Positions 1 through 64,000 of a stretch of 64,000 nt of DNA are shown here, piece by piece. The translations under genes and the position numbers were made by a program. The notes under the pieces are model-generated. The model worked only from the letters and a program-made list of their open reading frames with translations, was not told where the DNA came from and ran no database searches. Source of the DNA: Ascidia mentula (Eukaryota > Chordata > Ascidiacea > Phlebobranchia > Ascidiidae); the NCBI GenBank assembly GCA_947561715.1, contig OX387200.1, forward strand, positions 8,062,501 to 8,126,500, read 5' to 3'. How positions within the stretch are numbered: the stretch's first letter is position 1; each line of letters opens with the position of its first letter.

Positions 1-3000
1 TTGCTGGGCTCTGTGAACTCTGTAAACAGGTAGAGACAGCTTCTTGCTATTTCTGTGGAAATTTGAATAAAATTTAACAATATCTCTTTTTCTTGTCAAG
101 GTCCCAGAAGAGGTTTTTGCGAAGGCAATGTGGCCCACACTGTCATCAAGCTTCTCTACAGGCTGGGAAAATTGCTCACCCGAAATGTTACAGCTATTAC
201 TTGTTTGCCATCAATCCAACCCAGAATGTTGTGGAAAAACATTTTTGAAAACGAATAAATGGATACCAATGAAGTTAAAAAGGGCTGATATAATTGGTAA
301 TAACCGAAACCATTTAAATTAATTACAACCACAGTTACGAGTTTTACATAGCCAAAGCATCACATGTTAAAATTTGTTCTGCTTGCATTTTCACAACAGG
401 TTTTTGTGCTGGTCTATTTGCATATATGGTAAAACACTATTGCTAACCCTTGCAGGTAAATTGTACTTAAATTAATTAATGTATTACAGGTCCACATAGT
501 TTTAAGCACCTCGCTCGAATTGTTGCTGAGACTACTCCATGTCAACCCAATGTTGATCCATTCGCATTGGAAATTATATCATCCATTTCCAAACAAGGAC
601 CAGATGTTTTGGGAAAGTTTTGGAGTGAGAGCTTGTCATCCACACTCCTGTCTTCTTCACCCGAAAGGAAATGTCTTGCAATCAAGTTGGCTTGCTATTC
701 TCTTCCCTATCTTAATGTTAACTCGGTGAGCAGTGTTTTGAATTTTAAAAAATATCTTATTTCCTACAATGCATCATACCAATAAATATTTTTATGTTTG
801 TCTTTCTGCTATCAAATAAATAATTGTGGTAATGCACTTTTTACAAAAAATACAATTTTTGTTAAATTTTAAAATTATTTTATCTTTGATCAATGTTTAG
901 TTATCGTGTCCATTTATTTACAGGTTGCTTTGGTTTGGAACAAAGACCTTCTCATAAACCTCTACCATGCCCTAATGAACAAGGATCACTATTTCCATCG
1001 TTACTGCAAAGAACAACTGCCACAAGAACTCAGAGAAAAGCTCTCTGACAAGAAAGTGTCCCCTGATGTACAATACCAACTATTGTGCCAGTTATGGAAA
1101 AGGTATATATATATATATATACCATTTTCTTTGCTTTTTCGAGCAAGAAGGCATGACATTTTCATTCATGAACGTTTTTCAGTCCCGGTGGTATTCACTT
1201 GGATGGAATTACTCATTCCAGTGTAGTGAGTACTGTAGTTGGACATCTTAAACTTCCAGCTCTCCTCAGGCACATTGGTTGGTTAAAGAAACTCTTTCTA
1301 TTTGGAACTGCTGGTGATGTGGGAATCAAAGAAATCAACTTGGAAGTTGCCAGAACGTAAGAGTGAATTATTTTTGGTACATATTTTACAAGGAAAGGTA
1401 GCTTGTTATGGAGCACTTTAGGTGGTGTTATGCAGAAAAGATGCTGTGCCAATCTTGATAAATGTGCAACCAGAATGTCGATCTATAACGTCTGTTGTTT
1501 GAACTGTATTGTTTTTGTTTTTTTTAATATAACTTAGATTGTGTATTTGCTGAATTTAGGTAAAAATGGTTAAACATCCATTGTTTTAAAGTCATGCTGA
1601 TTGCACCCATGCATCGACGTTGTTAGCAATGCTGTTAACACTTGACAAAGTATTAATCATAATTTTAAAGAAGTAAAAAATACGTTTATAAAACTATGTT
1701 AAAAAAAAGGCTTTTTTGCATCGAGATTTATCAATCATTTGCCAAATTAACCCCTCTGTTAGATAAGTACCTGGGCAAGTGGTTTAAAACTTGGTTTGTT
1801 GCAGATGGTCTGCTTCCCAGCTTGCCCATCTTGTTCGCATGGTTCATCTACCCAGGAATGAAGGATGGATGAGCGGCATTGCAAAATTTGTATTTCTGCA
1901 CGGCCACTTTGCAAGTAGGATGAAAATCCAAAAGTGCAGCGAAACAGTTAAAATAATTTCTTCTGAAATTTAGTCGAAAAACAGGCAAAGGCCTCTGACA
2001 TAGAAGAGGTGCAAATGGTTGATGAACACTTTATGGAGTTGTCCGAGTCTACTCAAGGTCGAGTTCGTCAGACATCACAAACTGTCATCACCTGGCTGAA
2101 CAACATGCTGCCACTGAACGCAGAGAAACAAGTAAAATGATTATGTTTTTTTTGACGTAAGTTTGGATCTTGTTTATTTATGTTGTTTTAATCAATTCCT
2201 TAAATTCCTTTTATGTTGCTGATGTTATATTATATGTTGTTGTCGGCTGTTTCAAGTTTCCTAGTATTTATTTTTATAAAATCTTGATATTGCTTGGCTT
2301 GTAGGAATCGGCAAAAAAGATTCCTGGGCTGATGTCAAGTGGTGAATTTTGGCTTAAAATGATTGTGGAATTTGCGAATGAGCTCATGCAAGAAGAAGGG
2401 GTTTCTCTTGCTGGAGAGATGGATGATAACACCAAGGAGGCCTGGAATGAAGCTATGACTTTCATTAAAAAGATGTCGAAATTGAAAAAAGGTTTGTTTT
2501 GACCTGCTTACATATTTCTACAATTACATTGACAAGCTGCATTGAACCTCTAAATCTATGTTGTTAATTTCAGCATTTTATTTTTTGTCATTATTTAATT
2601 CAGGATAATTAGTGATAAATGCTGTTATTGTTGTTGGCCTATAGGCAATATCCCATTGCTGTGATACATTTTTTTAGATTCAAAGAGTGGCAAAGCATCA
2701 GAAGCAACAGCAATGCAGTTGTTGCTTTTACACGTCAGTGTACAGCTTCTGTCACCCGATGCTGATGTGAAAAAATCAGCAGTTGATGTAATTGGCGACT
2801 TACGTGAAATTATTGTTGAACGTTTCAGCAGAGAAAGAAATAAGTTGAAGTTATCTGATGATGAAGGATCGCCTCATTGGGTTGAGGTACTATTCTTGTG
2901 TTTATGGATTTACCTATTTTTTCTTGGGATTAGGTTAAAAGCAACAGTTATCAAACCATGCTTTCACATGCCAAAGCACAATTGTATGACTGCGAAGGCC

Positions 3001-6000
3001 CTTTAATCTGATGAAGTGCACATAGCATGAACATTGGTTTTGTCATCTTGTCATTGTGTTAAAAAGAAACAAAAACTTTTTGTAAACATAATATCGTATT
3101 TCATAATACAGTTCACTAAGTTTCAAAGTTTTTAAATCTATACATTTTGATCTCAGGTAATTGTTGAAATCCTGTTGAGTATGTTGTCACAAGGATCACA
3201 CAGTGTACGAATAATTGCCGACCAAGTGTTCAAACTTATCTCATCACATATGACCGGTCATGCAATGCAACTGGTGACAGATGTAAGTTATCTGCTGGTT
3301 GAAATGAACAGTTTTGTAAAAATGGGGTTTGCTTCAGTATAGTAATGTATGCATTGTATATTGTAAAAGTTTTGAAATACGTTTTGTGAATTTGCACTCA
3401 TTGTCTTTCAAGACTATCACACAAATACTTACACAATTGGCACATCTTACATAGCATATTGATAATTTTTACTGGTTACAAAGACTAATATAATAAAAAT
3501 GATGACTAAAGTTATTAAAATAAAGTTTTTCACTGCATGCCATATAAAAAAAAATTATGTAGGTTCTCACAATGAAAGATGGGGAACTAATGAAGAATGC
3601 AGATGAGGATGCGGAAGATGAGGAAGATGATAATGCAGAGGAACCACAGATGGAAGAAGGAGGTTGAAATTTCGTTTTTTATTTGTTTGCCATTTTGGGA
3701 AAACTTCCTTTTAGGAAAATAAGAACTCTATCTGTAAAAAAAGTAAATATTGAAACAGATTTTTTAAATCGTGACAACTTTTTGTCGTACAGAGGATGAA
3801 ATGGACACAAGCGAAGATGAAGAGCCGAGTGGGGATGAGGCAGAGGAAGAGGCAGATGGTGTGGATGCTGAGTTCAGGCGGAAGATCAAAGAAGCATTAG
3901 GGGATGCTGCAGCTCCATCTGATTATGTAAGTACAACTAATGAGACTTTTGTTAATCCCAATTTTATGTTGGCAACATTCTTGTTTTTTGTAACTTGAAT
4001 TCCATTTAAGTGTGCATTTAAGCCATCAATATATGTTATGCAAGTTGATTCATATGATTCATGGTTTGTTTCAAAATCATAATCCAGTTACAGATTGTAT
4101 CCTCCTTCCAATTAAATGAGCAGGAAAGTAATGTTGTTGTCAATGGAGTAGTTGTTGTAGCTTAACTTTCCAGTCAAAAGCTGTGCTTGTGCTTCTTAGT
4201 AGTATTCTGCATTGCAAAAGGACTCAAGTTCATCCTTGGGGATTAGTTTTATTGCAACATTGTGTTGTTAGGAAAGTGAAGATAATAATGAAGAAGAAGA
4301 TGAAGATTCTGAAAGCGATGCTGAAATGAGCGACGATGCTATGATGAGAATTGATCCAATGCTCTCCAATATATTCAAGGAACGGAAGGTAGTCTTTTTA
4401 CTTTTTACAGTATAATTACATTTGAATATCACAGAGAACTTGCTGACCAAGTACTGAATTATGTCTTTGTCCAGATAAGTGGAGAATTTGCAAAAAAATA
4501 AAAACATTTGTCATAGCTGTCTGTTTTTACAAACAATAACTTTTGTGTGAAAGAAATCGAAAAAGGCAGTGAAGAAGAACAACAAATTGCATGTGACCCA
4601 CTTTCAACTGCGCTGTCTGGACCTTGTCGAATCTTTCATTTCCCGTCATCATGCAACTAACCCTATGGTTCTTACTCTTGTACGCCCTCTACTGGACGTG
4701 GTAGAAATCGCTGCAAGAGATCCTGACAAATCGGCTTTGGCTGAACGAGCAACAGTTATATTAAGGTAGGCATTATGAATATAGACTGAAGTTGGTCCCG
4801 TAAACCTTGCAGACAGTAAGACCTTCTGATTAAAGTTAATGTATCTGTTTGTAATTTTCCCTGTTAATGCTGAAAGCTTGAAATGATCAGACAATGTTTT
4901 GGGTCATTCAGGATTATGCTTCGTTATCTCGTAAATATTACTGATTATTTATCCTACATGAGCCAATACACATATATGAGGGCTCAGTTCTGCACCGAAT
5001 GCCAATACCTACATTATACCACCACCTTTCGGCAGGTTTTTCCGTCAAGAACATTTTACAAATTGTCTTTTTTAATCGCACACATTTGTTGTGCAAGCCT
5101 CTGATAAAATCTCAAAAGTTTTTGTTCTGTGGCTGTGGCTGTGACTTTATTGCACACATATTGGAGTACGATGAGATGTAAGAAGATGAAAGAAATATTA
5201 CGTAAATACAACTCATGATATGGCGTTTGCGTACTGTCATATCTACGAAAATCGCGTATTGCAACAAGGTTTCCGTCAGATTACTGACACACAGATTTTC
5301 TGGAAGCAAGTACTAAACACACTTGCACGGTTATTGTAAGTGTCTGTGTTGTTGTTAACGAAACGTCGTAAGGTGCAAACTATGACAAAATTTTCCAACT
5401 CTCGATGAAAACGTCGCACATAAAACAAAAACCTGGAATAGAAAACAATTCGGAAGAGCGAGATAAAAACATAAACAAAAACGAGCCCAGGAGAAATTGC
5501 TTGAAGCTCAGTCATTGCACCGGCAACCGATCGCTTTGCGTGCGGAAAACTGGATGGCGACCTCTCGAAGTTTTTCTCTTCACGCGCGGCTGATGAAGCG
5601 ATCTTCCCCTTCTTTCCTCCCAGTATTTCGGCTTCTCGTCCTCTTTTTGCTCATGGAAGCTCCTCCATCTCTCCTCTGACGCGTTTTCCCCATTTTTTGC
5701 GTACCGCATCCGGGGAATCACCCCGTTTTCTGGGGTCGCGGGTGATGTTGGGGCTGTGTTTGGGTGTTCTGTTATCGTGTGAAGAACTATGTCGTCTGGC
5801 TCCACGGACGTGGTTCTTTTCATGGATGCTCTGTGCTGAGGAGTGCCTGATATTCCGTTGGATTTACTTTGGTCCAAAGCTCCCTCTAATTCAATTTGTA
5901 TTTCGACTGGATCAAGCGACGTATTGTCTTGCGCTTTGGCGTGAACTGCGTTTCCATTTCCGTCTCGTGATATTATTCCAATCTCCGTTTCACGAAACTC

Positions 6001-9000
6001 AACTTTCGTCTGGCACCCGCTCAACACCACACGTATTTCCTGGTCCTCACAGACCTCTAGTGGCGTACGCCCCGAGCTATCCGTCAAGCTAGGGTCGGCG
6101 CCGCGTTCAAGAAGCATCTTAACCACGCCGTTGGCGCCCGCTCTGGCCGCATGGTGGAGTGGTGTTGCGCAGCTGTAGTTACCAGCGTTTACAGGTGCTC
6201 CCTTGTTTAGAAGGACGTTAACCACAGACGTGTAGCCGTATGTGGCAGCTTTATGTAATGGTGTGTCCAGAAGTCTGTCGATCGCGATGATGTCAGCGCC
6301 GTTGATCAGGAGCAGTGACGTAACCTGCAAAGACGCATTTTTTATTACCATTTCACTAACTATGAACATGTTGATGGTTTAGAGACATTAAAAGCCTAAT
6401 ACACAATAGTAGTTTCGCAACGTTTTAGATCTGTTACATTTCTTGCTCATATAATGGACTCATCATATCTTACGTCTTTGTGGCCTTGTTTGGTGGCAAG
6501 GTGGAGAGGTGTACCAATCTTACTGTCCTGCCCGATATTCACGTTGGCCCCGTGTTCCAGTAACGCCTGAAACACAAATTAATTAGGAACGGTCTGAGAG
6601 TCGTCTGTGGTTGCGCACAAGCGTACCAAGAAAGTTGTCATACTTAAACGACTGGTACTTGGTTATAACAATTGTATTTACATGTTTATTGAAATGCATG
6701 TCATAACTTTCCACATTCCTGTTAAATTAGACTATGTTAATAACCAGCTGCACTTCACACAGCGATTCGATCGATGTTTTCGGTGTGTTTTCCTTTGTCT
6801 GAGTCTTGATATGTTCACTTTACCAAGTTTGTTACGCTTTTGGAGCATATGACCAACCTTAACTATCCCAAGGTGACCTTGCTGCACGGCCACATGTAAG
6901 GGATACTCTTCTGAAGGTGATTGGTCGTCTTGCGAAGGCCACGTCGTCTGATTGGTCGAGGCTCCGGCTTTGAGCATCATGCGCACCTTACAACACAAAC
7001 AATAAACACATTATCTACTCGTAAACAGCGTTACGTCTAGTGTAAACTAAAGTAACCAAAGCAGTGTCTATTATCCCAACTTACTGGAAATGTCACTACT
7101 TACGTCAGAACAAACCGCACTACAACTCGGTTTTTACTTACTAGAGTCTCGTTCCGTTGTGTGATCGCCATGCTGAGAAACGAACACTTCGGATTTTCAC
7201 TGTATTCGTTCGGGTTTGCCCCTACGCACCATATAAATCACGGGATTAGATAAAACCGTGGGATCGCAACCTAAACCACGTACCTAACAAACCACATGCT
7301 TGACGAGTCACATACTTTACACAAGAGCCTTTGTTTACAAGTCAAGGGGATACGATTGAGCTTGCCCAGTTTTAAAATATTTATCACATGTGGGGATTTC
7401 CTCAGCGCTTCGTTTTGTATAATTTAAATGCCGCAGTAATCGGTGCACTGCTTAAACACGAAATATCCACTTGTTTTGTGGAAAAGCGAAAATTGTTTCC
7501 ATGACAACAGCGTTTAAAATTTATCAATAAAGCCTGAAGCTCATGAACTTTTGGGATGAGTTGTAGAAGAAATGACCTAGATTTGTTTTTTGAATAATTT
7601 TCAATAACTATGCAATAGTTTTAGAAATTGAAACAAATATATAGTCAGATCCTTCTATTGTGCGCCTGTCGTTTACTCTGGTTCATCCAACAAGAAATAC
7701 GGGTTAAAAAATTGGCCTCATCAACATTGCAAAACATTACACCGCGTTGATTTTTCCTATTGTTAAGTATAACCTTCAACTCTATAAGTTAAACCAACTG
7801 TTACCAAAATATGGACGCCAAGATAGGGCAGGTCAGTCACAACACACAAAAATATTAAAAAAAAACTCTTTTTCTATGCATCAAGCCGGCATTTTACGTC
7901 ATGTGTTTCAGAACTATAAAAACTGTATAACAAGAGATCAACATACCTCTGCTCAGCAGCTTTCTAACTTTTTTATCGTCTTGAAGCTGCAGACAAGTTT
8001 CCAATTCTTTCTCCTTGTCGGCGCAACACCACAACTTAAACATGGTTGGATTTGTGTCACTTCATAATACGCCCTAACCCTGTAACGCTCCTGCACAGAT
8101 AAATGCAAAATATCATCCATGAGATTTCGCGTAAAAAGAACCTCTTGATGCTCTCCTTATTAAAATGCTCCTGTTTAAAACTTGCATTTCGTCAGCGCGC
8201 TTTGGTCAAACGGAAGATAATGATCACTGATGGAATGATCTGTCAACGACTCAATACTATTCCGTTAATGCGTCGTTATATCTCGTTATGCTTCATCTTC
8301 CATTTCCATTTACTTTCATTCTTTACATCGCTTTGCCATTTGTCGAGGCTTACTCCTGACCAAGGCGTTCCTAAGTTAACCAAACAACTTCACTTGCACG
8401 GTGGAACATCAAACACCATATCCTCTCGCACCAGCAAGTCCAACTCTGAAGCAGCGTTCTGAAGTACCCCAGCTATTTATATACCCTTCCATAAGCGAAA
8501 CCACAGCCCGGCCAGCTACTGGCCTCGTGTTATGTTTGTTAATGTCCTGCCTCTCGCCAATATCAACAGCCCGCATAGGCCTGTGGTTTTTACGGCGCGC
8601 CCAACTGGGTTAATTGCGCGCGGAACGCACAAAGGGCCCAGCGCAGTGTGTGGCGCGGACCGTGACCCGCGGTTCCCCCGGGCACAGTTTGGAATTCTCC
8701 TCTCGTCGGTCCCGCCGTCTTGGTCGGTCGTCCATCCATCACCTTCGTCGATTGAAACCCTTTCTCCGTGATCACCATGGCGCAAATAGATTAAACACCG
8801 CTTGTTGGTTAAGTTCGTTCGCTGATTAGGTCGTTAAGCTCCAAAGCGCGATTGGAATGCGTTTCCGATAGTTCCAAGGCAATAATCCTCACTAAACGAA
8901 GAGCGTGCTTACCTCATGTAAGCAATATGTTCTGTTGGCAGTAGTAGTTTTGTTCAAGCCTTTCCTTTGAATTTAATGCTTGTTTCAAATTTGAAGGCTT

Positions 9001-12000
9001 GAGCCATAAAAACGCAATATTAAAAATTCATTGCGGTTGGAATTGCCATATCTCTATGGTGCTACCTTGCACTCTTATCTCAGAAGCGCAGAAGGCGTCA
9101 AACACTAAAACACGTTAAAAAACGCTCTAAATTGATCTCCGAAAACCGCTTCCTGAACCAAATCGAACAGCGTCTATGATTTTGAACATACGCTTTACTT
9201 GTGTTTTCCGGGCAATTTCATATATACGCGGAAGCATTGCGATGTTTAAAGTAACACTTAATTAAGCATATCCAGGTGCCGCTGCTATGCATTCGGATAT
9301 TTGTGGTAATCTCTATGCGATGAAGAACATAGTTTATTAATGTTGCCCGATCCGCGCTTGTTTTCTAGCCTTGCATGGCCGCCACCAACAAGCCACAGCT
9401 TATCCCTCAAGCCCCTGCATGTTATTTTTACTTGGGTATATACGCTACACCGAGTCTGACATTTGCTTCACCGGAAAAGCTGGAAGTTCAAGGCATTTTA
9501 GAATGCCTCCCTGTTGTTTTAGGAGACAGTGTTTCTGTGTCTGCACACTCAGTTCAGGTTTTTCGGGCGGAAGCCTCTCCCCAAACTAAACTTCGTACGT
9601 TGAGTCAAATGCTCACGCTCGGTTAGATAAGAGATTTTAAGAAACGTTTCTCTTCCTGTTTTAAACTTCCGACTTGGAAGGGTTTTGCTTTAAAAACTGT
9701 TGCCTTCAATGTACTCTTGTGTGGTTCTCAAACATTAGGTCAAGCTAAACAACAACACGTCCGGTTGTAATCATAGGCGAACTGTGTATACGCTTTAATT
9801 ACTTGACTGGTGCCCTCATTCGTAATTTGCTATCCATCGAAGGGTATATTGTGACCAATGACTGTAATTTTTCACCAGTACGTGCTTAACTACTACAGCC
9901 TTAATTCCAAACTACAGTCTTCTTTTCTATCGAGTATCATTAAACAAAAGGTCCCTCGCTTTTTGCTCAATTGATTCAATCATCACTTTTGTACTTAACT
10001 CGACATAGAGTGTAACCTTCTTTGGACATACAACAATGCTAATCACGGGAATTAACAGATGTTGATTCCTTTTTTTCGCGGAAATGTCGACACCATATGA
10101 TTGCGAAACTCTTTCCGCTACGTTTATGCTTTAAGTGTGTGTTTTTTTCCAAAACCTACAGGAACTTACGTAACGATCACTGTACGTATATTTCTCTTGC
10201 TCAACCCTGGCGTTCGGTTGCGCCGACATCCGAAACGAGGTTTGTTTTGGTCAACGTCGATAACCTGATAAGTTGCGACACAAAAATTCCTAAAGGTTCG
10301 AGAAAAAGGAAAGTAAACAAAGACGGGTTACTCACCGCGTGGGTGACAAACAAGACAGCCATTTGACCACCGCGATTAAAATCCACGTCTTCAGCAAATT
10401 TATGTAACTGCCAGTCTATTCCTCGTCTGTACCTTTTTCGTTAATATTACTTGCTCTGAGCCACTATATTCCAGCATCTAAAAACACTGTAAATAGTCTA
10501 TTCATGGTCTGCGTTAATTTGTAATAAGCTCACTTTATGTAAGACCAGTTTTTACAACCACACACTACCCCTACTCCACAACTTACCAATATTTGTCTTC
10601 AGGATAAAACTGTGCAAAATGAAGGGCTACCCCCGACCACTTACCGCTGAGCACATCCAGAACTGCCACACTGATATTGAGCAGATACTCGGCAAGTGCC
10701 AGAGAGCGGCAGGCGGGCAATTCCATGCCCAACTCTCATCACACGCTGCCATGTTCCTTCTGCGCGTTCTGTGTGGGAACCCAGGCACCACTGAAGGGTA
10801 TGTAGTTTATGGTATGCAGGTGCCTTAGTTGGGAGGCCGTTTTAATAATGCATCTCCGGGTACGTATTAAAGGAGCTGTGGAGAAAATTGCTCGTCGGAT
10901 GGTCTATGCGTAAATTTGTATGTACACACACTCTTCTGTAAGGTTTGAATCACGTTTTATGTAACCGCAGTGGTCAGTTGACCTATCGGCACCATGGAGT
11001 TCGCTTTTTTTGTACAAAATCGCTATGCATATAATTTAAGAAAATTTGGTCGGAACTGTTTGTACTATTTTAAATCAGTCGCCCCTCTACTAAAACTAAC
11101 ATAAATAACAGCATGTGACCTCATACAATACTGCCTTGTCCGAACCTTATTATCACTCTGAAATTTGCACAGGAGCGCAACAGGTGCAGTGGACATAGAC
11201 CGCATCACGTGTGCATACGGCCATGCACTGAAAGACTACATGTCGAGGAGGGATAGCCATCTCCATCTGTGCGTCCTCCACGACTACGTGAGTCGATATC
11301 CACAGTTGGCGAAGGATTTAATCGAACCTCTGATTGGTTTTATCAAGGATGGCATTCTTGTATATAGAAAGGTAACGGCATTTTTACTTTGCGTTGCTTA
11401 CAACTGTATCATGTTTATCGAACCTCTATGAAGATATGAGGCAGGAAAAAACATATTTTGTCACTCTTTTTTAACTTGTTATAGACCCAGGCATGTCAAC
11501 TGCTTACGTCACTGATGACGTGTGCGGCCGTGCGCTCCGATGCACAAAAACACTGCAAAGAGTTAATTCTGAACATTTGCGGGATTTTGGAAGACTTGAT
11601 CGCAAACACCCGTGACGTCAAACCCAACTACGTCAACGAACTTCTAAAGTGAGTGTTGGTCCAAAGATGAAAGACGTTTGATGGCTTATAAGTTGTTCTT
11701 GATTGTTTTGAAACACTAATGGAAACTCGTGTTTCGTCGAACCTGTTACCGAAGTTGTTAATTTGGAGAAATCGATTTCTTGTGTTTTGTGCAAACGTAA
11801 ACATCAATTGAAAATCTAATTTAAAACTGTACTTTTCACTCTTCGTTGTGAATGAAAATTATCCCTCCAGATTATTGTACCACGCTGTACGATTAACGAA
11901 AGAAAAAGACAGCAATCACGACTGGAGCAAAACGATTCAAGTTTTGAAGAACCTTCTCGAAATGCCTGAGGTTCAAAGGTCACAAGGCATGACCAACTTG

Positions 12001-12680
12001 ACTTGGAAAGTTGCCACTTTCTTGGGACAAATGTGAGAATATCTGACGGACAAACCGTGCTGTGTCAGCGTGCTGATGTATAGACTTAACATTCCACGAA
12101 TAAAAATAAATGCATTTTGTGTAGTTGGGATATAGTAAATGGCTAAATAAACAATAGGCGTGATTTGATCATTATTACTATGTGCTTTGTTTTTAGTCGC
12201 CCCAAAGTGGACAAAACGCAGCAAAGAAACGAGAGAAGAAAACTAAAGGAAGAAAAAGCGAAAGTGGAGCAAGGTAAAATTTTGATCGAAAATCAGTGCC
12301 TACAGCGTGTCGTCAATGCCATTTGTCGGTCAAATTGCGCGCTTGCGTATTGACATTGAACAACGTAGTAAGTGTTTTTAAGCTGCCTTCCACACTGGCA
12401 TAATTCTGTTTCAGCTGGTGGTTAAAACAAACCCATTTTCTTTATTGCGGCTATCCTTCATGCCTTGAAACACTTTTTCGCAGCTAAAGCTGGCGTGAAG
12501 GAAGAAGAGTCGACAGAACCGAAGGAGAGTCGCCGTGAGATCAAACGTCGTGTGCGCAAGGAGAAGAAACAAGCCAAGCGACAAGCTAATGCTAAACGCC
12601 GGAGCGGATCGACTGGCGGGGGAGTCCCCAAGAAGAAGGCCAAAAAGAAACAGCGCCCCCAGTCGGTAGAGGGAGAATAG
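1..12680 (+). CDS. MYBBP1A: MYBBP1A / DNA polymerase phi homologue, 5'-partial, 20 coding segments
   Basis: Nucleolar Myb-binding protein 1A (Pol5 family), a HEAT-like protein involved in ribosome biogenesis and rRNA transcription control. Segments: 1-29, 101-296, 490-725, 924-1102, 1183-1356, 1805-1914, 2004-2131, 2305-2491, 2678-2886, 3157-3282, 3563-3662, 3793-3926, 4272-4388, 4554-4765, 10603-10797, 11173-11371, 11485-11648, 11871-12032, 12197-12273, 12484-12680. All joints keep frame and give about 1042 residues. Human MYBBP1A has about 1330, so roughly 300 N-terminal residues lie off the left edge. Diagnostic features are helical repeats, a long acidic stretch (3600-4330) followed by FRRKIKEALGDAA and by MSDDAMMRIDPMLSNIFKER, then FLLRVLCGN, and a Lys/Arg-rich C-terminal tail that looks like a nucleolar localisation signal. 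The joint across the long intron (4765 to 10603) is supported by frame and by family order. The first 29-base segment is the least certain. Confidence 0.92.
1103..1123. repeat. (TA)n microsatellite at a splice donor
   Basis: About ten TA units begin at the GT of the MYBBP1A intron after the exon ending at 1102, so the donor is itself the first unit of the repeat. Confidence 0.85.
5512..8043 (-). CDS. Ankyrin-repeat protein, 403 residues, 5 coding exons
   Basis: Exons on the minus strand: 8043-7947, 7221-7142, 6986-6858, 6566-6474, 6324-5512 (TGA at 5514-5512). All joints keep frame. The protein opens MFKLWCC; the paired cysteines might be lipid-modified (inference). About six ankyrin repeats follow, with typical hairpin and helix signatures such as YPLHVAVQQGHLGIVK, TPLHLATKQGHKD, TPLHKAATYGYTSVVN and TPLHHAARAGANGVVKMLL (residues about 20-235). 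The C-terminal 165 residues are low in hydrophobics, rich in Ser/Thr/Arg/Glu and likely disordered, ending in a basic segment. No other domain is visible, so the protein is probably an adaptor or scaffold. I cannot assign an orthologue. The gene lies wholly inside an intron of MYBBP1A on the opposite strand. A possible poly(A) signal (AATAAA on the minus strand) is at 5146-5151. Confidence 0.86.
8044..10602. other. Upstream region of the ankyrin gene, no supported exon
   Basis: Within the MYBBP1A intron. Short open frames near 8100-8830 and 9370-9630 have no recognisable protein signature and no convincing splice context. At about 8560-8780 base composition turns clearly GC- and CpG-rich compared with the AT-rich surroundings, as expected of an unmethylated promoter-proximal patch. 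Nothing else is seen. Confidence 0.5.
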
Positions 12681-12693
12681 CGGTTTTCGTGAA

Positions 12694-12699
12694 AATAAA
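12694..12699 (+). promoter_or_regulatory. Poly(A) signal AATAAA of MYBBP1A
   Basis: Canonical hexamer 14 bases after the TAG stop of MYBBP1A, followed by a T-rich stretch. This implies a very short 3' UTR. Confidence 0.7.
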
Positions 12700-13850
12700 T
12701 TTTCATGGACAGACTATTTGATTGTTTTGTGATTTTCTGTAGTCAATTTTTGTGGAAAATATTCTAGGGGACGTTTTATGTCAGGATTTTTCGGAGCTTG
12801 AATAGTCCAAGCTCCCACCACACAGACGGTATTTAAACTTTAGCATTACCTCACGGATGTCATTGAAAATATTCCTCTCGTTCTATTACGCGTATGATAT
12901 TTAAAACAGTTGTCTTGCTCAATCACGTACAAGTTATTTTAAATTGTTGAAGATTACAGTGGACCAAAAATAAACAAAATGGGGTTCCGTTATATTCACT
13001 AAACCAGTGCTTCCCAACCTTTTTCAGTTCGCGACCCACTTTTAATGCAAGTTTTATTGTGCGACCCGCAAAGAGATATGACCAAACGAATGAAAAACAA
13101 TTTAATGAGAGAAGAAACAATGAATACACATGCAATTTACTATTAATGCGAACATTTAGAAATGCTTCGCGACCCACCTGAAATAGCTTCATGGGTCGCG
13201 ACCCACTGGTTGGGAAGCACTGTACTAAACTATATTTCCCAATTTGGTTCAACTACACTGCCACAATCTTGCTTGAAATCCTAGGTGTTTTGTAAAACAA
13301 TAGTAACATCAGTACTTGGCATCAATTTACTTGGCAGCTGCATTTCCACAGTAAAATATTAAAAATTAGAAACTTTTGTATTGAATTTGTTTCACGTTCA
13401 GTTCAAAGAAAATTATTTGCCGATTGAAAGTTTATTTTAAAAAGAAGAACCGAAGAACAACCTGTGTTCGCTAGGAGTTTCTTGTAAAGCGATAATCTTG
13501 GAGTTGCACTTCGTTCCGGCTTAAACTGCGTCATCGTCCAAAAATGTCCCGGCACTATCTAATAAATCTTCAAAACAGGACAAGACTATACCCTCTATCC
13601 CTAGACGCTTTTTCATTATAGTTTCTGATTTTCAGATGTCCGTGTTATGTGAACTTCAATAATATGTGAATCTGAGGATATTATTTATCTGACAACTAAA
13701 AATCTATTACAACTTTTCCACATGTTCTGCATCTTGTTAAAATCTCTGTTAATTACCAACGAGCGAAGGCAAACGGCAGTTTCAACAATGACTGAAGAAG
13801 AAAAAAGTTACTGTACAAAGTATCTGACGGCGCTGAAACAACGCAGCCCG
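12700..13850. other. Intergenic region between convergent MYBBP1A and NFYA
   Basis: No coding exon is supported. It holds the hAT-type element at 13005-13222 and, at 13431-13436, a minus-strand AATAAA that could be an NFYA poly(A) signal about 415 bases past its stop. Confidence 0.55.
13005..13222. mobile_element. Short non-autonomous hAT-type element (218 bp)
   Basis: Begins CAGTGCTTCCCAACC and ends with the complementary GGTTGGGAAGCACTG. Inside these, GCGACCCA-type sequence is repeated in inverse orientation at both ends. It is flanked by near-identical 8-bp duplications, cactaaac at 12997-13004 and tactaaac at 13223-13230. CAGTG termini with 8-bp target duplications are the hallmark of hAT transposons. 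It has no coding capacity. Confidence 0.88.
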
Positions 13851-16621
13851 TTAATCGTTGCTCGCGGTTTCAAAAAAGTTTTTCGTGCTCTTGTCGTTGT
13901 CGACACGGTGGCCTGTTTCCATCAACAACGTTACGCTGTTGTGGTTTGTGGAGTTGTCTGTCGAATTTTCATCTAGTAGATTATTCAACATTACGCTTTC
14001 GGCACTGGTTCGACTGGAGAAGGGAAGAATGTTGCCCGCGTTGCCTGACAATAGGCTTTTGGTCCCTGCGTACGCGTCAGTGGTTTTCACCATCCCTTGG
14101 TGCTGCAGTGTCCCGTTTAAAAGTTCAGCTTCCTCTTCCTGTCACAAAATGACATTTAGGATAACGTAAAGCTCTGTCAAGAATTTAATACCTTCATCGT
14201 TGGCAATTTTTAAATCCACTTAATAGGTTTTGTTTATTTCTTTAGCATGGCTAAATTATTTTTAGTTGCTTGGTTATATCGTTTACGATTTTCAATCAAA
14301 CCGAAACATTTGCCAAACCAAGAAAATGTAGGCTCGACCATATGGTATTTGTTTTTTGTTTATTATTTCTAACTCATCGTAAGAATAAAGGAACTTAAGG
14401 AAGCATCAATCTGATACCAATTCATTATATTACCTTGACAGCTCCAGAATCGAATCTCCCACCATTGCCTCTGTTTCTCATCATAGCATGTTTATGTCTT
14501 GATTCGTGCAGATATTTCTGTGATTGGAAACAGATCTTGTTGAGTATGTTGCAGAGTAGTAAAAGTTTATGTCAAACTACAGTAACTACATTATTTATTA
14601 ATTATAAAGACAGAGATTATAGCAGTCAGAATTTATATTTTTCAACTAGATTATAAACTGAGAAATAAGTTATCGTGTGTTCATAGAAGGTTGAAGCAGT
14701 GGTGAAGTACACCAAATTTTGGGGTATATGTAGTCAATACATTTTTCTTAGTTAATAATCAAAATAAATTAATCTTCTACAGAGTAAATATCAATAAAAA
14801 CCATTCTTCATTAAAGTACAATTCCACACATCTCAAAAATTCATTATCCCAACATAATATATCTGCTACAAAACCACATGTGCATTTTCCCACCTTGCGC
14901 TCCTTAGGCAACCTCCCTTCAGCTTCCAGTTTGGCACGAGCTTGCCTTCGTTTTAATATTCTGTGGTATTGTTTTGCATTTACATACAACGGTTCCTCCT
15001 CTAGGACTTCAGTTTGACCACCAGCTGTTTGTGATAGCTGGACACGTTGCAGGCCCCCAGTACCACTGGGCACCATCTGTAATAATATTTTGGAATATTA
15101 TTATGAATCAAATTTGTATAGTTGCTGGAACCTATGTACTGTGTCTTTTATACATTGCCTGATTACTTTGTGTCACCGGACTATGGACATTTTAACCTTA
15201 TTTTAATATAGTTTTATTAAACTATATTTTTGCCCGGTAAGACATTATGAAATTCCGAAAGAAATGTTTTGATCACAAAAACTGGAAAATGCATATTACA
15301 TGATTTGCATTTGATTGGTAAACACACGCAAATACTGACCATTATAATTCCACCACCTTGCACATTGCCACCAAGACTAACCGCACTCCCTGGTGAAATA
15401 ATTGAAGGGTTGTTGTTAGCTGAGTTTACTTGCTGTAAGACTACAGCTGCTGTTCCCTGCCCAATAGTCTGCACATTGTTGCCTGCAACCTGGAAAATAT
15501 TTCAGGGTAATACAACATTGAATTAGAAATGTTGTTGGGAAACTTCTTACCTGCACAAGCTGTGGTGTATTTGTGTTGTTGCCATCTGCTTGCAAAACAA
15601 CTTGAGCAATGCCATTTTGCTGAAATTACACATTGTTCATGGATTATTATGGCTCTTTATCATAATTATATATATGTGATTTGATTGATACCCGAACCAG
15701 TAGCGCTATTAATACCAAGCAGTAGTTTGGCCATAGTGTGCTCCAGGGTGGTTAATTTGTGTTTTTTGGTACCCAACAAATCAATGTTAACCAAAAGCTA
15801 CTACAAAGTGGAAATTAACATGCCTGCTGGTTTAAAAGCTAGTCCAGTGCCACAATCACCAGTTGCACTGGTGTGACCTATAGGTCGAAACGGTGTGCAC
15901 TTCTACACATTGTGTTTAGTATATTATAATTATAAAAAATCTTTAAATTCAGTTATGACCAAAGTGTATATCTACACATAAACACAAAACATTTTTAACA
16001 CAAATTTAGGACTGAAATATTACAATTCTCTGTCAGAAGTGTTCTTTTTTGTTTTCTATCAGGCTAAAAAGATCTCGGCAAAGATTAAACCCACACCTGT
16101 TGTGGAGCAGGTTGCTGCTGTATCACAAGCTGGGCAGCAGCGTTATTGCCCTGAAGTTGTAACCCAGTTGATGTTTGGACAAATTGAAGTGTGTTGATTA
16201 GGTTTTGTGCTGATGCAGCACCATTGCTTGTGGATATATTCTGAAATGAAAAAACAACATATCACAAACAGATATTCAAAAACCATGTCTAGAGTGTTTT
16301 CAGGACAAGGCACAGGTCTGCACACACATGACAAGTGTTATACATGCATATAACATCAGATTACATGCAAGATATTACATACTGATGTGTTGTTGTTGTT
16401 TTGAATGAGTACTGATGACTGTTGATTAGATTGTTGAACAAGTGGACTTCCATTCATTGCAACAAGCTGAAAAACGAAAATGATTCGTAAAAACCGAACA
16501 TGCAAAACCTTATCAAATGTACAACCTGGTAAGTTTGTTGCCCATTTGGTCCAGTTGTTTGCACCAGCTGGGCTTGAATGGACTCTCCACCATTAAGGCC
16601 AAGTGCATTTTGACCATCCAT
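13851..16621 (-). CDS. NFYA: NF-Y subunit alpha, 365 residues, 8 coding exons
   Basis: Sequence-specific subunit of the trimeric CCAAT-binding factor NF-Y, acting in the nucleus with NF-YB/NF-YC. Minus-strand exons: 16621-16526, 16466-16383, 16240-16097, 15619-15551, 15489-15340, 15076-14894, 14517-14434, 14138-13851 (TAA). All joints keep frame. Residues 1-205 form the Gln/Asn/Ser/Thr-rich activation domain (for example LVIQQQPAPQQ). The conserved core is split over two exons: A1 helix with EEEPLYVNAKQYHRILKRRQ (residues about 208-227), which binds NF-YB/C, and A2 with KYLHESRHKHAMM followed by RNRGNGGRF (243-265), which reads the DNA. The A2 half is diverged from the vertebrate form, where AMARKRGEGGRF is usual, but the basic residues and GGRF that contact the minor groove remain. 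The acidic C-terminal exon (EEEAELL start) is lineage-specific. Convergent with MYBBP1A and divergent from TBC1D2. Confidence 0.96.
15800..15915 (+). repeat. Degenerate copy of hammerhead-bearing repeat
   Basis: In an NFYA intron, antisense to NFYA. It shares agttgca, a perfect GACC-TATA-GGTC stem II, CGAAAC and a downstream CTACACA with the intact copy at 19.5 kb. The catalytic core is CTGGTGT instead of CTGATGA and stem III is lost, so it should be inactive. The upstream part (ctactacaaagtggaa) resembles the body of the 37.5 kb copy. Confidence 0.65.
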
Positions 16622-16995
16622 GCTCTGGTTTCAACCTTAATGATGTAAAATACTTGCTTTATCATTACACCACTTTTCAAAAGACAAGCAGTTCCCACAC
16701 AAGTTTTTTAGTTGCAGTTTACGTGTACAACCAACTTTGGGCAAAAAGAAATTACAATCCAGCGGATACGTCTAAATAAACAAAACGGTACGTATAAATA
16801 GATTACCATAGCGAAATACACAAAAAGGGTCTGCTTTTGGCGTTTTCGGCAGCCATGTTTTCTTCCGTGGCAGTAATTCAGTCACTAACAAGTTGATACA
16901 AACGAACACAAGTGCGTCAACATTCGCATTTCGTACCCAAATGTCCACTTACCGATAAATGGCTGAAATCCAGATACTATTTTGCAAAGCCTTTC

Positions 16996-17086
16996 TGATT
17001 GGATCGGTGACGTTCCAGCACAACGAATAGAAAATGGCCCCTTCGGATCCTGGCCATTCAGCTGGCATTCATTCTTTGACCAATCA
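16996..17086. promoter_or_regulatory. Two CCAATCA boxes in the NFYA upstream region
   Basis: TGATTGG at 16996-17002 (CCAATCA on the minus strand) and CCAATCA at 17080-17086 on the plus strand, in opposite orientation with starts 84 bases apart. CCAATCA is the preferred NF-Y site. They lie 375-465 bases upstream of the NFYA start codon. Direct NF-Y autoregulation is an inference. Confidence 0.5.
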
Positions 17087-17596
17087 TGCGGTTTCGTTTG
17101 ATCACGTGTTAAGTGAAATGCACGGGAAAGCTAAAAATGGAAAAATTCGTCAAATAACTCAACAAGCGAGGTGAGATTCACGAGCATTTTCACAAGCGGT
17201 TAAATGTAAAAATATGGTTTGTATGTTTCGGACTGGATAATCTTTTATAGTGTTTTCAATGCCCTTTTTATTTTATTTCTTGAATTATTTGTTCGTTTTT
17301 GTTGTCAATCACATTTATTTTTTAAGTTAGTTTATACATTTCAGGGTATACTAAATGACGGGGAAAAATTGGCAACGAAGAATTGTTCCAAAAAGTTAAA
17401 AGTCAATATACTACGAAACCGTACGTATTCAAAGACAGTGATGTTTTGCATACGGATAAGCGAAAAAATAAACAACATGCAATATGGGTCTGGGAAGAAA
17501 AAGAGAAATGGACAGGGTGGATGAAAATGGATGAATTAGTACTGAGATGTAAAACGTAGGCGGATTTTTTAAAATGATGGACGGGAGAGCGATCCA

Positions 17597-17733
17597 AGGC
17601 CGGGTCCACACTCACGCTTTGCGCCGGCGGATTATTTGTTTGTTTCAATGTCCCAAGCCTACGCCCGCACGCCGGCGTATAAAGAAACAAACAAAGAATC
17701 CGCCGGCGCAAAGCGTGAGTGTGGACCCGGCCT
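17597..17733. mobile_element. 137-bp foldback (MITE-like) element
   Basis: The first about 37 bases (from aggccgggtccacactcacg) are the exact reverse complement of the last 37. After one mismatch the complementarity continues through tttgtttgtttc, giving arms of about 50 bases around a short GC-rich centre that also contains inverted GCCGGCG motifs. The arms are GC-rich in an AT-rich background. There is no coding capacity and no clear target duplication, although CAA/TAA at the edges would fit a 3-bp Harbinger-type duplication with one change. Confidence 0.8.
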
Positions 17734-18793
17734 AATGGTATTATTTCCTCCAATCTGTGGGTCCCTATATTTAAGCATGCGTAAGCCGAAGGTGGTGTTA
17801 GCCCTTGTGTGAAAAAAGCTGAAAGCATTTCTTGTGAAATGATCGTGCACTGTGTGTACAAATAGGGAGTTGTAAGAGGCCGGTAGATGGCCGGCAACCA
17901 TTATCACGGAAACCAACTGCTATAATTACGGTCAGCGATTATAATTGTCAAATTGGTTTGTGCATGTTGTAAAACAAAACTATTCAGATATAAATACGAA
18001 TAATTGCACTCAGGTATTTAGCAGAATCCGAACTTTCGTGGCTTCATACCCGCGATCGTAATACTCACGTTAACTACCTGTAACACACAATGGACACACT
18101 TTATTTATGGTAAGAGTTGTTTCTTGGCAATGAAGCTCGATTGATGAACAATTTTGTGCATAAAACCATGCAGCGTGGAAATGTGTGATACAGTAGTGTT
18201 AAAATAAGGGTTCCCTGACAAATTATGTTCACCAGTCTACCCATGCGACAAAACCCGGTGCTTTGACAGATGGTATGAACTTCGTACGTTTTTAGCTCTT
18301 CGGTTGTCCATGGGTGTATATATCTCGTCTCGTCTCGCTCCATTTCATAACTGGCAACCGACACTGCTGAATCAAGAACCCCAAAAACATGTTTCAAAAA
18401 CTAAACTGCTTCGCAAATTCTTATTTTTCAAAATGTAAATCAGTTTACAGTAAAAGTCATGCCAAACTGGATGAAAAGAAACCTTTTGCGAACTGCCTCG
18501 CTGTTTTGTTTAATTTGCACGACCATGTGGTCGCCCAATAACTGGATGCAACCCATTAGTTACCAGGGCGACCAGAAAATTATCTTTATGCCAGGAATAT
18601 TCCTCATCTGGAAATAATATGTGGGGAATTCCCCTTTCAGCGTCTGTCATTTCTTGAAAAATAAATTTGTCAACCGTACACGGAAACAATTAATATTGCA
18701 TCGAAACATGTATGCTTTAGTGTAGTGACAGCAAGAACAGCATTTGTGAGACTTAACACTGATGTTGCAAAGAATTGGCATTGTGTAGTAAAT

Positions 18794-21700
18794 ATGTCAT
18801 GTCCTACTGGTATGCTAATAAGTTTGGAAGATGAAGATCAAAGTTCATCAAAATCTGACAGCGTAAGCTTAAAGATTTATTTTTGGTTGTCTAAGTTATT
18901 GCTTATTTTTGCACTTTTCAAACTTTTGCATTTTTGTTTTCAAAATGCATTGATTATAAATTACTCAGCCTGCAACCTTCTAATTGTGATTATGCAGTCA
19001 GGCATTTTTGTGTTGATCAATCTATTATTGTTGACATTTTTTATATCATATTTCCTTTAGCTCTCTCCACTGACATCTCCAAAAAGTGCAACAGCCAGTA
19101 GTGGATTTGTTCAGGTCTCATCACAAACATCAACCAACAACAAAAAGAATCCAGCAAAGTTATGTGGCTACTTGACGAGAGTCTCTTCAACTGGAATAGT
19201 AAAATGTAAATTTTCCAAAAATGCATGTGAAAATCCAATGAAACAGAACACATTCCACATTCAAGTGTATCTTGCTTTTAACAGTGTCCAAAACAAGATG
19301 GTTTTCTTACACTCCTGATACATGTGAGTTGGTGTTTATGAGAAATCCAGACCAGGAAACTGAAAGCATTGGAAATATGGGTAGAATTCCCCTGCGAAGA
19401 GCATCATTTAATTTTACTGCCTCAAGTCTCCAAGACAACCTTTTCTCAATTACGTCTGATGGAACAACCCACAATTTGCAGGTATAATGTGTACTTGGCT
19501 GTTTGGTCAGTAAAGTCGTCTAAAAGTCACACCAGCTGCACTGATGAGACCTTCTAGGTCGAAACAGTGGCCATCTGTCTGTAGCTTACACAATAATGTG
19601 TACAGTCTGATTGCCATGCAAGTGGTATGAATATTGTATTACAAGCACTAATTCATTTATTTAATACAATATTACATGGTTAAAACGTGTCGTCATTAAA
19701 ATCTTTAAATAAATTCTTTGCCACTGTGTTGGGTTTAGGTGTGTTCTCATAAGGCTTCAAACGAAAAACATTGCTTTTTTTATTCAGGCTTCTGATAGAA
19801 AAACACTAATGTGGTGGATTCAAGAACTGCAGTCACGGCGTCGTGCATTTAACCTTCAGCAAGCAGAAGATTATCCCCAGAAACCAGACTGGCAGGGGTC
19901 TATACAGGGGGCGAGTGTATTTTGGGTTTCAAATACACAGGAAATAAAGCCTGGACTTATTGGTGTTAAACAGTCATCAGTAAAGTCAGGCAAGTGACAA
20001 TATTGTTGGTTTTGAACTACCACAAGTCTTCATTTCTTTGTCCATTGGCATATATACTATAAGAAAAAGTATATGTTTTTTTATTCTTATCTAAAAGTTG
20101 TCTGCTATGGAAGTATAAGGGTCTAATACTTCCTGTCTGTGTGCAATACAGGGTTTGAAAACATATTTTGACATGCAATATTTTTATATCAGTAATCGTG
20201 TGACGTCATCTATTGTGAGTAAAACAGGTTAAAATTTTGTGGAAATATCTTGTCAAAACATTTTTGTAATATTCTTACTCAGATGTCGGCATAGCTCCAG
20301 CTCCATTACGAGTTTTTCAACCTGACGAAGAACCCCCAGACACGGTCGGTGATCAAGCAGCAACGCTTCATAATCGAAGCTCTAGCTTTACCCCAGGAAA
20401 TAGCATTGCCGTTCTTGGTAACAAGTTGCCAATGCCCAGCCTTGGAAACATTAATACAGCATTTACAAATGCAGGTATGGAATTGGCTATTACTGTGGGA
20501 CATGTTGTTTTAGTTGAGAGGGGATTTAGACACTTTTTCTACAAACTACTTGAAATATCACAAATCTTATTAAAATTTATTTCCTCTGAACATTTTGTTT
20601 CACTTAGTTATGTTTCAACAAGTTAATATGTTGTCTGTTTGGTCATGATGCAGTTGATTAGTGGCAAAATTCACATGCAAATTTCACAGCTTTGGTTTCA
20701 AATTACAATAGCTGTTATAAATAGGGATGCACAGAAAGTTCGGTTTGCCGAATTTATTCGGCCGAAACTAAGGTTTTCGCAATTATTCGGTTTCGGCTGA
20801 ATATTTCTGCAAAATTCGGCCGAAACCGAAACTTTTTTATTGCATATAAAGCTGAAACGCAAAGTTTAGAAAAGGTCAAAATCATTGTTTAAACTGTACG
20901 AATATGTTCGTTTCATTTGTTCACTTTCACAGAAATGATAAAAATCAACATTAAGCACTTATGGTGCAGAAGACGAGGTTATTCTTCAAGCGCCAAAAAA
21001 GGCTGTGTGATAGGATAAGATGTAATCCAGTATATGTTTTGTTTAAATTTATTGCGTTTAAATAGATGGTTACCAAAATTAGTTACGGTTTATTCGGCTG
21101 AATTAATTCGGCAACTTTTGCCGAATATTCGGTTTCGGCCGAATATAAAAAGAGCTGTTTCGGTGCATCACTAGTTGTAAAGATATGTGCAAAAAAAGCC
21201 ATATTATTGCAAAGCTGCAGCTTTGTTATAAAGATCTTCCAGTAAACTTGCGGTATATTTGAGGATAAGAAGTTAATGGTTTAGAAAGGGCAAATCATAT
21301 CCATCTTGCATCACTGGTGCCAAATGTGTTTGTTTTATTTGTTAACATCTGGTGTATGTATAATATGTGATAGATAACTTGCAAGAATTGTTTAAAAAGT
21401 TTACAACAAAGAAGATTATGTGATTTAGTAAAATTTACTGATATTGTCTTGCAGGTGAAGCAGCCAAGAAAACATTAAGAAATCAAGCGATAAAATTAAA
21501 ATCTAGTGGTGGCAAAACCGATGATTCAATGATTGGGGGAGCTGTATCAAAATCTCTGGCAGGTGAGAACGAGAAGATTGAATTGCTTTATTCTTGAGAG
21601 TGGTTTAGTCATCAAGGCTTATGTGCATACTTTGTGTGAATCATGAAAAATGGTGACATGTTGATTTATGATGTATAAGGCCCTTTTCCAAAAGGGAAAT

Positions 21701-24700
21701 GATGATATCGATGAATAACTTAGCCTGAATAGAAAATATTGCATTTTGAATTTTCAAATTCTATTTTATCTTCTAACTTGGCATTATAGCTATTAAAATT
21801 GTGTACTTTAAGTCAGTGTTGTCTTACTTATGCTTACGGCTGTCATAATCCCACTTATTTGTGGTGTGTGTTACATTTCAAACTTGTGTATTATATATAT
21901 ATGTATTTAAAAAATCTTTTATTTCCAATTATATTTTTTGTATTGACTATTCTATTTTTATTACTGTAAAAAATATACAGTAAGCTTGCCATGGCGATAC
22001 ACTACTCTTGTTTAAATACAACAATTTGTCAACAACCATGTATTTACATACAAGTATTCCGTCTTAATCTTCCTGTGCGTTTCAGGTGAGGCCTGGCATA
22101 GTGGTTACACAATATGATTTTAATTTTGTCACAGCATCAAGTGCGTTAAACCAAGGCATTCTTCACCCATCCCCCAAAAGATCGAGCACTAATGCCAGTG
22201 ATATGGGTTATGGAAGTTTTATTAAAGGACTAAAAGGGGAAATTTTGCAACTGCACGATGAGATGACAATGATGAAGATGAAGCTGCAAACCAAAGAGGT
22301 TGGTGACAATAAATTGTTGTTGTTGTTTTAAAGAGTTTCGACAGGGTAACATATTTTTGCAAGTTATCCTTTAATTTCATTTATTTGCCAACATGTGTAG
22401 GAGTCGATCCAAGTGTTAAAGCTGGAGCTGGACAAATATGAACAACTTAGCAAAGGTATTTTTCTCAACTGTTAAGTTGCAGTTTTATTTACATGTAAGC
22501 TGCAACAAATTTACCAACCATTCGGATATGCATAATTTTCTTAAGTTGCAATCTTCAATTGAATGGCCAGGCAGATATGTCATTTGCATGGCGATATTGA
22601 TATTTTGTCCAATTATTTTGAATATGTTAGTGATTAAAACAAACTTGACCAATTTAAGTGTTGACTGTTCATACAAATGCTTTATTACAATATGCAACAC
22701 TAATTTTGAGATACAAATAAAGTAATTTCAAGAAACGTTTTTTTAGTTTTACTATAAATAACACAAACCCAGCAAACCAAGTTTTTTGTGTTTATCTGTC
22801 ACAAAAAACATCATTTTTTTAACATTTTTTCTCTGATGCTCAGGAACACTACCTCCACACTCTGTTTTCTCGAACGAGGAACGGAAAATGCGGTCGGAAC
22901 TCATTAGCCTCAAACTGACCAACGAACGACTGCAACAAGAGGGAGATGAAAGCCAGACCAGGGAAAACGCTCTTAAGGAACAGAACTCCATGTTGCAGGA
23001 AATGTTGTCGGTCAAAGACGCGGTTGTGATGCAGCTCAGCAATCAGGTATTACTGAAAAAACGTGAGTTTTTAATTCGCTTGCAAAGGTATATGTGGCGT
23101 TTTGATGGTATTTTAAAGCACGATGACTTAAAACGTTGACGTTTTGGTAAAGAGGGTTTCGGTGCCAAAATGGTGGTTTATTATTTATCATTTCTTGGCG
23201 TAAGAACGGAGACATCTGGAGCTGATGATAAAGTAAGGATCCATTCTATTTGGTTATTTTGGTCCGATTAAATCATTTATTCACTATGTAATTCGTTAAA
23301 TATGAAATCGTTGTTTTGGCTGTCGTGCGTGTTCTGTAAATTTAAACAAACATCCGTCCTGTTGGGCGCACCTGGTCAATTATCATGACAGAACTTGGGT
23401 TGCTTCCTGCCATAAAATATATGGCTACTTTCACGTTCAGTTACACGACCTAGAGCGCAACCACACCCAACTCACCGACGATCACACCAAACTTAAAGAG
23501 GAGAAAAATGAAGAATTCGTCATCTTGTCTCCTGCTACAGCATCAGTGGGTGAAGACATTGACCTGCTTAAGGTATGTCGTGTGTTTTCGGATAGGGTTG
23601 GTTACAAGTTTTCGATCATAAATATATGTGACCTGTTCCAACTAACGGTTCCTTGTTGACAATTCTTTGTCGATGTGGTATCAAATCTGATATGCAATAA
23701 CAGCATAAATGTTGGGTTTAAAGTTGACATACAAAATACAAAATGGCAACTAATGGACTTAATAGTTAGGTACAAGCATGGTATGAATACTGTGATTATA
23801 GTCACCACAAAAGTAGAAGTGTTTGCTTGGCCGTTTGGTCGACAAGATCGTCAACAATAGTCACACCATACTGCTATTTTTGCTGCCAGGCATACTAATT
23901 AATCAAAATCGTTCTTCTGGCACTTAAGTTTCTGAAGTTATTTATTCGAAACCGACGTTTCGTCTGCCATTCGGCGAGACTTCCTCAGGGTCATACAAAG
24001 CTGCACTAATGAGACATATTTGGTCTAAACGTTGTTTTTGCACCTTACAGAATAATATTTAGAGTTAAAACCATCTGGTGGTTTTTAAAATTTAACTACG
24101 GTACGCTGCTAAATAACTCATTATCATTCAATCCAAACTTCCATTTCGTTAATTATAAACATACAAGGAAAATATACACGAACTCGTTAACAAGCAAGAA
24201 AAAAAATTGTCGTTGCCTTTTTCATGTAAACAAAAAAGAGAATGACAACCTAATCAACAACAATAACAAAAACAACAACAGTGTCGCCGGCAATGTTTAA
24301 TTTGTGAGTAAGCTTACTAAAAACCGACTTCGTCCGCAAAACTTCCGCTTTGTCCGTAAACTTCTCACTAAAAAGGCGTTGTTTGCATTCGCGCCGGGCA
24401 TATTTTAAAGTTGCGTAGGCGGCGATTTGTTATCAGCCTTAATGTCGCACAGGACCAGGCCGAGGGTTACATGATGCAGAACAAGCTGTTGAATAACGAG
24501 ATCTTGGAGCTCGCCAACTTGCGGCAGATGGACGGCGAACGACTGGAATCCATGCACGACAAAGTACGTAGACTGATTGCATCTAGGGTTTATTGCGTGA
24601 ATAAGGAGGGGATATACGTTTTCATTAAGGTTTGATGAGGTTGCATTATACCGAAGGCGCCAATATCACACGTGCCCGTAAATTGGAACTGATATGTGTT

Positions 24701-27700
24701 TGGTGGAACATCGTGTTGCCGTATTTGTGCGTAACCTCTCCAATATGTTACTACACTGTATTTTTTTGTAAACCAATGCAATGTAACTTTGTATTGTTCG
24801 ACATATTTATTACTGAGCATGATCAACAAAAAAATTTGCAAAATTCTGGGGCATAAAACAGGGATTTATCAGTGATTTCTAAAAAAGGGAAGAAAAAACC
24901 AGAACTGTATATTTTCTAATGAAATGTTGGTGTTAATCATAACTGCTCACTTCTCCATGCGACATTGACACCCGATCCATATCACCAGCATCAAATTACC
25001 AGTCACAACACACCACGAAAGCTTTTCCAAACTGACGCGCGATTTTCACAGATAAAACTGAAGGAGGCCCAGTACTGTCAGCTCAACAGCAAATACCTTG
25101 TCCTGCTGGCGGAAATGAACAAACCAAGATCGGAGAGTGTTGGTCTCGCTGTTGCCGGGGAGAAAGTGGCGCCTTCCGACAAGGACAAGAAGGACATGGT
25201 TAAGATTTTGATACAAGAAGCCCTGGCAGAAACGTCCGTCGTTACTACCAGAAAGTAAGGAAAATTTGTTAAGATTTCCGAACGCACATTTCCTCGCAAT
25301 GGACAGCGTAAAATTAATATATTACTTAACTTCAAAAAGCTAGCCTACTGTAGTTCAATAAATGTTGAGACTGGTAAGCACAGATCAGTGTCGGTGCAGA
25401 ATAACTGATAAAGTTATTTGCATATATACTTGCGACTATTTGCCTAAGTTTTGCGTCAATTTATCACGTTGCGGAGTAAAATTTGCATCAAAGGCTTGCC
25501 ACGTGTCAGTTTGTTTCTTTTAATATTTTATGTTATTTATAATTTTATGTACGGTAAGTATTTAGTTATTTATGTAAATTCAATTAGACCTCGGGAAGCG
25601 CTTGACTTTGAAAACCCTCGGGTTATTTCAGCGTCTCCCTGCCTTCACAGCCATAACCTTTTATTTGCTCAACTATAATGTGTTTGAATTTGAATTTGAA
25701 ATGAATGAAGATGTTACAAATACTTCATCATATCTAGCTACTGTCCTCCAAATCTCCAGTCCGAATTACGTCAATCCCCAGTATATTTCCGTGGTTTCAA
25801 TTGTTTAATTTGCAAACGCAAACATTTACACAAGCATATTGTTAATAACCACCACATTTTTCACAGAGAGAGCAAATACGATGTGTTTGGATTCACATGT
25901 CTTCCGGAAGACGACGCAGAATCTTCTCTACTGGCATCCGCGAGTCAGATGGAGAAAAGAGCATCCGACATCATCTTCTCACTCAACGAATATAACGCAT
26001 CCATCGACGCGAAGTGGCAGAACTACTTTGCAGCAAGCAGGTGTGACAGTGTTTAATTTTTAATGCAAGAGCTCGGCCGTCGGAGCCGCATGGGGCTTTT
26101 AAATAGTGATGCACCGAAACAGCATTTTTTTTATTCGGCCGAAACCGAATATTCGGCAAAAGTTGCCTAATAAATTTGGCCGAATAAACCGAAACCAATT
26201 TTGTTATCCATCTCTTTAAAATCGCAATAAATTTAAAGAAAACATGTGCTGGAGTACATCTGATCCTATCATACAACCTTTTATTGGCACTTAACAAATG
26301 CAAACAGAACTTCCGGTGCATCCCTACTTTTTAATACGTTTGTTGTGCCTTAATAGACACGGAAAGCTTGTGAAAAAACAATAATATATATACAAAATCA
26401 AAATTTTACACTTTCGCTGCTGTTTGGTTGCAATTTTTTAGAGCGGTGATAAACGTGTGACGGATATGCATTAGGCGGTCAAAACATGCCCGCTAACAGG
26501 GTTTATCTCAGTCATGACCCAAGAGACTCTTTGAATTGCCAACCTCTGGCTTGTTTTGATAAACTAGTATAATCTTCAAGCAGTTGGTTGCTGATGCTGT
26601 CTGTCGGCATATTGCTCACAGAGAGGTCTCTGACAAAATATTACTAACAGTTTACTGAAACCTTAATGTCTTGGATTTGTTCGATTGAGCAGGGGCGACT
26701 TACTACGTAACGAGGACACGAAATTGTTGATTCGCTACGGCGTTCCGCATGACTTGCGACCGAAAGTTTGGACATGGATGGTTAAACACAGAACTCTGCA
26801 ATTACGGTACGAAAAACCTAATCATGTGTAGAGATAAGTGTAGCATTCGCTGTTTTTGAGAAATTCGCAACGCAACTATTCTTTCAACCAATTAAAACGC
26901 TAGCTGGTAAATTTCGAGGTTTGTGGAGTATTGTGTTGTCTTCCCTTGTAACATTTAACAGATCATTCCCGCTAAGAAATAACACTATGCGTGAAGTATT
27001 TCCAGAAACGAAACAAGTTCAAAGTTTAAGTTCGTGCAAAAAGATAGCTCAACGAAAAGAAAGCAGTCACTGACGTTAATTAAAGCGAAATCCTCCACTT
27101 ACCTTGTAACGTAATCTTGTCTTCACACTGAACATAGCAAATCTCTTCAGTGGCGGGATTCAGCCGGTTCGCACCGGTTCTATAGAACCGTCTTACGAAA
27201 TTTTATGAGATCAGCGAACCGGTTAGTATCACTGGTTGCTGTCAATGATTTTTTGCATCTCAAAAGCCGTTAAAAATATGACTTTTGTCATAGAACCTGC
27301 TGACAAAAAATTTGAATCCCACAACTGAATTTCTTCCGCGGCAGTGTTAGATCTCTGCTAAAACCATTGGTTCATACCGCTACACGTTATATGATAGTGT
27401 ATTATATGTCTTTAGAAATAGGTTGGATCCAGACGGCTCTTACTACAAGAAGCTTTGTCAGAGAAGTGTGGCGCCCCTAGCGGCGAAACAGATCGAACTC
27501 GACCTGTTAAGGACATTACCCAACAATAAACATTTTGTGAGCCTTTCTTCGGATGGCATTGAACAACTGCGTCGGGTTCTGCGAGCATTCAGCTTACATA
27601 ACCCCAGCATCGGGTAAGTGGTGATTACATCTTCCCGTCTTTTTCACTATATCTAAACTTTTCCGGACAACTTTTACCTAAATGAACATACGCGAAACCA

Positions 27701-29066
27701 AACACTTTTTTAATTTTTATTTTTTTATGTTTATTTTTGCAAAGATTCACGAAACTGAATAGTTGTAATGTTATCCTTAGAAAATGTCATGTTACACGGT
27801 GTATATGCGCTTTTACAACTTTGAATGGTCCAACAGAACGTTTTCTATCTTTAAAAAACTAGCTTTTACTAAGATTTAGCGCAAATTCGACAATTGCATA
27901 TATTTTTTCAGTTACTGCCAGGGTTTGAACCGCGTGGTGGCGGTAGCACTTCTCTACTTATGCGAAGAAGAGGCTTTCTGGTGTGTAGTGGCTGTCACAG
28001 AATTGATCATGCCTCCAGATTACTACAGCGATACGCTCACCGCCTCCCAGGTACTAAATACGACCTCGAGTAACCCCGCGGTAACGAAACGATTAATTGC
28101 TCTTGCTTAAATAAGGCCGACCAGCGCGTCTTCCGAGAGCTGATGGCCGAAAAACTTCCACGTCTCCACAAGCACCTGGAAACGTTGCAAGTTGATTGTT
28201 CGCTCATTACGTTCAACTGGCTTCTGTGTATTTATTGCGACAACGTCCCGCCTGCCACCATGCTCCACATATGGGATGTCTTCCTCAACGAAGGCTCAAA
28301 GGTACGTTAAAGCTATCAGTTTACGAGGCCTCCCCAGCATCAATGCAAGTCTATGGAAAAATGTTGATCACACACACTGTGGTATGTTCGTGGTAGAAAC
28401 AGACGATTTGCCTATTACTCTCCTTGTTAATCAGTACATTTTTTGTTTGTTCATTAAAAAAAATACTTTCATGACTGTTGTAAAAAACAGAAAAATCTTG
28501 AACTGAAAACGCCTCCAGGCGGCATAACCTCGCAAGTTTTTGATAAACTGTATTTTGTTGTTTTAGGTTTTATTCCGATACGGGTTGGCATTCTTTTACA
28601 CCGTGGAAGAAGAACTTCTTCAACTGACAGACTACATGTCCGTATTCGCATTTCTGCGCGTGATGTCCCATCGCATGCATGACGTCAGGTAAGTGACGAA
28701 TTACATAAAACATGCTCTGATATTGTAGAGGTGATTAACACAGTACGCCTGGAACGTTTTGATGTTCACATTATAATGTTGTTTCAATTATAAATATTTG
28801 AAACCGGATCAAAAATAACAAGTAACATTCTAGCGTGAACTGCTTGTGGATCTGCCCCTCACTGTTCATACTTCTTATGTTCAAGGAGTCTGACGCAAAT
28901 CGCTTTCCAAACGATGAATCCGTTCCCCATGCGCCGAATAAATCGACTCCGCCTCTTCCACATCGAGAAAGTTGAAGCCGAACTTCGTGATCTTGACGTC
29001 ATCAGAAAGGGATTTGTTAGTCAAAGACGCGCGCCGCCCACTGACAGAGATAGTGACGACGATTGA
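18794..29066 (+). CDS. TBC1D2B: TBC1D2/TBC1D2B-type Rab GTPase-activating protein, 963 residues, 19 coding exons
   Basis: RabGAP of the Armus family, which inactivates Rab GTPases in endosomal and autophagic traffic. Exons: 18794-18862, 19061-19205, 19285-19481, 19788-19989, 20283-20474, 21455-21562, 22135-22298, 22401-22455, 22844-23046, 23441-23572, 24453-24563, 25052-25254, 25867-26040, 26693-26806, 27416-27613, 27912-28050, 28116-28301, 28567-28688, 28889-29066 (TGA). All joints keep frame. Order: N-terminal PH domain (residues about 58-165, CGYLTRVSS..., ending LMWWIQELQSRR), a Ser-rich linker, a coiled coil (about 300-560, including DQAEGYMMQNKLLNNEILEL), and a TBC domain (about 655-900). 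Both catalytic fingers are present: Arg722 in IELDLLR and Gln759 in GYCQGLN. Length equals vertebrate TBC1D2B; the choice between TBC1D2 and TBC1D2B cannot be made because the protein may predate their duplication. An upstream in-frame ATG at 18725 would add 23 residues. Confidence 0.94.
19485..19605 (+). repeat. Dispersed repeat copy with intact hammerhead ribozyme
   Basis: Starts within a few bases of the donor of TBC1D2 intron 3 (exon ends 19481). The body, with acttggctgtttggtc, gtcgtct and gtcacaccagctgca, matches copies near 23.8, 37.4 and 61.4 kb. The 3' part is the ribozyme annotated at 19534-19586, followed by GCTTACACAAT, which is also shared with the 37.4 kb copy. Sequence just after it (caagtggtatgaatattg) resembles sequence before the body of the 23.8 kb copy, suggesting a longer or tandem unit. 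Confidence 0.8.
19534..19586 (+). ncRNA. Type I hammerhead self-cleaving ribozyme, complete core
   Basis: Stem I 5' strand AGCTGCA 19534-19540. Invariant CTGATGA 19541-19547. Stem II 19548-19560, five pairs (GACCT/AGGTC) with loop TCT. Invariant GAA 19561-19563 then A15.1 at 19564. Stem III ACAG/CTGT (19564-19567 with 19575-19578) closed by TGGCCAT. H17 is C at 19579, giving a GUC cleavage triplet. Stem I 3' strand TGTAGCT 19580-19586, seven pairs with one G-U wobble. Cleavage is predicted between 19579 and 19580. All core nucleotides known to be required in the family are present. The short four-pair stem III is like those of hammerheads in animal retroelements, which may act as dimers. Sense orientation in a TBC1D2 intron. 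No activity is shown by sequence alone. Confidence 0.85.
20722..21173. mobile_element. Non-autonomous hAT-type element (452 bp), copy A
   Basis: Inside TBC1D2 intron 5. Termini TAGGGATGCAC and GGTGCATCACTA are inverted. Both ends carry subterminal repeats of TTCGG/CCGAA. It is flanked by 8-bp duplications gttataaa (20714-20721) and gttgtaaa (21174-21181). It has no open frame of note and is the same family as 26104-26326. Confidence 0.9.
23790..24050 (+). repeat. Interrupted, degenerate hammerhead-bearing repeat copy
   Basis: In TBC1D2 intron 10. The body (cttggccgtttggtcgac, atagtcacacc) matches the other copies to about 23870, then an insertion of about 120 bases follows, and the family resumes at agctgca (23999). 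The core is CTAATGA in place of CTGATGA and TAAAC in place of GAAAC, so it is predicted inactive. The insertion contains cgaaaccgacgtttcgtc and cgagacttcctcaggg. Confidence 0.65.
26104..26326. mobile_element. Non-autonomous hAT-type element (223 bp), copy B
   Basis: In TBC1D2 intron 13, 60 bases after the exon. TAGTGATGCACCGAAAC at one end and CCGGTGCATCCCTA at the other form inverted ends, with the same TTCGGCCGAA-rich subterminal sequence as copy A. Flanks are cttttaaa (26096-26103) and ctttttaa (26327-26334). It is an internally deleted relative of copy A. Confidence 0.87.
27148..27327. mobile_element. Third family of short hAT-type element (180 bp)
   Basis: In TBC1D2 intron 14. Starts CAGTGGCGGGATTCA and ends TTGAATCCCACAACTG in inverted orientation. 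Inner GGTTCGCACCGGTTC has a complement GCGAACCGG. Flanking 8-bp duplications are aatctctt (27140-27147) and aatttctt (27328-27335). Confidence 0.87.
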
Positions 29067-30425
29067 TTTCGCGATGCCGTCCGATTGTAACAGTGTGAAC
29101 CTTGTGGTTAATCGTCATTGCATTTCGTCCAGGGTATATGTTTTGTATTTGTTTCAAATTAACGCCAAGTTCAAGCCAGAATTTCGCGTCTGTCCCAAAA
29201 TCAAATTTCACTAATCCAGACTCCAGAGTGGCTAATTACACAAGATTTCTGCTGGTTTTACCTTCGCGTGCTCTCCTCCCTGGGTCAGGCGAACATGTTG
29301 ACTTGTTTTGTAATGATCTTTCAGCACTTTTATGATGAAAAAGTACAAGTGCAATATACTAAGTTTGCTACGTATGTAATCGCACTTACTACTTTCGCAT
29401 CAATGTTACAATTCCGCCTATTAATAATTTCTCGCCAAACGTCAGCGATTCCGCCCAGCTTGTAGTTGATTATTCTTCACACGCGTGTGCAATATTTTGT
29501 CGTTTAATAAATCGTTATTTGCCTCCAGCTCCAGCAAGCGTCGCATTTTCCTGCTTCTCCAGCCCACACCACGAATCACACACATTTCTATAGTTTGCTA
29601 GCGTCGTGTTTTTGCGATTCATAAAAAAAGCGATCAAAACAAGGAAAAGAACTCGAAAAAAATAACAGCGACAAAAATCACTTCCGCCAGGTGGAGCTCG
29701 CGCGCTAAAGACGAGAGTGGCAGAATCGCGGAAGGAAGAAAAACTAATCGAGTCAAAGCTACATGTCCGGAAGATGGCGCAAAACAGCTCGTAATGTGTG
29801 CGTGCAAAACGGCTGGATCCCATTGCAATGAATAATAAGTTGTTTATCATACTTCGAAAAATTGACAAAAGAATCAAAACATAAGATTTTCCACATAACT
29901 GATCTGCCATCGCGTTAACTTATACACTGTAGAGGATTTTAAAAAAAGTAAGTTCATGGACAAAGACATCTGCACCTTAATCATCGCCCAGGTGAGTCTA
30001 GGGTGCATGAAAAGCTGTGCTACTGCTACGTGACGTATCTATGACGTTGATGATTGCGTAAGCGAAATAAAACGATCGAAGGCGAAGGCTGCTGACGTCG
30101 CGCCATGACAACCGGTGGGTAATGAAGTATAGGAAAGTGGCCGGGGTTGTGACGATGGGAAGAAATGAGAGGAAAAACGCGGTAAAATAGAGGGAGATTC
30201 GTACACTGCAGCTAGCGGGTAAAAGCGTGGCCGATTCGGCGCCACCCTCGCCAAAAAATAAAACGAAACTGTGAAGCGAAACACGGAGGGGCCTCGCCCG
30301 CGACCCGCGGTGGCAAAATAAACGAATTACTCTGCATGATGACGAAGTGCGACGGCGCGATTGTCACAAACTGCTCGCCAGAAACGCGCCAATGCTGAAC
30401 TTGATTGCGACGAAAAATGACCGGA
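29067..30425. other. 3' region between convergent TBC1D2 and RhoGEF genes
   Basis: No coding exon is supported. AATAAA at 29506-29511 on the plus strand is a candidate TBC1D2 poly(A) signal, 440 bases after the stop. I saw no canonical minus-strand AATAAA for the RhoGEF in this interval. An ATTAAA variant on the minus strand near 29503 is possible. Confidence 0.5.
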
Positions 30426-33400
30426 TTAGAAAAATAACTCCATCCCCTCTTCGCGTTCGTGCTTTGTTCTTATCCCTTGGCTTTTGTCACCGTCTTTCGA
30501 CGACGCCGACGAACTGGAACGCTCCACGGATGAGCTGTCTCCGCTCAAGTGTGACGGCGACACGCTGATTGCAGCATCGGCAGGTGTAGCTCGTTCGTGA
30601 TTGGTGGGAACTTGAAGGTAGGCGGTGCTGATTGGCTCACTGTTCGGACGCTTATGGTGGCTCCGACCGAACGGCAGTTTGGCAGCACCTTTGTGGGACG
30701 TCTCGGCGCCTGCAACGAAGCAAGCAAAGAACACGGTGATGTTAAGGCGCTAAACGTGTGTATTCGGGTTAAGTTAATTAGCGGCATACCATGCAATAGG
30801 TGCTTCGGTCAAAGCAAAATAAGAACAAGTGATTACTGAAATCCTCTTGGATGAATAGCAAGTGACGTAAGTGCCCAACTCCCCAAGTTTATTCTAACAA
30901 CCGGTTATACCCCACACAGGCACTCATTGAACGCCATAATGCCGGTTTAATCTCCATTCACAAATATTAATAAACTGAATCTAGGGTTACGTTTGGTTGC
31001 TTCGACCCTCCGATTTCGAATGGCCGTTTTATCGTGGAACGCGGGAAAGAGGTTGATGTTGGGTACTTTGTTATTTTTGCTCAGAACCTCTTTAGATTAT
31101 CGACTGTTTTTTTGCACACAACCCATATATATTTGTGCGGGTTCCAGGGAAGGAGCAGGAAGTAATTGTTAAGAACTACAATCACACAAGATTGTTAGTT
31201 CGGCTAAATCAAATCACATGCACACTGCAATGTTGTGGTGAGCGAACGAAAGCAAGCGCTTTCGGAAATAATCGTGGTTACTACGAAATCTATTACAAAA
31301 TTACAGGACCTACACGATATTTTTGTGTAACGTTACTAATTGCCGTTTAGTCGTGAAGTAAGAAGTTTGAAATGAATGGGTAAATCCAGTGACCAAATCT
31401 TCACGTAGTTCTGGATATCTCATTGAACTCGTGGTAAAACAAGATTTGAAAACAAAACTGTGAAGATGCAACGCTCGAACTCAAAACAAAAGCAAGGACG
31501 ACGAAGCGGAAGTCCCCACGCGACGTCACAAAAATGACGTCATCGAGAGAGTGATCCATGCCAGTCGCGTGCGAGTGGGTTAGTGTCAAACAGTGGCTGA
31601 AGGTGGCGGGGGGCACGCCGGGGGCCTTGGGACTTAACTTACTTCTACACGATATGTGGCTTCTTACTGGATGTGTGTGACGAGCCCGACTGGCCCGAAG
31701 CCAGTTTGGTGAGCTTGCTGGGTATGATCTGATGGACGCCATGCTTTTCGCCCTTGCCCTGGCTGGCGATCTTGAAGGGCACCTGTTGGTGTTTCGGAGG
31801 CTGTCGAAAAGGTTAAATGACGTGTTAAGCGTAAATCAGCGAGAAAACTGTTTCTGCAAGTCCTGTACAGTTCATTACTGCGCAATGCTCATTGTTTAAT
31901 TACGTTAGGAAAAAAACGTGAAGAACGGACAGTATTTTGACTGTTCAAATCCTGTCACTGAAAATATGTTGAAAACATCATTACCGGTATGGAGCCGGCG
32001 ATCTGGTTGGTGGCGCTGTACTGCAGATGTATCGGCAACGCGTGATGGCCAGGTGCGGTCTGATTCACACCAGCAGGATCCCTCTTAACTCCCGGGAAAG
32101 TCCTTGGGTAATCCGCCGCAGTGTAAGTAGGTGACGGCGGTCCCTTGGCTGCACCAGCGGGGGCCTGGAGGCTCGTGAACGACTTGCTGCCAGATAGAGC
32201 GCCCTTGCCCTCCTGTGGGGCCCTGGGGGCGTCAACGGCGTCCAGGTTATTGCTGTTATTTTTATTGGAGCCCGAGAGGTTGGAGGTGGACGAGGAGATG
32301 TGAAGGTGGTCGTATTTTCGCTGCAGGTCGCGGAGTCGCGTCAGCTCTTTCTGTTGTTCTTCCTTGAGGCGCGTAACCTCATTCATTCTCTTCTGCATCT
32401 CTTCCTCATCTCGCAACAGCTTCATTTTGGCTTCCGCAAGCTCTTCTCGCTCGCGATCGATGGAACGCTGGAAACGCTCGTTTGTTTTGTTGAACTGGTC
32501 GCGGTCAGACTTGAGTTGTTGCTGTAGATGACGTCACACGTTAGTTCGACCGTTACATTCCTGTTCTAAAGAAGCCAGTGCGAAATAATTAAAAACCTAC
32601 CTGTTGACGGCGGAGGTCATCCATCTGCTCCTGCTGCTTGATTTGGTTCCTCTTCATTTCAGCTTCCTGTAGTGTGCCGGATCGGTTTTTCTTGCCGAAG
32701 CTGCGATCTTGTAGTAGTTGGAGATGGAGCCTGTTATAAAAATATTAATCAGCTTCCGGGTGTGACCATGGGATAATACAAAATGAACAATTGAGAATGG
32801 TGGAAACTCAAACGCAAGGAAAGGTTTAAAAAATATATAAATTGTTAATGTTAAGTGAAGTTATCTTCATTTTTGGCACTCAAAGATAACAGATCACGCC
32901 GTCTACAATCGAAACAAGGCGACATTGGACTCATAACTATAATGTTTAAAGTCGAGAAATTTACCTCTCCATGTGCGTCTCCTGTTGCGTGGCAACAGAC
33001 AAGTAGCGATGAATGAGGTCGGTGAGATGAGATAGGGATGAAACCTGGTCAGTGGTGGGTGGTACGAGTGGAAACTCAACATCGGGTGCGCTACTTGCGG
33101 TAGGCGAAGAGTTACGACTCGAACCGTTGTTAATTGGAGGCTGCGGGCGGAGATATAAGCGTTGCGGGATAAAGATTGGAATATTTTTAATATTTGCTAT
33201 AGCTTAAAAACTCACAGTTATGGAACAATGAAAATATCTTGTTTTGACTCAAAATTTACCCATGCTTTGTTGATGCTACTCTGGGAGTCGGTCCTGCGCA
33301 CTGTGACGTCATAATCGACGAGACCAGAGTCTCGCTTGGAAGATTCTGAGGAGACGGGAAGTTCTGTGTCGAGATCTTTCAGCTTGCTGTCGCTTTGCGA

Positions 33401-36400
33401 AGAGTTCAAGAACTTATCTGTACAAGAAATTGAAATTTTAATTCGTGTTACTACGCATTTTGTTCGTACAGTGACATATTTTGCTTTGTGCTTACTTCGT
33501 GGCGAAGGTGGTTCTTTGCCGTTGTCGAAGCCCCCGAAGGTGTCCGATCTCTTCGGCAGGGCGGAGGTGCCGCGGGACCCAGAGTCGTGCTCCCCCACAC
33601 TCGACGGGTGACGGGAAAGTCCCCCAGCCCCGTAGATGGCGTTCGAGAGTTTTGTGACTGACAATAAAAGTGGAATTGTTAACAATGGGTTAAACACGTG
33701 CGTGATTTATGTGTCAAGTGACTTAAAAAGAGCACGCCACACCAAGAAATGTGTGTACTTGTGTTGAGGCGAAAGTAGTAGCTCACCTTGTTCCAATGCT
33801 TTCTGCAGTATGGGGGTGGAGGCAGGAACAGGATTCTTACCTCCAAAGTCGTCTTCGCCGTACGCAAAGGTGGGGTACGAGTAACTGTTGCGAGCTAAAA
33901 AAACAACAGGGTTTGTCATTATAATTTGATAAGAACAAGAGAAAAAGCATGATCAGTGAGTAACGTGTTGACAAAATTCGTCGTTTTTTGTATGTTTGTT
34001 AAGACAGACTCGTTTAATAACATTTACATTATGCCGAAATTCAAAACCATACGACGGGATAATATACGTCGAATGTACAAGAAAAAACAGCTTGAGTAAA
34101 AGGTGTTGCCTTGTCAGGAAAATGCTGCCGAATTTTCATACTGGTAGTACTCGTATATCATAAGAAAACTCACCGATGGGATTTGCCCGTTCGACGGATT
34201 CGGTCAATTCGCGGAAGACTTCCATCTTCTGTCGGAGAAGTTCATTTATCCGTTTATCCCGTTGTTCGAGTTGGACGATGAGACCACGCGCTTGAGCTAT
34301 TTGTTGCTCCTGCTGTTTCCGTTCTTCCTCGTCCTCCGAAGGAATTCCCTCGTCTAAATTACATTATGACGTCATAGTGGCTGTATAATTTACACAATGA
34401 CAAAGAGAATGGATGAGATGACAAATACATAGAAAACTTGATATGTTAAGATGTTCCAGTGAACTATAACAAACCTCCAATGCTGATACAACAACGCGCA
34501 TTTTATACATTACAAGCTCGGAGGGCAAACCCGTTTTACATCTAACTATTAAAGCAACCGTGCAAATAACAGTTTGGTTTTAATTAAGACGCTTTTCTCA
34601 TGAAAACACAAACCTTCAGGACAGTTGCTGACGGCCACGCGCATCTTCTGGGTGAGAGTCTTGCCCTCGTCGCTTGTCTGGGTTTTCATTTCGTACATCG
34701 CCTGACTACCGGGACTAATCAGGAAAAGTCCCCTCTCGTCGTTCGCCACCTCCCTCACCAACAAGTTTTGCAGTGGAAGTACAGCGGGCTGAGATCAAAT
34801 AAACGATTGTTGTTGTTGGCAAAGCATGCAAAAATGTAACTATTTTTATGAACACTTCGAACGCTTTTGGTAATTATGCTGCTGGGAACAATGATGTACA
34901 CTTTATATGTTTGTTTCCAATTACAAACAAGAAAAACACTTTGTTTTACAGCATTTTCTTCTATAAAAGCGCTGTTACATCGAGCAGGAGAGTCATCTAC
35001 ACAAGTAAACCATGAAAACCTCACCTGGCCAGAGGGAAAAGAATATTTTCCGCCGCTTTCTTGAAGAAACACGATACAGTCGGTGAGAAGCAGCAGTTGC
35101 GTATCTGTAAACTTGCGGGATATCTTCAATTGCACAGTGTTGGAAGCGTAGAGGAGTTTCCGGTTGCGCCTCGTTAAGTCTTTGCGATCGAACTTCTTAT
35201 CTACGATAACCACAATGCAGGGACGTTGATATATGGTTTATTCCGATAAATACTGTTTATGTTTTTGGAAAAAAGTAAACTTTAATACCTTTTAAAGTGG
35301 TAGTGGATTTCGCTTCGGTTTTCTCCTTAATTTCGAACAAGAGGTTTTGTCTCTCGTATGCCTGAACCTGTTCGTCGATGTCCTTTGCTATCTGCTTGGA
35401 AAGTTCCAAGGCGCGATTCAGATTTTCAAAATCTTCTTTGTGATCTAAATAACAAACAGTGTTGCTCAGGCAAATTTTAAATCATGTTCACATTTAAAAA
35501 ATACAAATTTTCAGGAGTGCTCTCAGACCCACGCCATGCGCACACAAAGCACACCGACACGGGCACCCCAAGTGTCTGCACATTACGTCATCGCTGACGT
35601 AATACTACGAGCGCAAGGATAGATATCTTCACGGAGCATTTGATTGCATCCAAACGAACACCAACGCCGTTGTAAAAAAACTAACGTTTGTGGTGCTTGC
35701 CGCTTACCTTTTTCTTTGGAGTTTTCGATAAGAGCTTGCACCATTAGGGGGTATTTGGTGGTACGCTGAGTAACCAACAAAGCGCACTCGGGAATGCCCT
35801 GACGACGGACCAGCGGGTTCTTCTCGCATTTCTGGATTAAATTGGTTGTGTTATTTACCTGATGTACCGAACCTTCTCCAGCTTTTAAGTTATTGCTGTT
35901 GTTAATATGGAAAACGTAATAGGGGCTAAAATTCGTTTTTTTTATTGAAAAAAAACTAAATTGGTTTAGGTTTGATCCATTTTAATGGTAGTTAACCAAC
36001 AAACCTTAATGAGGGCCTGGAACTTCTTGTCGGTTTTCAGGTTCTCCTTGTATAGAAGTGATATGGAGTTGTGACGACAACTGAATTCGCCCAGCAATCT
36101 CTTCATGGTATTGCCCGAACCATTCCCCCACTGATTCACCAATACGTCACCTATCTTTTCCACCACCTATAAAGTGCAAGTGTGCTTGAGCATACGCTGG
36201 GGAATTTTCGTCACCATAAAGGTTATCTTTTCAGGAAAACATCGAATGCAGAAAATGCCACAGAGATTTAATATCAAACATAGACTTTTGATTGAAAATT
36301 TAAAAGTGTGGAATTGGCACAAATACGCATCTAGGACTGCGTTCGACTGACATACCTTCTTATCGGATTGACGTTCGTTGAGCTTCTGAACGAACTGGGA

Positions 36401-39400
36401 CACGAACTCGACGTGTTCGTCGATGCATGGGAAGAAGCGATCTATCTGGGACTGATCATAGTGGAGTTCTTCAGCCATGCCCCGTGCGTAAATCCTCTGC
36501 ATGATCTTCAGCGTGGTGAGATAGTTGCGTTCGGTCTGAATAAACTCTGCACATACAAAAGCGCGATATTTATTAAAGGGAATACACAGTAATGATGATG
36601 GACACAGTGGTGTGTGAAACGTCTGCTCAATGACTGCATATTTGTTTCGGCCTTACTATTCGGATTACACAGTGTTGCCAGAAAATGCAAAAAGGCTTGG
36701 GTCAGATTAGTTTAGTTATGATGATCTTTGCCAGCCACCTAAATGCCTGGGATTTATTACCTGTCTTTGTATTTTGTCGATTATTATGTTCTGTTCTCCA
36801 ACTTTAAATGTAGGAAGGGCCAGCTCCCACATTACCAGAAAAATAAGGTACTTTTAACAACAAATAACAACCTCCAATAAACACCTGTTATTTCATTAAA
36901 AGCGGAATATCCCCAGTAGGCCACTCATTAATTATTTACAGGGGGAAAAGCGCGAAAATCGAAGCTAAAGTCGCGCTTGCGTACCGTATATGTTGTCTTG
37001 GCGTTTAATGTCCTTCTTGGACATTTTCTTGAGAACTTTTTTGTCGGCGGTGACACTCCATGCTTCCGGCTCATCCGGTTTAAGCATCAAATCCGGGTCG
37101 TTGTCGAGCTCGATGGTGTGAGACGAGACTGGAGAACAATTATAAATATGAAAATTGCATGCAAAGCAGGTGACCTTGCGCCAATGCTAAGGTTATCGGA
37201 AGCTTGTTCCGCTCTTTAGCACAGCTCGCTCCAGCGCAAGAAAACGTGGCACATAGAAATCTTACAGTTACTTACGTTCGTCCAATGACTCGATAGAACC
37301 GGTCGTCGGATCACGACTAAAAAAACAAAAGGCCCCTTGATAAATATTTGATAAGAAACACACAACATTTCATAAAAGTGGAGCCAATAATATGAATTGT
37401 GTAAGCTGCACACAGATGGCCACTGTTTCGTCGTATAAAGTCTCATCAGTGCAGCTGGTGTGACCATCAGACGACTTTGCCGACCAAACGGCCAAGTAAA
37501 GACTTCCACTTAGTAGTGCAGCTTACACAATACACAATATTTCGCCTGCGGAAACTTGTTGTTTTAAAACTGTGAGTCCAGCCACCAGCAAACATGGGTC
37601 ACGTGACAAGGCTCACCTGTTAATTTGGAATAGAGGAGGCGGTCCTGCGTCGTCACCATCCTCTTCATAAAACGACGACCTGCGGTTCATAAACAGGTGA
37701 GACTCAGATACGTGGCTAAAGGTTGATCACCTTTTGCGCGCTATGCACTGGCTCATATACGCGTGCAAACGGCGTTCCCCAATCTCTGTGCAACCACATC
37801 CGCTGTGGGGTAATACCGCATTGTGGTAAGCAACAGAAGCGCGTTGGTGTTTGGATATCTTATATGACTCCGCTAGGCGATCGCAAAAAAAATAAGCGTA
37901 GAACGGGCTATGGGTTGGGTTTTCTGGTTATCATGGACGGTGGCTTGTGAATATTGTTTAACAACGAATTTGGGGCGGTAAATATGGCTTTTGAATTTAT
38001 GAGCAATTATAAAACATAATTAAACTGATGGGCAAGTACAAACTTTAAAAAAATAAAATATATCAATTCCACTAAACGTCGTCAACAGCCATTTAAGTAA
38101 TATGAAAAAACGCAGAGTTAAAGGTGTAAGGAAAACCACAGTGGGCAAACAACTCACCTGTTACTTTTGTTGTTTGTGGAATATTGGTCGGGTTGGTTGA
38201 CTGACAGCTTGCCCAAGGTCTGTGATAAATAACAAAGAAACGGTCACAAATACGCAGATGATTTCCCAGTGATCGCATGTAAATACATGCGAAGAAAAAT
38301 TTAAAGATATCTCGTGTTAAAAAGAAAGTAATTCGAATTTATTCGGCAAGGATGTGTCAATCGATATTCTTACCGACAGTTGGTATTATTTGCATCTCAT
38401 TCTAAGCGTTACATGAAAATTGTTAGTGCAACTGGTACAAGTGGTCGGTTTGTGCATTCTCGACTTCGTAGCAACAACGAGAGGGAAAGTGAACTTACCG
38501 AAACTGGACGTGTTGAGTTGCTGCGTGATTGCGGACCGCTGGGGTAGGCGGGGTTCGCAACTGTGTGAAAACAAAAACCGAGATTTTATTTTTGTGTGAA
38601 TGGGAGGTTACCCTGCGGTATACACAAAAATAGAGTTTACTACGTAAATCACAAAAAGCCATTTCAAGGACGGGGAACTTTCGTTACAACCAGAAACCGG
38701 TCAAAACAAAACTGAGAAAACAGTTTCGTGGTGACGATCTATACAAAAAAAATCGTCCAAGCGATTGTTGGGGCAAAAATTGCGAATTCATATTCGGAGG
38801 TAACTCTCGTGCGTTCAGCGACAAAAAATGTTCTTTGCCCAAACATATATTTAAAGTAATTTGTTTGTCTGGGCAGCACCTACGCGCAACGGCTGACCAT
38901 ACGTAAGCGGAAGGTGTCACACAACCGCGTGTTAAAATAATACGTGTCGTCACATGATGATGTAAAGATACGTAACGCATGAGCTCTGTTATACTTTGCT
39001 ATGCATATAAGTCTTGGTATAGAACCATAAGGACACCGGTAATAATAGATTTTCGATGTCCAAGGTTTCGTGGTTATATATAAATTACACCAAGGTCTCC
39101 AAGGTTTTCTGCTCCATGATTCCATTTTTATAATTGAAATTTGCAATGGTTTGTGTAATTACATAAAAAAAGTTTTACTACACAGCAGTAATGCACGGTT
39201 CTGCTGTTGGAGCCACGTAAAATGAGAAATTTTAAAATTCCGAATTTTTTGAATCCCAGCACCCTCCCAAAAAAATACCATTCCCGACGATGTTGCAATA
39301 TGTAAACATTGTAGGTATGTCTTCACCAGTCCGCAACTGTGTTAGTACTATTTCATAACGTACCAAACTACTACCACGCCAATTACTTTACGATAATAAG

Positions 39401-42400
39401 TATGCCAACTACCACCTTTTTTATGATAACAAGTAATGTGAAACTTTACCTGGGTACTGGGCTGGCCTGTTGATCATCATACTCTGCGGTCGAATGATGG
39501 AAGGTCTCTAAAAACAAAATAACAAGAGATAAACAAACGCCCCAACCATTGTTGCGCGATAAACAATCATGACAAGAACGGTATCGATTTTTCAAAGCCA
39601 GATTTTAGGCCCATGGTTGTCTGAACAGAATGTTTTCAAACTGCAAACTGTGAGCGCAAAATGCAGCGATTTGTGTTCCATTTGAAACCTGCGCAGAAGT
39701 TGCGTTGTAGCAAGTTGTTTGTACTGAAACAGGCAAAGACAAGGAAACGCCACAAAAAATAACACACGAATTCCCTCAACAAAAGCACCGAAGAACTGCC
39801 GAAACCCGAATGTCGCAATATCCGTATTCTCGTTCACCTTTTTGCGAAGTTTAACCCTGCGAGGGGACGAAGCGAGATCAATGTCATCTTTCGAGGTGAT
39901 TCGGTGATGCTGACGAATATACGACATACCCAGCCTTTGTCTGACACCAAGCGCTAGCTAAAACCTCGCTCGTAAGCCTTAACAACAAGTCGGCTAAACC
40001 TACTGAATGCTGCTGTGGTCGAAGCAGGTGTATTCAACTGCGCTGCAGCTCGCCCACGTCCCGATATTCCCAGCGTAGTGTCAGTTACGTGGACAAGACG
40101 ATGTTTGTCCAATTACATTCGACCCGTTAACGGCCCGCGTAGGCCTTTACTACCGGGAAACACCACAACCTGGGATATCGATACGAGACTATATGGATCC
40201 ATGTTCAGTAACATCCGCCTTACGTACATGAAACATACCGGTCAAAGACTACTGTTTGTGCATGATAACGTTTCCTTATGACGTCATCAGCTGTTGTGAC
40301 GTGGCATGTGAAAGCGTGCGGTGGATCACTCGGAGGCGTCTTTCTTCACAGTGCACTTCCGCTCGTTAGACTTGCACACGCACTGTATTTAAAACCGTTT
40401 GTCTCTGGTTTGATAGACGGAGGGAGTTTGGTGCTATTATCGGTACTTAGCCCAAGCACGAGAGTTCGTTGAAACGCTCGACGATTATACCAAACTCCTA
40501 ATAAAGTTAAGGCTAGATCCATGCCACAATGTTAGGACACCAAACACCATTGTTTCCCTGTTAACATATTTATCGGTTGCAAGTAAACCAATATATTGTA
40601 CACGCTATGGTACGCCAACAACCGACGTGCCAAGTTTGAAAAAGTTGTTGGGATACCTTCAACGATGTTCGAAAATTAACAAACACAGCGACTGTGAGTC
40701 AACTTCTCGTGTGACAACTGCGCCAAAAGCAACAGAAGGTTGAGGTGTCCACAACCTGGACGACAATCAAAAACGGATTTGGCAAACTCCCAGTAAGGCT
40801 GCGTCATAAACCTGCTGTAGTGACGTGGCCGAGTGGTTTTGTTTGTGGAAGACCAACACTGTGTTCCGTGCGATGTGATGGGGCCCGTGGGCGTAAGCCA
40901 GCTGCGCGTGTATACTCAGCGGCTTAAGGACGCGCCAAGCCAGGGCTTGTGCGGGTACGCCGTTGCCCGTATGTCGCTCTTTTGTCATGTGAAAAAACTA
41001 CTTGAAAGCCGGTTCCGTTTGATATTGGCCGTCTCGACGGGACAGTGAGAACAGGGAAGGAATTCCAACTTTGCGTGCCCCCACAGCTGCAAATTTAAGG
41101 GAGCTTTCCGAAAGCGATATTTTCAAGCACATTTGTACGTTTTTGACCTTCACGCAACGCTCATGACTTCGTCAGTTTGCCCGTTCTCATTAAACTCTTC
41201 CCCTTTGCAGCATACAGACCCGAGCGATCGCAACTAAAAAGGTCGAGTGCATAAGGCCACGGCGGGTGATCAACAAATTAATCCACTGTCCACTTGAACA
41301 CCTCACCGCGAAACCCAAGACGAACGCCAGGAGCCATTAATAACTTCCAATGGGAGCGGAAGGACCCTGCAGAAAAGAACCTAGTGGTCCATACAGTTGT
41401 AAGGTGGTCGCTTGTTGGCCAACGCGCCAAGATCGGCCATCCATCACTCAAACGCATCCTTCGTGGGATCACAGCCAAAACTGCCGCGAAATTCGCCAAA
41501 TAGAAATAGAGCTTGCATGGGAAAACTTGAACTTATTTTCATAAAATGGCGAAAAAGGAAATGGCAATGAAGGTGGAAACACGATTGGCGAAGCTTGCAA
41601 ACTGGAATGAACCAAGTCAACGTAATGGTGAGGGATGCGGATTATACGTGGCAATATTCATATTTAATTATATATACAAGGGTTACGTAGTTGGTTACGT
41701 AACATTACTTACGTAGCTATTTAACAGAAACTGAACATGTTTTCATAATTGTGTAATAACTTCGAAGTGGCCCAACGCAAACAGAGCAAAACAAACTAAC
41801 AACTAAAGAGGAATTTCCCACAGCCGAGTAATTCCTGGTATTTAGCTAACGAGTTGCAAAATGGCATCGTTCGACCATTCCAGCTCCGTCGCGACATTCT
41901 CAGCAGGTTTGCAATGTCACAGATAGTTTAGCATACAAGTTACGTAACACACCCCCACTGCGAGCGGCGTGTGGCAAAATTGGAACATGCGTCGAATTCC
42001 AACCAATTCCATCATCGCAAGCAACGCATTCCAACAAGTGCGCGTTATATCATGGGTGCAATGACTTCTCGGGCCATCTTTTTCTGCCTATACATTCTGA
42101 GCATCCCCGCCACGGTTGAAGTACGGACTGGACATACAACAAAGTACTTCATATTATTACCTTCTTTAGAACGGCATTCAAAGAGCGCATCACGAAAGCT
42201 ATCTTCAGTCTGTGTTGTCGCCTCATAGCTTTTAAACTTCTTGACTTGGACTTTCTAAGCGCTGTAACTGTTGCAGGTTCTCTCGCTGCATTTCGAATAC
42301 ATCCAAGCCGGGCGCGAAACGCTACGAAATGATGCATTGAGGGAAGGTACGGCGGAATATGGAGTTGTTTACCGCGTCGGGGGGTTGTTGCAAGTGCGGC

Positions 42401-45400
42401 GTCGGCCCGTTAAAAATAGCCTCGTCGCCGCCCACACAACAGGCCATCGGTAGCGGGTCCCAAAGGCCCTGAGTGTGGACCCTCTTGTTTGGGTTCGAGA
42501 CAACGACGCGCCACCAATTACTTGTGGACGTGGCGCGCGCGTCTGCACCCGAATAAACGTCTGTTGCGCGGTCAACGTGCACTGACAATGGACCTTCGCT
42601 GAGCCTGGAGCCGCGCCTTGCTGGAGGAACGTACTTGCTTGGGTATAAATAATAACTTAGTGGTGATTAAATTATGCAGCTCAGTCTGGGATTTACGCGA
42701 CGGCCTCAGTTTTAGGTGCAAACGAGTACGGTGTTATTTGTTAGAAAACGGGAGTTTTAAAAAAGTTGGGAGTATGCACGTTCCACGTTATAATCACGAA
42801 GCACCAGTGGTCCAGTCTGGCAAAGTGCAAAAACTATGAGGGAACATCACTTTTGCTCGGCAACCAACATCCGCAGTGTAAGGATCAAGCAAAACAATTG
42901 GAGTCGTTAACAAGTTAAGCCATGACATATCGACTGAACACTTGCTCATCTGAGCACTTCTGGTCACTACATGATTGGTTCGGACTGGTGGTTTTTGCCC
43001 AGCTGCTGCAACAACAACAACTCGGCCGGGAAAAGTAGCAATGATTCACATTCGTTTGTTTTGTATTGACGAACTGCCCATAGCCTGTGTCACGTGACAT
43101 TCGTGTGTGGGTTGCGTGAGTTGCGATAAACGGTCATGCGTTCTGTGTCTACGTAAATGCAAAATGGGCTTTTTGCATATGCCACACGGAAGGATCGTGC
43201 ACACCTATAAATTGCATGTAAACGCTGGCGATGCGCTGATGTTTTGTTTAAAGCTGAGTGTTGCCAGACACAATACACTAGAAGGTTGCGTAAATTGCCG
43301 GAAGGATAAATGGATGCACGAAAGTCGAGAAGGTTAATCAATATCAACCTATTGTATTAAGCCCTATTGTATCAACCACAATTAAATCGCCCAATGACCG
43401 TTTTCGGACCTATAACCACGATAGTGGTATGTGTCGGATTGCCGTTTAATATGACCACTGTCACAACAGTCGCTGTGTGCGAGATTGGCACATCTTTCCG
43501 AACAGCTCGGTTTACCTGCTTTTTTTGTCTAAATACGACAGGTTGGGTCTTGTAGGGTGCGGGCGACGAGAAGTACCAAATACTCTGCGAATTCGATTTA
43601 TCCGGGGACTCCATGCCATTCAGCGCCTTGATAAGAGCCTCGGCACCGTGAGAGCCGCTTCGTTTGCTTTTGGAATCCATTTCAAGGCGCGCTGAAGGTT
43701 AATCCAAGGACGCTGTACGGTCAGTTGGTACCGCAGCGACTTGCACAGTGAATTACCTCAAATACGTGTTTACACAGTGCTTTGCTATCTGCCGAAACTA
43801 AAGAGTAATTCAACGGTTGATATGAGATGATCGCTTGATACACATGTCTGTTCTGTTAGCAAGACCTTTCGAGAAGACATTACGCTTTCATCATCTTTAG
43901 AACTTTGTTGCGTTAATTATACTAAAACTAGTCATATTGTGACAATAGTTCTATTTGTTTCAATTTAGACTGTTAACTGTTCCAGGCTAAATTGAATTAT
44001 GTGACACAATCACTGCAGGATAGAACTACTAATAACGCATTTCTACACTAACCTGGACAACATGTTTTACCGTTAACTAGGAGTCTGGAAATAGCAGATA
44101 TTGCTGATGTGTCGTTCGTATGATTCACTTTCTGCACTGAATGCTGGCGCATAAACCTACCGCACATTGGAATGGCGCAGAAGCAGATGTGTCACTTTTC
44201 TGACTATCACGCTCACCAGGTGAAACAATCAGCTGGGGTCTGTGGCGTAGTACAGGTCTGACTATGAGCTGCTGTCGAGATTCGTGTGACCTGCGTTACA
44301 CACTTGCCCGCGTGAGAGCGCACGCTCAAACAGGAAATAAGGGGAACGTCATCATAGCACGATCGCTTGGGCAGTGCACAAATATTTTACCACCGTCTAA
44401 ATCTACTGCCACCGTATTTCGGGCATCTAAACGTTGTAGTTACGCCATCCTGGCACTGCATACACAAATGCGACCAGGAAATGGCAATGCAGGCAAGAGC
44501 TTGATGTGGTGGCTTTCCTTGAATCTCCATTTTATTCGAAGGAAACTAAGAGAGCGTGGACTTAGTCAGTTCACGAAGACGGCGTTTAAATCTCCCGGTG
44601 ACGTAGTGTTGTGAAAAAGAGGCAACAATGCAGTGAACAGCGGCGAGTCAAGGATTTCGAGAAATGGTGTGAGTTAATCATTTTCGCTTTGCTAATCGCA
44701 CAAAGGAGTTTTATATACAGTTTTCGCCTTCAGAATCACGCTTTGAAATGACGTTTCACTTCCAATGGCGAAACTCCTAACCGTCCTCCAAACCCGTAGT
44801 TCGGTTCAGTCTCTTTCTTCAACTTCCTACCCCATCTTACACGGTTTTCACAGAAAGCTTTAAGAATCTACGCTACGTCGACTTCCTCTGACCCTTTGTC
44901 ATGCCTGTAGGTTGATTCGCAATACAGCACAGTGTTCTATGCACTTGACGAGGTCACACTCAAATACGCTGACTCTAAATAATTTCCCACTTCCCGTGGT
45001 TCTACATACATGCAGCTCGCGACCTACGGGCCAATCTCAACGTGTGTAGGATTACAGACAAACTTGTGTTGCTTCTTGCATTGCCAGTTCGTAGTATTCG
45101 CAAGGCGATATCGATTGGTGTTCGGGCGATGACACGGACGAGTGCATCCGCCTGTGACGTCACAAAGCAGGTTTTGAAGTCGGAACATGCATAATTTATC
45201 GACACCAAGACAGACGGCGAGCTTTGAAGTCGGGGGAAATGTACCCCTGAGTGTTCCGCTGCAGTTTGTACGAACATGCTTGAATCGAACGACAAAATAT
45301 CTCGTTGGTCACTTGAACTTGCCAGAGTCTTACATAAGGAGGATACAGTTCTTAATACTGCGGGATATTTAGTGGTGTCTGTTTTGTGCCTTGTGTCGAC

Positions 45401-48400
45401 TTTTCTTCTTACGAGCGTAGTGCGATTGGCGTATGCGCATTAACGTTACACGTACGCGGTTTTGTGACACACTCACAACACACTTGCCCCTAAATCGCTC
45501 ACAATATAATCATTTCCGGTCACCGGAGTCGAACAGTTTCAGTTCTATTAATACCCACTGCCATGCGCGCGTACCCAAGGCGGGACACGATTAACAAATC
45601 CCAAACAACTGGCATAAAAGAAAGCTCGAATAACTTTCTCCACAAAACGACCCCGCATTTGTCGGAAACTGCAGTTTAAAGCTTGGAACAGAAGCAGCTG
45701 CGAGGCCGGAAGAAGGCCAGATCCGCTTAAATGCTCTTAATTACAGCAATCGTCGCTACAAGCCAGGCGTTCGATTGCTTCCTATATTGCCCCAATGCGA
45801 CAAAATCGAAGCCGGAAGCTGCTACGTCACGTTGAAGCCAGTCTTCAATTTAAAACCAAACAACAGATAAATATGTGAAGGGGGGTAATGGTCTGACCAA
45901 TCACCATCACTGTGTTTTTTTGTGGTTTGTTTGTTAAAGTGGTGTTTAGGGCTTTTGTTGTTTGAAATACGTATGTGTTGTTGACATCATCACATTCGAT
46001 GTTTGGTTCTGTGTGCATTTTTCGAAAAATGCGTAACGTTAGTGATGTCGCTATACGAATGGTTTGTTGTTGAAAAATGTTTGTGTTTTTTCCGTATACC
46101 AAAACGTTTTTAAGCTTCCAAGTATGATTTCGGTTATGATTAGGCCAATCGATTCCATTCTTGCAAAACACAGGGTTTAAGCTTTGTGTTTACATAAAGT
46201 AACAAGACAGAGACATACCTTGAAATTCTTCTTTCCGTTGGAAACTTCTTTCGAGTCAGAAGAGTCCAGAGAATCTGCAAACACAAAAAAGACGATATAA
46301 GGTCAGGCCGCTAAATTCGTATCGAGGTTGCGCAATTAGGATTTAATACCTTGTCATTCGGTAACAGAGTTAAAGCGGAACTGTTGCAATGATCAAGTCA
46401 CTATATAAACCTAAACAACTGTGCATGCAACCTGCAATAAAAATGCGAAGGTTTAGTGCCCCCTGCCGGTCAATAACTGTTTTCTCTACTAGGCGAAATT
46501 ATTTACAGAAAAAGTTATATGCAAAAAATTGCGTAGTTCAATGCTCACTTTTAGTTCAACCAAATAGCTGCATAACTGAGTTAGAGGGTTAAAAGTTACC
46601 GAACTTATTCCTAATCCTGTAACTTCCTAAATCAAATACACTGTTGCCATGCAATGTATGGATGGCGTGCAGACTTTTTTCTGGAGTGTGCAACACATTA
46701 CACTAACGTTGCCAAGCATAAAAACCGTTCTAAAATCCAGTCGTCTTACCAAGGGGGTGAAACGGCTTATCTTGCATTATAAGTAGTCAGAACAATAGGC
46801 TGCGCGTGCGAATTAAGGGATTTCGGTCTAGCTGCTGCGGAGGGGACAATGCATTCTGTCTGGTCGCAGTGTTGACTTGAACCACTGTGGGCACCGGTAA
46901 CAGTAGGCGTGGGAAAGCCGGGGTGAAACGGGGGCCAAAAAGGGTGTTTTGAAGCTGAGAACAAGCAAGCTTTCAATAGTGATTGATTGCTTGTGCGCCC
47001 ATTTTGACCTTGAGGCTTATTGCATTGATAACAAGGAAACTGTAGCGGTGTTGCGATTGACTTCTTTTGAAGCGCGTTTGCATGGTTTTCTGAGCTAAAA
47101 CAAACAAGCACACACATTTGTACACTCCTGAAGACACCCCTCATATAACACTATCAACTAAAAGTTTTTGTTTAAAATGCAAGACAGATAAGACTCTGCA
47201 ATATAAGTGTGCTGAAATATAAACTAACTCCAAAACCACATTAAAAAACTCATCAGCATCGGATACCAACATTTGACACCAGTCAAGGCAATGAAGGTAA
47301 GCAAAAAAAACATGTCTGATGACGAGGGCAGAACACAAAACATGGTTTTATTTTCGCTTCAAAAAACACGGAAAACCTCAAATACAACGTTTCTCCCATA
47401 AAACCTTTCCCGGGTAACTTTCCTACACCGACCGCAACGTGAGAATAGGATCATTCCCTGATTTCGGTTGCCCTTTCACTGGAGTTGGCTCATACTTTCA
47501 CGTGAGGGTTAGGTAACAGCTCAACGTGGCAACTTGTTTTCTTAACGCGTTAGTTCTGCCTTGGGCGTGACCTAATACGTGTCTGTCTAACAGCCTTGAA
47601 TGTATAAACTGTACCCAGAACAGGATTACTTTCAAATGTTATCCAGAAAAACGCGTAAAGGTCGTGTGAACGACTAAAATTCACAAACGAACAATGTTTC
47701 AACCACCCAAGATGATGAACTGATAGCAATATAGGAAAAAACGTCAGAAATTTGACTTCAGGAATCAGGCAACCGACGGATCTGTCTTTGCAAATTAATA
47801 TTTACTCCTTTTGGAGCTCTAGGACTGATAGCAATGTGTTCAAAATGTTAAGCATTAATTTGCATCCAGAGGGGATCCATCGAAGAAGCGAAAACACATT
47901 TTTCTAAAGCCGGTGAAAAGTTCAATGATGTTCTTTAACCTAAAAACAGTCACGCGAGACCTGGCTGGACCTCCTGGGCGTGAGAATAATTCCTGTCGTG
48001 TTGGAATGCCAGGGGCAAAACACACATGTTGCGATGTTTAAGAACAACACGAGTCTTACATGTTCGCCGAGGTTTCCGCGACATCTCTACGTCCTGTTCG
48101 TTGTTACTTCTTGCAGCTGTTGCTTGCCCTGGATAACTGTTGACAAACGCTAATTTTTCATTCGCAAATGCTGTCGAAACGTTGTTTGTTTATCTTCGGC
48201 CTCCAATAGAGTTAAGTCTTCTAGCGACAGTCTTGCTGTTACGAGGTCTGCTAGGACGTCTTTAAAAGCGAAGGTAAAATGTGCTAAGCTTCCAGCACAT
48301 GCTTGCCTGTCCAGAACAAGTCGTGTGTAATAAAACAACATCTGTCAGGGTTTACATGCAGCCAGTATATCACGACGCAAGGCATGGACTTTGCTGGAAA

Positions 48401-51400
48401 AGTTCGTAGGCAAATGCAAAACACCCTACTTTACCAACTGACGCACGCACAGAAACTTCTCACATAATAATGATAACCGTAAGATAATTAAAGCATTGTC
48501 CGCATACAAGCTGATATGACCTTTCTGCTCATTTGCACCGATTGCCTGGAATACACGGTTGGTTTAAATATCGACCAACTGATGTGCAGTAACTGCAAAA
48601 CGCTGAAAGGTCATCCTATCATGTGACACGGTTCAAAGGACCTGAAAAGCTTCTACAGCTGTATCGATGCGGTCCTAAAACCTTTTGCCGTAAAAATCAC
48701 GTATCCTAACCTGCCATAAACTCCACTTGTCTTTCACAAAGAGAAATCAACTGGTGCAACTTGATTACCACCAAACCCTCTTCGCATGCACGTAATTGTT
48801 GTCAGACAAACGAGAGCAGCAAAGAAACACTGGCGTCTTGAACAGAACTGTATCGGCACACATACATTTTCGTCGCAACGAACGTTCGCACTTGGGTGAC
48901 AAGTGCCGGTAAAACTATGCGGAATGGAACCGTACAGTTACCCTGATCGACAGCGGGTGTTGACAGAAGGAAAAACGGACGAAGAATACAAACACGTTGA
49001 TTGCGGCAAGTTTCCCGGCTATCCCAGGGTTAAATATTACCTAATGCTATGTGCTGACCAGAGTCCAGTACATTCCCAGGTATCCACAACTGGGAGGGAG
49101 AATTAGAATGATGATTCGACACAAACATGAAATACAAATACTAATATCACCTTTGCAATACGTCCGATAATTAACGCACCTGGGTGAAAAGTTCAAAACA
49201 TCACGAGTAAACTCTGTGAAAAGTATGCGCCAAACTGTAACTTCAACGCATGGTACTTACATCTCGAGTGGTATTTTACCACGAAGCCACCGGAGACGAT
49301 CATCTTGAAAACAGAAGGTGCAACAACTGAGCATTCGAATCTTCCGCTACGCCCGAAGCACCAAACATACTGAGCCCAACCTACAGCGTCGCGTTGCGTG
49401 CGGAGAGCCTCGGATACAAAACAACCGCCGGAGTGCTCGCGAAAAATACATTAATCCGAACATAAGCGAGTTCCCGGGGTGGCCACATGAAGGTTAAGTC
49501 CGACTATTGTGCGCCATGAAATCGCTCGCAAGAAAAACAGGGTCAAGTGGGTTGAGTGGTGAGAATTGACAGGACGTCCATTTTCACGAGTACGGGAAAT
49601 GTTGGAAGAGTACGGTTTGCGTGTCCAGCAATCGTGTGTTATCTGTCGTCAAGTACTCTCGGTGTAAACGTTGCCATTAAAACGCCGAAAATAGCAACAA
49701 AATCAATTGTAATGTTGGCACAGGAAATGACTAGGGATCCGAAGTGACACAATGACTCCTTTTTGTGCTTTACAAATCACGACAATTTACGAATTTTAGC
49801 GTTAAGCACGATTCAAGCATAAAGGCATTAAGCTTACACTTACTTCATCACCGACCAGCAACAGCTTAGGCTTTTCTCTCCATGGCATGGGCCGCAGCTT
49901 TAAAACCAACATGCGACGTTGCGGGGCAACTTTGTGGTGAGCGGGGACACGGTACGCAAACAAATACCTCACAAATGATTTTATGATTAGAGCGCAACTA
50001 AGTGGATTGCGCAATTGACATTAGACGGCATGGTGATGCCAACGTGCTGAAATCTGTAGAAGCGGTTCACGAAATAGGCCCCGGATGAGACTGGTAAAGG
50101 TCGTGTTCTTGTGATTACGCTATCAACCATACAAAGTACAACAACAATAACACACTGGCTTGTATGCTGAGTTGTGTGTGCATTCATTCCCTTGACGAAC
50201 GAAAGTCTCACTGAAGTAGAATTGTATCACCACTCCACATAAACAAGCCAATGGCAATTATCTGATGGAAGACCTCGTTTCAAATGCTACCGATAATTTG
50301 CATTTACCACTATATCTGACAAACATTTTAAAACAAAAACGGGTCGAATCTGTCTACATCTACATAACAAGTTCTTGCAATCCGTCCTAGGCTTACGAGC
50401 AAACCTACAACACTTCACAGTGACATTTGCACGAAGCTGTGTAGGAACAATTGGAAGCTTTCTCTGTCTGCGAAACCCTCAGTTTCCTCAAACCCTCTTT
50501 AAAACATCTGAAATCCTGGAGATTTGACCCGAGCAAGGCGACAGGCCAACATCACAAACTAGTAAGGGCGTGCATCCAATTCCAAGTTCCCGAACGGAAA
50601 CGCGACGAGCTCTTTTCCGCCCCAGTCATGAGAACATCAAAGCGATGGGAGTCGCATGCCGCGGGTGGCGCGTTGTGCGGCGTCAGGGGCCAGAGTGGCC
50701 CGCCCGCCACAGTGCAATGTTTTCCCACAAGAATTTCTGGATCATCCCCAGCTCGCTGAGCTTTGCAAACGTTTTGCTTGCGCAGGGATAGATCACTTTA
50801 TGGGCAGTTTCCAAGTGGGCACACTTTGACAAAATAAAAATGTTTGCTATTATATTGAACTGGCACTACTGCCGAACCAACTGCGGAAAAGCTCTTTGTC
50901 CAATATATAATAGAAATAAGCTTTAATTATATCAAATACCAAATTGATTTGTTCATCACACCAGTGTCACTGAAATAACTTCACAATATGCTTGATAAAC
51001 GGAGATATCCTGAAGTTCCGTTTAACCCTGGCCCCTTTCGCATCGTAAGTCGAGTCGTCACAGTCACAACATTGTGTGCTGTGGTTGTGCAACCTCTCCC
51101 TCCCGTTATCGCGGTCTTGTTGGGAGCGAAGGGCGAAGCCAAACACATTACATCATACGTGCAAACAGATCGCGCCATGGTGGCGATTGAAACGCGAACG
51201 CTGATCGAAACTTTGGGAAAGTCCGACGAGGTCACAGGAATGCAAGCTTGCAACTAACAAAGGACTACAAATATGTGACGTCAAATGAAATTTGTCCCCA
51301 GGAATAATTCTCATTCAACACGATACCTGCACTACCAACTTTTCATTATTTACCATACACAACTACCTACTTTACACAGTAACTTAAACTTTGGCGCTAC

Positions 51401-54400
51401 TTCTGCGTTTTTCTGCGAAGGAAATTCGACGGATGCTTCCTGTATCCTCCAATGCAAAACTTACTGAAACAAAAGCTGACGCTGTGACAAAACAAACCAA
51501 CGCGTTTAGACTGCGACAACAACCGACCGAGAGCTGATTGACATTCAAAACGCGTCAGACCAATGACAGCGGCGTGCGCTCGGTCATCCATTCTTCGAGT
51601 GCCGTTAACAATGCAAGCTGCCCTGGGCTTGAACCGCCCCGACCCGGCGAGCACCTCAGCCGCGGTAAACAGCCCTTGAAAACGACAACGCACCGCTCGC
51701 TAACTGTGCGCACAAGATGCCCTTTGCGGATTCTTGTACATCTCTCCCGCGTTGGTGGTTGGAATCAATATTTACCTTGGCCGCAGTAGACGAACGTTTA
51801 TGGTCGATTTGAAGACAACGTTTGGAGTTGTATCCCGTGCGCACGGGGATGTTCAAACAGGGAGACGTTGTTTCCGCGCAATGGGACGTTTAGCTTTAAT
51901 GTCGGGCCGATTTATAACGTCGGGATTTTGGGCATGAATCGAAATGAGAAACTTCCTTTTATGCTCCCGGGACGACTTGACTGCTCGTTACAGGCATTAA
52001 CATAGAAATATTATTTGGTTTCACATAGGAAAGCAAACCTAAAAGGAAAACCCGGTTTGAAAATAGAAGAAAGTAACAGCAGTGATCCACAACACAACCA
52101 AAAAGCCGTAGAAACAAAACGGGATCAAATTTAAGAGGAAACCGCGACTAAAAATAGCGTTTTAGAGTTTTCAGCAGTTTGCAAACTCTATTGCAACCCG
52201 GTCCAAAGACGTCGAAGCCGAAGCTGCTGCCAAGCGAGTGGCACGCAAGCAAACAATCTGGGGTCGTCATTCAAATCCTGAAGGCGATAACATCGAAATG
52301 AAGTCACGTGCCTGGCGGACACCGAAACCCGTCTGCCCGGTGCTGCCTTGCATTGAGTCGTCCGAACATCCATCACTCGCGGCGGCATGCGAGCTCATAA
52401 GCCCAGCGCAAATGTCAGGCGCCAAATTACCAATAAGTGAATAGTTTTCGTCGTATGGCGACCACGCAAGACAAACGAGACACAAGCAGCGCAGATAATG
52501 GGTTTACGGCGAGATTAGGGCAGAGGCAAACAACAACGGGACTGCGACGCCCAAAAACGCATTTGCAGCCATGAAATGCGTGTTTTGATGTCCGAGAAAC
52601 GTGGAATGGTCTTTGACTGTTTTGTCGCCACAAGCAGATGTATGTGCATCAATCATCACACCAAATATTGAAAAATAAAGTCACTTACTCGATTTACCGA
52701 AAAGCTGTAAATCATGGTTACACTACCGTTACGATATTTGATCACGTTAACATGACACGATTCCACTCATTTAAAGAGCAACACAATACATGGACAACCA
52801 ATTAGACGTCAAATCAACAACGTATTTTCAAGAGACATTTGCCACAACGACAATTACCACATGCACAACGCACCACTAACATAACCAAGTAATCCTATAT
52901 CTGACATGAATGGTGCAAACTACTAACTTTCGTCACATTTCACCTGTCTTGCCTGACGAGTGGCGTCACCACCTCACAGCATGCTGAAGTGCATTACCAA
53001 GAAACTGCAATAGACCCGCTGTACGTGCAAGGTGCCGCCGGCACAGAAGCAGCCGTCCATAGAAGAGCCATGCGGCGACAGGCGGAACGGCAAAGGCATT
53101 TTTGCAGGCGATAAAGTAACTCTCGACACTCAGCACGACTGTTCACACGGGCTCAGCACCCTCGCAGACTGATTCAAGGTGACGGGTAGCGGCTTGTGAA
53201 TGGTGGCTGGCAAAACACTCGCTTCCATGCGTGGTGATAAGGTTATGGTAGGCCTGTTTAGGTTTTGCGCGACCGCTTTTTGGGTGGTGTGACGGGGGTA
53301 TTCAACGTGGCGCGCTGGAAATTACCAGCGTGGCGTTATACATTGCGATTTGCAACGGGTGAATGTCGATACTTCAATATGTTAACATTAAGAAAGCATG
53401 AATGTGTCGCTCCACATGTTTCTACAAAACTTTCTTGTAGCTTAAAGCACCACAAACTTGCAGATAGGTTTTAACACACAAAGTTTTTGATTTACTTCTT
53501 TGATCATCTATTGGAATTTATGCAACATTTTTGATGCCCATACTCAACGTTCAACAATAATACTAAACTGAACAGCTTTGCTCATTGAAGAATGACAGAA
53601 CACAGAACAAGGTACACGAAAATATTTTCTGAGATGCAAAACAGATTTCACAGGTCAGAAACTTCTGCCTTTCTGCAAGCATATGTAGCAACCAAGTTTA
53701 TCCCCGCACGCCTAACAACAGGCTCCGGTATTCTGATCAGACAGACATGTCATCCGAGCGTGATATACACCAGCTCTGGAAAACCCCCGCCTACTCACAA
53801 TTTTGGCTGTAACGAGGCCTTCGACAAATAGTACTCACTAATACACCTTCACACCAAGTTTGGCTCTGGTATTTTTACGGATGTATAAACTGCACTTTGT
53901 GCTGAAATGTAACTGTCGCCCTATCATCTTTTTCCTGTTTTTTTTCCTTCGTTTCTTTATCTGCACGTGGAAAGGGGAACTGTTTTCCGCGTCTGCCTTC
54001 TTTCCATGTAGCTCGTTAAAAACGTTCTCCTCAACCAACAGAGCTTTTGTTCGGCTCCACGAGGTAATGATTTTCTCACGTCGCCACCTCCTTTCTACGA
54101 CCACGAAGCGTTCGCATCCACTGCCGTGGAGCTCTTCGTTAACAAACAAAACGGGTGTTCTGTGCTACAGCACACTAGATTCGCTCTTTCCATCAGCCTA
54201 CATCGTACTCCGGTAACTTCAACGAAGGTTAATACCGGCTATATGGAGGTTATAGTTTGTCGCATTAGTGTTGTCTGTTTCCTGACCTAGGCAGGAAATC
54301 GTGTAATTGTCAGCTTCGAATCGAGCTTTGCGGTCGGACGAGCATACGAGTTACGGAAAGCTACAAGAGCGACGAGACTGTTCACAACAACTGAGGAAAT

Positions 54401-57400
54401 GTACAGGAAAGCTGAACTGAAAAACAGGCCCTTACATTAAAGTGAAGAATTAAAAGATACGTCACCACTAATATGTTAACTGCTGTACTTGGCACGAGGA
54501 AATAACAAACTGCTTTCCAACACGTCATGCAAATACACTTTACAATGCCTAGAGATGAGCAACCAAAACGATGTTTAAACTCAAAGTCTGTTCTTTGGAA
54601 CAAAATCTGCGCCTGTGGTACAAGGGAAACAACTTTCCGTAGTAATTGGCCCACCTGCTAAGACACCCTTTTCGTAAACACGGCTTCCAACCGTTCCTTG
54701 AGAATTCATACTATAGGTTAGGGGAGGGTGCCACAAGCGTAACATTTACTATTGATTCGCCCATATTACCGTCATCACCAACACCGGCCACCATTCAAAC
54801 CGGCTCCGCACGTACTGGGTGCGGCAGTGCTTGGTTTCATTGTTTGCTCGCGGGGGCGGATGACAAAATAACTGAGGGTCAGGGTTCCGGTAGATGCGAC
54901 TTGATTCTACATTTCCAGTGCACACAAACACCACGTTCGCATTGGTATGGATCGTCGGCGAAATAAGATTATTTCACATCCGAGGAAAATGTTCTCTTCT
55001 GCATCGGTTAAAGTGTTGACATACGACATTTGCTTTCAGAACTCAAAAAAACCCAATAAACAAAAGTACATCCCGAGTCACAAGATTGACGTAATGTGCA
55101 CAATTGCACAAGTAACACTCCCAATTAAGTCACGATTGTCCGTTTGCGGTCAAGTTCTGTTGTAACAAAGCAAATGACTTCATTATTACGTATCTCCACC
55201 CGACCACAATCTCGCTTTCGTGCAAATATTATGAGACAATATTTAAATATTTAAAATACTTTTTTAACATTAATTAAATCTCCTGCAGTTATTTCTGCTT
55301 GTCCATGGTGGCTATCGAAGGTGTACAATTCGTTGGGAAATCCACAGCTAGTGCAAACAAACCTATATGGTATGCAGTTAGCGTAAGCAATGTGTGTAAC
55401 ACAGCGACAAAGCTACCCAGCCACCGTGGAGGATAAGCCATCTTACAACCTGCCTCGACCGTAGCACAGTCGATCACAAGATCAAGAACCACCACAAACC
55501 CTGTTTACCAGTTCTTGCATACACCAGAAACACGCCACACGCAGACGTGGGCGCAATGAAATTAGGAGCTCGTAATGCTGTTTGGCCAGGATAAGCTGAA
55601 GGCGCGACTACCTGAGTTATTTATCACCGTTCGCCGGGCGCGAAGGCATGCCAGTGAAAGCTGATATTCGGCCAAAATTGCCAGCTATAAATCTCCGCCA
55701 CACTTTTAAGGGCGGGTTACCTTGCGCCCGCGACCAGTGCCACTAGTGTTCATAGGGTATAGATCAATATTGGAGCCCAGCAAAGTTATAAGGTTATAGC
55801 ACTTTGGGGACTTGTAAAAGAGGTGTTTAATCTATGTGGCAATTTTGACATCATGTTGCGGTAAAACTGTTTCGGTGTTGATGTCGTTTCTTGTGACTAA
55901 GCTTCCTGGGTTTGATACTGATACAATTTTACCAATAGATAAAACCCACAGGAACTAATTAACACCCAATTTACTGGTGGTGTTGATTTTGTATCGTCAC
56001 AGTATCAAAAGGCTGCAATACGCCTCTCATGTGTAAAGTCCGAAACATGCAACCAAAACGTCTTTTAACAACTGACATAAACTATGCGAAACACAATTTC
56101 AATACCCTACGACATTAGTATTCGAAAAATAACTACAGAAGATACACCTTTGCAATCTTGCCTCTCCTGCCTCGCTGTATTGTACCTGTGCTGTTCAACT
56201 TCTAAACAATACCTGAAACCTCGTACAGTCATATGCGTTGTGCCGACCCAATTATGAAAATAACTGCGGGGCTATTACGACGTCACAAAGGTTTACGACA
56301 CAGGGGGCGACCAATTGGCGACGCCCGTTCGCCCGCCAGATACAAGGTAAGCAACATCATACATATGCTGGTTCATGGCAGCAGTATGTACAATGTGTGT
56401 CAGTGACGTCTTCCTAGCGTATACAAGTCTATTTGTCCATGTAGGTTAACATGTGTGTTGGTTTCCCTTCGATGACGTAAATTGGACATCACTTAACAAA
56501 CTTCACTCTATCACGTGCGGTACATTAGCGCGTGTTCTAAGCACCCTGTGATGTAAAGCCGTGATTTTATACTTTCGGCTGCTAAACTAATGCAATACTC
56601 TTGCAAGTGCTGCGGCAACCATGCGTGAGCGAAATTCAGACCGTTATTAAAATACAATTGTTTGGTCAAAAATAAACGGTTAGCAGCGAAAGTTGCGTGC
56701 GTGACAATAGACGTGCGTAAACGCGCATATCACCAATGCGTCGTGCGTCACATAAATGCCGAAACTCTGCAAAAACAATGACTGACATGTTTTATATTTT
56801 ACCGTTAATCACCGAATGCGTCAATCACCAAATAATTTCGTTCTAAATTTCGCAATTGCAGCAATTCGGTGCACTTTCAATCCTAACTTGTTGTATGCAG
56901 GGTGGCCATATACCGTGCTTCTTTCTGAAATTTGTGCTAATTTGACTTTTCAGTATGCGTCTTTCTTTTGTTAAATTCAGATCGTTAGTTTTGTAAAGCA
57001 TTGTGCCTATTTTCGCTATGCGACCCTGTCAGTATTTGGTTTTACCACACCAAAGCATCAACTTGTACTCACAATTGATATTACAAGATACATCACAGGA
57101 CATGGCACTTTTCAACACTATTCATACAATACGACTGAGATGAAACTACTCGCTTGGCTGTAACTTGACTTTCTATCCAGTTGTAGCAACATGGGCGCAA
57201 AAACAACGCACTCTCTAAAAGTTGCGCGATCCCTAGCTGTGAGCGGTTAACACCAGCAGGTAACAATTCAATAAGTGACAGCAATGTTTTCACAGGCGGT
57301 GATCTTCAAACGGACATGGGATGATCAGAAGCTGGGCGCAGTAATTTCGATTTAACGCTTGCTGCCTTTCAGACGAGTTAGACGGATAATAATTATAAAG

Positions 57401-60400
57401 AAAAGTGTGGTTTGGCATTGCATTGAGCCGATAGTGATCCCAAACCTTGCCATACCATTCTGTGCACGATATTTGGTGGTCGTGTATTGAAACAGCAAAA
57501 AGTGGCAAATCTTATTGACATGTTTATTTGGCGCCGAGCCTAAGGAATAAAAACAACAGCGTAAAAAATTGACTTCTATGCAAAACACGGTCCCTTTCGG
57601 TGGAAGAAATTTAAAACAGTTTTTAAACTAAAGGCTCGGCCTTTATACAAGTCAATAACTCGAATGAAATTTCATTTGTTCTCGCCCCACCCTATGCACA
57701 TTCAATGAAGGTGCCGTGACGAGTCACAACCGAGGTTGCCGTGTGTGCAAGTAATTTTTATTGGTTCAGTTGCTGCGCTGGGAACGAATCATTACAAAGG
57801 TTTGCAGCACAATAACATCGTCTTAATTTCCAAAAAAAAGGCTTAACATTGCTCCAATCAACGGGTTCATGTCTAAGTTATTTAGTGGACATAAAGGGAT
57901 AATGCGTGCACCAGAGCGGATTCGAGCCAACCCTTGCAGCATTTTCCACGCATTTCTGCGCTAAAAAATCAATCAACATCATGCAACTATACGCTGACGA
58001 ACCGCAAACGGAAAAAACTGAAGAGTCGAACTTGGGGAAGACAATGGCAGCAGTTACTTGAATCCACGCGGATCGTCAAAGCCGATCCAAAGGTCGCGAC
58101 AGGAGGTTTTACGGTAGGCTTGCTGACAGAAAAGCGTGACAAGCACAGAGGCTCATAAGTCGTGTTTTGGAAACACGCGTGTTGTAACTCGAGTACCGAG
58201 AGACGGGAAACGAACACTTCAAATATTGGGTTGAAAGTTATTGTTAGAAAAGCAATGCAGAGTGCTATTACGATAACGCAATGGTTCTTGCAGGCGGCAT
58301 AATGGCTTCTGAAGCGTATAGAGCATTTCATATGTTTTTAACAGGTCCAATGTGTTGCATCAATGTAAAGGTACTATTTTTGATATAAGCCTGCTCACAA
58401 ATAACAAATGTTAACTGCCATACACACCACCACTACTACTACCACAGTCGACAAACCTTACTGATGTCATTATGTTTGCAACACACAAAGTTTTACTTCA
58501 ACACAACCTCCTTTCCAGACAGTAGTTGTCTCAGTTGGAGGGACTGCTGTCAACATGGCAAACCATTCGCTAAAAACTAGAGCTAATGCCAAACACACTG
58601 TTTTCACCTGAAAATCATCTTGTGTCTGACTGCATTTCAATGACAAAATAAGGTATGTTTACACTGGTTCGTGCACTCTCTGCAACTACGGTTAAAAATG
58701 GGTGCTGATGTAGCACGGGTACGTGTGCATACATCTTCGCAACTTTGTGGTTTGGGAAAAGGTCGCCTATCACGTCACGAATGGGATAGCTGCGACACGG
58801 ATAATTCGGCATCAGTTGAAGCAGAGGTTTAGGTTTAATTGTTCCATGCTGAAGAATGTGGCAACACAATTTAAGAGTGATGACATCATTTTACTCAATT
58901 TCGTAATATGAAAGGCCACAGTAACCTTAGTATGTGACGAAATAATCAAAAACATTTCAGCGAAAGGTATTTTTACAAATGTTTTAGGAATGCCTTCGTT
59001 CTTTGTGAATATACTTCCTCGAGACAGTCCTTTAAAAGCCATTGAATGCCCAAGAAGCGATAACCACACGATATATAGAAGTAAAGGTCGGCACGCCAAC
59101 GCCAGACCATGGAATCCTGAAACAGACCGCGCGTGGCTACCATTTTAAGATCAACAATGCAGCACGCGTTCCCATATTCCAGACTGTGTGGGTGTTTCTA
59201 CAGCATAGCGCTGTTGGAAAACCGGCAACCGGCGGCATATGAAAGGTCAACTACGCCGTAAACGCCGTTTGCCCCTACTAAAACTTCGCACCACACTACG
59301 TGGAAGCAAACAAAACGTCCGCGTCTCGACAGGAAACGTAATAAGGCGGTATCATACAGGCGGCACAAATCGCTATAAACTGTTTTGCAATCTTAGGCGG
59401 CACTTTAAGCTGTACGGTATACGCCCATCAAATTATTGCCGGCGGCGAAACGTTCGGAACTGGAGTTCCTACGCCTATCGGTCGGCGCGTGTCGAGTCAA
59501 GTGTCCGAAAAAGCAATATCACAAGTTCTGCACTAATGCGACACCATGCGTACTTACCACCCGCTTTCTTTTTAGTCGGTCTGGGCAACGTCATCGCATT
59601 GCGCCCATCCCATGTTACAAACACGTCCTCCGCTTCACGGATCAGATCACAGTCGTCCACAGAGCGTGAGGGGGGTTCCTCTTCAGAAGACGCACACAAA
59701 TGCTCGCCATCAGTGGCTAATGCATTTCTAGCACGGCGGCGCTGACGCGGTGAAAGTGTTGCGTTTATCCGCCGAAAAAAATTCGGCGAGCTTCGATCCT
59801 TTTGGGTTGGGGTCTTGGGCGGGCGCACCGGACTTGGGGGCATCGCTGGTGTTGATTTACGCGAAGCGTTACTTGGATTGCGCGACAGATCGCGTGAACA
59901 CGTCCCGCTTAACTCGCTTCCGGTGCTCAACTCGTCGTAATCACCTGAGTCCCCGTTGCCCGAGGTCACCGAGTTGCGGTTACTCGAACCACTGTCGCAG
60001 CGGATTTCGATGTATTCGCTATCGTTCACGAAGAGGCCAGACAGCGAGGCTGGAGTGTTGCCGGAGTTTGTCGTCTCCAGGATGCTGTCTTCGGGTTGTT
60101 TGAACGTAGAAGCGCTCAGGGCAGCTCGCCTGGACCTCTTGCTGCGCCCCAAGCTGCCGATATACCCAAACTTTCTCTGCGTTTTCGGAGAATTGTCTTT
60201 GGATGAGGTGGAGGATCGCAGAGGAGTTGGAGAACTTCGACGCCAGCTCCATGTGTGATATCCGCTCTTGGTCTTGGGGAGTTTAAACTCAGGCAAATTA
60301 ACATCTTCATCGTTCAATCCCAAGTCGCTGCTGCCTTTTGCCGAGTTGTTTCTCGGTTTCTTGCTTTTGAGATAATCCACGAGCCCAGTGTTAGAGCGAG

Positions 60401-60545
60401 CTCGCTGGTCCTCCATGTCGTATTCCTCCGACTTTCGCGTCTGGAAGACTTGCAGTATGGCCAGCCCAGCCTTCTTCCCCATGCTCAGATTGAGTTCAGA
60501 CAGACCGTTGATGTTGGAGGTGGAGCGGTTTCGACTGTGGGTCAT
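30426..60545 (-). CDS. Lbc-family RhoGEF (ARHGEF2/ARHGEF18/AKAP13 group), about 1441 residues, 23 coding exons
   Basis: Exchange factor that activates Rho GTPases through a DH-PH module. Exons (minus): 60545-59558, 46274-46219, 39507-39450, 38560-38499, 38219-38158, 37679-37617, 37316-37276, 37128-36985, 36546-36356, 36166-36005, 35831-35708, 35444-35289, 35200-35025, 34788-34614, 34353-34174, 33894-33787, 33657-33496, 33417-33260, 33140-32965, 32730-32601, 32521-31985, 31800-31668, 30709-30426 (TAA). All 22 joints keep frame. N-terminal 329 residues: Ser/Arg-rich, likely disordered. DH about 480-700, with FIQTERNYLTTLKIMQRIYA and ALLVTQRTTKYPLMVQALIE. PH about 703-819, with LLVREVANDERGLFLISP. 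A helical segment (820-870) and a C-terminal coiled coil (about 1050-1170) match the ARHGEF2/AKAP13 layout. No C1 zinc finger, PDZ or RGS domain is visible. An in-frame TGA lies ten codons before the ATG at 60545. Confidence 0.92.
31645..31800 (-). CDS. Alternative 3' end of the RhoGEF by intron retention
   Basis: If the strong donor at 31667 (A then GTAAGAAG) is not used, the exon reads on for seven more codons, ending in KKPHIV, to TAG at 31647-31645. If the donor is used, the frame continues into 30709-30426, adding 94 residues rich in Ser, His and Lys (for example SHHKRPNSEPIS). Both outcomes are in frame; which is used cannot be told from sequence. Confidence 0.55.
   Translation of the reverse strand, partial: PPKHQQVPFKIASQGKGEKHGVHQIIPSKLTKLASGQSGSSHTSSKKPHIV
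37330..37540 (-). repeat. Hammerhead-bearing repeat copy, near intact, cleavage base changed
   Basis: In the RhoGEF intron between 37316 and 37617, sense to that gene. On the minus strand 37456-37404: perfect seven-pair stem I (AGCTGCA/TGCAGCT), CTGATGA (37449-37443), GAAAC, and stem III ACAG/CTGT with loop TGGCCAT. The H17 position (37411) reads G instead of A, C or U, and stem II (37442-37430) has lost its pairing, so activity is not expected. Upstream, a second partial unit (TAAGCTGCACTACTAAGTGG) begins about 75 bases before the ribozyme. Confidence 0.78.
39838..39927 (-). CDS. Candidate alternative first exon of the RhoGEF (30 codons)
   Basis: ATG at 39927; an exon beginning MSYIRQHH, with SSPRR and KLRKK near its end, stops at a good donor (AAG then GTGAAC), phase 0. 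That matches the acceptor at 39507, 331 bases downstream on the minus strand. It would give a protein lacking the Ser/Arg-rich N-terminus. There is no homology support; chance phase match is one in three. Confidence 0.3.
43516..43680 (-). CDS. Candidate alternative first exon of the RhoGEF (55 codons)
   Basis: ATG at 43680 opens a Ser/Lys-rich exon (MDSKSKRSGSHGAEALIKAL...) closing with RQKKQ at a consensus donor (CAG then GTAAAC). Phase 0 fits the acceptor at 39507 exactly. Composition resembles real coding sequence more than the surrounding open frames. It would yield a shorter isoform that skips the 60.5 kb and 46.2 kb exons. Family members (for example ARHGEF18 and AKAP13) are known to use several promoters. 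Confidence 0.45.
46275..59557 (-). other. 13.3 kb RhoGEF intron 1
   Basis: Donor G then GTAAGT at 59558/59557 and acceptor TTTGCAG before 46274. This is the largest intron here and more than twice any other outside this gene. I see no convincing exon, RNA gene or transposon with clear ends. A minus-strand frame at 46767-47144 (125 codons) is the only moderately protein-like stretch, but it has no good donor. Confidence 0.6.
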
Positions 60546-61362
60546 AATACTGATGCTCCGCTTGGTTACAGTTCAGCGCACTATGGCGCTTGCAAAAAGT
60601 TTTAATACGCCTAGTGGTTTTGCTTTTGTTCTAATATCTGACGAAATAGATACGCTTTTAAAGCTGGTCATAAAAAAACTGACAAAAAGAATCCTTCAAC
60701 CCCATGCAGCTGCGTTCGATGACCTGGTAATGTTACACAGCATTGGAGCAGTACAAAGCTTTGGCAAAACACTTGCCAATCTACAACTATAAACTGCAAT
60801 ACCTAATTTTGACATATGTCCAACCCAATAGGCAACAAAACAGCACCATTACCACCACGGCGCGACAAAATCAGCAAATAAGGTGCAAAAATGCAACCCA
60901 TTCTTTGTTATCAGCAATTACCAAACGTCATATACAACCAGCGTTGTGACGTCACAATACTCGTTGTGCGTCAGGAGAAAGCGGCGCGGGGATAATGTAC
61001 AAGTGAGTATCCGGACGTGATGGCAAGCGCCAAATAGCCGCAATTGGAAATCGAAGGGAAGTTGGCCTTGTTAACCTGTGGGTGTTAAGAGAATCAATGT
61101 AGCATCCAAACAACGCGTAATTAAGGCTACAACTCGACCTTCAGATGCATAATAGCAAAAAGAAAGGCCATGGCACTGTTTCCACAGTTAAAAAAGTAAG
61201 TTCATGTTATGTGCAGCATTATTATCAGTCACATTCTCGCCTAAATCGTCGAACATACATTTAACGCAAACCTAGCACATATGTAGCAAATACCAATCAT
61301 TCAAAAAAATATAATTTATGAAATCCGAATATGGATGCACCTACTTTGGTGCCCAACAGATG

Positions 61363-61500
61363 ACTGTGATTATATAGTCACCCCAAAGTGGAAGCCTTTG
61401 TCTGGACGTTTGGCCGACAAATCGTCTATAATAGTCACACCAAGCTGCACAGACGTATTAATTGGAAACAGTGGTCATCTGTCTGAAGCTCACATAATCT
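61363..61500 (+). repeat. Degenerate hammerhead-bearing repeat copy
   Basis: The body (agtggaagc, gtttggccgac, tcgtctataatagtcacacc) aligns with the 23.8 and 37.4 kb copies. The ribozyme part keeps AGCTGCA (61443-61449), GAAAC, stem III ACAG/CTGT with a seven-base loop, and C at H17 (61483). The CTGATGA core has become CAGACGT and stem II is lost. Confidence 0.72.
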
Positions 61501-61999
61501 AAGAACTGTGTACCATCTCCTAATCCACGATTTCAACAAAAGAATACTTTACTGCTACCACTGGAAGCAATGACACAGCACGATCGAAACGTGAACAATG
61601 CAGAATACCAGCACATACTACCTCGCAGCTCTCTCTACCCATCTAATATCCTACCCTGTCATTAGTTATAATTCCCTACCGCCGTATCCGCGAAATTAAA
61701 AAGCTCGGTACGGATGTAGGGACATTTCTGCACAACACAAGCCGTAACACTTTTAACTGACGTTGGAACAGCCCTGAAAAACACCGCAACGGACGTCTAG
61801 AATAGCGTAATTCGACACATTTTGAACACTGCTAACTGCAATTGACATACGCGTCTGAAATGCCTTCAAAGTTTGGAAAGAAAATACAAGAAGATATAGC
61901 AATAAGAAATAAAGATTAAATTTGGCTGACCAGCAAGGCGCATATACTAGCCCGGGGCGGCTGGAATCATCTCCGCTCTATACGTAGCAGCACCTATAC

Positions 62000-62189
62000 C
62001 TGTCAGACAACGTTGATTGGAGTCGGGCGAGAGATCGAAGTGTTTTGGCCGTAAACAAACAAATCTCCGAGAGAGAACTTTGTTGTGCTTTCTAAGATCA
62101 ACAGCGACCTCCATGAAGCTACCGGCGCGCCTGCACCTTCCAGCATTGGCATCCCCGTTCTGCAGTGGCGGAAAACACGCGAGAAACAC
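62000..62189 (-). CDS. Candidate upstream/alternative first exon of the RhoGEF
   Basis: A minus-strand frame opening at ATG 62189 ends at a strong donor (ACAG then GTATAG at 62000) with one base left over. That is the phase the 46274 acceptor requires. It could also be a noncoding first exon. The surrounding 61930-62300 is relatively GC-rich, as near a promoter. There is no homology support. Confidence 0.22.
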
Positions 62190-64000
62190 GATCGATCAAC
62201 TACCGGCGGTCGAATCCACGTCGACTTCGATTTGCTGCCTGTAGTTGATTGCCCAGCTCCTTCCGTTTTCTCCGCAACGGCTGGTAATAACCCGTGCGAC
62301 GAAAGTAATGGAAAAAGGTGACGCGCAGGTTAACCGCAATGTTTTCTCAACGACAGATGAAGGTTCCGTTAAAAAAACATTCGGCCCTCGGTATTACAAT
62401 AGGACTGCATTGTTAGTGTGTGACACCATACCACCGACGGGATTTTTACAATAAATACAAAGAGTAAAATGTGCGTATGGTGGTACGATCCGATGAGCAC
62501 GTTCATGTTGTTTCCTGCTGGTGCACTGAAACTTAGTGACCCTCGCTTAAGAGTTGTAGGACAAGATAAGATACGTGTCGTACACTAACGCGCACGAACC
62601 TTCCCACGGCCGCAATAACTAAAAATTATAGGGGTTGAAGAAAAGAAGCTAATGTGTACGCCGCATTGACGTATCTCCTGGCTTTCAAGTTTCAGTTTCG
62701 CAAAACAAGCAAGTTTGAAAAACTTTCTGTCGCTGGTGCTGCCAAATCCATTAGTATTACTTCTGGCAAAAAAAAAAACATTTACATTAACGTTCTTGAC
62801 ACTATTGGCCAATTCACTACCATAAAACGACTGCATTATTTCGGATCTACAACGACCGTGATACCTTGCCTGAAGTCCAACGCCTCACTAAACGTTGTTC
62901 CAGCAACTTTCTTCTCGGAAAGTGTCCATTACCAGGAACACAAGAAAGCGTGCGTGCGGCAAGTGCGGTTAAGTATTCACTACTGCAAAACCACCAGTAG
63001 TTACTTCTGATGCAGGTTGACTTTTGCTGGCTGCTAGTCTGAGAAAAAACTCGCGGAGTAATCGAAGACGCACCTGCCAAACAACGATTACAAGTTCTCG
63101 TTGAGTTAAACGGATTAACCACCGCGTCACGAATGTGGAGGAGAAACGACTCCAGTCTGTCGCCTTGTGATGACACAACGCTGTGAGTGCGACATCTTTC
63201 ACAAGATCTTTTTCTTATTCACTATCCACAAATCCACAAATCCACAAAGTCCTAATGGCCCAAGGATAATGCAAAAGTTTACAGATGGTGGACAAAGGCA
63301 ACAAACCTCACATTTAGGTCCATACACAACTCCTCACCAACCGCGCAACGCTGCCTATGCACAACCGTACAGTCGAATGCACACAACTAATCAAGGTCAT
63401 GCAATCAAACAGTGCAGCAGCCGGACTGATTCCATATAATACGACCGGCTGTGTTGGAACGAAATCCGCAAGCAGTTCAATGGCTGTGGGGCTCTCGTAA
63501 TAAACCGCGATCTTTGCATTGGGGACCGCAATGGTGCAGCAGTTCGAAGCACTCGCTGCACCAACAGTGTTAAGGCTAAGCGGCTCGGTGTGGGCTAAAC
63601 AATGGCGCTCCGCGTTTCACCTTCTAATCGACGACCGCCGCGGGATAGTTCGAAGTTAATCCCCGCAACAACGATTTTATTTTGCTTAGCCCAAAGTTTT
63701 GCGAGCGCTTTTAGGCACGTACGCTTTAGTTATTAGTGGTAAAACTACACATGCTGCATCTGACAGTGTTTCTTCACATCCAGTTTAAGAAAACAAATCG
63801 TTGAACTCATGCGTGTTATTTGCCACATATAACTAAGCTATTTTTTAACCAACCTGTCGTACACTGACGCCAGTACAGCAACGGTATAAATAACGCTTTC
63901 AACTCTTTCACAGGCAATCAAGACTCGCCCGTTGCTTTTACAATCATGTCGTTCTGCTAGTGGCACAAACCGGTTCTCTCTGCCAACCCAACCCTGTGAC

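Follow-up and report, generated by a model that had tools for sequence, protein, structure and literature searches.

The hammerhead motif in an intron of a TBC1D2B-like gene of Ascidia mentula is very probably part of a non-autonomous element of the metazoan non-LTR retrozyme kind, presumably copied by an enzyme of Penelope-like elements (PLEs). Most likely, the intronic copy rides in the gene as a passenger and is not a switch for it. The window analyzed here is the whole 64,000-nucleotide stretch of contig OX387200.1, and all positions below are counted from its first letter.

A type I hammerhead motif in an intron of a TBC1D2B-like gene

The motif occupies positions 19534 to 19586 of the plus strand. 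The 5′ strand of stem I, AGCTGCA (19534 to 19540), pairs with the 3′ strand, TGTAGCT (19580 to 19586). Between them lie the catalytic core segment CTGATGA (19541 to 19547), stem II, GACCT-TCT-AGGTC (19548 to 19560), the core segment GAA (19561 to 19563), stem III, ACAG/CTGT, with the loop TGGCCAT that holds the palindrome TGGCCA (19564 to 19578), and C17 (19579), 3′ of which cleavage is predicted. Stems I, II, and III comprise 7 bp (one of them G-U), 5 bp, and 4 bp. The features of a type I hammerhead, namely the core CUGANGA...GAA, A15.1-U16.1, H17, and three stems with stem I open, are all found in the window copy, with all 16 pairs and every core base intact. The initial annotation had described a complete type I hammerhead, and all the bases that it named are found at these positions. 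The cleavage site predicted from the sequence likewise coincides with the cut that it had placed between 19579 and 19580, preceded by 98 intron bases when counted from the 5′ splice site.

The intron runs from 19482 to 19787 on the plus strand, with GT at 19482 to 19483 and AG at 19786 to 19787. It is supported by the TBC1D2B-like protein of Phallusia (P0121), in which the flanking residues are contiguous (...HNLQ|ASDRK...). The host gene encodes a PH domain and a RabGAP-TBC domain, which bears out the location in a RabGAP intron that had been claimed for the motif. Its relatives are the TBC1D2B-like proteins of Phallusia mammillata (66% identity), Clavelina, and Ciona (three matches among 7990 scored candidates).

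A structural descriptor (CUGANGA, stem II of at least 4 pairs, GAA, stem III of at least 3, H17, and stem I of at least 5) returned a single match on both strands of the 64-kb window and none in 744 first-order Markov windows. No Rfam family reached its gathering score in the window; at a relaxed level, the best hammerhead scores were 17.6/56.3 bits for RAGATH-1 and 17.3/48.5 bits for Hammerhead_3. Thus, the covariance-model search that had been proposed as a check on the motif gave hammerhead scores under the Rfam gathering threshold, one of the two outcomes that together had been said to refute it.

The motif lies in a truncated repeat copy flanked by a target-site duplication

BLASTN to a ∼285-bp unit, together with the genome search, identified positions 19495 to 19592 (plus strand) as a 98-bp, 5′-truncated, retrozyme-like insertion of a repeat that we call family A. 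The insertion starts 13 bases into the intron, carries the hammerhead on the sense strand of the gene, and ends at the short end site described below. It is flanked by an 11-bp target-site duplication, with the left copy, ATAATGTGTAC (19484 to 19494, plus strand), identical to the right copy, ATAATGTGTAC (19593 to 19603, plus strand). An earlier hint that the motif might stem from a repeat is thus confirmed, as it sits in a truncated copy of a ∼285-bp repeat with a target-site duplication. The copy is a truncated monomer and not a tandem.

Three further family A copies were found in the window. The second, at 37375 to 37518 on the minus strand, holds a hammerhead at 37402 to 37458 with G at position 17 and three of the five stem II pairs; by eye, this copy lies apparently in sense orientation in an intron of a minus-strand gene with a RhoGEF domain. 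The third (61330 to 61497, plus strand) was recognized by family comparison and is decayed. The fourth (23797 to 24047, plus strand) is also decayed and, as judged by eye, seems to be interrupted around 23869 to 23996 by a Penelope-like fragment that resembles the 3′ end of a PLE. The family model additionally detected, with 30.0 bits, a hammerhead at 15859 to 15903 (plus strand) that is decayed and has no normal stem III, and the upstream part of this copy (15700 to 15903) looks by eye like family B, which is described below.

The ends of the 37375 to 37518 copy had suggested a miniature inverted-repeat element (MITE) with a terminal inverted repeat. We dropped this reading because of the inverted pieces, the variable 5′ truncation, and the alternate 3′ ends of the family. 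Separately, the window contains a near-perfect, MITE-like inverted repeat at 17597 to 17733 (two 50-nt arms, 98% complementary, 37-nt spacer) and an inverted pair of a longer repeat at 20997 to 21176 and 26101 to 26282 (arms of 120 and 70 nt, 84 to 89%).

Two tandemly arrayed families carry the hammerhead across the genome

Searching the genome with the window copy gave at least 43 matches, with only 40 candidates scored. Thirty loci were fetched (L001 to L030, L001 being the window copy itself), and a second genome query added 20. Two of the family A loci, L074 and L075, carry two hammerheads each, 286 and 284 bp apart, while L109 has six in a row at spacings of 285, 286, 285, 285, and 285 bp, with four units of equal length that differ from the first by 0 to 2 bases. 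Thus, the family A unit measures ∼285 bp; its GC content is 0.46 in the one unit taken from L075. A sister family, B, shares stem I, the core, and stem II with family A but has another stem III loop, and is arrayed in tandem with a period of 290 to 291 bp. In one array (G000:C70:2551495-2554605), family B matches 11 times at intervals of ∼291 bp; the first 7 matches lie on the minus strand and the next 4 on the plus strand.

An exact hammerhead pattern covering both families matched 825 + 784 = 1,609 places in 195.8 Mb, and its reversed control matched 0 + 0. The gathering thresholds of RF00163, RF00008, and RF03152 were reached neither by the window copy nor by the family loci searched. On 12 family-copy loci and three Penelope-like loci, the Rfam scores stayed below threshold (best 30.1/56.3; Hammerhead_1 19.3/34), and the type I model RF00163 had no match over the genome and none in the control genomes. 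Because the family loci are also sub-threshold, the curated Rfam models seem to miss these families. The sub-threshold scores would by themselves fit a chance resemblance to the hammerhead; set against the absence of any match in 744 simulated windows and the 1,609 pattern matches versus none in the reversed control, the probability of such a resemblance is vanishingly small.

Among the first ∼100 of the 1,609 places, the stem III loop contains the palindrome variants TGGCCA, TAGCTA, GTGTACAC, and GTGTATACAC; shuffled loops gave equally long palindromes in 4 to 11% of cases. From these variants it may be suggested, but no more than that, that the loop stays palindromic although its sequence varies.

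Family copies appear to decay neutrally after insertion

The window copy departs from the family majority at two of the 57 motif positions: a base of loop II and a base of stem I whose change has turned a G-C pair into G-U. We found such intactness to be common among sister copies. In family A, 67 occurrences were examined, and 50 of the 61 with the right length keep the core, A15.1-U16.1, and H17, with 44 of the 61 also keeping the stems (the loss of a single pair across stems I and II was tolerated). In family B (30 examined), the core, A15.1-U16.1, and H17 are kept in 25 of 29 and the stems, too, in 24 of 29. For both families, the loci were fetched as best matches, which biases the intact share upward.

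Changes hit the core as often as other positions (21/793 versus 78/2684; P = 0.81), and among 49 sequences, no pair had changed on both sides. The lack of covariation can be explained by copies that are too young, and it means that the hammerhead fold is assigned by agreement with the known motif and not by covariation. Together, the lack of core-specific conservation and of two-sided changes suggests that the copies decay neutrally after insertion, and nothing marks the window copy as an exception.

Paired short and long ends resemble those of Penelope-like insertions

Family copies are 5′-truncated and often begin with an inverted piece of their own unit; at L016, this piece is longer than one unit. 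Of 32 family A copies, 17 share a stretch of at least 10 nt between their 3′ flank and the upstream sequence, compared with 44 of 961 cross-locus controls. The 3′ ends form mainly two classes. Counted from the end of the motif, those of the 67 family A occurrences fall at +0 to +9 (44), +12 to +21 (7), and +27 to +47 (12), with 4 running on into another unit, while those of family B (26 judged of 30) fall at +10 to +13 (4) and +29 to +46 (19), with 3 running on; the borders between these classes are blurred by chance likeness of the flanks and by small indels.

The two classes were paired within insertions. Where an insertion has two opposite ends, 24 of 25 combine a short end (+4 to +20) with a long one (+30 to +73), and the longer end lies ∼30 nt beyond the shorter. 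The single exception, L062, has two short ends. The pairs were read by eye at 25 loci; L066, which lacks a forward end, and L065, whose ends share one orientation, were left out, as were loci showing one end only. After removal of three duplicated loci, 21 of 22 pairs were still short/long, where about half would be expected (P about 5 × 10⁻⁶).

GIY-YIG matches are frequent in this genome; at least 121 were found when 150 of 382 candidates were scored. From these, four PLE stretches (L105 to L108) were retrieved, two of which, L105 and L106, are in tandem; three scanned frames of 801 to 872 amino acids contain GIY-YIG above the Pfam cutoff and a reverse transcriptase (RT). At L107, GIY-YIG is above the cutoff and the RT (E = 0.00018) below it. 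Other RT matches lie inside huge uninterrupted frames of 19197, 10416, 8955, and 3977 amino acids (G000:C51:61115-61897, C49:67928-68647, C15:42805-43587, and C21:43716-44498, respectively), as if coding repeats were arrayed in frame.

A search with L107 listed 40 main copies, including the query. The remaining 39 end between query positions 138 and 156 (median 143), and five inverted partners end at 113, 113, 77, 107, and 114, making four of the five 29 to 36 nt shorter; as this listing is confined to best matches, PLE copies with short ends may be underrepresented in these counts. Thus, ends that fit two RT start positions ∼30 to 40 nt apart, with an optional tail, were found both in the repeat and in the L107-type PLE. 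Just such an arrangement, with two internal RT start sites and an optional tail of 30 to 40 bp, is described for a Penelope-like element of Anolis (PMC11167929). In that system, the start site was equal for both target strands in vitro, and hammerhead mutants inserted as well as the wild type (PMC11167929), which is at odds with a strict strand rule and with cleavage being required for insertion. We conclude that retrozyme insertions look like Penelope-like insertions; by analogy, the same enzyme may move both.

The end offset common to the repeat and the PLEs, in a genome rich in GIY-YIG matches, also raises the question of whether the motif might be a piece of an autonomous PLE's pseudo-LTR and not of a separate non-autonomous element. 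In 2 of 30 other RT loci (L053 and L055), a family A copy lies near the RT match, and L053 also holds, by eye, a Penelope-like piece. By eye, minimal hammerhead-like motifs of the form CTGAAGAAG...CGAAACGT occur in the non-coding part of the PLEs (L106:447 and 3114; L107:2963), and a relaxed descriptor did not call them. We consider the pseudo-LTR origin quite unlikely, however, because units arrayed every ∼285 bp leave no room for an 800–amino acid open reading frame, because the PLE motifs are, by eye, of the minimal CTGAAGAAG...CGAAACG type, and because the family motif is absent from L105 to L108 (4 PLE loci and 30 RT loci checked). The family model had no match on the four PLE loci, so the unit and the PLEs have no proven sequence in common, which counts against the retrozyme explanation preferred here.

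A SINE-like element moved by a LINE would likewise be short, non-autonomous, 5′-truncated, and flanked by target-site duplications, and RTs are abundant in the genome (at least 150 RVT_1 matches, with 150 of 1254 candidates scored). No tRNA was found in four loci, which speaks against a tRNA-derived SINE. Moreover, the tandem arrays and the two alternating 3′ ends match the behavior of PLEs, in a comparison that covered PLEs. A LINE-driven origin is therefore very unlikely, and copying by a Penelope-like enzyme remains the preferred reading.

Predicted folding points to a possible dimeric ribozyme

Folding energies ignore tertiary contacts, so that predictions for the lone motif are a caution and not proof: all 16 pairs of the window motif form together with a probability of 0.020 in isolation and of 0.001 or less with each flank tested. 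Stem II of the isolated motif is predicted with a probability of 0.93; in the fold preferred by the window and the family A motifs alone, stem III (probability 0.04 to 0.05, with 0.04 for the window monomer) gives way to pairing of CACUG with CAGUG. For the family B motif alone, the hammerhead is the minimum-energy fold, with a stem III probability of 0.25. In a circular A unit, stems I, II, and III have probabilities of 0.82, 0.92, and 0.05, and in a circular B unit, of 0.00, 0.46, and 0.00.

Homodimers of A, of the window copy, and of B are each predicted to form a double hammerhead in which stem III pairs between the strands, as in the minimum-energy fold of the window homodimer, with a gain of 12 to 13 kcal/mol. 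Few loop permutations did as well (27/630 for A, 23/630 for the window copy, and 19/600 for B). When variant loops were placed in the family A frame, B2, B3, and D were predicted to dimerize as a double hammerhead, while A2, C, and E were not. Among natural variant copies, a double hammerhead was predicted in two of eight (L112 and L116 only), and this low agreement lowered our confidence in the retrozyme explanation. For the main families A and B, the modeling points to a possible dimeric ribozyme.

These predictions bear on whether the intronic copy could have been domesticated, with self-cleavage of the TBC1D2B pre-mRNA regulating splicing as proposed for RECK. The intact core and 16 pairs, the sense orientation, and the proximity to the 5′ splice site would fit such a role, and the portions of PMC3088659 and PMC6155905 used here document intronic hammerheads in mammals and other amniotes. 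Nevertheless, the motif sits in a retroelement insertion that is truncated and bordered by a target-site duplication, 44 of the 61 measurable family A occurrences (67 examined, best matches) pass the same intactness test, and the monomer with its flanks is predicted to misfold. We regard domestication as most unlikely. The initial annotation had noted that self-cleavage could compete with splicing. That this is likely finds no support in the 98-bp truncated insertion with its target-site duplication, in the modeled preference of the isolated motif for another fold, or in a core that is no better conserved in sister copies. Self-cleavage of the pre-mRNA by the intronic copy is possible, perhaps at a low rate; because the lone copy is predicted to misfold, it is probably weak.

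Discussion

The steps by which such an element might spread can be outlined conditionally. The ∼285-bp units, sometimes in tandem, would give rise to a multimeric transcript that is cut by its own hammerheads, which would probably act as dimers joined by the palindromic loop of stem III. The resulting unit-length RNA would be circularized, and a Penelope-like RT with a GIY-YIG endonuclease would copy the circular RNA into new sites from two alternative template starts. One 5′-truncated copy would have landed 13 bases into the TBC1D2B-like intron, where it is presumably a neutral passenger. The more specific proposal, that ascidian hammerhead retrozymes are carried by PLE enzymes and that twin-primed insertions use both starts, one per target strand, which would leave one end nearly always ∼30 nt longer, is in our judgment evenly balanced between right and wrong. 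The equal start sites on both target strands in vitro (PMC11167929) lowered our confidence in it.

In the sections of Cervera and de la Peña (2020; PMC7229834) drawn on here, metazoan non-LTR retrozymes are characterized by a type I hammerhead in tandem units of ∼170 to 400 nt, GC content below 50%, target-site duplications longer than 4 bp, co-existence with PLEs, the lack of LTR, PBS, PPT, and coding capacity, and expression as linear and circular RNA of unit length; the enzyme that moves animal retrozymes is left open there, with PLEs as a strong candidate. The ascidian repeat shares the tandem units of ∼285 bp (A and B), the GC content (0.46 in one unit), the target-site duplications, and, as far as those sections describe it, the co-existing PLEs. 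In contrast to the known elements, it comes from a new host, and its linear and circular RNAs are putative. The paired short and long ends are not described in the same sections of PMC7229834, and titles in the literature on retrozymes, Penelope, and reverse transcription name no paired ends in retrozymes. Similarly, titles and abstract openings in the literature on hammerheads in ascidians, tunicates, and Phallusia mention no ascidian retrozymes; the part of PMC8704543 used here notes nine type I loci in Didemnum vexillum.

Three other systems invite comparison. PLEs with minimal hammerheads were reportedly described by Cervera and de la Peña in 2014. Such PLEs (PMC11167929) resemble the ascidian repeat in their tandem and inverted partial copies and in two ends ∼30 nt apart; however, the ascidian units are arrayed without room for an RT/GIY-YIG open reading frame, have a stem III of 4 bp where the PLEs have none, and end at another distance from the hammerhead. 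For hammerheads of newts and salamanders, the passages of PMC7229834 and PMC6155905 considered here state that the dimer is the active form because stem III is weak. To judge from these passages, the ascidian motifs share with those satellite or retrozyme dimers the palindromic stem III loop and, in A and B, a dimer predicted to be more stable than the monomer, but their 4-bp stem III is longer than the amphibian one and the activity of the dimer is a prediction. The RECK and C10orf118 hammerheads are also intronic; according to the part of PMC3088659 used here, they are conserved across mammals (RECK also in birds) and were cleaved in vitro, whereas the ascidian motif is one of many copies.

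For the TBC1D2B-like gene, the result is sobering: with over a thousand sister copies in the genome, an intact-looking intronic ribozyme is not evidence, let alone proof, of regulation. For the element, a known kind has been found in a new host, and the interesting part is the end signature that it shares with PLEs. This signature suggests that each target strand primes at a template site of its own. Being countable, it provides a direct genomic test, applicable to any animal in which retrozymes and PLEs occur together, and, if true, the paired-end rule would identify the helper of animal retrozymes.
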